DNA of 41,218 nucleotides, from the IMG/VR virus record IMGVR_UViG_3300035698_000220, positions 1 to 41,218 of that record. One strand, 5' to 3'. A program made the position numbers and the translations under genes. The stretch comes from a virus. The number at the start of each line of letters is the position of its first letter. Positions within the stretch are counted from its first letter, which is position 1. Of the stretch, positions 1-41,218 are shown in pieces. Under the pieces are notes generated by a model. The model was not told the origin of the DNA. It worked only from the letters and a program-made list of their open reading frames with translations, and searched no databases.

Positions 1-433
1 ATTCCTTGATGGCGTGAAATTCACAGCCGATGCGGATGTGGTTATCTGTGACCGTGACAAGCCAGTGTAACCCGCCAATTGTGAGTGGTGCTTGCTTGGC
101 ATCGCCGGACACCCTGGCATCGCCGGACACCCATGCATTGCCGTACACCCTGGCATCGCTGGACACCCATGCATCGCCGTACACCCTGGCATCGCCGTAC
201 ACCCTGGCATCGCCGGACACCCATGCATTGCCGTACACCCTGGAATCGCCGGACACCCTGGCATCGCCGTACACCCTGGCATCGCCGTACACCCCGACAT
301 TGCCTTCTTTTTCAACAAACCCACCGAGGTCACCCGCCTTGACTGTTGAGAAGTCAATCAGAGCCTTGATGCGGTATAGCGTGCGTCCACATTGGACGAC
401 TGTTTCAGATGTTAACTCAAACTTCTTATCCAT
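1..433 (-). CDS. Hexapeptide-repeat phage protein, 3' end cut by window edge
   Basis: Start at 433 follows a strong ribosome-binding site (GGGAGGG, about 6 nt upstream). The frame stays open for 144 codons to base 1, so the C-terminus is missing. Residues 1-47 form a short N-terminal module with a GDLGGFVEKEGN stretch. Then come ten full hexapeptides and one partial of the type [Y/S]G[D/N]A[R/W]V, and after the array a stretch ending CEFHAIKE. This architecture is known from many phage and prophage proteins, and the repeats are expected to build a left-handed beta-helix-like solenoid. The function of such proteins is not established. The repeat makes open frames on the opposite strand, which are shadows. 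Codon use is more GC-rich than in most neighbours. Confidence 0.85.
   Translation of the reverse strand, partial: MDKKFELTSETVVQCGRTLYRIKALIDFSTVKAGDLGGFVEKEGNVGVYGDARVYGDARVSGDSRVYGNAWVSGDARVYGDARVYGDAWVSSDARVYGNAWVSGDARVSGDAKQAPLTIGGLHWLVTVTDNHIRIGCEFHAIKE
98..290 (-). repeat. 18-bp tandem repeat array (hexapeptide coding)
   Basis: About 10.7 consecutive 18-bp units, variants of GTGTACGGCGATGCCAGG read on the minus strand, each encoding one hexapeptide. Variation between units is mostly at three spots: TAC/TCC (Y/S), GAT/AAT (D/N) and GCCAGG/GCATGG (AR/AW). The unit is in frame, so copy-number change would lengthen or shorten the protein without breaking it. Confidence 0.95.
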
Positions 434-453
434 GTTCAAACCCTCCCTAAGTT

Positions 454-588
454 TCATTCTATCTGGTCAAGTGCCTTGTTCACTTCCCGCGCCACATCTT
501 CGGCGGTGATATTTTCACCATCGCCAAGAGTAACCCCCATGTTTCTAACACCTTTCAGGCGTTTAAATAGCTTTTCAACCTCTGTCAT
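454..588 (-). CDS. Small hypothetical protein, 44 aa
   Basis: The reading frame begins MTEVEKLFKRLKGVRN and ends VNKALDQIE, with a CGAGG ribosome-binding site before the start. It ends 20 nt before the next gene on the same strand (start 433), and that gap contains the GGGAGGG site of the next gene. The N-terminal half is basic and probably helical, the C-terminal half acidic. No family is recognised. The tight spacing and good start signals on both sides support a real gene of the leftward operon. Confidence 0.6.
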   Translation of the reverse strand: MTEVEKLFKRLKGVRNMGVTLGDGENITAEDVAREVNKALDQIE

Positions 589-600
589 ATTGGCCTCGTT

Positions 601-708
601 TCAGTTACAGTTATTATAAACACGATAGACTAATAAGAAACCCAACAGATACCATGATGTATGCCCTGCTGTGTTCCCTCTAGTCTCTTTATGTTTCTTA
701 ATCAACAT
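601..708 (-). CDS. Small hypothetical protein with one hydrophobic segment, 35 aa
   Basis: The frame starts 3 nt after the stop of the upstream gene (712-714) and runs 35 codons. The N-terminus is basic (MLIKKHKETRGN) and is followed by a hydrophobic stretch, WYLLGFLLVYRVY, that could cross or lie on a membrane. No family is recognised. Support is position and strand only. There is no clear Shine-Dalgarno sequence beyond the purine-rich end of the preceding gene, so it may be translationally coupled or spurious. Confidence 0.4.
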   Translation of the reverse strand: MLIKKHKETRGNTAGHTSWYLLGFLLVYRVYNNCN

Positions 709-711
709 GTC

Positions 712-903
712 TCAGTCCTCCATAAACCTATCCTTCTGAGCCTCATACTGAGCATCTGCCCAGTCCTCAATGTAATCTTGTGCTGCCTGTTCAGCATGAG
801 TGTCAGCGTATGCTGTGGCTTCCTCTTCAGTAACACCATCACCGAGGGCTTCATAGTACAGGTCATTCCACTTGTCAATCAATATATCTTTGAAGCGTAC
901 CAT
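712..903 (-). CDS. Small acidic protein, 63 aa
   Basis: A very good ribosome-binding site (AAGGAGTAACT) precedes the ATG at 903. The product is rich in Asp and Glu, with a helical core (EEEATAYADTHAEQAAQDYIEDWADAQ is split by Ala and aromatic residues), and resembles the small acidic early proteins common in phages. No family is recognised. The upstream gene's stop (918-920) lies inside this gene's ribosome-binding site, so translation of the two is probably coupled. Confidence 0.75.
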   Translation of the reverse strand: MVRFKDILIDKWNDLYYEALGDGVTEEEATAYADTHAEQAAQDYIEDWADAQYEAQKDRFMED

Positions 904-917
904 GTTATAGTTACTCC

Positions 918-1149
918 TTAGTTACTCACAAGTACCCAGACAGTAACTGTCCCAGCCCATGCTATAAGGGTAGTGATAGTCAACACCCGGAGTACTTGAT
1001 AGTTGATAGCTATACCTTCATTCTGTTTCCTCTGTAGTTGAGCAAACATGATGATCAAGGTAGCTACGGTGAACATTACTGTGTAGAAAGGTAGCTACGG
1101 TGAACATTACTGTGTAGATCAGGGGGTACAAGACCCTTGCTTCACCCAT
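918..1149 (-). pseudogene. Small two-helix membrane protein, frameshifted by a 31-bp tandem duplication
   Basis: From the ATG at 1149 the frame reads MGEARVLYPLIYTVMFTVAT and then enters a perfect 31-bp tandem duplication (1057-1118), which shifts the frame by +1. Removing one copy restores a clean 66-codon protein. It would have two hydrophobic helices (about residues 7-25 and 45-63), a basic linker (AQLQRKQNEG), and end VWVLVSN at the TAA 918-920 in the next gene's ribosome-binding site. As it stands, only a 52-aa form starting at the ATG 1074-1076 inside the downstream copy stays in the original frame. The start overlaps the stop of the upstream gene by 8 nt. This could be a true mutation, a phase-variable allele or an assembly error. 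Confidence 0.7.
1057..1118. repeat. Perfect 31-bp tandem duplication
   Basis: Copies at 1057-1087 and 1088-1118 are identical over all 31 bases, beginning AAGGTAGCTACGGTGAACAT on the plus strand. The length is not a multiple of three, so it breaks the reading frame of the membrane protein gene it lies in. The complete identity suggests a recent event or an assembly artefact. Confidence 0.95.
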
Positions 1150-1369
1150 TAGATAACTCCACAGTACCTTCGAAGTCTTGGAAGTTATCCATTCTAAAAC
1201 CTGAACTACCCATACCATTAGTCCAGTAGGCATTATAACCTTCACATACGATAGTACCACTACCAAGCTTAGTAAACAAGACAACCGTCCCACTCACTTT
1301 ACTTACCATCAGCTTAGGATATGGTAACTCTTTAGGTTCTGATTTGTAGCCTGTGACTATACTCTTCAT
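1142..1369 (-). CDS. Hypothetical phage protein, 75 aa
   Basis: Starts MKSIVTGYKS and is rich in beta-branched residues and glycine (SGTVVLFTKLGSGTIV), suggesting a small beta-barrel or beta-sandwich. The C-terminus carries GFRMDNFQDFEGTVELSNG. No named family is recognised. It overlaps the next leftward gene by 8 nt and starts 4 nt after the stop of the upstream gene (1374). The compact spacing supports a real operon member. Confidence 0.75.
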   Translation of the reverse strand: MKSIVTGYKSEPKELPYPKLMVSKVSGTVVLFTKLGSGTIVCEGYNAYWTNGMGSSGFRMDNFQDFEGTVELSNG

Positions 1370-1373
1370 GTTA

Positions 1374-1634
1374 TTAATCCTCTTCTAAATCTGACTGTTC
1401 AATAGCCTTTATGTAGGACTCATCAGCCCTGTCCAGTTCCTCTTGAAGTGTAGTGTCAAAGTCAAAGACATTATCATACAGTGGACAGTACTCTGAGTCC
1501 TCTGAGTTATTACCAAGCTGACATTCAGACCACTGTCCAAAGTCTACTTCATAGATACTCTCGAAGTATGGGCATGTAGTATCACAGTTCCCACCCTCAT
1601 GTATCTTGATAACCCTTTCCCATTTCTTAATCAT
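1374..1634 (-). CDS. Small Cys-containing acidic protein, 86 aa
   Basis: Preceded by a strong ribosome-binding site (GGAAGGAGACTGAGG before the ATG). Four cysteines (C17, C21, C38, C50) are spaced like a possible small metal or disulfide site, for example CDTTC. The C-terminal third is strongly acidic. The stretch SEDSEYCPLYDNVFDFD is nearly duplicated in the otherwise different 72-aa protein at 30119-30337, and the DNA matches at 39 of 41 bases. No family is recognised. A 12-codon reading frame with its own ribosome-binding site lies just upstream (1651-1689). Confidence 0.75.
   Translation of the reverse strand: MIKKWERVIKIHEGGNCDTTCPYFESIYEVDFGQWSECQLGNNSEDSEYCPLYDNVFDFDTTLQEELDRADESYIKAIEQSDLEED
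1465..1505. repeat. Dispersed 41-bp repeat, copy A
   Basis: Matches 30144-30184 in the same orientation at 39 of 41 bases, with substitutions only at the 20th base and within the last ten. Both copies encode the SE(D/N)SEYC(P/S)LYDNV motif in minus-strand genes in the same frame. Confidence 0.9.
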
Positions 1635-1650
1635 CCTCAGTCTCCTTCCT

Positions 1651-1689
1651 TTAGTGAATCTGATCTAAGTATAAATAATCAATAGACAT
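1651..1689 (-). CDS. Possible 12-codon leader ORF
   Basis: The frame MSIDYLYLDQIH is preceded by a consensus ribosome-binding site (AAGGAGTAACTCAGT-ATG), the same sequence type that precedes the 903 and 13390 starts and the 32070 ATG. It ends 16 nt before the ATG of the 86-aa gene. It may be a leader peptide or the remnant of a gene. The excellent start signal is the only support. Confidence 0.3.
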   Translation of the reverse strand: MSIDYLYLDQIH

Positions 1690-1706
1690 ACTGAGTTACT
1701 CCTTAT

Positions 1707-1919
1707 TTAAGACCCAGACCAAGACCCAGACCCAGACCTAGACCCAGACCAAGGCCAAGACCCAGACCCAGACCCAGACCTAGACCAAGGCCAAGACCCA
1801 GACCAACACCCAGCCCTAGACCCAGACCCAGACCAAGGCCAAGACCCAGACCCAGTCCCAGACCTAGACCTAGACCCAGACCCAGACCAAGACCTATATT
1901 TTATCTTTGATGTTATCAT
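1707..1919 (-). CDS. Low-complexity Ser/Gly/Arg/Trp repeat ORF, 70 aa
   Basis: After MITSKIKYRSW the frame consists almost entirely of SGSG, SRSG and SWPW units produced by a hexanucleotide array. Its ATG overlaps the upstream stop as ATGA (1916-1919), a layout typical of the coupled genes in this genome, and it ends just before the array does. The array would be open in other frames too, so length alone is not evidence of coding. It could be a real linker-like basic peptide, or the DNA or RNA structure could be the functional part. Confidence 0.4.
   Translation of the reverse strand: MITSKIKYRSWSGSGSRSRSGTGSGSWPWSGSGSRAGCWSGSWPWSRSGSGSGSWPWSGSRSGSGSWSGS
1711..1897. repeat. Degenerate hexanucleotide array (CCCAGA / TCTGGG)
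   Basis: Almost 190 bp of plus-strand CCCAGA units with variants CCTAGA, CCAAGA and CCAAGG. The minus strand is therefore G-rich (GGGTCT)n and the transcript would be G-rich as well. No CRISPR-like spacer structure is present. Confidence 0.95.
1809..1829 (-). other. G-quadruplex motif on the coding (minus) strand
   Basis: Four GGG runs (plus-strand CCC at 1809-1811, 1814-1816, 1821-1823 and 1827-1829) are separated by 2-4 nt, fitting the canonical G3+N1-7 quadruplex pattern. Further GGG runs at 1845-1859 could join alternative folds. The motif would also be present in the leftward mRNA. Confidence 0.6.
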
Positions 1920-2179
1920 TTTAGAACACCAAAAGACTCGATAGCTACTATCTGTACATACCAGTCATTTGGTAGCTTTTGCATGTCCTTCCATTTAGGT
2001 TCTGAGAATGATCCTGTTTCATACACTACACCAGCATCTTCTAGTTTCACACAGGTATCATTGACACCTACCAACTTACCTGTATAGAAGTAACACCCAC
2101 ACATAAGCGTTACTACCTCACCCATAAGACCTATCAAGCCTTCGCCTTCAACTTCCTCTACCTTTACAAGTTTCTTCAT
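1916..2179 (-). CDS. Hypothetical protein, probable small beta-barrel, 87 aa
   Basis: Starts MKKLVKVEEVEGEGLIGL. The central part alternates hydrophobic and polar residues in short strands (GEVVTLMCGCYFYTGKLVGV, then CVKLEDAGVVYETG), a pattern that fits an Sm/SH3-like barrel. That fold is an inference from the pattern only. The end reads WYVQIVAIESFGVLK. The upstream 35-aa gene stops one base before this ATG, with a GGAGAC site inside its last codons. The next frame overlaps as ATGA. Confidence 0.75.
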   Translation of the reverse strand: MKKLVKVEEVEGEGLIGLMGEVVTLMCGCYFYTGKLVGVNDTCVKLEDAGVVYETGSFSEPKWKDMQKLPNDWYVQIVAIESFGVLK

Positions 2180-2180
2180 A

Positions 2181-2288
2181 TCAAAAGTCTCCTTTGTTTA
2201 AGTGTTCAATTAACATTGTAAGACAGGTAAACCCTACCATTACAAGACCTATCAAGAACAAATAGATTACAAGGTCAGCTACTAGCAT
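2181..2288 (-). CDS. Small membrane protein, 35 aa
   Basis: Residues 4-27 (ADLVIYLFLIGLVMVGFTC and onward) form a single strongly hydrophobic helix, followed by a polar tail, IEHLNKGDF. The gene fits exactly between its neighbours. Its ATG follows the upstream stop by one base, and its own stop ends one base before the next ATG, with GGAGAC as that gene's ribosome-binding site. The tight packing makes a real gene likely. It is probably an inner-membrane peptide of unknown function. Confidence 0.65.
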   Translation of the reverse strand: MLVADLVIYLFLIGLVMVGFTCLTMLIEHLNKGDF

Positions 2289-2289
2289 G

Positions 2290-2406
2290 TTACTTATCCT
2301 CTTCATCATCAAGATCAAGGGCATAAGCGTCACTCATTAGTAACCCTTTGGCCTCTTCAAAGTTGGCTTGGTAGCTTCCTTCGTAGTCCATTTCATCATC
2401 AGTCAT
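2290..2406 (-). CDS. Small acidic protein, 38 aa
   Basis: A strong ribosome-binding site (AAGGAGAACTACA-ATG) precedes MTDDEMDYEGSYQANFEEA. The C-terminus is a run of acidic residues, LDLDDEEDK. It is highly acidic overall and of no recognised family. It sits 11 nt after the stop of the upstream gene (2418) and is followed at once by the 35-aa membrane peptide. Confidence 0.7.
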   Translation of the reverse strand: MTDDEMDYEGSYQANFEEAKGLLMSDAYALDLDDEEDK

Positions 2407-2417
2407 TGTAGTTCTCC

Positions 2418-2645
2418 TTATCTATTAGGATACAGTGGGTTCTTACCCACCATGCTACGCCAGTCAACACTATGTAAGTGCCTGACAACTTCATCCATCC
2501 CGTTACATACATAGGTAGGATGACCCTTCTCAATCGTTGTTAAGATATATTTCAGGCCATGAGGTTTAACTTCCCCAACCCCTTCCCTGTCATATGTCAC
2601 TGTATAATATCCAGGGCTTCTCTCAATCATCTTAGGTGCTGGCAT
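2418..2645 (-). CDS. Hypothetical protein, 75 aa
   Basis: The frame MPAPKMIERSPGYYTVTYDREG ... YPNR has mixed charge and alternating short strands and helices. No family is recognised. It is the first gene of the leftward group downstream of the 2670-2723 repeats, and its start is about 25 nt from the nearer repeat. A GGAAGGGAACACAAT stretch before the ATG can serve as the ribosome-binding site. Repression or activation through the repeats is possible. Confidence 0.65.
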   Translation of the reverse strand: MPAPKMIERSPGYYTVTYDREGVGEVKPHGLKYILTTIEKGHPTYVCNGMDEVVRHLHSVDWRSMVGKNPLYPNR

Positions 2646-2669
2646 ATTGTATTGTGTTCCCTTCCAACC

Positions 2670-2723
2670 TGTTTAACTCAATTAAATAGCCTATGATGAT
2701 AGGTGTTTAACTCAATTAAATAG
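2670..2723. promoter_or_regulatory. Two direct copies of a near-palindromic 20-mer, candidate operator
   Basis: TGTTTAACTCAATTAAATAG occurs identically at 2670-2689 and 2704-2723, a 34-bp start-to-start distance (about three helical turns). The core TTTAACTCAATTAAA is a near-palindrome (TTTAA ... TTAAA). A third copy of the core lies inverted at 3378-3392, on the other side of the 184-aa gene. Such spacing and symmetry fit binding sites for a dimeric DNA-binding protein. Confidence 0.55.
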
Positions 2724-2808
2724 GGTGCTAGATAGCAGACAGCACAAAGCCCCTCACAAGCCAAGTTAATGGCCTGTAAGGGTACTCTGTAGTGGCTTGG
2801 TAGTCTGT
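2724..2808. other. Short non-coding gap between the operator-like repeats and the 184-aa gene
   Basis: With the repeat pair, 163 bp (2646-2808) lack a gene. The stretch contains TGGCTTGGTAGTC and CAAGCCA elements that could form an imperfect hairpin (AAGCCA at 2759-2764 against TGGCTT near 2794) in the 3' region of the 184-aa gene's transcript. No clear terminator U-tract is visible. Confidence 0.3.
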
Positions 2809-3363
2809 TTATTCTTGGTTCAATTCACTAACCAGCTTATTCATGGCGTCAATAGCATACCGTGCAAATGACTCATTCTTCTTTGTAGCCTTACGTGCGG
2901 CTTGTCCGACGTTCTTTAGGGCTTGGGTCAGTTCCTCTTCCAAGGCTGACTTTGGGTTTACCAAGCGTGTAACGTCTTTGAAGTTTTGAATACCTACCAT
3001 TGTCCGCTTGTTATTGTCCCATGCTTTAACAATCTTTGAACGGTATACACTCATTGTTGCAGGGGCTTTACCGTTTGCACGCTCAATCACAATGGTCTTT
3101 TGAGTAACTGCGTCGAACGCCTTGGTATTGTAGCCCATGACTTCCCATACCTTTTCAAAGAAGTGCGCCGGGGTTGTCCCAAGGGAATCAGCGTCGCGGG
3201 TGGTAGTCACTAGGGCATTAGCTTGATCACCTTTAGATTCCTTTGCAGTCTCCATTGTGTCATTATCATGGGCGATCTGTACAAAGGTATGAACCGCTTG
3301 GTCAATAGCCGCCTCAACACCTTTAGGGGCTTTTGTTTTTGCTTGGGTGTTTGTCTTTGTCAT
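2809..3363 (-). CDS. Hypothetical basic early protein, 184 aa
   Basis: The N-terminus is basic and low-complexity (MTKTNTQAKTKAPKGVEAA). A mixed domain follows, with KTIVIERANGKAPATMSVYRSK and VKAWDNNKRTMVG at about residues 90-125, and a basic helix near the C-terminus (GQAARKATKKNESFARYA). It is the first leftward gene after the divergent control region. Near-palindromic 15-mers flank it on both sides, so it is a candidate for an early regulatory or DNA-binding protein, possibly autoregulated. This rests on context; no helix-turn-helix is clear and no family is recognised. Confidence 0.75.
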   Translation of the reverse strand: MTKTNTQAKTKAPKGVEAAIDQAVHTFVQIAHDNDTMETAKESKGDQANALVTTTRDADSLGTTPAHFFEKVWEVMGYNTKAFDAVTQKTIVIERANGKAPATMSVYRSKIVKAWDNNKRTMVGIQNFKDVTRLVNPKSALEEELTQALKNVGQAARKATKKNESFARYAIDAMNKLVSELNQE

Positions 3364-3892
3364 GTTGAATAATCCTATTTAATTCAGTTAAATGCCTAAG
3401 TAGCACCAGGTAACTCAATACCCTTTTCTAGTCCCTTGTAGTATGGCAGATCACTTCAAAGAAGTAAATAGTCTATATGGACTATATAAGCATTTCTTAT
3501 AGTAGTACAATGGTAGCACATATGATGGCATTAGGGTTGCAATAGCAATAACCATGCCAAGAATAGAGGAGAACTACATAGTTCTTTGTGTTAAATATCA
3601 TGGTACTACATGGTTGCTGTGGGGTGTCTGGGTGTTCTACCTTTGTTCTCACTCAGTCACTAACGAGAACTATTGAGTCTTTTAAGTCACTAGTGTGATA
3701 AATATGTCACAGTGTCTCCATAGTAACTCCATAGGTACTTGGTAGTTTTCCTGGTACCACACAAAGACTTTGTAGTTCCTTGTAAGCTCTTGGGGGTACT
3801 CAGGGGGTTGTCTTTCTTGTGTTCAAAGAGAAACAGACCCTCTAAATTTCTCATAGAAACTCTCAGATCTAGGGAGGACTGAAAAATAACTC
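3364..3892. other. Divergent intergenic control region
   Basis: About 530 bp separate the leftward early genes from the rightward late promoter. It contains the third operator-like 15-mer (3378-3392) and a 14-bp palindrome, GAACTACATAGTTC, at 3571-3584. There are also many AGTAC and GGTAC words. No convincing leftward -35/-10 pair was found by eye. A 69-codon minus-strand frame at 3690-3899 looks fortuitous. Confidence 0.6.
3378..3392. promoter_or_regulatory. Third near-palindromic 15-mer (inverted), candidate operator
   Basis: TTTAATTCAGTTAAA here is the reverse complement, with one mismatch at the centre, of the core repeated at 2672-2686 and 2706-2720. It lies 15-29 bp upstream of the ATG of the 184-aa gene, in the 5' leader or promoter zone, where binding could control that gene. 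Confidence 0.5.
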
Positions 3893-3921
3893 TTGACATC
3901 TACACAGATACACAGTATAAT
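3893..3921 (+). promoter_or_regulatory. Consensus sigma70-type late promoter
   Basis: TTGACA at 3893-3898, a 17-bp spacer and TATAAT at 3916-3921 match both boxes perfectly at the optimal spacing. It points rightward into tRNA-Asn and the terminase, head and tail genes, with no other gene between. Because no phage RNA polymerase is visible, host RNA polymerase holoenzyme is the likely user. Confidence 0.85.
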
Positions 3922-3925
3922 AGTA

Positions 3926-3958
3926 CTTAGAAGGTCTAAAGAGATTGAGTCTTCTAAG
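3926..3958 (+). other. Stem-loop at the start of the late transcript
   Basis: Perfect 8-bp arms CTTAGAAG (3926-3933) and CTTCTAAG (3951-3958), extendable by two wobble pairs, begin only 5 nt after the -10 box. The hairpin would thus form at or near the 5' end of the transcript, a position known to protect mRNAs from 5'-dependent decay. That role here is an inference. Confidence 0.5.
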
Positions 3959-4099
3959 ATAAACATATAAAGAATTATTATTAAGAATAAAAACACTTAG
4001 ATTCATTAAAGATCTTTATAGTACTTTAAACACTTAGATCCTTTATAGATACTTTAAAGAGGGAGATGTCTTAACCTTTCAGATGTCTTATTCTTATAA
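3959..4099 (+). other. AT-rich leader with short direct repeats before tRNA-Asn
   Basis: AAACACTTAGAT occurs at 3991-4002 and 4028-4039, each followed by a TTAAAG or TTTATAG element, and AGATGTCTTA is repeated at 4054-4063 and 4081-4090. No open frame is supported. The TATAAT at 4095-4100 abuts the mature tRNA 5' end and is probably not its promoter. Confidence 0.5.
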
Positions 4100-4175
4100 T
4101 AGGGTGTAGCTCAGTTGGTAGAGTGGGAGACTGTTAATCTCCTTGTCGTAGGTTCGAGTCCTACCATCCTAGCCA
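4100..4175 (+). tRNA. tRNA-Asn (anticodon GTT), CCA encoded
   Basis: The cloverleaf is readable directly. The acceptor stem is TAGGGTG/CATCCTA with one G-T pair. The D arm contains GCTCAGTTGGTAGAGT, and the anticodon stem GGAGA/TCTCC carries loop CTGTTAA with GTT at 4133-4135. The T arm is GTAGG-TTCGAGT-CCTAC, the discriminator is G and the 3' CCA is encoded. It lies within the late transcript 22 nt before the terminase small-subunit start, so it must be processed out of the mRNA. Confidence 0.95.
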
Positions 4176-4197
4176 TTTAACAAGGGAACCATAGACC

Positions 4198-4764
4198 ATG
4201 ATGAAGACCTTACAGACTAAGACTTTAGAAGACTACAAGCCAGAACTTAAAGACTCAATAGGCAGATACAGGACAGCTTCCCTGTTCCATGATCAGTACA
4301 ATACAAATGTTGACAGAACCAAATACCCTCCTATCTTTACCCTTAAGACTGAAGACTTTACTAAGGGTGATACTACTTACATCTCCTTTAAGAGGGTGTA
4401 CATGGAGCACCAAGATCCCACTGGTTACAGTGCATGTATGGCCCTTCTAGGTGAATGGGATCACTGGCTTAAACTCTCAAAGGCCCCATGGTTCCAGGAG
4501 TACCTTGATCATTGGAATACTGAACTAGAGATTAAGATGACCTCTGAGGCCCTGGTAAGCATTGCTGAGGAGGCTAAGACTGGGAAGGGATCTTCCAAGA
4601 CCTCAGCAGCTGCATACATAGCAGAGAAGAAGTGGCTTCCCAAGAGAGGTAGACCTACCAATGCTGAAGTTGAAGGTGAGAAGAAGAAAGCTGCCAAGGT
4701 TGAACAGAACTTAACTGATGACCTTGAACGGTTAGGTCTGACCACTCCACAAGGATTAAACTAA
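4198..4764 (+). CDS. Probable terminase small subunit, 188 aa
   Basis: Placed immediately before the large terminase gene with a TAATG overlap, the standard position of the DNA-recognition subunit of the packaging motor. The central region is helical and aromatic-rich (WDHWLKLSKAPWFQEYLDHW, about residues 88-107). A Lys/Glu-rich C-terminal third follows, with GRPTNAEVEGEKKKAAKVEQ near residues 150-170. The length suits a small terminase. Identification rests mainly on synteny. MMK offers two start codons; an AAGGGA site lies upstream. Confidence 0.75.
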   Translation: MMKTLQTKTLEDYKPELKDSIGRYRTASLFHDQYNTNVDRTKYPPIFTLKTEDFTKGDTTYISFKRVYMEHQDPTGYSACMALLGEWDHWLKLSKAPWFQEYLDHWNTELEIKMTSEALVSIAEEAKTGKGSSKTSAAAYIAEKKWLPKRGRPTNAEVEGEKKKAAKVEQNLTDDLERLGLTTPQGLN

Positions 4765-6317
4765 TGTCCTTACCCCTAGATGACAGGCACCTCCAGATCA
4801 AGGAAGCTGCTGAGGCAGACCTAGTCACATTCATCAAGCTTATAGCCCCCAAGACTATCTTAGGATCCATCCATGAAGTACTCCTCCGTAGATGGACTAG
4901 GGAGGGCCACAAGAGCCATCAGCTAGGCCTCCTACCCCGTGACCACCAAAAGTCCAGGATGGTAGCTTACAGGGTCGCTCAGAGGATCACAGTGGACCCC
5001 TCAGTCCGTATCCTATACATCTCCTCCACAGCTAACCTCGCTGAGAAACAATTAAAGTTTATCAAGGATATCCTGACCTCTGACATCTACAGACGTTATT
5101 GGCCTGATATGATCTTTAAAGAAGAGGGTAAGAGGGAGAAGTGGACTAACTCTGAGATCTCAGTAGATCACCCCCTGAGGAAAGAAGAGGGAGTCAGAGA
5201 TCCAACTGTATTCACAGGTGGCCTGACCACCAGCCTTACAGGGATGCATTGTGACGTATCAGTCCTGGATGATGTTGTTGTTATTGAGAATGCATATACA
5301 CAGGAGGGGAGGAACAAGGTCAGGTCCCAGTATTCCCTCCTGGCATCTATTGAGGGTGCTGAGGCTGAACAGTGGGTGGTAGGTACAAGGTATCACCCTA
5401 AAGACCTCTACTCAGATCTTATCTCTATGGAAGCAGAAGTTTATAATGATGAAGGTGATGTCATACATAAAGAACCAGTGTATGAACTATTTGAGAGGGC
5501 TGTTGAGGACCGTGGAGATGGCACTGGAGAATTCCTCTGGCCTCGTCAGTCTAGGGGTGATGGCAAGTACTTCGGGTTCGACAGAGCTATCCTGGCTAAG
5601 AAAAGAGCACAGTACCTTGACAAGACACAGTTCAGAGCACAGTACTACAACGACCCCAACGATCCAGATGGACAAAGAGTAAACCCAGACTTATTTCAGT
5701 ACTATGATAAAAAGTACTTGACAAGGGACAGTGGTCTGTGGTATTATAAGGATAGAAGGTTAAATGTATTTGCCTCTATTGACTTTGCCTATTCACTATC
5801 TAAGAAGGCAGACTATACAGCAATTGTTGTTATTGGTATTGACTCCGATCATAACATCTACATCTTAGACATCTCCAGGTTTAAGGTTGAGAAGATCAGA
5901 GAGTACTTCGAAGAGATCATGAGGCTCCATGTTAAGTGGGACTTCAGGAAGTTAAGAGCAGAGGTTACAGCGGCTCAGTCAGCTATTGTGAAAGAACTTA
6001 AGACGGAGTATATAAAGAAACATGGTCTCGCCCTATCTATTGAGGATCACCGTCCAACCAGACACTCAGGAGCTAAAGAAGAAAGAATTGCCGCCGTGCT
6101 TGAACCCAGGTACGAGAATTATACCATGTGGCACTACGAAGGTGGTAACTGTCAAATCCTTGAAGAAGAATTAATGTTGGAACATCCTGCACATGATGAC
6201 GTTAAAGATGCCTTGGCTGCTGTGGTAGAGACCGCTGTGGCCCCCTCATCTGTCAAGAGACAGCATAGGAATGTGGTCAGCATTCAAACCCATTCCAGAT
6301 TCGGAGGTGTCCGCTAG
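4764..6317 (+). CDS. terL: Terminase large subunit (packaging ATPase/nuclease), 517 aa
   Basis: Packages DNA into proheads using ATP and cuts the concatemer. The N-terminal ATPase has a deviant Walker A of the podovirus type (LPRDHQKS, residues 57-64), hydrophobic strand plus Walker B (VSVLDD, 165-170), and a coupling motif region with YISSTA (85-90). The C-terminal RNase H-like nuclease begins with FASIDFAYSLSKKADYTAIV (336-355), where D340 and probably D350 are metal ligands, and ends with HDDVKDALAAVVE. Length is normal for DNA maturase B-like terminases. The start overlaps the small-subunit stop (TAATG). Confidence 0.93.
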   Translation: MSLPLDDRHLQIKEAAEADLVTFIKLIAPKTILGSIHEVLLRRWTREGHKSHQLGLLPRDHQKSRMVAYRVAQRITVDPSVRILYISSTANLAEKQLKFIKDILTSDIYRRYWPDMIFKEEGKREKWTNSEISVDHPLRKEEGVRDPTVFTGGLTTSLTGMHCDVSVLDDVVVIENAYTQEGRNKVRSQYSLLASIEGAEAEQWVVGTRYHPKDLYSDLISMEAEVYNDEGDVIHKEPVYELFERAVEDRGDGTGEFLWPRQSRGDGKYFGFDRAILAKKRAQYLDKTQFRAQYYNDPNDPDGQRVNPDLFQYYDKKYLTRDSGLWYYKDRRLNVFASIDFAYSLSKKADYTAIVVIGIDSDHNIYILDISRFKVEKIREYFEEIMRLHVKWDFRKLRAEVTAAQSAIVKELKTEYIKKHGLALSIEDHRPTRHSGAKEERIAAVLEPRYENYTMWHYEGGNCQILEEELMLEHPAHDDVKDALAAVVETAVAPSSVKRQHRNVVSIQTHSRFGGVR

Positions 6318-8087
6318 ATGGCAGGTAGAACCTTAGACCTTTCAGATGTTATCCTTACTGAGCCGTTGGCTAATCAGATTGGTCAACAGTACACGATCTG
6401 GGAACAGGATAGATCTAAACAGCAAGCTGGGTGGCGTGAACTCAGGAACTATATCTTTGCCACTGATACCACTACCACCACAAACGCTACCCTCCCCTGG
6501 AAGAACTCAACAACCCTCCCTAAGCTTTGTCAGATCAGAGACAACTTACATGCCAACTATATGGCTGCCCTCTTCCCCAACGATAACTGGATGAAGTGGC
6601 TAGGCTCTGATAAGGATGCAGAGACCCAGGAGAAGAAGTCTACCATCGAGTCCTATATGGAGAACAAGACCAGGATGGGTGGTTTCATTACTATCATGTC
6701 TCAGCTTGTCTTAGACTATATTGACTATGGTAATGTCTTTGCAACCACAGAGTACGTTGATGAATCTATCAAAGATGAAGCTACTGGGGAAGTTATCCCA
6801 GGCTTCTTAGGCCCACGCCCAGTTAGGATCTCCCCCAATGACATCGTCTTTAATCCACTTGCTTCCTCTTTTGAGAAAGCCCCAAAGATTATCCGAACTG
6901 TTAAGAGCGTGGGTGAACTTAAAGCTGACATCCAAGACCACCTAGATCAAGGCTACTTGGAAGAGGCTCTTACCCTAGCCCTAGAGAATAGAACTAAGAT
7001 TACTTCCCTGACCTCTGGAGATTCAGTTAAAGCTGAGGCTTTCATGATTGATGGCTTTGGTACTGCACTGGAGTATTACTCCTCAGACTTTATTGAGATC
7101 CTTGAGTTCCATGGAGACCTCTATGACAGAGAGACAGGGGACTTCTTCAAGAACCACATCATCACAGTTGTAGACAGAACCCATGTTATTAGAAAGGTAC
7201 CTAACCCCTCATGGAAGGTTGGTTCTGGTATCAGACATACTGGATGGAGACAACGCCCTGACAACCTTTACTCAATGGGTCCTCTGGAAAACCTTGTTGG
7301 TATTCAATACCGCATTGACCATCTTGAGAATCTGAAGGCAGACGTTTTTGATATGGTGGCTTACCCAGTTCTGAAGATCAGGGGTGAGGTAGAGGACTTT
7401 GACTACGGACCTAACGAGAGAATCTATACAAGTGACGAGGGTGATGTGACCTTTATGCACCCAGATGTAACTGCACTGAATGCTGACATCCAGATCCAGG
7501 TCCTTGAGAATAGGATGGAAGAGTATGCTGGTGCTCCTAAGCAAGCCATGGGTATCAGAACCCCAGGTGAGAAGACTGCCTTTGAAGTACAAACTTTAGA
7601 GAACGCAGCAGGTAGGATCTTTCAGAATAAGACTTCATACTTTGAAGAGACCTTCGTAGAGAAGATCTTGAATGATATGTTGGAAGTCTCCCGTAGACAG
7701 ATGAATCAGGCAGACCTTATCAGGGTCATGGATGATGAGATGGATGTTGCACTCTTTGAGAAGATTACCAAAGAAGACTTAACAGCCAATGGTAAGCTCC
7801 GTCCTATGGGGGCCAGACACTTTGCCAAGCAAGCCCAGATGTTCCAGAACCTTAATGGGTTTGCCAACTCAGCCATGGGGCAGGACCCAGCAATCAACGC
7901 ACACATCTCAGGTATTGGCATTGCCAAGGCTGTTGAAGAGTTGTTAGGCTTTGAGAAGTTTGGATTGGTTGAAAAGAACATCAGAGTAACTGAACAGGCT
8001 GAGACACAGAGGTCTATTAATTCTAACCAAGAGCAGCTCCTTCAGGAGAAGGCTACTATGGAAGGTCTTAATGACGGCACTCTCTAG
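6318..8087 (+). CDS. Portal (head-tail connector) protein, 589 aa
   Basis: Starts directly after the terL stop and is followed by the scaffold and capsid genes, the fixed portal position. The sequence shows the features of podovirus portals: an N-terminal region with WRELRNYIFATDT (about 40-52), LHANYMAALFPNDNWMKW (76-93) and a mid region, GPLENLVGIQYRIDHLENLK. A C-terminal helical crown follows, with GEKTAFEVQTLENAAGRIFQ. It forms the ring at one head vertex that DNA passes through. Arg codons are mainly AGA/AGG, in contrast to the capsid gene. Confidence 0.92.
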   Translation: MAGRTLDLSDVILTEPLANQIGQQYTIWEQDRSKQQAGWRELRNYIFATDTTTTTNATLPWKNSTTLPKLCQIRDNLHANYMAALFPNDNWMKWLGSDKDAETQEKKSTIESYMENKTRMGGFITIMSQLVLDYIDYGNVFATTEYVDESIKDEATGEVIPGFLGPRPVRISPNDIVFNPLASSFEKAPKIIRTVKSVGELKADIQDHLDQGYLEEALTLALENRTKITSLTSGDSVKAEAFMIDGFGTALEYYSSDFIEILEFHGDLYDRETGDFFKNHIITVVDRTHVIRKVPNPSWKVGSGIRHTGWRQRPDNLYSMGPLENLVGIQYRIDHLENLKADVFDMVAYPVLKIRGEVEDFDYGPNERIYTSDEGDVTFMHPDVTALNADIQIQVLENRMEEYAGAPKQAMGIRTPGEKTAFEVQTLENAAGRIFQNKTSYFEETFVEKILNDMLEVSRRQMNQADLIRVMDDEMDVALFEKITKEDLTANGKLRPMGARHFAKQAQMFQNLNGFANSAMGQDPAINAHISGIGIAKAVEELLGFEKFGLVEKNIRVTEQAETQRSINSNQEQLLQEKATMEGLNDGTL

Positions 8088-8349
8088 ACCAAAAGGATTA
8101 TCCACCAAGTGGACTGCACACTTAAAGTCTACTGAGGAGAAAGAGAAATTAATCAAGTACATCTATGGTTCCATTGGGGTCTTAGATGTACTGAAGAAGA
8201 TCGTAGATAAGAAGGCAGCTGAGCAACTGAAGAGTTCAACTACTGACTATGATCAGCCCTCATGGGCATACCGTCAGGCTGACAAGGCCGGGTATCTCAG
8301 GGCACTTAACGAGGTGACCAACCTCATCAACTTGGAGAACAACGAATGA
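8071..8349 (+). CDS. Hypothetical protein between portal and scaffold, 92 aa
   Basis: Overlaps the portal gene by 17 nt and the scaffold gene by 4 nt (ATGA), so it is translated from the same message. The product is helical and Lys-rich at first (TEEKEKLIKYIYGSIGVLDV), then AYRQADKAGYLRALNEVTNL. A small gene at this place is common in podoviruses, but its role is not known to me. It may be an assembly or virion-associated factor. Confidence 0.8.
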   Translation: MTALSRPKGLSTKWTAHLKSTEEKEKLIKYIYGSIGVLDVLKKIVDKKAAEQLKSSTTDYDQPSWAYRQADKAGYLRALNEVTNLINLENNE

Positions 8350-9056
8350 CCGTATTCGATGATAAGAACGAACAACCTGTTATTACACCTGACCCAGCTG
8401 CACCTCTTGAGAACTTAGTTGGTGAAGGTAAGAAGTTTGCAACAGTCGAAGACTTAGCAAAGGGTAAAGAAGAATCTGATAAGTTCATTGAGCAGCTTAA
8501 AGGTGAAGTCAATGGACTTAGAGAAGATCTAGATAAACGCCTAACTTCTGAGCAGGTACTGGAAGAGATCAATCGGCGGGCAGCTGAAGCCCCACGAAAT
8601 GAGGAGAACACCAGTTCTCAGACTAGTGTAGAGGATATCTCGGAAGTCGTTAGAAAGGTACTCACTGGAGAGAAGGACAAGGAAACCACCGAGTCCAATG
8701 TAGCCACAGCCAATAACAAAATGGTTGAGATCTATGGAGCAGACAAAGCCTCAGAGATGGTTACTCAGAAAGCCAGTGAATTGGGAGTTGGAGTAGACTT
8801 CCTGAAAGACGCTGCAGCTAAGAGTCCTGATGCGTTCTTTAAACTCTTGGGAGTAGATGCTAAAGCTACCCCTATTCCTGCTGCCCAATCGGGTGGTGAA
8901 AACACGGAAGGTCTTCATAATAAGGGACCAGAGATTAAAGCAGGTACGATGGAAGCTTATTCTGCTATGAGAAAAAGTGATCCTAAGCAGTATTGGTCTC
9001 CTAAGACTCAGAGAGAAATGTTTGAGTTGAAGAAGACTGAACTTAATAATAGCTAA
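8346..9056 (+). CDS. Scaffolding protein, 236 aa
   Basis: The gene precedes the major capsid gene, and the product has the typical composition. It is acidic, has no Cys or Trp in its coiled-coil part, and has a long predicted helix from about residue 30 to 85 (KGKEESDKFIEQLKGEVNGL, then DLDKRLTSEQVLEEINRRA). The C-terminal part (MRKSDPKQYWSPKTQREMFE) is charged and is where scaffolds usually bind coat protein. It guides prohead assembly and is then lost. No protease is visible nearby. Confidence 0.85.
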   Translation: MTVFDDKNEQPVITPDPAAPLENLVGEGKKFATVEDLAKGKEESDKFIEQLKGEVNGLREDLDKRLTSEQVLEEINRRAAEAPRNEENTSSQTSVEDISEVVRKVLTGEKDKETTESNVATANNKMVEIYGADKASEMVTQKASELGVGVDFLKDAAAKSPDAFFKLLGVDAKATPIPAAQSGGENTEGLHNKGPEIKAGTMEAYSAMRKSDPKQYWSPKTQREMFELKKTELNNS

Positions 9057-9073
9057 CATAAAGGAAATTAAAT

Positions 9074-10021
9074 ATGGCTATGCACACTGGTAACTCTGAC
9101 CATCTGATTCGTTCTGAACTATGGTCTTCGCAACTTAAAGAAACTTTGAAGGATGAACTTCAAGGTACGAACTACGTCAATTGGCTGAATGAATTCCCCG
9201 ATGGTAATACGTTTACTATCCCTTCCATCGGTGATGCATTGGCGGATGACTATACCGAGAATGATGCTGTTAAGTATCGTGCTCTTGACGCTGGCGAGTT
9301 CCAGTTCTCGATCACCGAGTATCTGTCTTCGGCTAACTACATCACGAATAAGAATAAGCAAGATGGTTTCTATATGGACCAACTGGCTGCTTCCTTCGTG
9401 CCTAAGCAGAACCGTGCTATCATGGAACGTGTTGAAGCTGATGTCTTGGGTCTTCAATCCCAGCAGACTGCTTCTAACGGCAACCTGATCAATGGTGCAA
9501 AGCATCGCTATGTTGCTACTGGTACTGACGAGGTCATTGCTTTGAAAGACTTCGCCCGTGCCAGACATGCTCTGAAGGTGGCTAACGTCCCTGATCAGAA
9601 CTTGGTTGCTATTGTCGATCCTTCTGTTGAGTATACCTTGAATACATTGTCGAACTTGACTAATGTTTCGAACAACCCACGTTGGGAAGGTATTGTTGCT
9701 GACGGTATTGCAACTGGTATGAGCTTTGTTAAGAACGTCTATGGCTTCGACGTCTACGTCTCTAACAACTTGGCTGATGCTAATGAGCAGATTGACAGCG
9801 CTGGTGCCACTACGGCAGCTGGTAAAGCTAACCTGTTCTTCTCTGCTGCTTCGGATGTTCTGCCCTTCGTTGGTGCATGGCGTCAGATGCCTCAGGTAGA
9901 TTCGGATTATAACAAGGACTTGCAGCGTGATGAGTATGTGACCACCGCTCGTTATGGTGTCAAGCTCTATCGCCCAGAGAACCTCGTTTGTGTTCTTTCC
10001 GATAATGATAAAGTTGAATAA
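9074..10021 (+). CDS. Major capsid protein, 315 aa
   Basis: Follows the scaffold gene with its own ribosome-binding site (AAAGGA). Length and order fit an HK97-fold coat protein of podoviruses. An N-terminal arm is followed by YVNWLNEFPDGNTFTIPSIG, a central domain (SLANYI-like SSANYITNKNKQDGF; EADVLGLQSQQTASN) and an A-domain end, GAWRQMPQVDSDYNKD. Codon use differs sharply from the rest of the window. Of 12 arginines, 9 are CGT, 2 CGC and only 1 AGA, and TCG serine codons are frequent. This fits selection for high expression in the host. Confidence 0.9.
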   Translation: MAMHTGNSDHLIRSELWSSQLKETLKDELQGTNYVNWLNEFPDGNTFTIPSIGDALADDYTENDAVKYRALDAGEFQFSITEYLSSANYITNKNKQDGFYMDQLAASFVPKQNRAIMERVEADVLGLQSQQTASNGNLINGAKHRYVATGTDEVIALKDFARARHALKVANVPDQNLVAIVDPSVEYTLNTLSNLTNVSNNPRWEGIVADGIATGMSFVKNVYGFDVYVSNNLADANEQIDSAGATTAAGKANLFFSAASDVLPFVGAWRQMPQVDSDYNKDLQRDEYVTTARYGVKLYRPENLVCVLSDNDKVE

Positions 10022-10035
10022 GGGAGTAAAGAGAT

Positions 10036-10548
10036 ATGTCTGCTTGGACTAATGGTGTAAACGACGATGGCCTACAGGTGAAGTTTGGTTTGGATAAATC
10101 CGCCAATGCTCCTCATGGTGAACTAGAAACTGATGGTGACTTGAGAGAAATCATTGTCACTATCACAGATGCTACGCTGATTCCAGCTACGGCTTCTTCG
10201 ACTCTTATCACACAAGAGATTGCTATCCCCTCAGGTGCTCGTATTGAGTCCTGTGATCTCTACGTGAGTACGGCCTTTACCTCTGCAGGTGCTGCTACCC
10301 TTGAAGTTGGCTTGTTCAACGACGATGGTGATGGTACCTTCACGGTATCGGATGCAGATGGTTTGATTAAGTCTGCTGATCACGCCTTGGCAGCTTTGGT
10401 TGTTGATGCTAAACTTGCAGGTGCTGGTGCTGTTGTTGGTACCACGATCACAGGTACAGCTGGTAGACCCCAGTTTGTTTCCTTTGGTTACGGTACCGCA
10501 GCCTACACGGCAGGTGCTGGTGAGTTGGTTATCAAGTATCGTGTCTGA
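10036..10548 (+). CDS. Head-associated structural protein (decoration candidate), 170 aa
   Basis: Starts 14 nt after the capsid stop with an AGGGAGT ribosome-binding site. It is rich in Ala, Gly, Thr and Val, with alternating beta strands and a repeat-like DAKLAGAGAVVGTTITGTAG stretch. It has few charged residues beyond the N-terminal part. It sits before the stem-loop at 10555-10596 and would be made at capsid-like levels. Position and composition suggest a capsid decoration or stabilising protein; no named family is recognised. Confidence 0.7.
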   Translation: MSAWTNGVNDDGLQVKFGLDKSANAPHGELETDGDLREIIVTITDATLIPATASSTLITQEIAIPSGARIESCDLYVSTAFTSAGAATLEVGLFNDDGDGTFTVSDADGLIKSADHALAALVVDAKLAGAGAVVGTTITGTAGRPQFVSFGYGTAAYTAGAGELVIKYRV

Positions 10549-10554
10549 TAACTA

Positions 10555-10596
10555 CTAAGTCTGGGGAGGTCCTTCATAGGGCTTCCCCGTTCTTAG
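10555..10596 (+). terminator. Strong stem-loop after the capsid genes, probable (partial) terminator
   Basis: A 10-bp GC-rich stem (GGGGAGGTCC 10563-10572, GGGCTTCCCC 10579-10588, two wobble pairs, 6-nt loop) sits inside a further outer pair, CTAAG (10555-10559) and CTTAG (10592-10596). Only a short T-rich stretch follows, so it may terminate incompletely or act as a 3' mRNA stabiliser. This would set capsid transcripts above the tail genes downstream. Confidence 0.6.
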
Positions 10597-10632
10597 GTGT
10601 TATCTAGGAATAATTAAACTGGGGTAAATAAT

Positions 10633-11139
10633 ATGGCTGATGTGGAACATAAGAACTTAACAGGGGCTTCACTACATGAGCCTAAAGGTGCAGCTGCTGC
10701 CACAGCTGATAAGATCTACGTAGCTGATGGAGCTGGTTCAGGTACTTGGGAGAAGATCACAGCAGACTCTATTGATACCAACTCTATTAAGAATGTAAAT
10801 GAAGTCTCATTAGAATTTGTTATTGATGATCTAAGTTCAGCTGCTTCTCACTTTCTTGTACTCCCATGGGCTGGTGATATAACAAAGATCTATTCAGTGA
10901 CTGATACCTCTATTGCCACCACCGATACTACACTGACTTCTAAGATTGGGGGGGTGGCTATAACAGGTGGTGTTATTACTATTGCCTTCTCAGGCTCAGC
11001 TGCTGGTGATGTTGATTCATGTACACCCTCAGCTTTGAATACAGTGACAGAGGGACAGGCCCTTGAGATTGTCTGTGGTGGTGAGACCAACACTTCAGGA
11101 GCACATGCCCACTTAACTGTTGTTATGGATATTTCATAA
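10633..11139 (+). CDS. Head- or fibre-associated structural protein, 168 aa
   Basis: The N-terminus (MADVEHKNLTGASLHEPKGA) and the following ATADKIYVADGAGSGTWEKI are typical of small virion proteins of marine podoviruses that attach to heads or fibres. The rest is a beta-rich domain with many Thr, Ser and Gly residues and ends HAHLTVVMDIS. The ribosome-binding region is GGGGTAAATAAT. The stop overlaps the next start (TAATG). Exact role not recognised; head fibre or decoration is the best guess from context. Confidence 0.7.
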   Translation: MADVEHKNLTGASLHEPKGAAAATADKIYVADGAGSGTWEKITADSIDTNSIKNVNEVSLEFVIDDLSSAASHFLVLPWAGDITKIYSVTDTSIATTDTTLTSKIGGVAITGGVITIAFSGSAAGDVDSCTPSALNTVTEGQALEIVCGGETNTSGAHAHLTVVMDIS

Positions 11140-11360
11140 TGGATGACAGAGATATCCTCCTGGCTGTTGGTGAACTCAAAGGATCTCATGAGGCCATTGC
11201 TGATAGTCTGAATAGATTCGCCAAAGTAATTGATAAGGTGGATACCCGCCTATCTGATGTTGAAAAGAAACAGGCTAAGTTTGCTGGCTATGCTGCTGGC
11301 GCTGGTGCAGCTGGTGGTGCCTTGATTGTAACAATGGCTAAGAAGATAGGACTTACCTAA
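11139..11360 (+). CDS. Small coiled-coil plus membrane protein, holin-like candidate, 73 aa
   Basis: Residues 5-46 form an amphipathic, probably coiled-coil helix (VGELKGSHEAIADSLNRFAK, DKVDTRLSDVEKKQ). A small-residue hydrophobic helix follows at about 48-66 (FAGYAAGAGAAGGALIVTMA) with a KK tail. One soluble helix plus one membrane helix is the pattern of XhlA-like lysis proteins and some holins. A second, better holin candidate is at 25449. Its place within the virion genes leaves a structural role possible. It overlaps the upstream stop (TAATG). Confidence 0.6.
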   Translation: MDDRDILLAVGELKGSHEAIADSLNRFAKVIDKVDTRLSDVEKKQAKFAGYAAGAGAAGGALIVTMAKKIGLT

Positions 11361-11361
11361 T

Positions 11362-12537
11362 ATGGCTAAACTTACACTGACTGACCTGACACAGCTAAGT
11401 TCTAATGAGACCTCTGCTGTCAATGCTATCAACAATAACAACGCTGCTACTGAGGCGGCTCTGGAGAATACCCTTAGCAGAGATGGGACTTCCCCTAACA
11501 CAATGGAAGCAGACATTGACCTTAACTCTAACAAGGTAATCAATGTTGCTGACCCAACCAACAACCAAGATGCTGTTACTAAGAAGTATGGTGATGATAA
11601 CTATGGTGGAGGTGCCCTCTCCGCCGCTGCTGCCTCTGCTGCTGCTGCCCTGGTATCAGAGACCAACGCTGGTACTTCAGAGACCAACGCAGGTACTTCA
11701 GAGACCAACTCAGCTACTTCAGAGTCTAATGCCTCCATCTCTGCCCTGGCTGCTCAGGCTGCCGCTGCCGGGATGAAATGGAAAGAGTCTGTCCTCTGTG
11801 CCACCACAGCAAACATCACCTTATCAGGAGAGCAGACCCTTGATGGTAAACTTACTTCTACGAGTAGAGTCTTGGTTAAGGCTAACACAGCACAAGATGA
11901 AAATGGTATCTACACGTCTGGGTCAGGGGACTGGGTAAGAACCTCTGATAGTGATACATGGGATAAGCTGGTCTCTGCTGTTGTCCCGGTTGAAGAGGGA
12001 TCTGTAGCTGCTGACACTATCTATATCTCAACCAATAACTCAGGGGGTACTCTTGAGACCACTGCTATTACCTGGACTCAGTACGGTGTCGGTGATCTCC
12101 TCAGTTCTAATGATCTGTCTGATCTGTCCTCAGCAGCTACTTCAAGGTCTAACCTAGGTGTTGCTATTGGTTCTGATGTACAGGCCTATGATGTGGACAC
12201 TGCTAAGTTGGATGTTGATCAGACCTTCACAGGCGACCAAACATTTGGCCCTATCACTGAAACACAAACCACTAAGGCTACATCGTTCACCCCCTCCATC
12301 ACGGCAGAGGGTACGGTCTACTCATGTAACGCCGCTATCACCATCACCATGCCTACGGCTACAGCAGGTAAATCCTTCACCATCATCCATGACGACGGCA
12401 CAGAGATTACCTGGGCAGGGACTATCCTCTGGCCCAGTGGTGTGGCTCCAACGGCTGCTGCTGCCATTGAGATTTATACTTTTGTGTCGGATGGAACTAA
12501 CTGGTACGGCTTCCTCGCAGGGACAGGATTTGCATAA
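11362..12537 (+). CDS. Tail fibre protein, 391 aa
   Basis: The N-terminal part contains the MEADIDLNSNKVINVADPTN pattern found in many podovirus fibres just before the shaft, followed by NQDAVTKKY. Then comes an Ala/Ser/Thr-rich repetitive shaft with three 7-residue repeats, ETNAGTS type (about 100-120). The C-terminal half has AAAAGMKWKESVLCATTANI, a motif common in phage fibres, and ends in a beta-rich receptor-side domain (WYGFLAGTGFA). It binds the host surface as a trimer by analogy. Its stop overlaps the next start (TAATGG). Confidence 0.85.
   Translation: MAKLTLTDLTQLSSNETSAVNAINNNNAATEAALENTLSRDGTSPNTMEADIDLNSNKVINVADPTNNQDAVTKKYGDDNYGGGALSAAAASAAAALVSETNAGTSETNAGTSETNSATSESNASISALAAQAAAAGMKWKESVLCATTANITLSGEQTLDGKLTSTSRVLVKANTAQDENGIYTSGSGDWVRTSDSDTWDKLVSAVVPVEEGSVAADTIYISTNNSGGTLETTAITWTQYGVGDLLSSNDLSDLSSAATSRSNLGVAIGSDVQAYDVDTAKLDVDQTFTGDQTFGPITETQTTKATSFTPSITAEGTVYSCNAAITITMPTATAGKSFTIIHDDGTEITWAGTILWPSGVAPTAAAAIEIYTFVSDGTNWYGFLAGTGFA
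11657..11719. repeat. Three 21-bp tandem repeats in the tail fibre shaft
   Basis: Units at 11657-11677, 11678-11698 and 11699-11719 read CAGAGACCAACGCTGGTACTT with few changes and encode the heptad SETNAGT. The first two differ at one base. Unit number can vary in frame. Confidence 0.9.
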
Positions 12538-13322
12538 TGGGGTGCATATCTCAAAAGATGCTGATGGCTGTTGCTGGTTCGCTGTCTGAATACACCATCG
12601 CCAACGCTGCCTTGTTCGATGGTGCAAACGGATACATGTCGCAATCGTTCTCTTCGCCTGGAAATGCAAAACTAACACGCTATAAATTCTTCCACCAACG
12701 GGAAATATTAGGTGCCGAACAATGCCTTTTATGTCCTTGGATTTCTGCAAATGAGTACGCCGAAATTACTTTTAGGTCTACTGACAAACTAGAAGTCGGT
12801 GTTGTCGTTGGCGGCGTGTGGGTTTGGCGCATCACAACAGATATGGTTTTTCGGGATGTTCGTTTTCAAGATATAGAAGTTATCATAGACACAGATCAGA
12901 CTGTTTATGCAAACGGTGTCGCGGTGCTTGTCAACGGTGTTGAAGTCGCTATTTCATCTGTAAGCGGTTTCCCTGCATCTGGGTACGATAATCTATGGAA
13001 TGAGGCCGGGAGCGTCACGCATTATATTGGTCGCCGGGGAAACGGTACAGCCGACCTTTACGGGTATCTCGCGTATTGCAACGCAGAAGATGGATCAATC
13101 ACTGGTGTGTCGGGTGAAGTTGACGCAGATACAGGTAACTGGAAAGCCAAGGCATATGATGGGTCGTACGGTACTAATGGGTGGGAACTACTGTATGAAA
13201 CCGCGGGCCTAAGTTCACTTGGCGCTGACCTTGGAACAGATACTTCGGGTGAAGGCAATCACTGGACTACATCGGCAAGCGGGCTTTCGCAGGTGACGAG
13301 TACCCCGACGAACCCAGAATAA
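12537..13322 (+). CDS. Lectin-like (LamG/concanavalin-type) tail-associated protein, 261 aa
   Basis: After a short N-terminal stretch the sequence has the hallmarks of laminin-G/ConA-like jelly rolls: FDGANGYMSQSFSSP (about 28-42), then FRSTDKLEVGVVVGGVWVWR, and DVEV-type strands (QDIEVIIDTDQTVYANGVAV). The end (SGEGNHWTTSASGLSQVTST) resembles C-termini of phage virion proteins with this fold. Likely binds a surface glycan. The start at 12537 overlaps the fibre stop (TAATGG); ATGs at 12558 and 12564 are alternatives. Base and codon use is more GC-rich and mixed than in neighbouring late genes, suggesting recent exchange. Confidence 0.7.
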   Translation: MGCISQKMLMAVAGSLSEYTIANAALFDGANGYMSQSFSSPGNAKLTRYKFFHQREILGAEQCLLCPWISANEYAEITFRSTDKLEVGVVVGGVWVWRITTDMVFRDVRFQDIEVIIDTDQTVYANGVAVLVNGVEVAISSVSGFPASGYDNLWNEAGSVTHYIGRRGNGTADLYGYLAYCNAEDGSITGVSGEVDADTGNWKAKAYDGSYGTNGWELLYETAGLSSLGADLGTDTSGEGNHWTTSASGLSQVTSTPTNPE

Positions 13323-13389
13323 TGCCAACAGGCGCAAGCAACGCAGCAGAAAGTCCAGGACGCTAAACAACTAAGGAGTAACTATTAAG

Positions 13390-14142
13390 ATGGCTAAACA
13401 GACACTACTGTCCCTAACACAGAACATCTTAAGTGCTATGTCTAGTGATGAGGTTAACTCTATCACTGACTCCACTGAGGCCTTAGAAGTTGCTGATGTG
13501 ATTAGGGAGACCTTTGATGACCTAGTTACTAACAAGGTAATACCAGAACATCAGAGCCTCTTTACCTTGACTGCCCTGGGGAATACTTCAAAGCCCACAT
13601 ACATGGAAGTACCATCAGATGTTGACCGTGTGGATATCCTGAAGTACAACATTATTAACTCAGGGGATACTCAACTGAGTTATAGGGAAATAAAGTACTT
13701 GACACCAGAGGACTTTCTTGATACAATACTATCAAGGAACTCCGACGACTCTAATGTTCAGACAGTGACTGATGACTCGGGTGTTAAACTTCTTATCAAG
13801 AATGACAAGGACCCTGAGTATTATACTTCCTTTGATGATGTTACCCTAGTCTTCGATGCGTTTGATAGTGCAGTTGATTCTACACTTCAGGCTTCGAAGA
13901 CTTTGTGCTTTGGTGTAAAGCTAACTACATGGACTCACACCGATGCTTTCGTCCCTGATATGCCAGCTGATATGTTCCCCAAGTTACTGGCAGAGGCTAA
14001 GTCAGTTTGTTTCATCAACCAGAAGCAGACCCCTAATGCCAAAGAAGAACAGAAGAGTAAGAGACAGTCAGTAAGATTACAGAAAGATAAATGGAAAGTA
14101 GGCTATGACCAAACTAGCAGAAACTTTGGAAGAAGACGTTAA
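13390..14142 (+). CDS. Tail tubular protein A, 250 aa
   Basis: A strong ribosome-binding site (AAGGAGTAACTATTAAG-ATG) precedes the start. Order (before the large tubular protein B) and length match gp11-like gatekeeper/adaptor proteins that join the portal to the nozzle. The N-terminal helices include LEVADVIRETFDDLV (about 31-45), followed by an LPSD-like EVPSDVDRVDILKYN. The C-terminal part (DMPADMFPKLLAEAKSVCF, then NAKEEQKSKRQSVRLQKDKW) is the typical helical end. Overlaps the next gene by 38 nt. Confidence 0.85.
   Translation: MAKQTLLSLTQNILSAMSSDEVNSITDSTEALEVADVIRETFDDLVTNKVIPEHQSLFTLTALGNTSKPTYMEVPSDVDRVDILKYNIINSGDTQLSYREIKYLTPEDFLDTILSRNSDDSNVQTVTDDSGVKLLIKNDKDPEYYTSFDDVTLVFDAFDSAVDSTLQASKTLCFGVKLTTWTHTDAFVPDMPADMFPKLLAEAKSVCFINQKQTPNAKEEQKSKRQSVRLQKDKWKVGYDQTSRNFGRRR
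13699..13727 (+). promoter_or_regulatory. Possible internal sigma70-type promoter
   Basis: TTGACA (13699-13704), 17-bp spacer and TACAAT (13722-13727) lie inside the tail tubular A gene, pointing toward the remaining tail genes. Five of six -10 bases match. Coding constraint (YLTPEDFLDTI) could produce it by chance, but the spacing equals that of the intergenic promoters in this window. Confidence 0.35.
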
Positions 14143-14389
14143 GGCTGTCGTTAACCCTGATATTTACCTAACACCAAAAGGTAAAGAACTTGAGCTATAC
14201 ACAGACCAGCATGGCTTATGGTTAGTTAAGATGAATAAGGGTGGTGAGCTACCAGCAGTCCTCCAGAGTCGTTGGACTAGCAGAGACAGAGTAGAGTATG
14301 CAGTCGAGCATTACATTACTAACATGAAACCTGCAAGAACTGGTGACCCTGACTACGAACCTAAAGGTATCAGAGCTAAAAAGAAGTAA
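14105..14389 (+). CDS. Hypothetical small tail-region protein, 94 aa
   Basis: Begins within the end of the tubular A gene (38-nt overlap in another frame) and ends 8 nt before tubular protein B. The sequence has LTPKGKELELYTDQHGLWLV (about 21-40) and a Lys/Arg-rich end (EPKGIRAKKK). A GGAAGT site for the next gene overlaps its last codons. No family is recognised. The overlap and coding quality suggest a real gene, perhaps a tail assembly factor. Confidence 0.75.
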   Translation: MTKLAETLEEDVKAVVNPDIYLTPKGKELELYTDQHGLWLVKMNKGGELPAVLQSRWTSRDRVEYAVEHYITNMKPARTGDPDYEPKGIRAKKK

Positions 14390-14397
14390 GGAAGTAA

Positions 14398-16611
14398 ATG
14401 CCACAAGCTGAACAGATTAAACCTTATGTTACTTTTAACAAGGGTCTGATTACTGAAGCAACTGAGTTAACATTCCCTGTGGATGCCTCAGTAGATGAGC
14501 GTAACTGTGAACTATTCCTTAAAGGGAACAGACGCAGACGTTATGGTATTAACTTCGAAACCTCCTATGCTCTGACTACCCTGAATATTACCACGTCTGT
14601 ATGGAGGACTGCTGAGGTCTCCACATACACTTGGGAGGCTGTTGGTGGTGATGGTGGTCTGAACTTCTTGGTAGCTCAAGTAGGTGAGACACTACACTTC
14701 TATGACCTTGGTCAGGGTATCCTTTCTAATGGTAAGAAGTCTTTCACAGTAGACCTCACCAGTTACTCAGCACCCTTGGCTACAGCTATTGGGGAGTGCC
14801 ATGTACAGATGGCATCTGGTAAGGGTCTCTTGTTCTGTGTCTCTAAGACTGTTAAGCCTTTCTATATCGAGTACGACTCTGTTGGTGATTCAATCACAGT
14901 AGCAGAAGATAACATCCTCATCAGAGACTTTGAAGGTGTTGACGATGCCCTAGATATCTCAGAAGAGCCAGCAACCTTAAGCACCCTCCACTCCTACAAC
15001 TTAAAGAACCAAGGGTGGGACTCCCCAGGTACAGGTGAGGCTGATCCTGTAACTACCTACTTCAGTTCTAAGTCTAAGTACCCACCTAACTCAAAGCAAT
15101 GGTGGGCTGGGAAGAACTCCTCAGAGGTGTTTGATCCTTCCCTTCTGACTAAGATGGACTTTGGTAATACCCTGTCACCAAGAGGACACTTCTTCCTAGA
15201 TCCTTTTAACAAAGATAGAGATACTGCCTCAGGTCTCTCAGGTATTGCCACTGAAACAGAAACTAATAGACCTGGCTCAGTAGCCTTCTATGCTGGCAGG
15301 GTCTTCTATGCAGGGGTTAAGGGTGGTAAGGTTAATGGTCACATCTTCTATTCACAGATTGTGGAAGACAATACTAAGATCGGTAAGTGCTATCAAGACG
15401 CTGACCCCTCTTCAGAAAATATATATGACTTGGTGGATACTGATGGTGGAGTTATTGTTATTCCTGAAATTGGGAACGTAGAAGCCCTCTTCATCATGGG
15501 AGACTACCTAGTTGTCTTTGCAAATAATGGTGTCTGGTCTATTGGTGGTTCCTCTAATGCTGGGTTTAAAGCAACAGACTACGCAGTTAATAAGATCTCA
15601 TCTATCGGTGCCACTGAGTTAAGTAACATTGTTGATGTTGAAGGTGCTCCTATCTGGTGGGCTGAGACTGGTATCTATACCCTACAGGCTGATCAGATCT
15701 CTGGTCGTCTGTTGTCTAAGAACCTTACTGAGAAGACTATTCAGTCCTTCTATAATGATATCCCTTCCCTCTCTAAAGTATCTGCCAAGGGTATCTATGA
15801 TGCTGTTAGCCATAAAGTAAGGTGGCTCTACAAGTCTACTGCTGTTGATACTAATTTTCACTACAACTATGATTCTATGTTGTCCTTAGATACAGTACTT
15901 GGTAGTTTCTACCCACATAGTATCTCTCCACTAGCTACTGACTCCCCTTATATTATCTCTGCATTCAGAACACCTTCTGTAAACACCCTTGTAGAGGCTG
16001 ATACAGTTGTTGATGGTGCTGATACAGTTGTTGATGGTGGGGACTCAGTAGTCTCTGATGTTTCTACCCTCCAGGGGGCTACCACATTCGTCAGATACAT
16101 GATGATGGTACCTAACTCAGGCTCCACAGCCTACAACTTTACCTTTGGAGACTTTGATAACACCAACTTCCTAGACTGGGAAGAGGCTGACGGTACTGGG
16201 GCAGACTACGTGTCCTACTTAGACTCTGGATATGAGATGATGGGTGATGTGGCTAGACAGAAGCAGGCCCCATATGTTATCTCACACTTCAAAGCTACTG
16301 AGACCGCATATGTCCTATCAACTACTACCTATTCTAACCCTTCATCGTGTTATCTACAGGCTAAGTGGGACTTTACCAACTCCTCAAACGCTTCTAAGTG
16401 GTCTACCAAGCAACAGGCCTATCGTAGGAAGAGTACACAGACCCCTAATGCTGATGAGAACCCTTTAGCAACAGGTGACACAGTGATTACAACTAAGAAT
16501 AAGATCAGAGGGTCTGGTATGGCCCTGCAACTACGGTGGGAGTCAGAGACAGGTAAGGACTTTGACTTACTTGGCTGGGCTACACAGTTTACTGGGAATA
16601 CAAGGATCTAA
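14398..16611 (+). CDS. Tail tubular protein B (nozzle), 737 aa
   Basis: Length, position and motifs match gp12-like nozzle proteins that form the distal tail tube. The N-terminus (FNKGLITEATELTFPVDAS, about 14-32, followed by DERNCELFLKGNRRRRYG) is the signature start of the family. Later segments include FYAGRVFYAGVKGG, VFANNGVWSIGGSSNAGFKA, and APIWWAETGIYTL, as in other podoviruses. A short internal repeat (ADTVVDG twice, 15997-16038) sits near residue 535. It ends in a beta-rich domain. Confidence 0.9.
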   Translation: MPQAEQIKPYVTFNKGLITEATELTFPVDASVDERNCELFLKGNRRRRYGINFETSYALTTLNITTSVWRTAEVSTYTWEAVGGDGGLNFLVAQVGETLHFYDLGQGILSNGKKSFTVDLTSYSAPLATAIGECHVQMASGKGLLFCVSKTVKPFYIEYDSVGDSITVAEDNILIRDFEGVDDALDISEEPATLSTLHSYNLKNQGWDSPGTGEADPVTTYFSSKSKYPPNSKQWWAGKNSSEVFDPSLLTKMDFGNTLSPRGHFFLDPFNKDRDTASGLSGIATETETNRPGSVAFYAGRVFYAGVKGGKVNGHIFYSQIVEDNTKIGKCYQDADPSSENIYDLVDTDGGVIVIPEIGNVEALFIMGDYLVVFANNGVWSIGGSSNAGFKATDYAVNKISSIGATELSNIVDVEGAPIWWAETGIYTLQADQISGRLLSKNLTEKTIQSFYNDIPSLSKVSAKGIYDAVSHKVRWLYKSTAVDTNFHYNYDSMLSLDTVLGSFYPHSISPLATDSPYIISAFRTPSVNTLVEADTVVDGADTVVDGGDSVVSDVSTLQGATTFVRYMMMVPNSGSTAYNFTFGDFDNTNFLDWEEADGTGADYVSYLDSGYEMMGDVARQKQAPYVISHFKATETAYVLSTTTYSNPSSCYLQAKWDFTNSSNASKWSTKQQAYRRKSTQTPNADENPLATGDTVITTKNKIRGSGMALQLRWESETGKDFDLLGWATQFTGNTRI
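15997..16038. repeat. Two perfect 21-bp tandem repeats in tail tubular protein B
   Basis: GCTGATACAGTTGTTGATGGT occurs at 15997-16017 and again at 16018-16038, encoding ADTVVDG twice. A third degenerate unit follows (GDSVVSD). Confidence 0.9.
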
Positions 16612-16613
16612 TC

Positions 16614-17213
16614 ATGAGTGGTTTTTTAAGTTTAATCCAAGGTATCAAAGCAACTCAGGTTGCTACAGCTGTGGCAGGTCTCTCAGCAGCCGCTACAGGC
16701 TATGGTGCTTATGCTTCTTACAAGGCTGTGAAGAAGGGTGCTAAGGCTACATCAGCCTACTATGCCACCCAAGGTAAGATAGCCCAGAAGCAGCAGCAGT
16801 TAGCTGATATCAAGTTTAGGAAGCAACGCTTTGATGTTATCAGAGAAGCCCGTATTAGATCTGCTGCGTCTAAAGCAGTAGGTGTACAGCAGAGTGGTAT
16901 TGGAGCATTACAGTCTACCTCAACAGTGTCAGGCGCACAGGGTTTCAGGACGCAGGCAAAGACTAACATCTCTTTCTTAGATAAACTCCGTCAAGGGTCT
17001 GCTGACATCTTTGGACTAGGGGAAGTAGCTACTGGGTTTAAACAGGACATGGCTGATGCTAGTTCTGATGCTGATATTGCTGGACAGATCTTTAACCTTG
17101 GTGCTACTGGATTTATTAGGTCTGATCAGATTGGTAAGAGTATCTTTGATAATGTTGTACAACCTGCACAGGATCAGATCCTATTCAGTGGTGGTAATGG
17201 AGTAGATGTTTAA
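16614..17213 (+). CDS. Internal virion protein, gp14-like, 199 aa
   Basis: Follows tubular protein B as in T7-type phages. It has a hydrophobic, Ala/Gly-rich N-terminal helix (TQVATAVAGLSAAATGYGAY, residues 14-33), then a long charged helix (ATQGKIAQKQQQLADIKFRK, onward to REARIRSAASKA). A SGIGALQSTSTVSGAQGF segment follows. This order fits the ejection proteins that insert into the outer membrane. Synteny with two much larger internal virion proteins supports the call. Its stop overlaps the next start (TAATGG). Confidence 0.8.
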   Translation: MSGFLSLIQGIKATQVATAVAGLSAAATGYGAYASYKAVKKGAKATSAYYATQGKIAQKQQQLADIKFRKQRFDVIREARIRSAASKAVGVQQSGIGALQSTSTVSGAQGFRTQAKTNISFLDKLRQGSADIFGLGEVATGFKQDMADASSDADIAGQIFNLGATGFIRSDQIGKSIFDNVVQPAQDQILFSGGNGVDV

Positions 17214-20200
17214 TGGCTGGTAATACACTCTTCGTAGATCCTCCTCAGGAAGGGGCTGATCTGCTCTTCAAAGAACCTGATCTGGCTACCAATGCTGTCT
17301 CTAAGTCTGAGAAGGAGAACTTGGCAGAGGGTTCTACTATCATTGATAAAGCCTCAGAGAAATCTCCAGAGTTTCAGAAGTCTCAGGAGATGTATGAAGC
17401 TATCATTGAGCGTGAGGGGGCTGCTGCCTTAAAGACTGCTAAGCTTAATGAGACTACCAATCAGAATGTACTGATGGCGGAGGATGCTGCTCAGGCTACC
17501 TTAGCTTCATCAGGAACAACTACTGAGATCACACAGGATCTCCAAGATCTTGAAACTTACAAGCAACAGCAGTTGGAGCTTACTAATCAGACAGCCTTTG
17601 AAGAAGCTAAGGTAAACTCCTTACAGGACTTGGCACTGAATGATCCTAAACAGGCTGCTATGATGGCGGCTCACATGGACGTTGGAGATACTGTGCAGCA
17701 GGTCAACGACCATCTATACAAACAAGAAGTATGGCAGGGTATGATCCAGGAACTGGCTGTAAAAGCTAAGGATCAGGCTTGGTATGAGTCTACTATGGAT
17801 GCTATCACTGAGATCATCCCTACAAGTATGGCCTCTACTGCTGCTGGACTTCTCGGTGAAGAACTAGATGCTGATATGAAGATGGTTGGTGAGAAGATCT
17901 TTGATACTCATACTAAGTTTATGAACATGAGTCGGTATGAGCTTGAGTCTAGTCGTGATCTGATTATGAAGAAGGTCGAGGAAGACTCTGTATGGCTCTT
18001 CGGGGACAACCCCGGTAATGCAAGGGATGCACTGACCCGTATCCAGAACATGTCTAAGTTTAACATTACTACTCAGAACTATTGGGCAGTGATGGAGACA
18101 GGTATAGCAGCTCCTACTACTACCATTGGGGTTGCTAAGAATATCATTACCAGAGTAGCTCAGGCAGGTAACAGATCAGCAGCTGCTAAGATTGTTGCTA
18201 ACAGAATTACTACAACTACAGAAGTGATAACCCCTAACTCTAAAACAACTACAGTAATAACAAAAGAAGTAGGGGATAACATCCCTGATGATGAAATAAT
18301 TAAGGTTACTTCCCCTCAGGACACCCTTGACGACTATGCAAATGCTTCTGCTACCCTTGGTGACGATGTTGCCCTAGAGCTAGAGGTCAATGCTAAGGTT
18401 ATGGATGAAGTCATGGCTCTTACTAGCCAGGGGGCTGGTAGACTGACTGAAGAAGAGATGAATGTAGCCAGATCAGTCCTAGTTGAAGAGATTATGCATG
18501 AGTTACCTAATCACACTGTATCTTTCTCCAGATTAGAAGGGGTTAAGGGACTTGGTGAAGTCCTGGTACATGTGGGACCTAAAGCTGGTGGTGGTTATGC
18601 CTCTAAAGCCCGCGCACAGGCCTCAGCTATCCGTAAAGGGTGGACTGATGCTATTATTGAGAGACCTAATCCTGATGGTCAGTGGTTTATCTCCTTTAAG
18701 CGTAATGTGAAAGAGGCTGGTGCCTTTAAAGCTGTAGACACAGAGACTATTGGTGCTGGTGGATTTTGGAACAGGTGGATTGCATCTGGTGAGGCCTACT
18801 TACCTAAGATCTTCACAGCAGGAACTACAAAGGCTGCTATGGAGGAAGGTAAGATCGCTAATGCTATGAGACCCCTCTATAAAAACATTGCAGGTCTGTC
18901 TAAGAAGAGTAAAGACACCCTTGCTAAGGTTATGGAAGAGGGTGATGCAGCTAAGACAGCTATGCCTGATGGTTCTATCAAAGAAGGTAAGTGGTTCACC
19001 CCAGATGAGTTCGTTGATGAATGGGCTAAGTGGAATGGTGGTAAACTCCCTACAAATAAGGAGATCCTATCCTACTACTCCATTAAGAACTTAAATGATC
19101 TTGAGTGGGGTATCAGAAATAGAGAGTTGTACGTACAAAGAGCAGCCAACGGTTATAAGACTGTTGGATTCCGGGGTAAGCTGGGTGGTGAGCCTATCAA
19201 TGTCAACATGGTTAATGGGAAGGTAACCCAGAAGGCCACCAATGTCACTGATGATATCATCTACAACTCCCAAGACGGTACGGTCCACCTTGAAGGTACT
19301 CTCTCTAAGGAAGCCTTACAAGATATCATGGACAGTGGGTACTCCCTAGTCCACTTGGAAGAGGGTATTAAGATCAAGGGTAGTTCCCCTGCTCATAAGA
19401 TCCTTGTGAAGAACGATGCTTTGAAATCCTCTGGCCTGAACCCTATTCAGATGGCATACAGGGAGGGTGGTCACCGAATGTACACTGGTAAGTACACTGT
19501 TAAGCAGGCTAACTCCTTCTATAACACTACCAGTAAAAGAACACACTATCTTAATCCCTCTACCCATGCTGTTGGTGACTCCTTAACTGATCTTAAGCGT
19601 TGGGCCAGTGAAATGGATCAGGTCCGTCTTGCTTATAAGACTGATAAGGGCGGTGCTGAGTTCATGCGTCTCCTTACCAAATACACAGAGTACACTACTA
19701 AGGAAGCTTGGGAGTTGGCTATCAAGAAGGGGAAGATTAATCCTAATGCCAAGTTTGAAGTAGTCTTTGATGGTGATATGCCTCAGTCTATGATTGATGA
19801 CTTGGCTAAAGGGGCTGTTGATAAGACTGATGAGTTCGCCCATTCGGTAACTGCTGCGTCTGTGTCAAAAGGAAGGATGTTTTACTCAAAGAAGGGTGAG
19901 CGCCTTATGACTCCTGAGTACATTGACCAAGAAAGTGCAGCCACAATGCACCTGGCAAGGGTAGAGGATCCCTTTGAGATGGCTCGTAGGGCTATTGACA
20001 ATGCCATTAACATTGGAGTCCACTCCAGTAACCAGATTGCTAACATCAGTAGGTGGCATGAGACCTTTAAGAGGTTCCTTGATCTAGATTCTTCTGTTGG
20101 TAAGGACCCTATGAGGGCATTCATGGAAGATGCTCCTCTGAAGGTCGTTGGTAATAGTGTAGATGAAAGAGCCTTGGTAGCTAAGGCAGAGACCATGAGA

Positions 20201-21823
20201 GCTACCCTAAAGAGAAACATGAACCTTGATACTAAAGCAGGTGGTGAGCGTAGGGCTATGCTTCGTAGGTTCTCTGAGTCTGTAGAGTCAGCTATTGGTA
20301 CCTCTAAGGTAGCTAAGAAGTTAAACATCAAAGCCCCAGAGGCTACTGTAATCTTTGATAAGCTAGATAAGAACCCTATCTCAGCTATGAAGGGGTTTGC
20401 TTTTGACCTTAAACTAGGCTTGTTTGACCCTTCACAGTTACTAATCCAGACACAGACGATGGCTGTTGCTGTTGCTATTGACCCAGTGAATGGTCTTAAT
20501 GCTATGAGAACCTTTCCATGGATGAGGATGGCCCTTATCAATCGGGACAGTAACTTCCTGAGTCATGTAGCTTCTAATGGTCTCCATGGTATGGACCCTG
20601 CTGAGTTTAAGACCATGATCCGTGTTGCTGATGAGGGTGGTTACTCCACAGTCCACAAAGAACTGACACTGGCTGATGCTAATAGTTCTGTGGCCTTTGG
20701 TACGGTGGCTAACCCTATCGGTAGGGTAAGAGAAGCATCCAGATGGACGTTCTACGAAGCTGAAAGACTCAACAGATTAGTAGGCTTCAACATTGCATGG
20801 CGTAAGATGAAGTCTCAGTTTCCTAAGATGGATGTAGACTCCAAAGCAGCTAGAGAGTTCCTTGCTGACGAGACTAATAGGCTGACTTTTAACATGATTC
20901 AGTCCTCAGCTGCTTGGTGGCAGAAAGGACTAATGTCTGTACCTACACAGTTCCTCTCCTATCAGTTTAAGTTGATGGAATCAATGTGGTCTAAGCAGTT
21001 CACTGCTATGGAGAGAGCAAGAATTGGATTGAGTCAGTTTATCCTATATGGCGCTGCTGGTGTACCTGTTGTCAATCACTTCACTGAGAGTTATGCTAAG
21101 AATAACCCTGGTGCTATCCCTACCGATGCATATAAAGCATGGTCCACAGGTATGATTGATACTATCCTCAGAGTAGCTACTGACGGTCAGCTTGACCTTG
21201 CGTTCTCCTCCAGAGTTGGTATTGGTAGGGGTATGGAGCAGTGGGCAAAAGGACTATTGATTGATGATAGAGGTAAGCTTGCCTTAGGTGTTAAGCCAGC
21301 CTCTACTGGAGTCTTGGGAGACTTTGTTGGTACCTTGTATGAGGCTTCTAAGGTCTTGGCGTTGGAAGATAGTGGCTCCCTAGTTACTAATGAGCATCTG
21401 ATAGTGGATATCCTCAACAATGCTTCCAGTATCAAGGGATTTAATAAGGCCAGAGAGATCTGGAAGTATGGTCTGTATCTCTCAAGGAATGGTAAGAGTG
21501 ACATCGCTGCTACCCGAATGGAAGCCTTAGCTGCCTTCTTCCGTATCCCCCTGAAGAAAGTACAGGACTCTTACCTGATTAAAGAAGGCCTCAGAGATGT
21601 TGACAAGTACATTAAAGACAGATCAGGGACTATTGCTGGTATTGTCAGGGAGAGTATTAAGAACCCTGAGAAAGCTAAAGAGTTACTAGATCAGGCTGCT
21701 GGATTGATTGCCCTTGAGGAAGATGAGTATATTAAGACTAGACTTCTTAATGCATATAGGGTACAATTACCTCAGGACTCCTATTCACGCTTACTACAGA
21801 ACCTTGAAGATAGAAAGAAATAA
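17213..21823 (+). CDS. Giant internal virion (ejection) protein, 1536 aa
   Basis: The largest gene of the window. It lies between the gp14-like protein and a 748-aa protein, where podoviruses keep their ejection proteins. The first 300 residues are helical, with Gln- and Ala-rich heptads. Around 415-520 is a mixed alpha/beta section (RLEGVKGLGEVLVHVGPKAG). The C-terminal half includes FDLKLGLFDPSQLLIQTQTM (about 1060-1080) and WWQKGLMSVPTQFLSYQFKL, partly hydrophobic helices as in DNA-ejection proteins. No transglycosylase or peptidase motif is recognised. Probably enters the cell with the DNA. Confidence 0.8.
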   Translation: MAGNTLFVDPPQEGADLLFKEPDLATNAVSKSEKENLAEGSTIIDKASEKSPEFQKSQEMYEAIIEREGAAALKTAKLNETTNQNVLMAEDAAQATLASSGTTTEITQDLQDLETYKQQQLELTNQTAFEEAKVNSLQDLALNDPKQAAMMAAHMDVGDTVQQVNDHLYKQEVWQGMIQELAVKAKDQAWYESTMDAITEIIPTSMASTAAGLLGEELDADMKMVGEKIFDTHTKFMNMSRYELESSRDLIMKKVEEDSVWLFGDNPGNARDALTRIQNMSKFNITTQNYWAVMETGIAAPTTTIGVAKNIITRVAQAGNRSAAAKIVANRITTTTEVITPNSKTTTVITKEVGDNIPDDEIIKVTSPQDTLDDYANASATLGDDVALELEVNAKVMDEVMALTSQGAGRLTEEEMNVARSVLVEEIMHELPNHTVSFSRLEGVKGLGEVLVHVGPKAGGGYASKARAQASAIRKGWTDAIIERPNPDGQWFISFKRNVKEAGAFKAVDTETIGAGGFWNRWIASGEAYLPKIFTAGTTKAAMEEGKIANAMRPLYKNIAGLSKKSKDTLAKVMEEGDAAKTAMPDGSIKEGKWFTPDEFVDEWAKWNGGKLPTNKEILSYYSIKNLNDLEWGIRNRELYVQRAANGYKTVGFRGKLGGEPINVNMVNGKVTQKATNVTDDIIYNSQDGTVHLEGTLSKEALQDIMDSGYSLVHLEEGIKIKGSSPAHKILVKNDALKSSGLNPIQMAYREGGHRMYTGKYTVKQANSFYNTTSKRTHYLNPSTHAVGDSLTDLKRWASEMDQVRLAYKTDKGGAEFMRLLTKYTEYTTKEAWELAIKKGKINPNAKFEVVFDGDMPQSMIDDLAKGAVDKTDEFAHSVTAASVSKGRMFYSKKGERLMTPEYIDQESAATMHLARVEDPFEMARRAIDNAINIGVHSSNQIANISRWHETFKRFLDLDSSVGKDPMRAFMEDAPLKVVGNSVDERALVAKAETMRATLKRNMNLDTKAGGERRAMLRRFSESVESAIGTSKVAKKLNIKAPEATVIFDKLDKNPISAMKGFAFDLKLGLFDPSQLLIQTQTMAVAVAIDPVNGLNAMRTFPWMRMALINRDSNFLSHVASNGLHGMDPAEFKTMIRVADEGGYSTVHKELTLADANSSVAFGTVANPIGRVREASRWTFYEAERLNRLVGFNIAWRKMKSQFPKMDVDSKAAREFLADETNRLTFNMIQSSAAWWQKGLMSVPTQFLSYQFKLMESMWSKQFTAMERARIGLSQFILYGAAGVPVVNHFTESYAKNNPGAIPTDAYKAWSTGMIDTILRVATDGQLDLAFSSRVGIGRGMEQWAKGLLIDDRGKLALGVKPASTGVLGDFVGTLYEASKVLALEDSGSLVTNEHLIVDILNNASSIKGFNKAREIWKYGLYLSRNGKSDIAATRMEALAAFFRIPLKKVQDSYLIKEGLRDVDKYIKDRSGTIAGIVRESIKNPEKAKELLDQAAGLIALEEDEYIKTRLLNAYRVQLPQDSYSRLLQNLEDRKK

Positions 21824-21825
21824 AC

Positions 21826-24072
21826 ATGGCAGATTTTACTGGTAACTTATCTAAAGTAGACGACAGAGGTTTTAATACCACCAGTGGGAGGGGTCGTCAG
21901 GCCTCAGCAGGTGGTGATAGTGCTCTTGCCAATACGCTTGGGAGTCTGGGGGATGTTGCTATCAAGGCCCTGGTTACTTCTGAGGAGCAGGGTAGGATTC
22001 AGACCAGAGAGGTAAGGGCTACTGAGCTACACGCTAATACTCTGGAGGATCGGGTTATCTCTACAGAGTCAAGTGCCTCTGCTAGATCAGTTAGGAGGGA
22101 TGTTACTAAGTTAGCTGCTGCCCTATCACAGGGTAAGACTACACAGGCTGCTGCATCTGCATCTGCAATGGCTATCATCACTAATGCTCAACAGAATGAC
22201 CCTAATAACATCAATGACTACATCAGTATTGTTGAGAGGGGTCTTGGTTTTAATCCTGTAAAGGCCACAGCAGTAGAATCAGTAAGAGATGAGACACAGG
22301 CAAGATCCCTTGAGGCTGGTATCCTTAATAGGTCTATTGCCAGTGGTGTTTACGATCAATCTAAGTCTAATCAAGAGAACATCATGACTCAGCTGACATG
22401 GGACGCTGACTCAGAGAACAGGGCAGACCAGAATAGGGGTGCTGACTACCTAAGAACGCTTGTAGGACCTACCCTGTCCCCATCAGGTCAGGGTTCATGG
22501 ACTGATGAGGAACTGTTTGCTAACAGAGAAGAAATCTTTGCAGGGCATGAAGAGTATTCTTCTGTTGTTAAGCAGAGACAGACCTTTGCAGCTAACAGTA
22601 CCCTTGAAGCCACCCCTGATAACTATCAAGAGAGAGTAGAAGATGGTCAGTCAAGAACTAAAGCTTCTCAGGCAGTAACCCTTAACAAGCAAGCTGCTGA
22701 GTCTGGTAGGATGTCTGATGAGCAAGCCAGTAACTCTAATAGACTGGTGATTAACAATTACAACAACGAAGCATACGGTAAACAGATTGGGGCTATTGAG
22801 ACTCAGCTGTCTTTGATGTCTGGTGATAACCTACAGAAGAACAGGTATGATATGTCAAGGGCAGCTAATCAGATGTTCAATGACGCTATCTCTCAGGCCA
22901 GTACAGACGCTGATAAGGCTGGTCTAAATACAGCTGATAAGAAAGATGTTATTGATACTGTTATTTCTAAGTTCAAGAGTATGGAGATGTACCGTGATCC
23001 AGAGAATGCTGTCTATCAGGCTGGACAGATACGTCTTGATAACCTCACCACTGCTCTGAAGTTAAAAGAAGGTGAGGCCTTTGGTGTATTCTCTATCATC
23101 ATGGGTAAGCTACCTGCTAACATTGCTTCCTCGTTTGCTACTGAACTTATCAACAACCCAGTACTTAAAGAACAGTTCATGTCTGGTATTAATTCCCTGG
23201 CTAAGGATGGTCTCCCACCTGAGAAGGCTGCTGAGAGGATGATGATTGATCTCCTGAAGACTAATGATCCCAGAGACCCTACCAGTATCCTTGATTTTAC
23301 TAGTAAGCCTGAGCAGTTCAGTGCTATTGTCAATACATCTGCTGAGATGATCAAATCAGAGGTTGAGATGCCATCTGGAGAGACCAGAGGAGCCTTCGAT
23401 ACAGTCAACACGTCTGTTGTAATGTCTGATCTGACTACTGATCAGGTTATGAAGGGTACTGAGATCCTCCTTAGCCCTAAGTTACAGCAGAGTCTTGCCA
23501 CAGGGACTACTGAGCAAGCTGATAGAACAGCAGACCTCAGTAGAGGTGCCTTGATTAAGTCCTTTGAACTGGCTGGTAACTCTCTTAACTCCATGATTAA
23601 GGAGTTTGGTAATGGTTCTACTGTTGAGTTCAATGCCGCTACTGGTAAGCTAGAACTAGGTGGTCGACGGGTACGTAGGGCTGGTGGTAACTACCCAGAA
23701 CTACAGACTAATAAGGTTACTCAGGAGGCTATCAAGTTAATTGATGGTATCAACAGTAGACTCAGTGTCTTCAAAGGTCTGGTCAAGTATGATGATTCTC
23801 TTAGTAAGGTGGGAGACCAGAGAGCTGTAGCTGAGTGGGTTATTAGGTCCACCACAGGTATTAAGACTAAGGATGGGACCTCTATCCTTCATGGTGGTGA
23901 TCTCCAGACTGAAGGACAGGCAGCTGATATAGCTAAACAGATTGAGATTAGCCAGATTGGCACTAATGTTATCAACCTGATGGGAGCCAGACCCTCTAAC
24001 CTTGATGCTGTCCTTGTAAGGGGTACTGATGGGTTGCTGAGGAGAGAACCTGAACCTGAGGCTCCTGAGTAA
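21826..24072 (+). CDS. Internal virion protein, gp15-like, 748 aa
   Basis: Third of the ejection-protein group. The N-terminus is flexible and Gly/Ser-rich (TTSGRGRQASAGGDSALANT), followed by a helical body. Size and place match gp15-type proteins, although gene order (large protein first) differs from T7. No catalytic motif is seen. The gene begins 2 nt after the preceding stop and its stop overlaps the endolysin ATG (TAATG). Confidence 0.78.
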   Translation: MADFTGNLSKVDDRGFNTTSGRGRQASAGGDSALANTLGSLGDVAIKALVTSEEQGRIQTREVRATELHANTLEDRVISTESSASARSVRRDVTKLAAALSQGKTTQAAASASAMAIITNAQQNDPNNINDYISIVERGLGFNPVKATAVESVRDETQARSLEAGILNRSIASGVYDQSKSNQENIMTQLTWDADSENRADQNRGADYLRTLVGPTLSPSGQGSWTDEELFANREEIFAGHEEYSSVVKQRQTFAANSTLEATPDNYQERVEDGQSRTKASQAVTLNKQAAESGRMSDEQASNSNRLVINNYNNEAYGKQIGAIETQLSLMSGDNLQKNRYDMSRAANQMFNDAISQASTDADKAGLNTADKKDVIDTVISKFKSMEMYRDPENAVYQAGQIRLDNLTTALKLKEGEAFGVFSIIMGKLPANIASSFATELINNPVLKEQFMSGINSLAKDGLPPEKAAERMMIDLLKTNDPRDPTSILDFTSKPEQFSAIVNTSAEMIKSEVEMPSGETRGAFDTVNTSVVMSDLTTDQVMKGTEILLSPKLQQSLATGTTEQADRTADLSRGALIKSFELAGNSLNSMIKEFGNGSTVEFNAATGKLELGGRRVRRAGGNYPELQTNKVTQEAIKLIDGINSRLSVFKGLVKYDDSLSKVGDQRAVAEWVIRSTTGIKTKDGTSILHGGDLQTEGQAADIAKQIEISQIGTNVINLMGARPSNLDAVLVRGTDGLLRREPEPEAPE

Positions 24073-24425
24073 TGACAAACCGCTTTAAGAACTTCACAGA
24101 GGACGAGTTAGCCTGTCCTCACTGCCTCAGTAGAGGGGTGACTGATGAGGCTGGTAAGTTACTCCAAACTTTAAGGGAAGAACTTGACAGACCCTTGAGG
24201 ATTAACTCAGCATACAGGTGTCCTATCCATAATGAAGCGGTTGGAGGTGTCTCAGGGTCTAAGCACCTACTGGGTACTGCCTTTGACATCTCTACCAGGG
24301 CTAAAGACTGGACAGTGGCTGATAAGGCCCGCCTCTATGAAGTAGCTAAGTCTGTAGGGTTCAAGGGCTTTGGACACTATAGAACATTCTTACATATTGA
24401 CACAGGCCCTGAGAGGGAGTGGTAG
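24072..24425 (+). CDS. Endolysin, M15-type D-Ala-D-Ala peptidase, 117 aa
   Basis: Cleaves peptidoglycan cross-links. The zinc-site signature of Peptidase M15A is intact: SKHLLGTAFD gives H65 and D72 (SxHxxGxAxD), and HID gives H108. NSAYRCPIHNEAVGG (45-59) is the conserved segment before it. An extra pair, C15-x2-C18, stands near the N-terminus. There is no signal peptide, so release would depend on a holin, and two candidates lie in the same operon. Length is normal for single-domain M15_3 enzymes. Confidence 0.92.
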   Translation: MTNRFKNFTEDELACPHCLSRGVTDEAGKLLQTLREELDRPLRINSAYRCPIHNEAVGGVSGSKHLLGTAFDISTRAKDWTVADKARLYEVAKSVGFKGFGHYRTFLHIDTGPEREW

Positions 24426-25430
24426 ATGGCTTTTGAGTTCCTTGAAGATGATGAAGAGAACGTAATACAGCCTTCGGGGGGTGGAGGTGTATCCTCTATA
24501 TACTCACCAGTCCAGAGGAGTTCTAGGAACAGACCCCTGAGTACTTCTCAGGGTGGGGCAGCTCCTGCTACCACAACTACACCTATAAGCACCCAAAGGG
24601 ACTCTGGTGGAGGTGGTAACTTAATTGAAGGTACAGCCTCTCAAGAATTCTTAACCCCTGCCCAACAGTTAAGTCAGACAACCACGATTGGTCAGGCTGT
24701 AGGTATCTCTATTGGTGCTCTCCCCCTACCTGGCAGTGGTATACTAGGTAAGGTAGTTAGTACTGGGATTGGCTTAGCAGGGGCCAATACTTACATGGAA
24801 AGCTTAGGTCTTGAAGGGAACTTCTCAGCCACAACACCCTTCTCAGAAACAGCTGCGGATGCCCTAGGAGTTTTAAAGTCAATTAAGACTTTCTTCTCTG
24901 AAGGTATGGTTATCTCTTCCGATGTTGATACGTTCACACCAGCAGAGGCTCTTGAGCAAGGTGGTATGATTGATACACCTACTGATGAGGACCAAAGAGG
25001 GCGTGTTGAAGGAGGTATCCTTGGTCAGGAGGGTATCTATGGAGCTAGGGCTGCTGGTATAGGTGTACTGACTACCAAGGGTGTACTCAGTGACCCTTAC
25101 CTATCAAGAACAGGTGCTTCTGGTCCACCTATCTCACCTGGGGCTGTCTTCAGAGCCAGATTAGAAGCTACCAAGGTCACTGAAGGTGGTAGATTACAAC
25201 AGATTAAAGAACAGGCAGCTATTGCAGCAGCTAACAGAGCAGCAGCTACTGAGGCCCAAAGACGTGGTGGTCCTCTGGACTTAACAGTCTCTGATAGAAG
25301 GGGTACTGGTGGTCGTAGTCTTGCTGAGCGTAGAGGTGGTAGCTTTACGACCCGTGGTAGAGATGTTGGTGCAGGTAGTGCTGATGTCGGTCCAGCAAGT
25401 GACACTGGTTCTAGAGGCGGAATATACTAA
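24426..25430 (+). CDS. Hypothetical late protein, Gly/Arg-rich, 334 aa
   Basis: Starts directly after the endolysin stop. After an acidic start (FEFLEDDEENVIQPS), residues 15-75 are Gly/Ser/Thr-rich. A small-residue hydrophobic region follows at about 88-122 (GQAVGISIGALPLPGSGILG). The C-terminal third is basic and low-complexity, with repeated RGG/GR (RRGTGGRSLAERRGGSFTTR). It is probably virion-associated or involved in lysis or release. No family is recognised. Confidence 0.7.
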   Translation: MAFEFLEDDEENVIQPSGGGGVSSIYSPVQRSSRNRPLSTSQGGAAPATTTTPISTQRDSGGGGNLIEGTASQEFLTPAQQLSQTTTIGQAVGISIGALPLPGSGILGKVVSTGIGLAGANTYMESLGLEGNFSATTPFSETAADALGVLKSIKTFFSEGMVISSDVDTFTPAEALEQGGMIDTPTDEDQRGRVEGGILGQEGIYGARAAGIGVLTTKGVLSDPYLSRTGASGPPISPGAVFRARLEATKVTEGGRLQQIKEQAAIAAANRAAATEAQRRGGPLDLTVSDRRGTGGRSLAERRGGSFTTRGRDVGAGSADVGPASDTGSRGGIY

Positions 25431-25448
25431 CAAGACAATAGGAGAACT

Positions 25449-25814
25449 ATGATGATCGGTGCAATAATCGGTGGTATACTAGGGATTGGGAAGACCTTCC
25501 TTCAGAACAAAGGAGAGGAGGCTAAGGCAAAGCATGAATCTAAGATTAGGAAGATCAATGCTGATGCTGACTGGGAAGATACTATGGCGAAGGCCTCAGC
25601 AGATTCTTGGAAGGATGAATTTTGGACAGTTATCCTAGCTATCCCTCTTATCCTTGTGTTCTTCCCTCAAACCAGACCATGGATCGAAGAGGGCTTCAAA
25701 GCACTACAGTCAAGTGTCCCTGACTGGTACCTCTATGCCCTCTCCGTAGCCATTGGTGCTGCGTTTGGTGTTAAGTCTATCATGGGGACTATTAAGACTC
25801 TTAAGAAACCTTAA
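25449..25814 (+). CDS. Holin of the three-TM, gene-transfer-agent type, 121 aa
   Basis: Three hydrophobic helices are visible: about 2-18 (IGAIIGGILGIGKTF), 57-72 (WTVILAIPLILVFFPQ) and 91-108 (WYLYALSVAIGAAFGVKS). A charged linker (KHESKIRKINADADWEDTMA) precedes the second. Layout and the KDEFWTVILAIPL ... VPDWYLYALSVAIGAAFG pattern resemble the 3-TM holins described for alphaproteobacterial gene-transfer agents. It would permeabilise the inner membrane for the M15 endolysin two genes upstream. Ribosome-binding site AGGAGAACT. Last gene of the late operon, converging with the leftward arm. Confidence 0.82.
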   Translation: MMIGAIIGGILGIGKTFLQNKGEEAKAKHESKIRKINADADWEDTMAKASADSWKDEFWTVILAIPLILVFFPQTRPWIEEGFKALQSSVPDWYLYALSVAIGAAFGVKSIMGTIKTLKKP

Positions 25815-25832
25815 TATACTTACGCTTCTTAA
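25801..25832. other. Convergent gene junction with inverted repeat
   Basis: The rightward holin gene and the leftward 74-aa gene overlap tail to tail by 14 bp. TTAAGAA (25801-25807) and TTCTTAA (25826-25832) form a 7-bp inverted repeat that could serve both directions as a weak terminator. There is no classical GC-rich stem with a T-run. Confidence 0.35.
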
Positions 25833-26025
25833 TCCACCCTTTGGGGATAGTGATAGGGTCAGCTGTATTATACTCACTAGTCGAGTGACCTACTGTTAAG
25901 GACTTATCAGTCTCATTGATAAGGTACCCAACAGTCTGGATAGCCATTGTAGTAAACTCATGTTCTAAATCTACCCAGCCTCTGGTAGTACATGCATCTT
26001 CCCATTCTACATAGATAACTTTCAC
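25801..26025 (-). CDS. Hypothetical phage protein, 74 aa
   Basis: The sequence (MKVIYVEWEDACTTRGWVDL, then VGYLINETDKSLTVGHSTSE, ending KGWIKKRKYIKVS) looks like a small beta-rich protein. Similar short proteins of unknown function occur in many phages. It overlaps the holin stop tail to tail, and its ATG overlaps the DUF3310 gene's stop on the same strand, so it is the last gene of the leftward metabolic group. Confidence 0.75.
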   Translation of the reverse strand: MKVIYVEWEDACTTRGWVDLEHEFTTMAIQTVGYLINETDKSLTVGHSTSEYNTADPITIPKGWIKKRKYIKVS

Positions 26026-26342
26026 TATAGTGTCCCCCTAAGCCTGTTAAGATACCAAAGAGCCTTGTCCAAGTCCTGGGCAGGGTTCTCTTTGTATTTG
26101 TACCTCCAGAGATACTTGATAGTATTTCCTTTCAGGTACCCTTGGAGTTCCTCTTTCGACATGGAGGCTTCAATAGCCTGGATACACTCGATGTCTCCAG
26201 AGTTGTAGTGAGATGGGGAGTTCACCGAGTCAACCTTCAAAGTACTGGGGAGTACTATCTTACCTCTGATCTTATCAACCTCTGATGCTCCACGAACAAA
26301 AGGTTTACTGACAACGTCGTACTCTTTTTTAGTTCCTACCAT
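26025..26342 (-). CDS. DUF3310 protein (nucleotide-kinase-like), 105 aa
   Basis: Residues 41-102 show the family pattern clearly: NSPSHYNSGDIECIQAIEAS, then GYLKGNTIKYLWRYKYKENP and DLDKALWYLNRL. DUF3310 is a phage family that includes the T7 gp1.7 nucleotide kinase-related region and SaV. A role in dNTP metabolism is therefore plausible, and the gene sits directly downstream of the ribonucleotide reductase. The first 36 residues are a less conserved extension. Confidence 0.85.
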   Translation of the reverse strand: MVGTKKEYDVVSKPFVRGASEVDKIRGKIVLPSTLKVDSVNSPSHYNSGDIECIQAIEASMSKEELQGYLKGNTIKYLWRYKYKENPAQDLDKALWYLNRLRGTL

Positions 26343-26363
26343 TCTTTCACAAGTCCTCTCTTT

Positions 26364-28082
26364 CTACTCACAGGTTCGTTTCCCAGTTTCCCAATCAATA
26401 GTACATGCAGCACCTTCTACCACATCCTCTACCTTGGACATGATACCGAAGCGTTTACCTGCCATTCTAAAAGTCGTTATACCCTTTGCCCTACCCTTCC
26501 AAGCATCTTCATAGATCTTCTTAAAGTCCTCCCAAAGTACCTCATCACCCACATTACAGGTCTTAGACACAGCAGAATCTACATAGGGTTGACATGCCAA
26601 GAGTACATCCAAGTGATCCTGGATAGTAACCTTGTCAGAGGTCTTCCCTTCTACACCGAAATGTCTATATCCGTAGTCTGGGACGTTGACTTCCCTGTCT
26701 CCTTCAGCAGTCTTGATGAGTCTCTTGGTGTTGTAGGCAAAGACTGGTTCGATAGAACTACTAACGTTATTAGCAGTAAGACTGATAGTCCCGCAAGGAG
26801 CAATACTAATAAGATGAGAATTACGTAGTCCATACTGTTCAATCCCTTCCCAGATCTTCTTAGGCAGACGTTGAATATAGGGTGAGTCTAGGTAGGCCTT
26901 ACGATATGCTGGGAACTTACCCTTCTCCTTTGCCAACTCAATAGAAGCTTTGTACGACTCATTCCGTAAGGTCTTCATGATCCCTTTCAGTACTGAGATG
27001 AACTCAGGAGAACCATAAGGGTGTCCAAGGGCCTCTAATGCGTTGGCTACCCCAGTCACACCCAGTCCCATACGACGCTTTGACTTCGCCTCAGCTTCCT
27101 GTTGCGGTAGTGGGTAGATAGTACTACCAATCGCGTTGTCCATGGCCCTGACAACATCTGGGATGTCCTTCTTGAGTTGGTCGAAGTCAAACCATGAAGA
27201 TCTCTCACCTTTATCGTCTACTTGGTAGTACTGTACATACTTAGTAAGATTGAAGGACCCAAGTAGACAAGCACCATAGGGTGGAAGTGGCTGTTCACCG
27301 CACGGATTACTTGTAGCAATTGTTTCACAATACTTAAGGTTGTTCTCCTCATTCATACGGTCAATAAAGAGCACCCCAGGCTCCGCCCAGTCCCATGTAG
27401 CCCTCATTAGTTCTTCCCACAGGGGTTTAGGGTCAATAGTCTCTACAACTTCACCCTCCCACATGAGATCGAATGAGTCACCTGTCTGTAGGGCCTCCAT
27501 GAACTTATCAGTCACCCCAACAGACAGGTTAAAGTGCCTTAGTTCCGTCTGGTTCTGCTTGGCTCTGATGAACTCTTCGATATCGGGGTGGTCCACACGA
27601 AGGACACCCATCTGAGCACCACGTCTGTTACCAGCAGAGGAGACAGTACTACAAACAGCATCGTAAATACGCATAAAGCTAAGAGTGCCAGAGGCGGAAC
27701 TATTAAGAGTACTAATATTACGCCCATTATAGCGTATAGTTGAGAAGTCATAGCCAATACCTCCACCTTGTTTCATAGTCAGTGCTGCTTCAGTCGCCTT
27801 GTCCATGATACCCTTCATAGAGTCTTCGATGGTACCTGACACGAAACAATTGAATGCTGTGGTACGTCTAGGTGACCCAATAGCCGACTGAACACGTCCC
27901 CCAGGAAGGAACCGCTGATCTAGTAGAATACTCCTGAAGGCACGGCGGTGCTCTTCCGAATCTCCAAGGGTAGCTGCCACTCTGTTCTGTGATTCATAGA
28001 AGGACTCTGCTTTTCCACGATATTTCTCCTTATGGATCTGTTCTGAGATCTCCAGAGTTGGGCCTTGTTGACTAGGCTGCAT
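26364..28082 (-). CDS. nrdJ: Class II (adenosylcobalamin-dependent) ribonucleotide reductase, 572 aa
   Basis: Reduces ribonucleotides to deoxyribonucleotides using a coenzyme-B12 radical. The active site is readable. C79 (TAFNCFVSG) and C272 form the redox pair; the NPCGE motif provides N259, the thiyl-radical C261 and E263; and C272 lies 11 residues after C261, as in the Lactobacillus enzyme. Other family blocks are FLPGGRVQSAIG, QGGGIGYDFS and NRRGAQMGVL. A C-terminal tail with C560 and C571 probably relays electrons. There is no partner nrdB, as expected for class II. Being monomer-sized (572 aa) is normal for phage forms. It implies a B12-containing host. Confidence 0.93.
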   Translation of the reverse strand: MQPSQQGPTLEISEQIHKEKYRGKAESFYESQNRVAATLGDSEEHRRAFRSILLDQRFLPGGRVQSAIGSPRRTTAFNCFVSGTIEDSMKGIMDKATEAALTMKQGGGIGYDFSTIRYNGRNISTLNSSASGTLSFMRIYDAVCSTVSSAGNRRGAQMGVLRVDHPDIEEFIRAKQNQTELRHFNLSVGVTDKFMEALQTGDSFDLMWEGEVVETIDPKPLWEELMRATWDWAEPGVLFIDRMNEENNLKYCETIATSNPCGEQPLPPYGACLLGSFNLTKYVQYYQVDDKGERSSWFDFDQLKKDIPDVVRAMDNAIGSTIYPLPQQEAEAKSKRRMGLGVTGVANALEALGHPYGSPEFISVLKGIMKTLRNESYKASIELAKEKGKFPAYRKAYLDSPYIQRLPKKIWEGIEQYGLRNSHLISIAPCGTISLTANNVSSSIEPVFAYNTKRLIKTAEGDREVNVPDYGYRHFGVEGKTSDKVTIQDHLDVLLACQPYVDSAVSKTCNVGDEVLWEDFKKIYEDAWKGRAKGITTFRMAGKRFGIMSKVEDVVEGAACTIDWETGKRTCE

Positions 28083-28263
28083 CTTTGGTGTCCTCGTTCA
28101 AGGCTTTACGCATAAGATCTTTAATGTCCTCTACAAATACAGGGATACCATCACCTAGTTCTCTTTCAAGATCTAGTCTGTGTCTATCAGCCTCATCTTG
28201 TTTACTATAGTAGGCTAGAGGATCTTCAAACCCCATACACCATACAACAAAGATACTCTTCAT
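28072..28263 (-). CDS. Hypothetical protein, 63 aa
   Basis: Overlaps the RNR start by 11 nt and its own ATG overlaps the stop of the 45-aa gene (ATGA). The sequence MKSIFVVWCMGFEDPLAYYS, then DEADRHRLDLERELGD, suggests one beta strand and a charged helix. This small-protein type is common beside phage metabolic genes, but no function is known to me. Confidence 0.7.
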   Translation of the reverse strand: MKSIFVVWCMGFEDPLAYYSKQDEADRHRLDLERELGDGIPVFVEDIKDLMRKALNEDTKDAA

Positions 28264-28397
28264 TCTTTACACCATTCCTTAATGTGATTGAAACTCTTTA
28301 ACCGTTTGTATTTCTTAATGTCGGGGACTACCCTCTTCCTAAACAAGGGATCTTGTAGTCTGACTGCTATCAGGTTACGCTTCTTCTTCCATTTCAT
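28260..28397 (-). CDS. Small basic protein, 45 aa (KRNLxA family type)
   Basis: The frame starts inside the end of the upstream gene (23-nt overlap) and ends as ATGA with the next. The N-terminus, MKWKKKRNLIAVRLQDPLF, followed by RKRVVPDIKKYKR, closely resembles a widespread family of very short basic phage proteins whose start reads K-x-x-RNLVA. Strongly positively charged, it may bind nucleic acid. Function unknown. Confidence 0.7.
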   Translation of the reverse strand: MKWKKKRNLIAVRLQDPLFRKRVVPDIKKYKRLKSFNHIKEWCKE

Positions 28398-28596
28398 TTC
28401 CATTCTCTTCTTCGTCATAGTCTAGCTCCGTTGTGATATCAGGGAAGTCTTCAATGTCCTCCATGATCTTATCTTGGAATGCATCAGCTAACTCAGAAGC
28501 ATCTAAGGCCAGTATGTTTAGTATATCCTCGATACTGTAGTGGGTCAAGAGTCTTTCTTTGATTGTCTCCCAATCTTGTAGTAGTACTAGGTTCAT
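28375..28596 (-). CDS. Small acidic protein, 73 aa
   Basis: Begins MNLVLLQDWETIKERLLTHY and continues with LTHYSIEDILNILALDASEL. The C-terminal 25 residues are nearly all acidic (DYDEEENGNEMEEEA). The first half is helical. Its ATG overlaps the upstream gene's stop (ATGA), and its end overlaps the 45-aa basic gene, so a strongly acidic and a strongly basic peptide are made side by side. No family is recognised. Confidence 0.7.
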   Translation of the reverse strand: MNLVLLQDWETIKERLLTHYSIEDILNILALDASELADAFQDKIMEDIEDFPDITTELDYDEEENGNEMEEEA

Positions 28597-28763
28597 TCTT
28601 TAATCCCCCAATCTATTAAGTCTTCAGGGTAAGTTTTAATTGTTGCGAACTTATACTTATCTGAAGTATATTTAGAATGTAACTCCTCGGTGGATATTAA
28701 TTCTTTAAAAGGATCTACACTAACAGCTCCTTTATAGTGTTTAATATAAATCTTTTTCATCAT
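28593..28763 (-). CDS. Small hypothetical protein, 56 aa
   Basis: The frame fills exactly the gap between the phosphoesterase stop and the next gene. ATGA overlaps occur at both ends (28760-28763 and 28593-28596). The product reads MMKKIYIKHYKGAVSVDPFK, then TYPEDLIDWGIKE at the end. Two consecutive ATGs allow a start at 28763 or 28760. No family is recognised. The double overlap is the main support. Confidence 0.65.
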   Translation of the reverse strand: MMKKIYIKHYKGAVSVDPFKELISTEELHSKYTSDKYKFATIKTYPEDLIDWGIKE

Positions 28764-29530
28764 CCGAAGTCCTCCATCAGTGAAGAGAGTCTGATAAACG
28801 TAGGATCAAAGTCACCATCCTTTACGTTATGTTTATGTACAACACCACGCCAGTGCTTATTACCCTGATAACCTTTATAACCCTCATCATGTAAGTAAGA
28901 TGAACCACATGTAATAGACCACATCATTCCATCTTTATCCGACCAAGCTGTAGCTATATCCAGAGTGGGTCTATGTCCCTGTGTAACTGACATCTTAGTC
29001 TGTTCTAGTGATGCCTTGGCTGAAGCTTTAGGATGTTGACTATTACGGTTTTGGCAGAAGTGTACATACTCTACTCCATCTAGTTGAACGGGTTTGAGGA
29101 AGGGATGTACAGTCCACCCAAGATCCTCAAGACCAAAATCATTATAACCAATCGCTCCATCAAGGTGGGGGTTTGCATTAATGTGTCTCTTAATACGCTC
29201 CTCATGGTTCCCAATAAGGAAGTGCATCTCAGGTCTGTACTGTTTCTTTCTGAGGGTCGCTCTATGACGATTGAATTCGGTCGTAGGACTAAGAAGCCGT
29301 AACATACCTTCACGTCCAGCTTCAATGTCTTCTGAGTATCTTGCTCCTTCGGCATTCTTAGTACCCCGGTCATAAGAGGAGAGACTGTGCATGTCCCAAT
29401 GGTCCCCAATGTGGATGATCTTCTTAGGTTTATGGTGGACAATGTACTTACCAAGGGCATCCAGGTGTGGGTAGTCCAGTCCAGGCTTACATTGTGTGTC
29501 AAAGATTACAAGATGATCCTGATTATTCAT
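28760..29530 (-). CDS. Calcineurin-like metallophosphoesterase, 256 aa
   Basis: Motifs of the superfamily appear in order: D11-T-Q13 (first motif, with Gln instead of His as often in phage members), GDHWD (42-46), GNHE (107-110) and QGHRP in the C-terminal part. These hold two metal ions that hydrolyse phosphate esters. The substrate cannot be told from the sequence; nucleotide, RNA-end or protein phosphate are options. It lies in the leftward nucleotide/nuclease group with ATGA overlaps. Confidence 0.88.
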   Translation of the reverse strand: MNNQDHLVIFDTQCKPGLDYPHLDALGKYIVHHKPKKIIHIGDHWDMHSLSSYDRGTKNAEGARYSEDIEAGREGMLRLLSPTTEFNRHRATLRKKQYRPEMHFLIGNHEERIKRHINANPHLDGAIGYNDFGLEDLGWTVHPFLKPVQLDGVEYVHFCQNRNSQHPKASAKASLEQTKMSVTQGHRPTLDIATAWSDKDGMMWSITCGSSYLHDEGYKGYQGNKHWRGVVHKHNVKDGDFDPTFIRLSSLMEDFG

Positions 29531-29730
29531 TCCAAGTTCTCCCTAATAACACCCTCAGGGTCTACATAGTTGTACTCCATATACTCAGCAGGGGAAAGGA
29601 ACCAATCCCTCAGTACAATCTTAGCAGCCTTTTGAACATGACACTCAGTACCTGAGTCCTCTATAGTATCTTTCAAGGCCTGAATAGTAATCTGATCTAC
29701 CTGATCAATTGTTAGGTCAATGTTAGTCAT
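29527..29730 (-). CDS. Hypothetical protein, 67 aa
   Basis: Starts MTNIDLTIDQVDQITIQALK, with helical segments and an end of YVDPEGVIRENLE. Small proteins with a DLTxDQVDxI start recur in phage genomes, but their role is unknown to me. It overlaps the phosphoesterase start by 4 nt (ATGA) and lies 2 nt after the GIY-YIG gene. Confidence 0.72.
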   Translation of the reverse strand: MTNIDLTIDQVDQITIQALKDTIEDSGTECHVQKAAKIVLRDWFLSPAEYMEYNYVDPEGVIRENLE

Positions 29731-29732
29731 GG

Positions 29733-30122
29733 TCAGAACTCCTTTGGTATAAATCGTACTGCTGCGATCTGTTTGTTATAGTAAAATCTTCCATCAGCAT
29801 GAGGCTTCGTAAGTACGTCCCTCTTGTGCTGCTGATTAGCCTCTCCATAAGTGAGACCTCCTCTGGTGAGATAGTTTTTAAGGATTTTGAACTCAAAGTT
29901 ATGGAGGCCAAGATCTTTGATGTCTCTGTTGAGGTCTTTAGAGCTTCCTGTATAGTGGGTCCAATCATTTTCACCTACCTTCTTCCTCTTACTCCATCGG
30001 TGATATTGTTTTTTGCCGAGGTATAACCGCCCAGTTACTGTGTTGGTTACCAGATAGATAAACCCAAAGTACTTATGGGGGTCTGGTTTCCTACCTGTCC
30101 AGTGATGTTTAAGCTCACTCAT
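29733..30122 (-). CDS. GIY-YIG-type nuclease (Seg-like), 129 aa
   Basis: The GIY-YIG elements are present as FIY (21-23) and LYLG (33-36), in GFIYLVTNTVTGRLYLGKKQ. WTHYTGSSKDLNRDIKDLG follows, the usual helix with the catalytic-region residues, and then FEFKILKN. Short versions like this occur in phages as free-standing endonucleases, sometimes homing-like. The C-terminal stretch (ANQQHKRDVLT ... YYNKQIAAVRF) is typical for the Seg-related branch. It sits in the operon rather than inside another gene. Confidence 0.75.
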   Translation of the reverse strand: MSELKHHWTGRKPDPHKYFGFIYLVTNTVTGRLYLGKKQYHRWSKRKKVGENDWTHYTGSSKDLNRDIKDLGLHNFEFKILKNYLTRGGLTYGEANQQHKRDVLTKPHADGRFYYNKQIAAVRFIPKEF

Positions 30123-30337
30123 TGAGGTTTCTTTGGGAAGTCTAAGACATTATCATACAGTGAACAGTACTCTGAGTTCTCTGACCCAGGATACATCTCC
30201 TCAGCAGCCCTGATCAGTGTCTCATAGGCATTCAAGGCCTCATTAGCTACCAACTCGCCAACACTATCATGGTTACAGGCTGCGATCACATAGTTAAATG
30301 TGAAGTTCTTCATCTCAATTTCATTACCTTTGTTCAT
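30119..30337 (-). CDS. Hypothetical protein with shared SEYC-LYDNV tail, 72 aa
   Basis: The N-terminal part (MKNFTFNYVIAACNHDSVGE, after MNKGNEIE) is helical. The C-terminal SENSEYCSLYDNVLDFPKKP repeats the tail seen in the 86-aa protein at 1374-1634, and the DNA is almost identical there. The two proteins otherwise share nothing obvious. An ATG at residue 9 (MKNF) is an alternative start. Function unknown. Confidence 0.72.
   Translation of the reverse strand: MNKGNEIEMKNFTFNYVIAACNHDSVGELVANEALNAYETLIRAAEEMYPGSENSEYCSLYDNVLDFPKKPQ
30144..30184. repeat. Dispersed 41-bp repeat, copy B
   Basis: Same orientation as 1465-1505, 39 of 41 bases identical. It encodes the C-terminal SEYC-LYDNV motif of the 72-aa protein. 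Confidence 0.9.
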
Positions 30338-31027
30338 CTATAGAGGCTCCCTTAAGATCCATAATAGTTTCTCATTCTCATAGTACCGTGTCTTCCAAGC
30401 ATCTCCAAAGTGGCTCTGGTACATCTCCTTGATCTTAATAAGACGTTCACCAAAGTCCAGACCAACTAAGACCTTCTCAGCTTTCTTAGGACCAACCCCC
30501 CTGATACCCTTGATGTTGTCAACAGCGTCACCTGTCAGCATCTGGAGGTGGAATGAGTAATCAGCCTCCTCTTGAGTGACCCAGTACTTCTTACCCTTAC
30601 GCCAATTATAATGCCAACCCATTATCATGTCAAGATCTTTATCTATAGTACAGATACAGGTCTCTTCTGTTTGGTTAATACCCATAGCATCATCAGCCTC
30701 CATACCATCTATGACGATAGCACCCCAGACATTGATAAGATACTCACGGATGGCTGTGTAATGCTCAGGCTTATCAGACTTCCTATTACCCTTGTATGGG
30801 TGTGTGATAGCTGCCTTGATACGGTAGTTATCCTTACCTGTGAGGTAGATCTTCCCCTCCTCAGGCTCTCCGCAGACTTCAAAGATACTCCCAAGCATGT
30901 GCTTAGCGTTACTCAGGGCATTCTGTACAGGCTGGACGATACCCTTGGTCTGTGCTGCGAACCCTGCAGAGTACACAATGATATCACCATCAATCAAAGG
31001 GGTTAGTTGGTCAGGTGCTTTTGGCAT
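30338..31027 (-). CDS. 5'-3' exonuclease (PolI/T7 gp6 type), 229 aa
   Basis: Removes RNA primers and degrades duplex DNA from 5' ends in T7-like systems. Acidic metal-binding residues occur at the N-terminus (LIDGDIIVYSAG, D13 and D15), in GMEADDAMG and in CTIDKDLDM. The helix-3-turn-helix DNA-binding motif reads GDAVDNIKGIRGVGPKKAEK. HPYKGNRK is the basic arch-like segment. Length is near that of compact phage exonucleases. It lies upstream (by transcription) of the nuclease and RNR genes and downstream of SSB and polymerase. Confidence 0.88.
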   Translation of the reverse strand: MPKAPDQLTPLIDGDIIVYSAGFAAQTKGIVQPVQNALSNAKHMLGSIFEVCGEPEEGKIYLTGKDNYRIKAAITHPYKGNRKSDKPEHYTAIREYLINVWGAIVIDGMEADDAMGINQTEETCICTIDKDLDMIMGWHYNWRKGKKYWVTQEEADYSFHLQMLTGDAVDNIKGIRGVGPKKAEKVLVGLDFGERLIKIKEMYQSHFGDAWKTRYYENEKLLWILREPL

Positions 31028-31169
31028 CAGTCTTATCCTTCTTCTTAGGTTTCTTCTTAAAGATTAGATCAAAGTTCTTCTTGTACTCTTTAGTAGGTGG
31101 CTTTGTTGGTGCAATTGAAGGCCCCATCGTAGGGTAGGACTCATCTCTGTCCCATGGGTCAGTGCTCAT
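31011..31169 (-). CDS. Small Pro/Lys-rich protein, 52 aa
   Basis: A reading frame between the 81-aa gene and the exonuclease, overlapping the first as ATGA and the second by 17 nt. It reads MSTDPWDRDESYPTMGPSIA, then a Lys-rich end (FKKKPKKKDKTDAKST). It is probably disordered and DNA-binding by charge. No family is recognised. The overlap pattern matches the true genes around it. Confidence 0.65.
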   Translation of the reverse strand: MSTDPWDRDESYPTMGPSIAPTKPPTKEYKKNFDLIFKKKPKKKDKTDAKST

Positions 31170-31411
31170 TGGTCTTCTCCTTTCAAGGTAGCACTGGCTA
31201 TTTTTATCATTAGCTGATATGTCTTTATAGGATTGACATCTATTGCTAAGGTGATCCTCTCCAGACCTCTCCTTAGTTTCTCAATCTCATCAGCTGCTTC
31301 GTGTTTAATAGTTACGTTAACTTGAGGATGCTTAACAGGTCCACGTAACCGTTCTACTAAGTCATGAAGCTTCATCACATCTACCAAGGCCTGTGTAGGT
31401 TCCTCACTCAT
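31166..31411 (-). CDS. Hypothetical helical protein, 81 aa
   Basis: Mostly helical, with a DLVERLRGP ... AADEIEKLRRGLERI pattern (about 17-54) that recurs in phage and prophage small proteins, where it usually precedes other accessory segments. Both ends overlap neighbours by 4 nt. Function unknown. Confidence 0.72.
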   Translation of the reverse strand: MSEEPTQALVDVMKLHDLVERLRGPVKHPQVNVTIKHEAADEIEKLRRGLERITLAIDVNPIKTYQLMIKIASATLKGEDQ

Positions 31412-32001
31412 AGTTCTAGTCCCTTACTCATCAGTCCTTGTGAGATCCGTAGGTTAAACTCAGGGTACTTACGGTGGATTCGGGAGGCATGGTTCATAAT
31501 ACTAATTAGATCATATGAGTCTCTCATACTAGAGATGGTAATGGTCTCCTCTTGAACATCCTTCTGATAAGCGTGGTCATACTCATACATAATACCATCA
31601 GTCCAGATCTTACATATGTCAATATCAAAGGAACTCATCAGTCTCTTTGGTGTGACCTTATCCTTTACAATGAACTGGATGGGATAGTCAAGGACACCCT
31701 CAACTTCGAAGAGGTCAACAGTATCTACCTCTTCATACTCAGGTAGCTCACCTGTCCTTGAGACAATGTTAGGGTAGACCATCTTGAGATCATCCCATAG
31801 GGTAGGGGTATGTTCTAGGAAGAGGTCAATATCCTTAACCACCTTATCATTGTTAAGATCTCTCAAGGCCCCACCAGCCAGGATACATAGTGTACCTGAG
31901 GCTGTCTGGATCTTCTCTAGTTCAATGAGCCACTCTCTGGGGATTTCTTTTAGGGCAGGCATCTCTTTAGTCCTTTCAGTTACTTCGTCGTATACGGTCA
32001 T
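31408..32001 (-). CDS. Nucleotidyltransferase-fold protein (Pol beta superfamily type), 197 aa
   Basis: LAGGALRDLNNDKVVKDIDLFL (41-62) carries the superfamily signature: GG at 43-44, RD at 47-48 and the metal-binding D57-x-D59. A third acidic position may be in SSFDIDICK. Similar phage proteins exist, with unknown substrate; tRNA or another RNA/nucleotide are options. The ATG at 32001 has no good ribosome-binding site. An in-frame ATG at 32070 has a very strong one, but a TAG at 32035-32037 separates them (see the separate entry). It lies next to tRNA-Arg. Confidence 0.78.
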   Translation of the reverse strand: MTVYDEVTERTKEMPALKEIPREWLIELEKIQTASGTLCILAGGALRDLNNDKVVKDIDLFLEHTPTLWDDLKMVYPNIVSRTGELPEYEEVDTVDLFEVEGVLDYPIQFIVKDKVTPKRLMSSFDIDICKIWTDGIMYEYDHAYQKDVQEETITISSMRDSYDLISIMNHASRIHRKYPEFNLRISQGLMSKGLEL

Positions 32002-32070
32002 GTTAGCTGGATGTCCAGAGAACTGTGGAGTAAACTAGGCAGCTACTGGTATGGGGTAAGGTTTAAACAT
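32002..32070 (-). other. In-frame N-terminal extension with an internal amber codon
   Basis: AAGGAGTAACTCAG-ATG at 32070 opens the frame MFKPYPIPVAA, then TAG (32035-32037), then FTPQFSGHPAN, continuing without further stops into the nucleotidyltransferase-like gene (M at 32001). A single change (for example TAG from CAG) would make one 220-codon gene. As written it is an 11-codon leader, a readthrough site or a nonsense mutation. CTGG-ACAT-CCAG forms a short hairpin just upstream of 32001. Confidence 0.6.
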
Positions 32071-32091
32071 CTGAGTTACTCCTTAGGAATT

Positions 32092-32168
32092 TGGTGAACA
32101 CGGTCGGACTTGAACCAACAACATTCGATTTAGAAGATCGACACTCTATCCAGTTGAGTTACGTGTCC
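32092..32168 (-). tRNA. tRNA-Arg (anticodon TCT), CCA encoded
   Basis: Read on the minus strand, the acceptor stem is GGACACG/CGTGTTC with one wobble pair and the D arm is ACTC-AACTGGATA-GAGT. The anticodon stem TCGAT/ATCGA carries loop CTTCTAA, giving TCT (reads AGA, possibly AGG). The T arm is GTTGG-TTCAAGT-CCGAC, the discriminator is A and CCA is encoded (32092-32094). AGA and AGG are the main Arg codons in most genes of the window, which fits a supply role. Confidence 0.94.
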
Positions 32169-32184
32169 AAAAGGTGAGCCTTTT
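32169..32184 (-). other. Hairpin abutting the tRNA-Arg 5' end
   Basis: AAAAGG-CTCA-CCTTTT on the minus strand, a 6-bp stem directly before the tRNA. It could mark 5' tRNA processing or act as a weak terminator for the SSB message upstream. The stem has only two GC pairs, so it is a modest signal. Confidence 0.35.
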
Positions 32185-32214
32185 AAGTACATGCTCAGGT
32201 ACTGCACGATGAAC

Positions 32215-32661
32215 TTAGATAGGAGACTCAACAGTATCTGAGGAGGAACTATCAGCACCACCAACGTCAATGGTAAACCCTTCCTCTTCCACAGACAAGG
32301 TACCTGTATCGTAGGGTACCAACTTCAAGACCATGATAGTATTAAGGGACACATTGATGTAGGGTACATTGTTGTACTCAGTCTTGTAAGTCTTATAAGC
32401 AATCTTAACTTCAGTACCGTACCCGATACCCATATCATCAGGTAGTTCATTACCCTTAGAGTCAGTGATCTTTGGCTTATAGTTACCCTTGATTGTGGTG
32501 TAGTTACCAAGTTCATTACCTTTGTTCTTAAGGTTCACACCTTCAGCCTTCAAGAACTTCACAGTCTCTGCATCGAGGTTACTAAGTTCGAACAAATACT
32601 TTCCTTGATCGTTAGTGGTTTTCAGCATTGGGTAGTATACTTCGCCTTTTAGTTCTTTCAT
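32215..32661 (-). CDS. Single-stranded DNA-binding protein candidate (gp2.5-like role), 148 aa
   Basis: Lies between polymerase/HNH and exonuclease genes, where T7-like phages keep their ssDNA-binding protein. The sequence is beta-rich with aromatic and basic residues suited to an OB fold (EVYYPMLKTTNDQGKYLFEL; YGTEVKIAYKTYKTEYNNVP). It ends in a Ser-rich, mildly acidic tail (GGADSSSSDTVESPI), weaker than usual SSB tails. It has its own promoter candidate (32715-32743) and a strong ribosome-binding site (AAGGAG). Confidence 0.72.
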   Translation of the reverse strand: MKELKGEVYYPMLKTTNDQGKYLFELSNLDAETVKFLKAEGVNLKNKGNELGNYTTIKGNYKPKITDSKGNELPDDMGIGYGTEVKIAYKTYKTEYNNVPYINVSLNTIMVLKLVPYDTGTLSVEEEGFTIDVGGADSSSSDTVESPI

Positions 32662-32710
32662 AACGTTACTCTCCTTGAGTTGTTTCGGTTTAAGTTTCTT
32701 TGGTCTACTA

Positions 32711-33163
32711 CTATATAGTACTACTAAGTCTTCGGGGTGTCAATAGCCAATCGAGTATCTTCTTTAGCTCATCAACTGTAGCATCGTACTTGATCCTGTT
32801 AGCTCTTGCTGAGATGTAGACTACGTTACCCTTAGTGTACCCCTTAGAAGGTATGATCCTATCAAGGGCTGGCGAGTAGTCATTAGTCTTATCATGTTTA
32901 ACAAAGGGCTTATTAAATACTGGACATGTATCGGTCCAGATACTTTCAAGATACTCTTCAGTTAAATCGAATGGAATACCTTTCCTTTTACTTTCACTCT
33001 TCTTTAAACGACACGTATGAAGGAACCACTTATCTCTGTAGTCTTCATAGGCTATAGTTTTTCTACATCCTTTACATGTGTACTCCATTCCATCCTTAGT
33101 ATACTTGTTCTTGTGAAACTCTTCTTCGTCAAGAGCCTCTTTACATACTCGACATGTCTTCAT
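32711..33163 (-). CDS. HNH-type endonuclease with N-terminal zinc finger, 150 aa
   Basis: Two CxxC pairs at the N-terminus (C4/C7 and C30/C33) form a zinc ribbon. The C-terminal part reads SPALDRIIPSKGYTKGNVVY, then ISARANRIKYDAT, the LDR..P..GY..GNV pattern of phage HNH-like endonucleases (endonuclease VII-related and homing-type). A third Cys lies in WTDTCPVF. The gene has its own promoter just upstream and sits as an insert-like unit between polymerase and SSB. That suits a homing endonuclease or a debranching/recombination nuclease. Confidence 0.8.
   Translation of the reverse strand: MKTCRVCKEALDEEEFHKNKYTKDGMEYTCKGCRKTIAYEDYRDKWFLHTCRLKKSESKRKGIPFDLTEEYLESIWTDTCPVFNKPFVKHDKTNDYSPALDRIIPSKGYTKGNVVYISARANRIKYDATVDELKKILDWLLTPRRLSSTI
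32715..32743 (-). promoter_or_regulatory. Sigma70-type promoter before the SSB gene
   Basis: On the minus strand TTGACA (32743-32738), 17-bp spacer, TACTAT (32720-32715). The -35 box is perfect and the -10 box matches four of six bases, including the key T1, A2, A5 and T6-type positions. It lies at the very end of the HNH gene, with about 50 bp of leader before the SSB start. Confidence 0.6.
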
Positions 33164-33186
33164 AGTATTCTCCTCCTACTAAGAAT

Positions 33187-33215
33187 AGTATACCAGAATC
33201 AAACGTATATGTCAA
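33187..33215 (-). promoter_or_regulatory. Sigma70-type promoter before the HNH gene
   Basis: On the minus strand TTGACA (33215-33210), 17-bp spacer, TATACT (33192-33187), with five of six -10 matches. It sits in the 58-bp gap between the polymerase stop and the HNH start and directs transcription leftward into HNH, SSB and beyond. Confidence 0.78.
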
Positions 33216-33221
33216 GTATGA

Positions 33222-34961
33222 TTAGTGAGTATCAGCCCACGATTGTCCTATCTTGTACTCAGCATCAAGGTCACACTTAAGATTCAGTTGAGTACCAGCG
33301 TCTATGATAGATTGTTTACAAATCTTACCAAGTTCTTCAGCATGCTCTGGTAAGACCTCCATCTGTATCTCGTCATGGATCCACCCAACCAGCTTCCAAT
33401 CAAGGTGCTTAGATCTATCAGCTAACAATATCATAGCCCTACGCATGATAACTGTTTCGCCATTCTGTAGTAAGGCTGCTAAGACATAGTAAGAGTCAGA
33501 TACAGGTACAATTCTACCATCAAGACCTTTAATGTATCCCTTCTTACTAATCTTTTCCCACTTCCTTTTGCATCTACCAAGGGCCTCAATCTTATTAAGG
33601 AAGTTATACTTTAGTTGGTTACCAAACTTCTGACCCTTACCATAGATAGCCCCTAGTCTGGCACCACCGGCCCCTAGTAAGAAGGCGTACAGGAAAGTCT
33701 TAGCATTATCTCTGGTTCCTATACCAATAACCTCTAAGTGACGAGTGTGTACATCTCCATGAGCAACCTCTTGAGCATAGTCAGAGTCGCCCATATAATT
33801 AGCAAGAACCCTAAGCTGAATCCCACTAGCATCGCAACCCAGTAGGACATACCCATCCGCAGAACGCCATAGTCCACGCATCTCTCGACCATACTCTTTG
33901 TCGTTGGCTGGTACCTGTGCTTGGTTTGGGTTACTGTGCGAGGCCCGGTGCGTCCATGTACCGATAGGCCATACCTTTGATCCGATTCTTCCATCTTTTC
34001 TACTGGCTCCTATCCAGTTCTGCAACATAGCTATACGTCTGTCTACCATGTCCCACTCAACCAACACAGCAGCCTCAGGGATGGTCTTACCTATCTCTTC
34101 CATCACCCACTCAGTCAGCTGAGGGTTACCCTTGTTAGTGAACTGCTTAGGTACCCACCCCATCCTTTGCAGGTGTCGGATGATAAAAGGATTAGAGTTG
34201 AAGTTAGGTTCAGGCCAAGTTACTTTGCTGAAGTTCCCCACAACATTAGTCCAATGATCATCAAGATACTTAAGACCCACTTTAGAGAGGGTACCATCGG
34301 CCTTGTACTTTGGCTCAACTTCTCTTTCAAAAGCAGGTAGTGAAACGAACACACCAAGTAGCTCACTATCAAGTTGTGCCTTACGCTGCGAGAGGGTGAC
34401 CAGTAAGTCATGCGCTTTCCTTTCGTTAAATGCCCAGCCATTGGTCTGGATCTGGTAGCATAGCTCAGCCACCCGGTGCTCAGTCCTTGATACTTCCTTG
34501 GGTACCTTGAACTTTGCCCAGTTCTTAATCAATACTTTGTAGAGTTTATGGTTAAGGTGTACGTCCTCAGTACATCTATGCAGCATCTCTGGAGAATAGA
34601 ACCCCCACTCATCATGCTCTACCTTTGGATACCCAAGGCGCTCACCCCATGCCTCTAATGAGTGACGCTTATGCGATGAATCTAGGACTTTGGAGACCAC
34701 CAATGTATCTACAATGTTCTTGAGAGGTACATGGTAGTCAAGGAGGCGGGCAAGGATAGGTACATCAAAGCAGATAAGGTTATGACCAATAAGGATACCT
34801 GCTTCTTCTAATGCCCATGCCTTGAAGTCCTTGACCTCCCCATCAATACACCCAGGCCCCCATTGGAACACAGCTTCAGTCTCAATATCCTTACAAACTA
34901 TACACCAGATTACTGTGGGGTCTAACCCATCACACTCAATGTCAATGATCAGTGACCTCAT
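33222..34961 (-). CDS. DNA polymerase, family A (T7 type) with 3'-5' exonuclease, 579 aa
   Basis: Replicates the phage genome. The exonuclease domain starts at once (IIDIECDG, D7 and E9) with HNLICFDVPIL (60-70). Polymerase motif A is DASGIQLR (377-384), motif B RDNAKTFLYAFLLG (417-430) and motif C HDE (529-531). Compared with E. coli Pol I and T7, the motif A Glu (E710/E480) is Gln382 and the O-helix Tyr at K+8 (Y766/Y530) is Leu429, while the K+4 residue stays Tyr425. Shorter than T7 polymerase; no obvious thioredoxin-binding loop. Overlaps the primase-helicase end by 20 nt. Confidence 0.94.
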   Translation of the reverse strand: MRSLIIDIECDGLDPTVIWCIVCKDIETEAVFQWGPGCIDGEVKDFKAWALEEAGILIGHNLICFDVPILARLLDYHVPLKNIVDTLVVSKVLDSSHKRHSLEAWGERLGYPKVEHDEWGFYSPEMLHRCTEDVHLNHKLYKVLIKNWAKFKVPKEVSRTEHRVAELCYQIQTNGWAFNERKAHDLLVTLSQRKAQLDSELLGVFVSLPAFEREVEPKYKADGTLSKVGLKYLDDHWTNVVGNFSKVTWPEPNFNSNPFIIRHLQRMGWVPKQFTNKGNPQLTEWVMEEIGKTIPEAAVLVEWDMVDRRIAMLQNWIGASRKDGRIGSKVWPIGTWTHRASHSNPNQAQVPANDKEYGREMRGLWRSADGYVLLGCDASGIQLRVLANYMGDSDYAQEVAHGDVHTRHLEVIGIGTRDNAKTFLYAFLLGAGGARLGAIYGKGQKFGNQLKYNFLNKIEALGRCKRKWEKISKKGYIKGLDGRIVPVSDSYYVLAALLQNGETVIMRRAMILLADRSKHLDWKLVGWIHDEIQMEVLPEHAEELGKICKQSIIDAGTQLNLKCDLDAEYKIGQSWADTH

Positions 34962-36567
34962 CAGTCTTCTCCTCAGTTTCTACTGTGTCCTCAGTTAACT
35001 CACTCAGTCTGCCTGTGTCTCTGTTGTAGTATACATGACTGGTCGGCCCTGTCAAGCCACTGAAGCGGTTCTTCAGTACCCTGATAAGAGTAGTATTAGC
35101 ATCAATAGGATCATCCGACTGTCCATTACGCTCAAGACCAAGGACCATATTAGAGAGTTGACCGATACCTGCAGTACCTCTAAGTTCCGACAGTGAAGTC
35201 TGTCCACCTTCCTCATGTGGCTTACCTGCTGGGCGCTTAGAGTGAGAGACAAGGATAAGAAGGATACCCAGTTCCATACAAAGTTTCTTAAGTTCAGTAG
35301 CAATTTCATCCAGTGCCTTCCTTTCATCACCACCATCCTGCCCCGACACCATGATACTGATGTGATCTAGGAAGATGATCTTACAGTCCAGTCCCTTTGC
35401 CATGTACCTGATGTGAGAACAGATACGATCCTTGCTCGACTCACCAAACCCATCGAAGTATGTTACCCGTCCCTTACCAAGTGTCTCATCATACACCCTG
35501 TCCCACTCCTGAGGACTGATGACTGTGTCGGGTAGATGCAGGGGTAGGTCAGCCTCAATGGACATCAGACCCTCACCAGAATCCTCTGGAGTCTCCTCAA
35601 TGAAGAAGCACCCGATGTTATAGTCAGTAGTCTTAAGGAAGTGGTGTTCTAGTTCTCTGAGGATCTGCGTCTTACCCATCCCTGACCCGGCAGTCAGTGT
35701 CCACATCTCAGATAGACGGAAGCCATAGGTCTTATCATCCAGTCCCTCCCAAGGACCAGGGATACACTCAACATTCTTCTTGTTCTTGATACGGTCTTTA
35801 AGGTCAGCACCATTGACCAGTCCATCAGGTAATCTTACTTCAGCCCTCCACCAGTGATCTGAGAACTCTTTCCACTTCTCACTGAGGAGGTAGTTACATG
35901 GGTCGTTCAGTATCTTGTCCAGCTTAACTACCTTGACCTTGGCAGGGAACAGTGCTGCAACTACATCAGCCGCAGCATTACCTGGCTCATCCTGATCGAA
36001 GCAGACGATGATGTTGTCGAAGGAGTCTAGCCATTGGTAGTTCAGCTTACATTCTTTCTCAGCGCCACTGGAGGCACGGATGGACACAACAGGGTACTTG
36101 GAACCCATCATCTGATACGCAGCCAGGGCATCCAGTTCCCCTTCAGTGATAGTGATATACCTACCCCCTTGACTGAATTTTTTCTGACCAAAAAGCTGTA
36201 GTTTCTTAGGGTCTCCCTCATTGTAGAATTCTTTTGAGGAGACAACACGGACCTTGTTAGCTGCCCATACCCCCTCCTGATTAGTGTAAGGGTAGTAGTG
36301 TTTACCATCCTTGACTGATACACCATAGAACTTGGCAGTATCTAAGGAGATCTTTCGATCCCCAATAGCCTGAGTAGTACCTACTGTGAGGTCGTGTGAC
36401 ATTATATTCTTTTCCTTCTTGTAATTAGGATCACTCTTTGTCCAATGCCTAGCCTTACAGACATAACAGAAGGTATGATCCTCATAGATTGCCATACCAT
36501 CAGATGAATCACAGTCAGGGCAGGGCTGATGAGTCTCCAGTGGTGCTTGGTCTTCATAGTCCTTCAT
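34942..36567 (-). CDS. DNA primase-helicase (T7 gp4 type), 541 aa
   Basis: Unwinds DNA and primes lagging-strand synthesis. The N-terminal zinc-binding domain has C16, C19, C34 and C37. The TOPRIM core shows TEGELDALAA (E142) and CFDQDEPG (D191, D193). After a linker, the RecA-like helicase has Walker A, GSGMGKT (294-300), Walker B-like IIFLDHIS, and LVSHSKRP. The acidic tail (TVETEEKTDEVTDH) resembles the gp4 C-terminus that touches polymerase. Complete in length. Its end overlaps the polymerase start, as expected for a replisome pair. Confidence 0.94.
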   Translation of the reverse strand: MKDYEDQAPLETHQPCPDCDSSDGMAIYEDHTFCYVCKARHWTKSDPNYKKEKNIMSHDLTVGTTQAIGDRKISLDTAKFYGVSVKDGKHYYPYTNQEGVWAANKVRVVSSKEFYNEGDPKKLQLFGQKKFSQGGRYITITEGELDALAAYQMMGSKYPVVSIRASSGAEKECKLNYQWLDSFDNIIVCFDQDEPGNAAADVVAALFPAKVKVVKLDKILNDPCNYLLSEKWKEFSDHWWRAEVRLPDGLVNGADLKDRIKNKKNVECIPGPWEGLDDKTYGFRLSEMWTLTAGSGMGKTQILRELEHHFLKTTDYNIGCFFIEETPEDSGEGLMSIEADLPLHLPDTVISPQEWDRVYDETLGKGRVTYFDGFGESSKDRICSHIRYMAKGLDCKIIFLDHISIMVSGQDGGDERKALDEIATELKKLCMELGILLILVSHSKRPAGKPHEEGGQTSLSELRGTAGIGQLSNMVLGLERNGQSDDPIDANTTLIRVLKNRFSGLTGPTSHVYYNRDTGRLSELTEDTVETEEKTDEVTDH

Positions 36568-36928
36568 CTTGAGAGTCCTTAGCCCGTAGGATAGCTACTA
36601 CCCATGCTGCTGCTGGATTGTCTGCATCACCCATAGCCGAAGCACCACTAAGCACACGGAACTCCTCTGTGCCGTCTCTGTACTCTGTAGTGTCGCATGT
36701 GTAATTACTGGTAAAAACATTAACCATCCCATTGTGTGTTACAGTCCACCACCACCCCGGCAACACAGCATCATGCAGGGCTTTGGCTGCGTCTAGTGAG
36801 CCTTCTAGCAGTCTTGGGTCAATCCAAGTCCAGCTATCCACAAGTGCTGTTTCTATATCGTAGTGCAAGCCTTTTGACATATCACCAGCCTCCACACGAT
36901 CTGCTAACTCTGCTAAGTTACTACTCAT
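36554..36928 (-). CDS. Conserved phage protein of unknown function, 124 aa
   Basis: The sequence has LADRVEAGDMSKGLHYDIET, then WIDPRLLEGSLDAAKALHDA, GWWWTVTHNGMV and SGASAMGDADNPAAAWVVA. This pattern recurs in phages and prophages of alphaproteobacteria, usually annotated as hypothetical, and it supports a Rhodobacterales-type host. Base use is a little more GC-rich than neighbours. It overlaps the primase-helicase start by 14 nt. Confidence 0.8.
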   Translation of the reverse strand: MSSNLAELADRVEAGDMSKGLHYDIETALVDSWTWIDPRLLEGSLDAAKALHDAVLPGWWWTVTHNGMVNVFTSNYTCDTTEYRDGTEEFRVLSGASAMGDADNPAAAWVVAILRAKDSQDEGL

Positions 36929-37126
36929 TTACTTAACCTCCTCAAAGCCTACCTTCAAAGCAACTCGATAGGAATAATCTATCTCATCATCCTTGACCCT
37001 GAAAGAATCATTCATGTCCCTGACCACCACTAGGCAGGTACCACATAGATCAAAGGTACCTATCATGTCTACCCATTTAATCTCACCCGGTTCCATCCGA
37101 CGATTACATGCTTTACACCGCATCAT
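36929..37126 (-). CDS. Zinc-ribbon protein, 65 aa
   Basis: Four cysteines as C4-x2-C7 and C28-x2-C31 (RCKACN ... DLCGTC) make a zinc ribbon, followed by a charged C-terminal half (RDMNDSFRVKDDEIDYSYRV). Such small ribbons in phages may bind nucleic acid or host proteins. Ribosome-binding site GAGGAGAACTA, directly after the stem-loop at 37143-37168. MM gives two start options. Confidence 0.78.
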   Translation of the reverse strand: MMRCKACNRRMEPGEIKWVDMIGTFDLCGTCLVVVRDMNDSFRVKDDEIDYSYRVALKVGFEEVK

Positions 37127-37142
37127 TAGTTCTCCTCAGAAA

Positions 37143-37168
37143 GGGAGAGGCCACCTCAGACCCCTCCC
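37143..37168 (-). terminator. GC-rich stem-loop between rIIB-like and zinc-ribbon genes
   Basis: On the minus strand GGGAGGGGTC-TGAGGT-GGCCTCTCCC, a 10-bp stem with two wobble pairs followed by TTT. The short T-run predicts partial termination, so it may lower readthrough from the rII genes into the replication genes. Confidence 0.5.
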
Positions 37169-37179
37169 TAGTTGCTTAG

Positions 37180-37995
37180 TTATTCCAACTCACAGTCACC
37201 ATCAAGATTAAACCCACAGTCGTAGACTTCTGTGAAGTCTGGTTTAACCTCATACTCATAGACAGAGTGTTCAGACAAGGTATCCTTCTCCTGATCCATG
37301 TGTTCAGCGATCACCTCATAGCGACAGGCACGTCCCTTTGCGTTGTTGTAGTCAGTAGGGATGCTTACTACATCAGCAGGGTTAATCTTCACAATCATAG
37401 TGTGACCACGGTGTCCCCACATACCATTCAAGTACTCAATAGAACAGAAGTGTAGGCCGTGTGAGCAGGTGACGCTTGGGTCATCCTCAACACTGTTGCG
37501 TGGCATCTGACACACAGAACCTACTGAGTTGTCAAAGGTACCAGTGCGGTGATCCTTATAGTCACTACTCACATTCTTATAGGCAAGGAAGTGACCATCC
37601 GATGTGATAGGTAGACTGTTATGTTCAAGGAAACGATAGAGGTTATCAACACTCAACTTAGATGGATTGTCCATCAGGTTAGAGAGGAAGTTAACCATCG
37701 GCTGGATATCAAACCCTTCTGACATCATACTCAGGATACGTGTGGTCATAGAGTTATCCAATGGAGCATCAGCAAACCACACATTACCGTCATGGACAGA
37801 GATAAGACCCTGACCCACAAACTTAGACACAGCAGAGGCTAGGTCCATGGTGTCATTGAGTCCTGCAAAGTCCCCAATCTTTAGGTACTCAATAGCATCT
37901 GTCCAGTTGGGATTGTTAGAATGTAATACCTTTGTCTCATCTTGGAAGACAACAGTAAGGGTATCTTCAGTTAGGATATATGGAAAGTCATTCAT
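37180..37995 (-). CDS. rIIB-like protein, 271 aa
   Basis: Follows the rIIA-like gene as in T4. The sequence shows the family's features: an N-terminal strand region, a middle helix pair (SNLMDNPSKLSVDNLYRFLE) and LPITSDGHFLAYKNVSSDYK, then a Cys/His-rich segment, CSHGLHFCSIEYLNGMWG, and MIVKINPADVVSIPTDYNN. In T4, rIIA and rIIB prevent killing by the lambda Rex system; their roles in other phages are open. Acidic C-terminus. Confidence 0.82.
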   Translation of the reverse strand: MNDFPYILTEDTLTVVFQDETKVLHSNNPNWTDAIEYLKIGDFAGLNDTMDLASAVSKFVGQGLISVHDGNVWFADAPLDNSMTTRILSMMSEGFDIQPMVNFLSNLMDNPSKLSVDNLYRFLEHNSLPITSDGHFLAYKNVSSDYKDHRTGTFDNSVGSVCQMPRNSVEDDPSVTCSHGLHFCSIEYLNGMWGHRGHTMIVKINPADVVSIPTDYNNAKGRACRYEVIAEHMDQEKDTLSEHSVYEYEVKPDFTEVYDCGFNLDGDCELE

Positions 37996-38019
37996 GTCGA
38001 TGTTCCTCTATGTTAATAG

Positions 38020-40116
38020 TTATTTCAGTAGCAGTTTAACTTGTGCTTCGTAAGGTGTCAAGTCCCTTGTTAACTTCATGACTGACATAATCAAGGATAC
38101 TTCTTTACCTAGTTCAACCAACTGAGTCTCTAACATTTGGTTAGTGGTTGGTTCAATGTCCTTATAAGTTATCTCTAAGATACTTAGGTGTTCCTTTAAA
38201 GCCTCTTTAAGTTTTATGTAAGAGGAATAATGTTTGAAGGAATCAATGAAGGACTTCTTAGTACTAATTATACTGGTCCCCATGCACCATGTCAATAGCT
38301 TTTTAATAGCATCGTACTCATAAGCTTCAAAGGTTGATCTTAATACCTTATATTGTAGGAATTGTTTCTTAAGACACCGTGATTCCTTAGTCCTTTGAGC
38401 CTTGAGCTGGGCATGGTAGTCCTCAATACTCACCCAGACTGCTGAGTTTTTTTCAAGTGCCTTGTGGTAGGTACCTGGGACACAGAAGACAGTCAAGGGG
38501 TTCTTGTCCAGCTGCTCAATCTCCCTAAATAGATCTGAGTAGTGGTTGATAGACCCATCTACAGGTGAACCCTTCAGTGTCTTAATGGACACACCACCAT
38601 CCTCAAGATCATGATCAACATCAGTCTGATCAAAGAACCCCTTGTACTCCTTGAGCATTACCTTACTACGGGACTGACCAGTACTTGACTGGGTGATCTG
38701 GTACTTGGGTAGGTCTGAGGTCTTCCGATAGTCAGGGTACCCCAGAACCTTAAGCATCTCATCAAAGTCCCCTTGGGTACCATGTACTGTGATGATCGAC
38801 TTATTCCCAGGATCAATAACGTTCTCAAGGGCCCTCTTCTGCCAAGCTACCTTCTCATCCACATAGATCCACTCATAGTTCTTAAGATTATTACCGTAGA
38901 TTTCCCTGTCCTCATAGAACTTAGCCCAGGCCTCACCAGGATTTTGACAGGTCTTCAGGGTGATACCTTTAAGTTGACTGGTACTTAACTTACCTCCTCC
39001 ATAGTATTTGTTACTCCCCAAGATATTTTTATAGAACTCACCAACCTGAACACCCTTGTACTTGGTCCCTGTCTTGATAGCCCTGATGATATCCCCACCA
39101 AAGTCCATACTCTCAGTAACCTCAGTCAACTTAAGTAAAGCATTGAACATACTAGACTCTGATGAAATATCTTTCTGGGTCTGTTGAGTAATTTTACCAA
39201 CAATTTCTTGGAACTTACTGATGATGTTCGACTGTGTTACTTTGTTATATGATAGTTCTTCTCTGTTAGCAGCCACACCTAGTTCACCAATACTAAAGTC
39301 AATGAGTAGGTTACTGTTGAATAGACCCTTCATACCATCATCAATCAAGGAGTCTTCAAAGTGTTTAGACATGATAGGGTAGACAACATCACCCATCCGT
39401 GCCTTTGAAGTACTGTTGTGGCTACCAAAAGAATTATAGGAACGCTTAGCCTCCTTAAGTAACTTCCAACCCTTACCCTGGAGTACTACCTCATGATCTG
39501 TATATTGTAGGGGTACGTTGGTCTCAGGTCTGAGTCGGTAGTGTTGGAACAGAGTAGCAGCCTTCTGAATGAATGAGGCTGTGTCCCCGTGCTTAACAGG
39601 TACCTTGATGGTCAGCCCATTACCCTCCATGGTCTGATCAGTTTTCAATAGACCAATCTGCATCTCACCATCTTCATTCTTAAAGCATGAGTATGTACTG
39701 ATCACACCATTGAACCTGGACTCAATGACAAACTGATCAGTGTATGCAAAGGGACTCTTTGAACCCAGACCCAGCCCACCGATCAGTTCATTGGAGCCTG
39801 ACTTATCGCTGAGTCCATAGGTAGTGTACAGTTCCATCACTGCATCATGAGATAGACCTGGCCCATAGTCCTTGATCTGTAGTTCTGGTGAGAGCTGAGT
39901 GGGTAGGTTGACATGGATAGGCTCAGTACCCTTACCTACCTTGTGGTGGGCATCAGTGGCGTTACATGTAACCTCCCGGAGTACTGCCATGATCTTATCA
40001 GAGTACATCTTATCCGATAGGATACTCTGCATGTGTGCAGTGGCAGCAATCTTGAAAGAGTTCTGCTGTTGCACACCAGATGTTTTTAGTAGACGTTGTT
40101 CCTGTTCAATGATCAT
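38020..40116 (-). CDS. rIIA-like protein with GHKL ATPase domain, 698 aa
   Basis: The N-terminal 180 residues form a GHKL (Hsp90/MutL/topoisomerase) ATPase. The N box has E48, N52 and D55 (REVTCNATDAH), the G1 box is D83-x-G85-x-G87 (IKDYGPGLS), and the G2 box is around 113-121 (GGLGLGSKS). The rest is helical and divergent, ending with TRDLTPYEAQVKLLLK. The pairing with rIIB downstream supports the T4 rIIA relation. Likely binds ATP and acts in protection against host or prophage defences. Confidence 0.88.
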   Translation of the reverse strand: MIIEQEQRLLKTSGVQQQNSFKIAATAHMQSILSDKMYSDKIMAVLREVTCNATDAHHKVGKGTEPIHVNLPTQLSPELQIKDYGPGLSHDAVMELYTTYGLSDKSGSNELIGGLGLGSKSPFAYTDQFVIESRFNGVISTYSCFKNEDGEMQIGLLKTDQTMEGNGLTIKVPVKHGDTASFIQKAATLFQHYRLRPETNVPLQYTDHEVVLQGKGWKLLKEAKRSYNSFGSHNSTSKARMGDVVYPIMSKHFEDSLIDDGMKGLFNSNLLIDFSIGELGVAANREELSYNKVTQSNIISKFQEIVGKITQQTQKDISSESSMFNALLKLTEVTESMDFGGDIIRAIKTGTKYKGVQVGEFYKNILGSNKYYGGGKLSTSQLKGITLKTCQNPGEAWAKFYEDREIYGNNLKNYEWIYVDEKVAWQKRALENVIDPGNKSIITVHGTQGDFDEMLKVLGYPDYRKTSDLPKYQITQSSTGQSRSKVMLKEYKGFFDQTDVDHDLEDGGVSIKTLKGSPVDGSINHYSDLFREIEQLDKNPLTVFCVPGTYHKALEKNSAVWVSIEDYHAQLKAQRTKESRCLKKQFLQYKVLRSTFEAYEYDAIKKLLTWCMGTSIISTKKSFIDSFKHYSSYIKLKEALKEHLSILEITYKDIEPTTNQMLETQLVELGKEVSLIMSVMKLTRDLTPYEAQVKLLLK

Positions 40117-40120
40117 GGTG

Positions 40121-40273
40121 TTATCCCTTCACACGGATGTTCTGTTTCTCCCAAGGCCACCATGAGGCAGTGATCTGCCACACCTTGACATGTTGGTTGT
40201 CTTTATAGGGGAGGTACTCCCACTTCTCCATCTTACCATCTAGACGTTGAGTGTACTCTGTTTTGTTAGTCAT
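40121..40273 (-). CDS. Small Trp-rich protein, 50 aa
   Basis: Reads MTNKTEYTQRLDGKMEKWEY ... VWQITASWWPWEKQNIRVKG, with five tryptophans in 50 residues. The start overlaps the upstream stop (ATGA) and the stop lies 4 nt before the rIIA-like ATG, filling the gap exactly. No family is recognised. Confidence 0.65.
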   Translation of the reverse strand: MTNKTEYTQRLDGKMEKWEYLPYKDNQHVKVWQITASWWPWEKQNIRVKG

Positions 40274-40935
40274 TTGATCATACCTTTCTTCGCACCATGT
40301 ACCGGGAATGCAACTATTGCGTTCCTCTTAGGATTAACACAGATCTTACAAGTCTCACATGAGACCTCATCAGTATACACAGCAGGGCATATAGTAAATG
40401 TTTGACCCTTGAATTTCCACGACTTATCACTATAATCCTCAGGTACTACCACACATACAGGTCCTTTGTCAAGGGCCTTGTACTCCACAGCTTGCAGTTG
40501 AGTATCTGCTGAGAGGTTGATAGTAAACCCTTCAAGATTTGCTACCTTAATATAGGCACCATTAAGATTGACAAGGGGATCATAGTGTGTATAGGTGAAC
40601 CCATTCTTACCTAGGTTAGCAGCCACCAACTGAGATAACCCTTGACAATTAATATTTCTACCATCACCGGGTAGATCTCCGGCCTGATTGTGTCTCCATA
40701 GTTGTCCTTCGGGGAGGGTCATAATTTTCTTACAGAATTCATCAAGATCAGTACCCCTCTCCCCAGTAGAGACCTTGTTCCAATGCAGACCAAGAGGACC
40801 GTACTCAGCATAGCACCCTTGATCTCCCTTGAATGAGCATGAGGCTGGGCAGGTGTCCTTACTGGTAGTAGATACAGGTATCGGCCCAGTCTTAGTGTTG
40901 CTGGACTTAGGTGTTAGGTGGTAGTATGTAGTCAT
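40270..40935 (-). CDS. Conserved Cys-rich phage protein, 221 aa
   Basis: The N-terminal motif KTGPIPVSTTSKDTCPASCS, followed by CYAEYGPLGLHWNKV, belongs to a widespread phage family of unknown function (annotated as a DUF, DUF7227 to my recollection). WRHNQAGDLPGDG and a C-terminal CETCKICVNPKRN set (C-x2-C-x2-C) suggest a metal or iron-sulfur site, but no radical-SAM CxxxCxxC motif is visible. Ribosome-binding site AAGGAGGAACTA. Another ATG lies 4 nt upstream in a 10-codon frame that overlaps this start. Confidence 0.8.
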   Translation of the reverse strand: MTTYYHLTPKSSNTKTGPIPVSTTSKDTCPASCSFKGDQGCYAEYGPLGLHWNKVSTGERGTDLDEFCKKIMTLPEGQLWRHNQAGDLPGDGRNINCQGLSQLVAANLGKNGFTYTHYDPLVNLNGAYIKVANLEGFTINLSADTQLQAVEYKALDKGPVCVVVPEDYSDKSWKFKGQTFTICPAVYTDEVSCETCKICVNPKRNAIVAFPVHGAKKGMIK

Positions 40936-41041
40936 TCATTAGTTCCTCCTTAGTTCTTTAGAGTGTCTCGATTGCTAAAGACCATCGGCCTAGCATGTGT
41001 CGGTGGTGTACATGCCGTGCTTTTCGTTGGTTGCTCGTTTG
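40936..41041. other. Short leader region, 106 bp, with inverted repeat
   Basis: On the minus strand the region contains GCATGT-ACACCACCGAC-ACATGC, a 6-bp inverted repeat, then the ribosome-binding site of the 221-aa gene. No clear promoter is seen. Confidence 0.35.
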
Positions 41042-41128
41042 TTAGAATGCGGGTGTCAGATTAAAAGTGTAAAAATCTTCATCTGGCGTGTGGTGGTACT
41101 CCACCCTCTCAAATATTTTACGTTTCAT
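41042..41128 (-). CDS. Very small protein, 28 aa
   Basis: The frame MKRKIFERVEYHHTPDEDFY, ending TFNLTPAF, is preceded by AAGGAACGTAACG. It is followed by a 106-bp leader rather than a coupled gene. Plausible but only weakly supported. Confidence 0.4.
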   Translation of the reverse strand: MKRKIFERVEYHHTPDEDFYTFNLTPAF

Positions 41129-41146
41129 CGTTACGTTCCTTGCTCC

Positions 41147-41218
41147 CTATAGAACGCTGTCAGCGTATAATTTAATTGCTTCGTCTTGGGTGTCCCCAAA
41201 GAAAGCATCGGACTCTTG
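41147..41218 (-). CDS. C-terminal end of a gene entering from the right window edge
   Basis: The last 23 codons of a minus-strand frame (ESDAFFGDTQDEAIKLYADS-type end, then VL and TAG at 41147-41149) are visible; the start lies outside the window. Acidic and helical. The product cannot be named from this piece. Confidence 0.55.
   Translation of the reverse strand, partial: QESDAFFGDTQDEAIKLYADSVL

Follow-up and report, generated by a model that had tools for sequence, protein, structure and literature searches.

Three linked active-site substitutions in phage family A DNA polymerases and a possible relocation of the sugar-gate carboxylate

How does a replicative DNA polymerase choose deoxynucleotides when both residues credited with that choice are replaced? 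In family A polymerases the motif A Glu (E. coli E710) and the O-helix Tyr (E. coli Y766) are the textbook residues of fidelity and sugar selection; they have been called universally conserved (PMC4882331, PMC12220841) and reported to be hydrogen-bonded to each other (PMC4882331). In the Bst enzyme this Glu acts as a gate that keeps out the 2'-OH while hydrogen-bonding the 3'-OH of the dNTP, and its removal lowers ribonucleotide discrimination as well as nucleotide affinity (PMC7200780). A common marine-type phage group nevertheless does without both residues and carries a compensating third change. We came to this group through the polymerase gene of a viral DNA of 41,218 nucleotides (IMG/VR record IMGVR_UViG_3300035698_000220, positions 1 to 41,218), referred to here as the window. 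The features needed first are the following, with residues numbered as in the window protein and placed by an alignment of 15 sequences that includes T7:

33222 to 34961, minus strand: family A DNA polymerase of 579 amino acids with a 3'-5' exonuclease domain and a T7-like fold
34942 to 36567, minus strand: primase/helicase, directly upstream of the polymerase in the replication operon
33831 to 33833, minus strand: Asp377, the metal-binding Asp of motif A (T7 D475)
33816 to 33818, minus strand: codon (CAG) of Gln382 in motif A, at the sugar steric gate (T7 E480, E. coli E710)
33687 to 33701, minus strand: O-helix Lys421 (T7 K522) to Tyr425 (T7 Y526, E. coli F762)
33675 to 33677, minus strand: codon of Leu429 at the end of the O helix (T7 Y530, E. 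coli Y766)
33369 to 33377, minus strand: His529-Asp530-Glu531, motif C (T7 H653-D654-E655)

A preliminary description of this gene had pointed out the Gln and the Leu and had placed them at the gate Glu and its partner Tyr, and the T7 alignment bears out both placements, along with the retention of the catalytic Asp, the Lys, the Tyr four residues after it and the HDE motif (D377, K421, Y425 and H529 to E531). Since a second IMG/VR contig encodes a polymerase that is 100% identical (a single-sequence search for close relatives returned these two loci only), Q382 and L429 are not sequencing errors. The enzyme belongs to the T7-type family A polymerases. It matches the Pfam profile DNA_pol_A (PF00476; 1.5e-27, 97 bits against a cut-off of 34.3) and PHROG 17, 'DNA polymerase' (1.3e-114), and its best solved relatives are structures of T7 gp5. 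The nearest fold to its AlphaFold2 model (mean pLDDT 91.7) is that of T7 DNA polymerase (2ajq; Z 38.4, rmsd 3.0 over 554 residues). O-helix R417 aligns with T7 R518, and of the proofreading acids D7 corresponds to D5 of T7, E9 to E7, D66 to D65 and D133 to D174. What it lacks among T7-type traits is the pair of motif A Glu and O-helix Tyr, which we take to be common rather than defining, since it is absent from 127 of the phage family A polymerases sampled.

The resemblance to T7 gp5 (PHROG 17) thus covers the fold, the exonuclease acids, the acids of motifs A and C, the O-helix Arg, Lys and Tyr526, and an operon shared with a primase/helicase. The two enzymes differ in length (579 against 704 amino acids), and the thioredoxin-binding thumb insert of T7 (residues 260-335, 76 amino acids) aligns with 50 window residues that bear no clear similarity to it. 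Besides the primase/helicase, the replication operon of the window holds endonuclease VII-like, single-strand binding, exonuclease and ribonucleotide reductase (RNR) genes. The terminase is 67.5% identical to that of Lentibacter phage ICBM3 and the portal 52% identical to those of ICBM2 and ICP2, so that the closest relatives by these two genes, a likeness rather than a formal assignment, lie in the Zobellviridae/Cobavirinae. We therefore regard the window polymerase, from its sequence, as the predicted replicative and proofreading T7-type enzyme of a cobavirus-like podophage. The same podophage carries RIIA- and RIIB-like genes (window 37180-40116), better known from T4-like phages.

Is the double change a peculiarity of this phage? 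In what follows, letters separated by strokes give the residues at positions 382/429, or 382/429/502, so that Q/L/E stands for Gln, Leu and Glu. A scan of IMG/VR with a motif A pattern containing Gln, the O helix being left unconstrained, returned at least 120 stretches, and when the pooled sequences were read, Gln occurred with Leu in 120 and with Phe in 3 among the matches listed. The Q/L pair is present in more than 100 viral contigs, and among named cobaviruses in SIO1 and ICBM3. In a collection of cellular genomes, patterns that left position 429 free gave 74 E/Y, two Q/L, one E/F and one Q/F sequence, and one that was unreadable. The whole viral collection was scanned with two exclusion patterns at the commonest spacing of motif A to O helix, 36 residues, other spacings being sampled only. 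At that spacing Gln with Tyr had zero matches, and Glu with either Leu or Phe had 82, every one of them Phe. As controls, the Glu and Tyr version recovered 82 of the 84 E/Y sequences with spacing 36 among the fetched loci, and the Gln/Leu version recovered the window polymerase. The natural states are thus E/Y, E/F, Q/F and Q/L, with neither E/L nor Q/Y among them, and the suggestion that the joint change is a clade trait, to be checked by alignment for co-variation, holds: Gln382 is never found with Tyr429, nor Glu382 with Leu429. A marine phage group (L224, L291 and related loci) has the motif A Glu with an O-helix Phe, apparently an intermediate, as in DpoZ of phiVC8.

The two-site observation, real and correctly placed as it is, was incomplete, for it missed a third site that changes with both. 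Position 502 was found by ranking alignment columns on how cleanly they separate Gln from Glu sequences:

33456 to 33458, minus strand: codon of Glu502 in the Q helix, the third coupled site (T7 G618; E. coli A852 through an alignment of cellular Pol I)

This position lies three residues past T7 Q615, the conserved Q-helix Gln, whose equivalent in Taq, Q754, is reported in contact with the template strand (PMC6345897). The window polymerase accordingly has Q, L and E where T7 has E480, Y530 and G618. In the model Q382 begins the helix that follows the strand of motif A, L429 lies just past the O helix (417-428) and E502 sits inside a long helix (490-516). Among cluster representatives, 20 of 20 Gln382 sequences have Glu502 and 63 of 63 Glu382 sequences have Gly502; when all sequences read are counted, near-duplicates included, Glu502 is present in 127 of 127 Gln382 enzymes, and Gly or Ala in 274 of 274 phage-type enzymes with Glu382. 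The three substitutions are strictly linked. The first alignment had also suggested coupling for the THR motif, in which the Gly preceding R339 becomes His, but this was discarded, many Gln sequences keeping TGR.

Cellular enzymes qualify this picture. Across 80 loci that encode cellular Pol I or other family A polymerases, position 502 is mostly Ala and sometimes Gly, Gln, Thr, Ser or Asn, and no classical Pol I among them carries the Gln or the Leu of the variant. Four Pol I sequences of Patescibacteria (L473, L476, L478, L488) have Asp where E. coli has E710, so the universal conservation that has been stated does not hold even among cellular Pol I enzymes. In a fifth Patescibacteria Pol I (L415) Glu502 occurs alongside the motif A Glu and the O-helix Tyr, so that Glu502 and the classical pair do not strictly exclude each other. 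The rule is one-sided: motif A Gln is seen only with Glu502, and Glu502 alone is possible.

The Q/L/E triad is shared with Roseobacter phage SIO1 and Lentibacter phage ICBM3 (Zobellviridae, Cobavirinae), whose terminases are about 67% identical to that of the window; the polymerases themselves are about 35-37% identical, and that of the window cannot be assigned to their clade with confidence. Citrobacter phage CVT22, Klebsiella phage Klyazma and Vibrio phage 172P1 (Zobellviridae) have motif A Gln and Glu502 like the window, but at position 429 they carry Phe, not Leu. Vibrio phage ICP2, the portal relative, was considered as a further example of the Q type, and its polymerase proved to be a classical Glu/Tyr enzyme.

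It is conceivable that one ancestor fixed unrelated active-site changes and that the linkage reflects shared descent. Indeed, most Gln sequences form one clade, possibly together with the Zobellviridae Q/F group. However, on trees built without the trait columns Gln requires three to four changes, and in an approximately unbiased (AU) test (43 rows, a simple model, groups named after the tree was seen) holding all Gln sequences together was rejected (AU p = 0.0005), as was joining the L155 lineage to the main Gln clade (AU p 0.0002). Joining the main clade to the window (AU p 0.39) or to the Zobellviridae Q/F group (AU p 0.29) was not rejected, and the main clade may share an origin with the Q/F group. 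The Q type arose independently at least twice, and perhaps up to four times, each time with Glu502 and without Tyr429. With so few independent origins a tree-aware sign test cannot reach significance. Two loci stand out by how their polymerase genes match L155: in each the match extends over about 2456 bases (L410 2311-4766, L411 3001-5456) and its halves lie in separate open frames, which suggests an intron or other insert in these polymerase genes.

A natural near-isogenic pair bears on the same point. The polymerase genes concerned are:

L385, 3001 to 4674: Q/F/E, 99.9% identical to L386 from another sample
L387, 2 to 892: E/Y/G, from the same sample as L385 and 90% identical to L385 and L386 over 295 residues

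Their 295 shared codons differ by 29 amino acids, all within residues 329-422 and 477-480 and including the coupled sites; the chance that three given sites are all among the 29 differences is 0.0009. These two divergent tracts cover motif A to the O1 helix, plus the Q-helix site, and the other shared polymerase sequence is almost identical, while the genes downstream of the L385 and L387 polymerases differ by about 5-12%. That the divergence is limited to two short tracts in one gene suggests that the coupled parts were exchanged by recombination or gene conversion, although the pattern may be an assembly artefact. The L385 tract is 61-69% identical to E/Y/G relatives and 47% to the main Gln clade; being nearer the former, it did not come from that clade, and the change is convergent. 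A switch of all three sites on a nearly identical background, and the rejection of a single origin, refute shared descent as the full explanation and leave it scarcely credible.

What, then, do the three residues do together? The preliminary description proposed altered sugar discrimination or fidelity, that is, that Gln382 and Leu429 relax the sugar and base-pair checkpoint and alter rNTP/ddNTP selectivity or fidelity. Both residues are indeed changed, mutators are known at E710 as well as Y766 (PMC4882331), and removal of the gate carboxylate in Bst E658A lowers ribonucleotide discrimination (PMC7200780). However, the proposal is weakened by the compensating Glu502, gained by every Q-type enzyme (127 of 127). 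Moreover, the set recurs independently, which argues for a conserved rather than an abandoned function, and the Q/L clade has many members and is common among marine phages, whose replication presumably hinges on this polymerase. We consider a simple loss of the gate unlikely.

A more attractive explanation, and one that we regard as fairly probable, is a relocation: the gate carboxylate would have left motif A and would now sit on the Q helix of the palm, the hydroxyl of the O-helix Tyr being lost along with the move. When a dNTP comes in, its 2'-carbon would be screened and its 3'-OH held by the carboxylate of Glu502 rather than by that of a motif A Glu, and Gln382 would fill the old gate site without a second negative charge. 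With the Glu-Tyr hydrogen bond gone, the Tyr hydroxyl would become dispensable and Phe or Leu could occupy position 429. The Q helix follows the minor groove beside the insertion site in family A structures. From this general architecture Glu502 could plausibly reach the sugar pocket, and we infer that it may point into this pocket and take over the gate role. An order E/Y, E/F, Q/F, Q/L with Phe as a neutral bridge, and the absence of Q/Y and E/L, fit such a mechanism. If the carboxylate is relocated, deoxyribose selectivity would probably be retained or re-tuned and not simply lost. In the literature within reach, mostly open-access papers, we found no description of a Glu relocation, nor biochemistry of any Q-type enzyme. 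According to a 2026 preprint, natural polymerases with another O-helix change, Leu at T7 position 526, should carry compensatory changes (PMC13228545); the window polymerase differs from those enzymes in having Tyr there.

Several observations speak against relocation: cellular Pol I shows various residues at position 502, L415 has Glu502 together with the classical Glu and Tyr, and other changes of the main Gln clade, such as the loss of Asn495 (T7 N611), could be the real driver. This last point leads to an explanation by packing or charge in which no gate function is involved: Glu502 would have arisen for another reason, for example a primer/template minor-groove contact after the loss of Asn495, and Gln382 would avoid repulsion by Glu502 or pair with it. 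In line with this, the main Gln clade also lacks Asn495, and no sampled phage sequence has both carboxylates together. On the other hand, the independent L155 lineage has kept Asn495 and yet has Q382 and E502, the constant loss of Tyr429 is left unexplained, and L415 tolerates both carboxylates. Such epistasis is a serious but rather doubtful alternative to relocation.

It is also possible, though very improbable, that the changes adapt the enzyme to unusual nucleotides, either modified bases or a special dNTP pool such as a phage RNR might provide. DpoZ of Vibrio phage phiVC8, a 2-aminoadenine user, has Phe at the Tyr position (PMC8599892), and RNR genes are frequent in Q/L phages. DpoZ has thus lost the O-helix Tyr as the window polymerase has, but to Phe, and in a phage with a 2-aminoadenine genome it keeps the motif A Glu and has Ala at 502, where the window has Gln and Glu. 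A PurZ-type adenylosuccinate synthetase (PF00709) had no match in any of the 46 records searched, that of the window included, and we dropped the idea that the window is a 2-aminoadenine (Z) phage, there being no sign of the pathway. The RNR of the window is the following:

26364 to 28082, minus strand: ribonucleotide reductase large subunit

RNR genes are present in 19 of 21 Q/L records, in 9 of 11 E/F records and in 14 of 19 E/Y records from IMG/VR, the last mostly fragments. They are therefore common in E/Y marine phages too, and the RNRs of Q/L records differ clearly in how they match PF02867, both strong and weak matches occurring. The records consequently give no support to the earlier idea of a link, as a specific one, between the paired change and dNTP supply by the phage RNR.

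The three substitutions thus form a variant of the family A active site that is real, widespread and strictly linked. More tentatively, and with our opinion almost evenly divided, we propose that the sugar-gate carboxylate is evolutionarily mobile, having moved from motif A to the Q helix at least twice with loss of the partner Tyr each time, and that it would constitute a second natural architecture for nucleotide selection, which closely related phages could exchange in the form of two short tracts. The natural double and triple mutants, including the 90%-identical pair, suit tests of how family A polymerases choose deoxynucleotides, and Q-type polymerases are new starting enzymes for polymerase engineering.

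The window holds a few further elements. A tRNA-Arg(TCT) lies at 32092-32168 on the minus strand, within the replication gene cluster, and a tRNA-Asn(GTT) at 4100-4175 on the plus strand, just upstream of the packaging genes. A short open reading frame at 29733-30122 matches PHROGs named NAD synthetase and homing endonuclease; it lies next to the RNR region and is probably a mobile gene of the HNH type.
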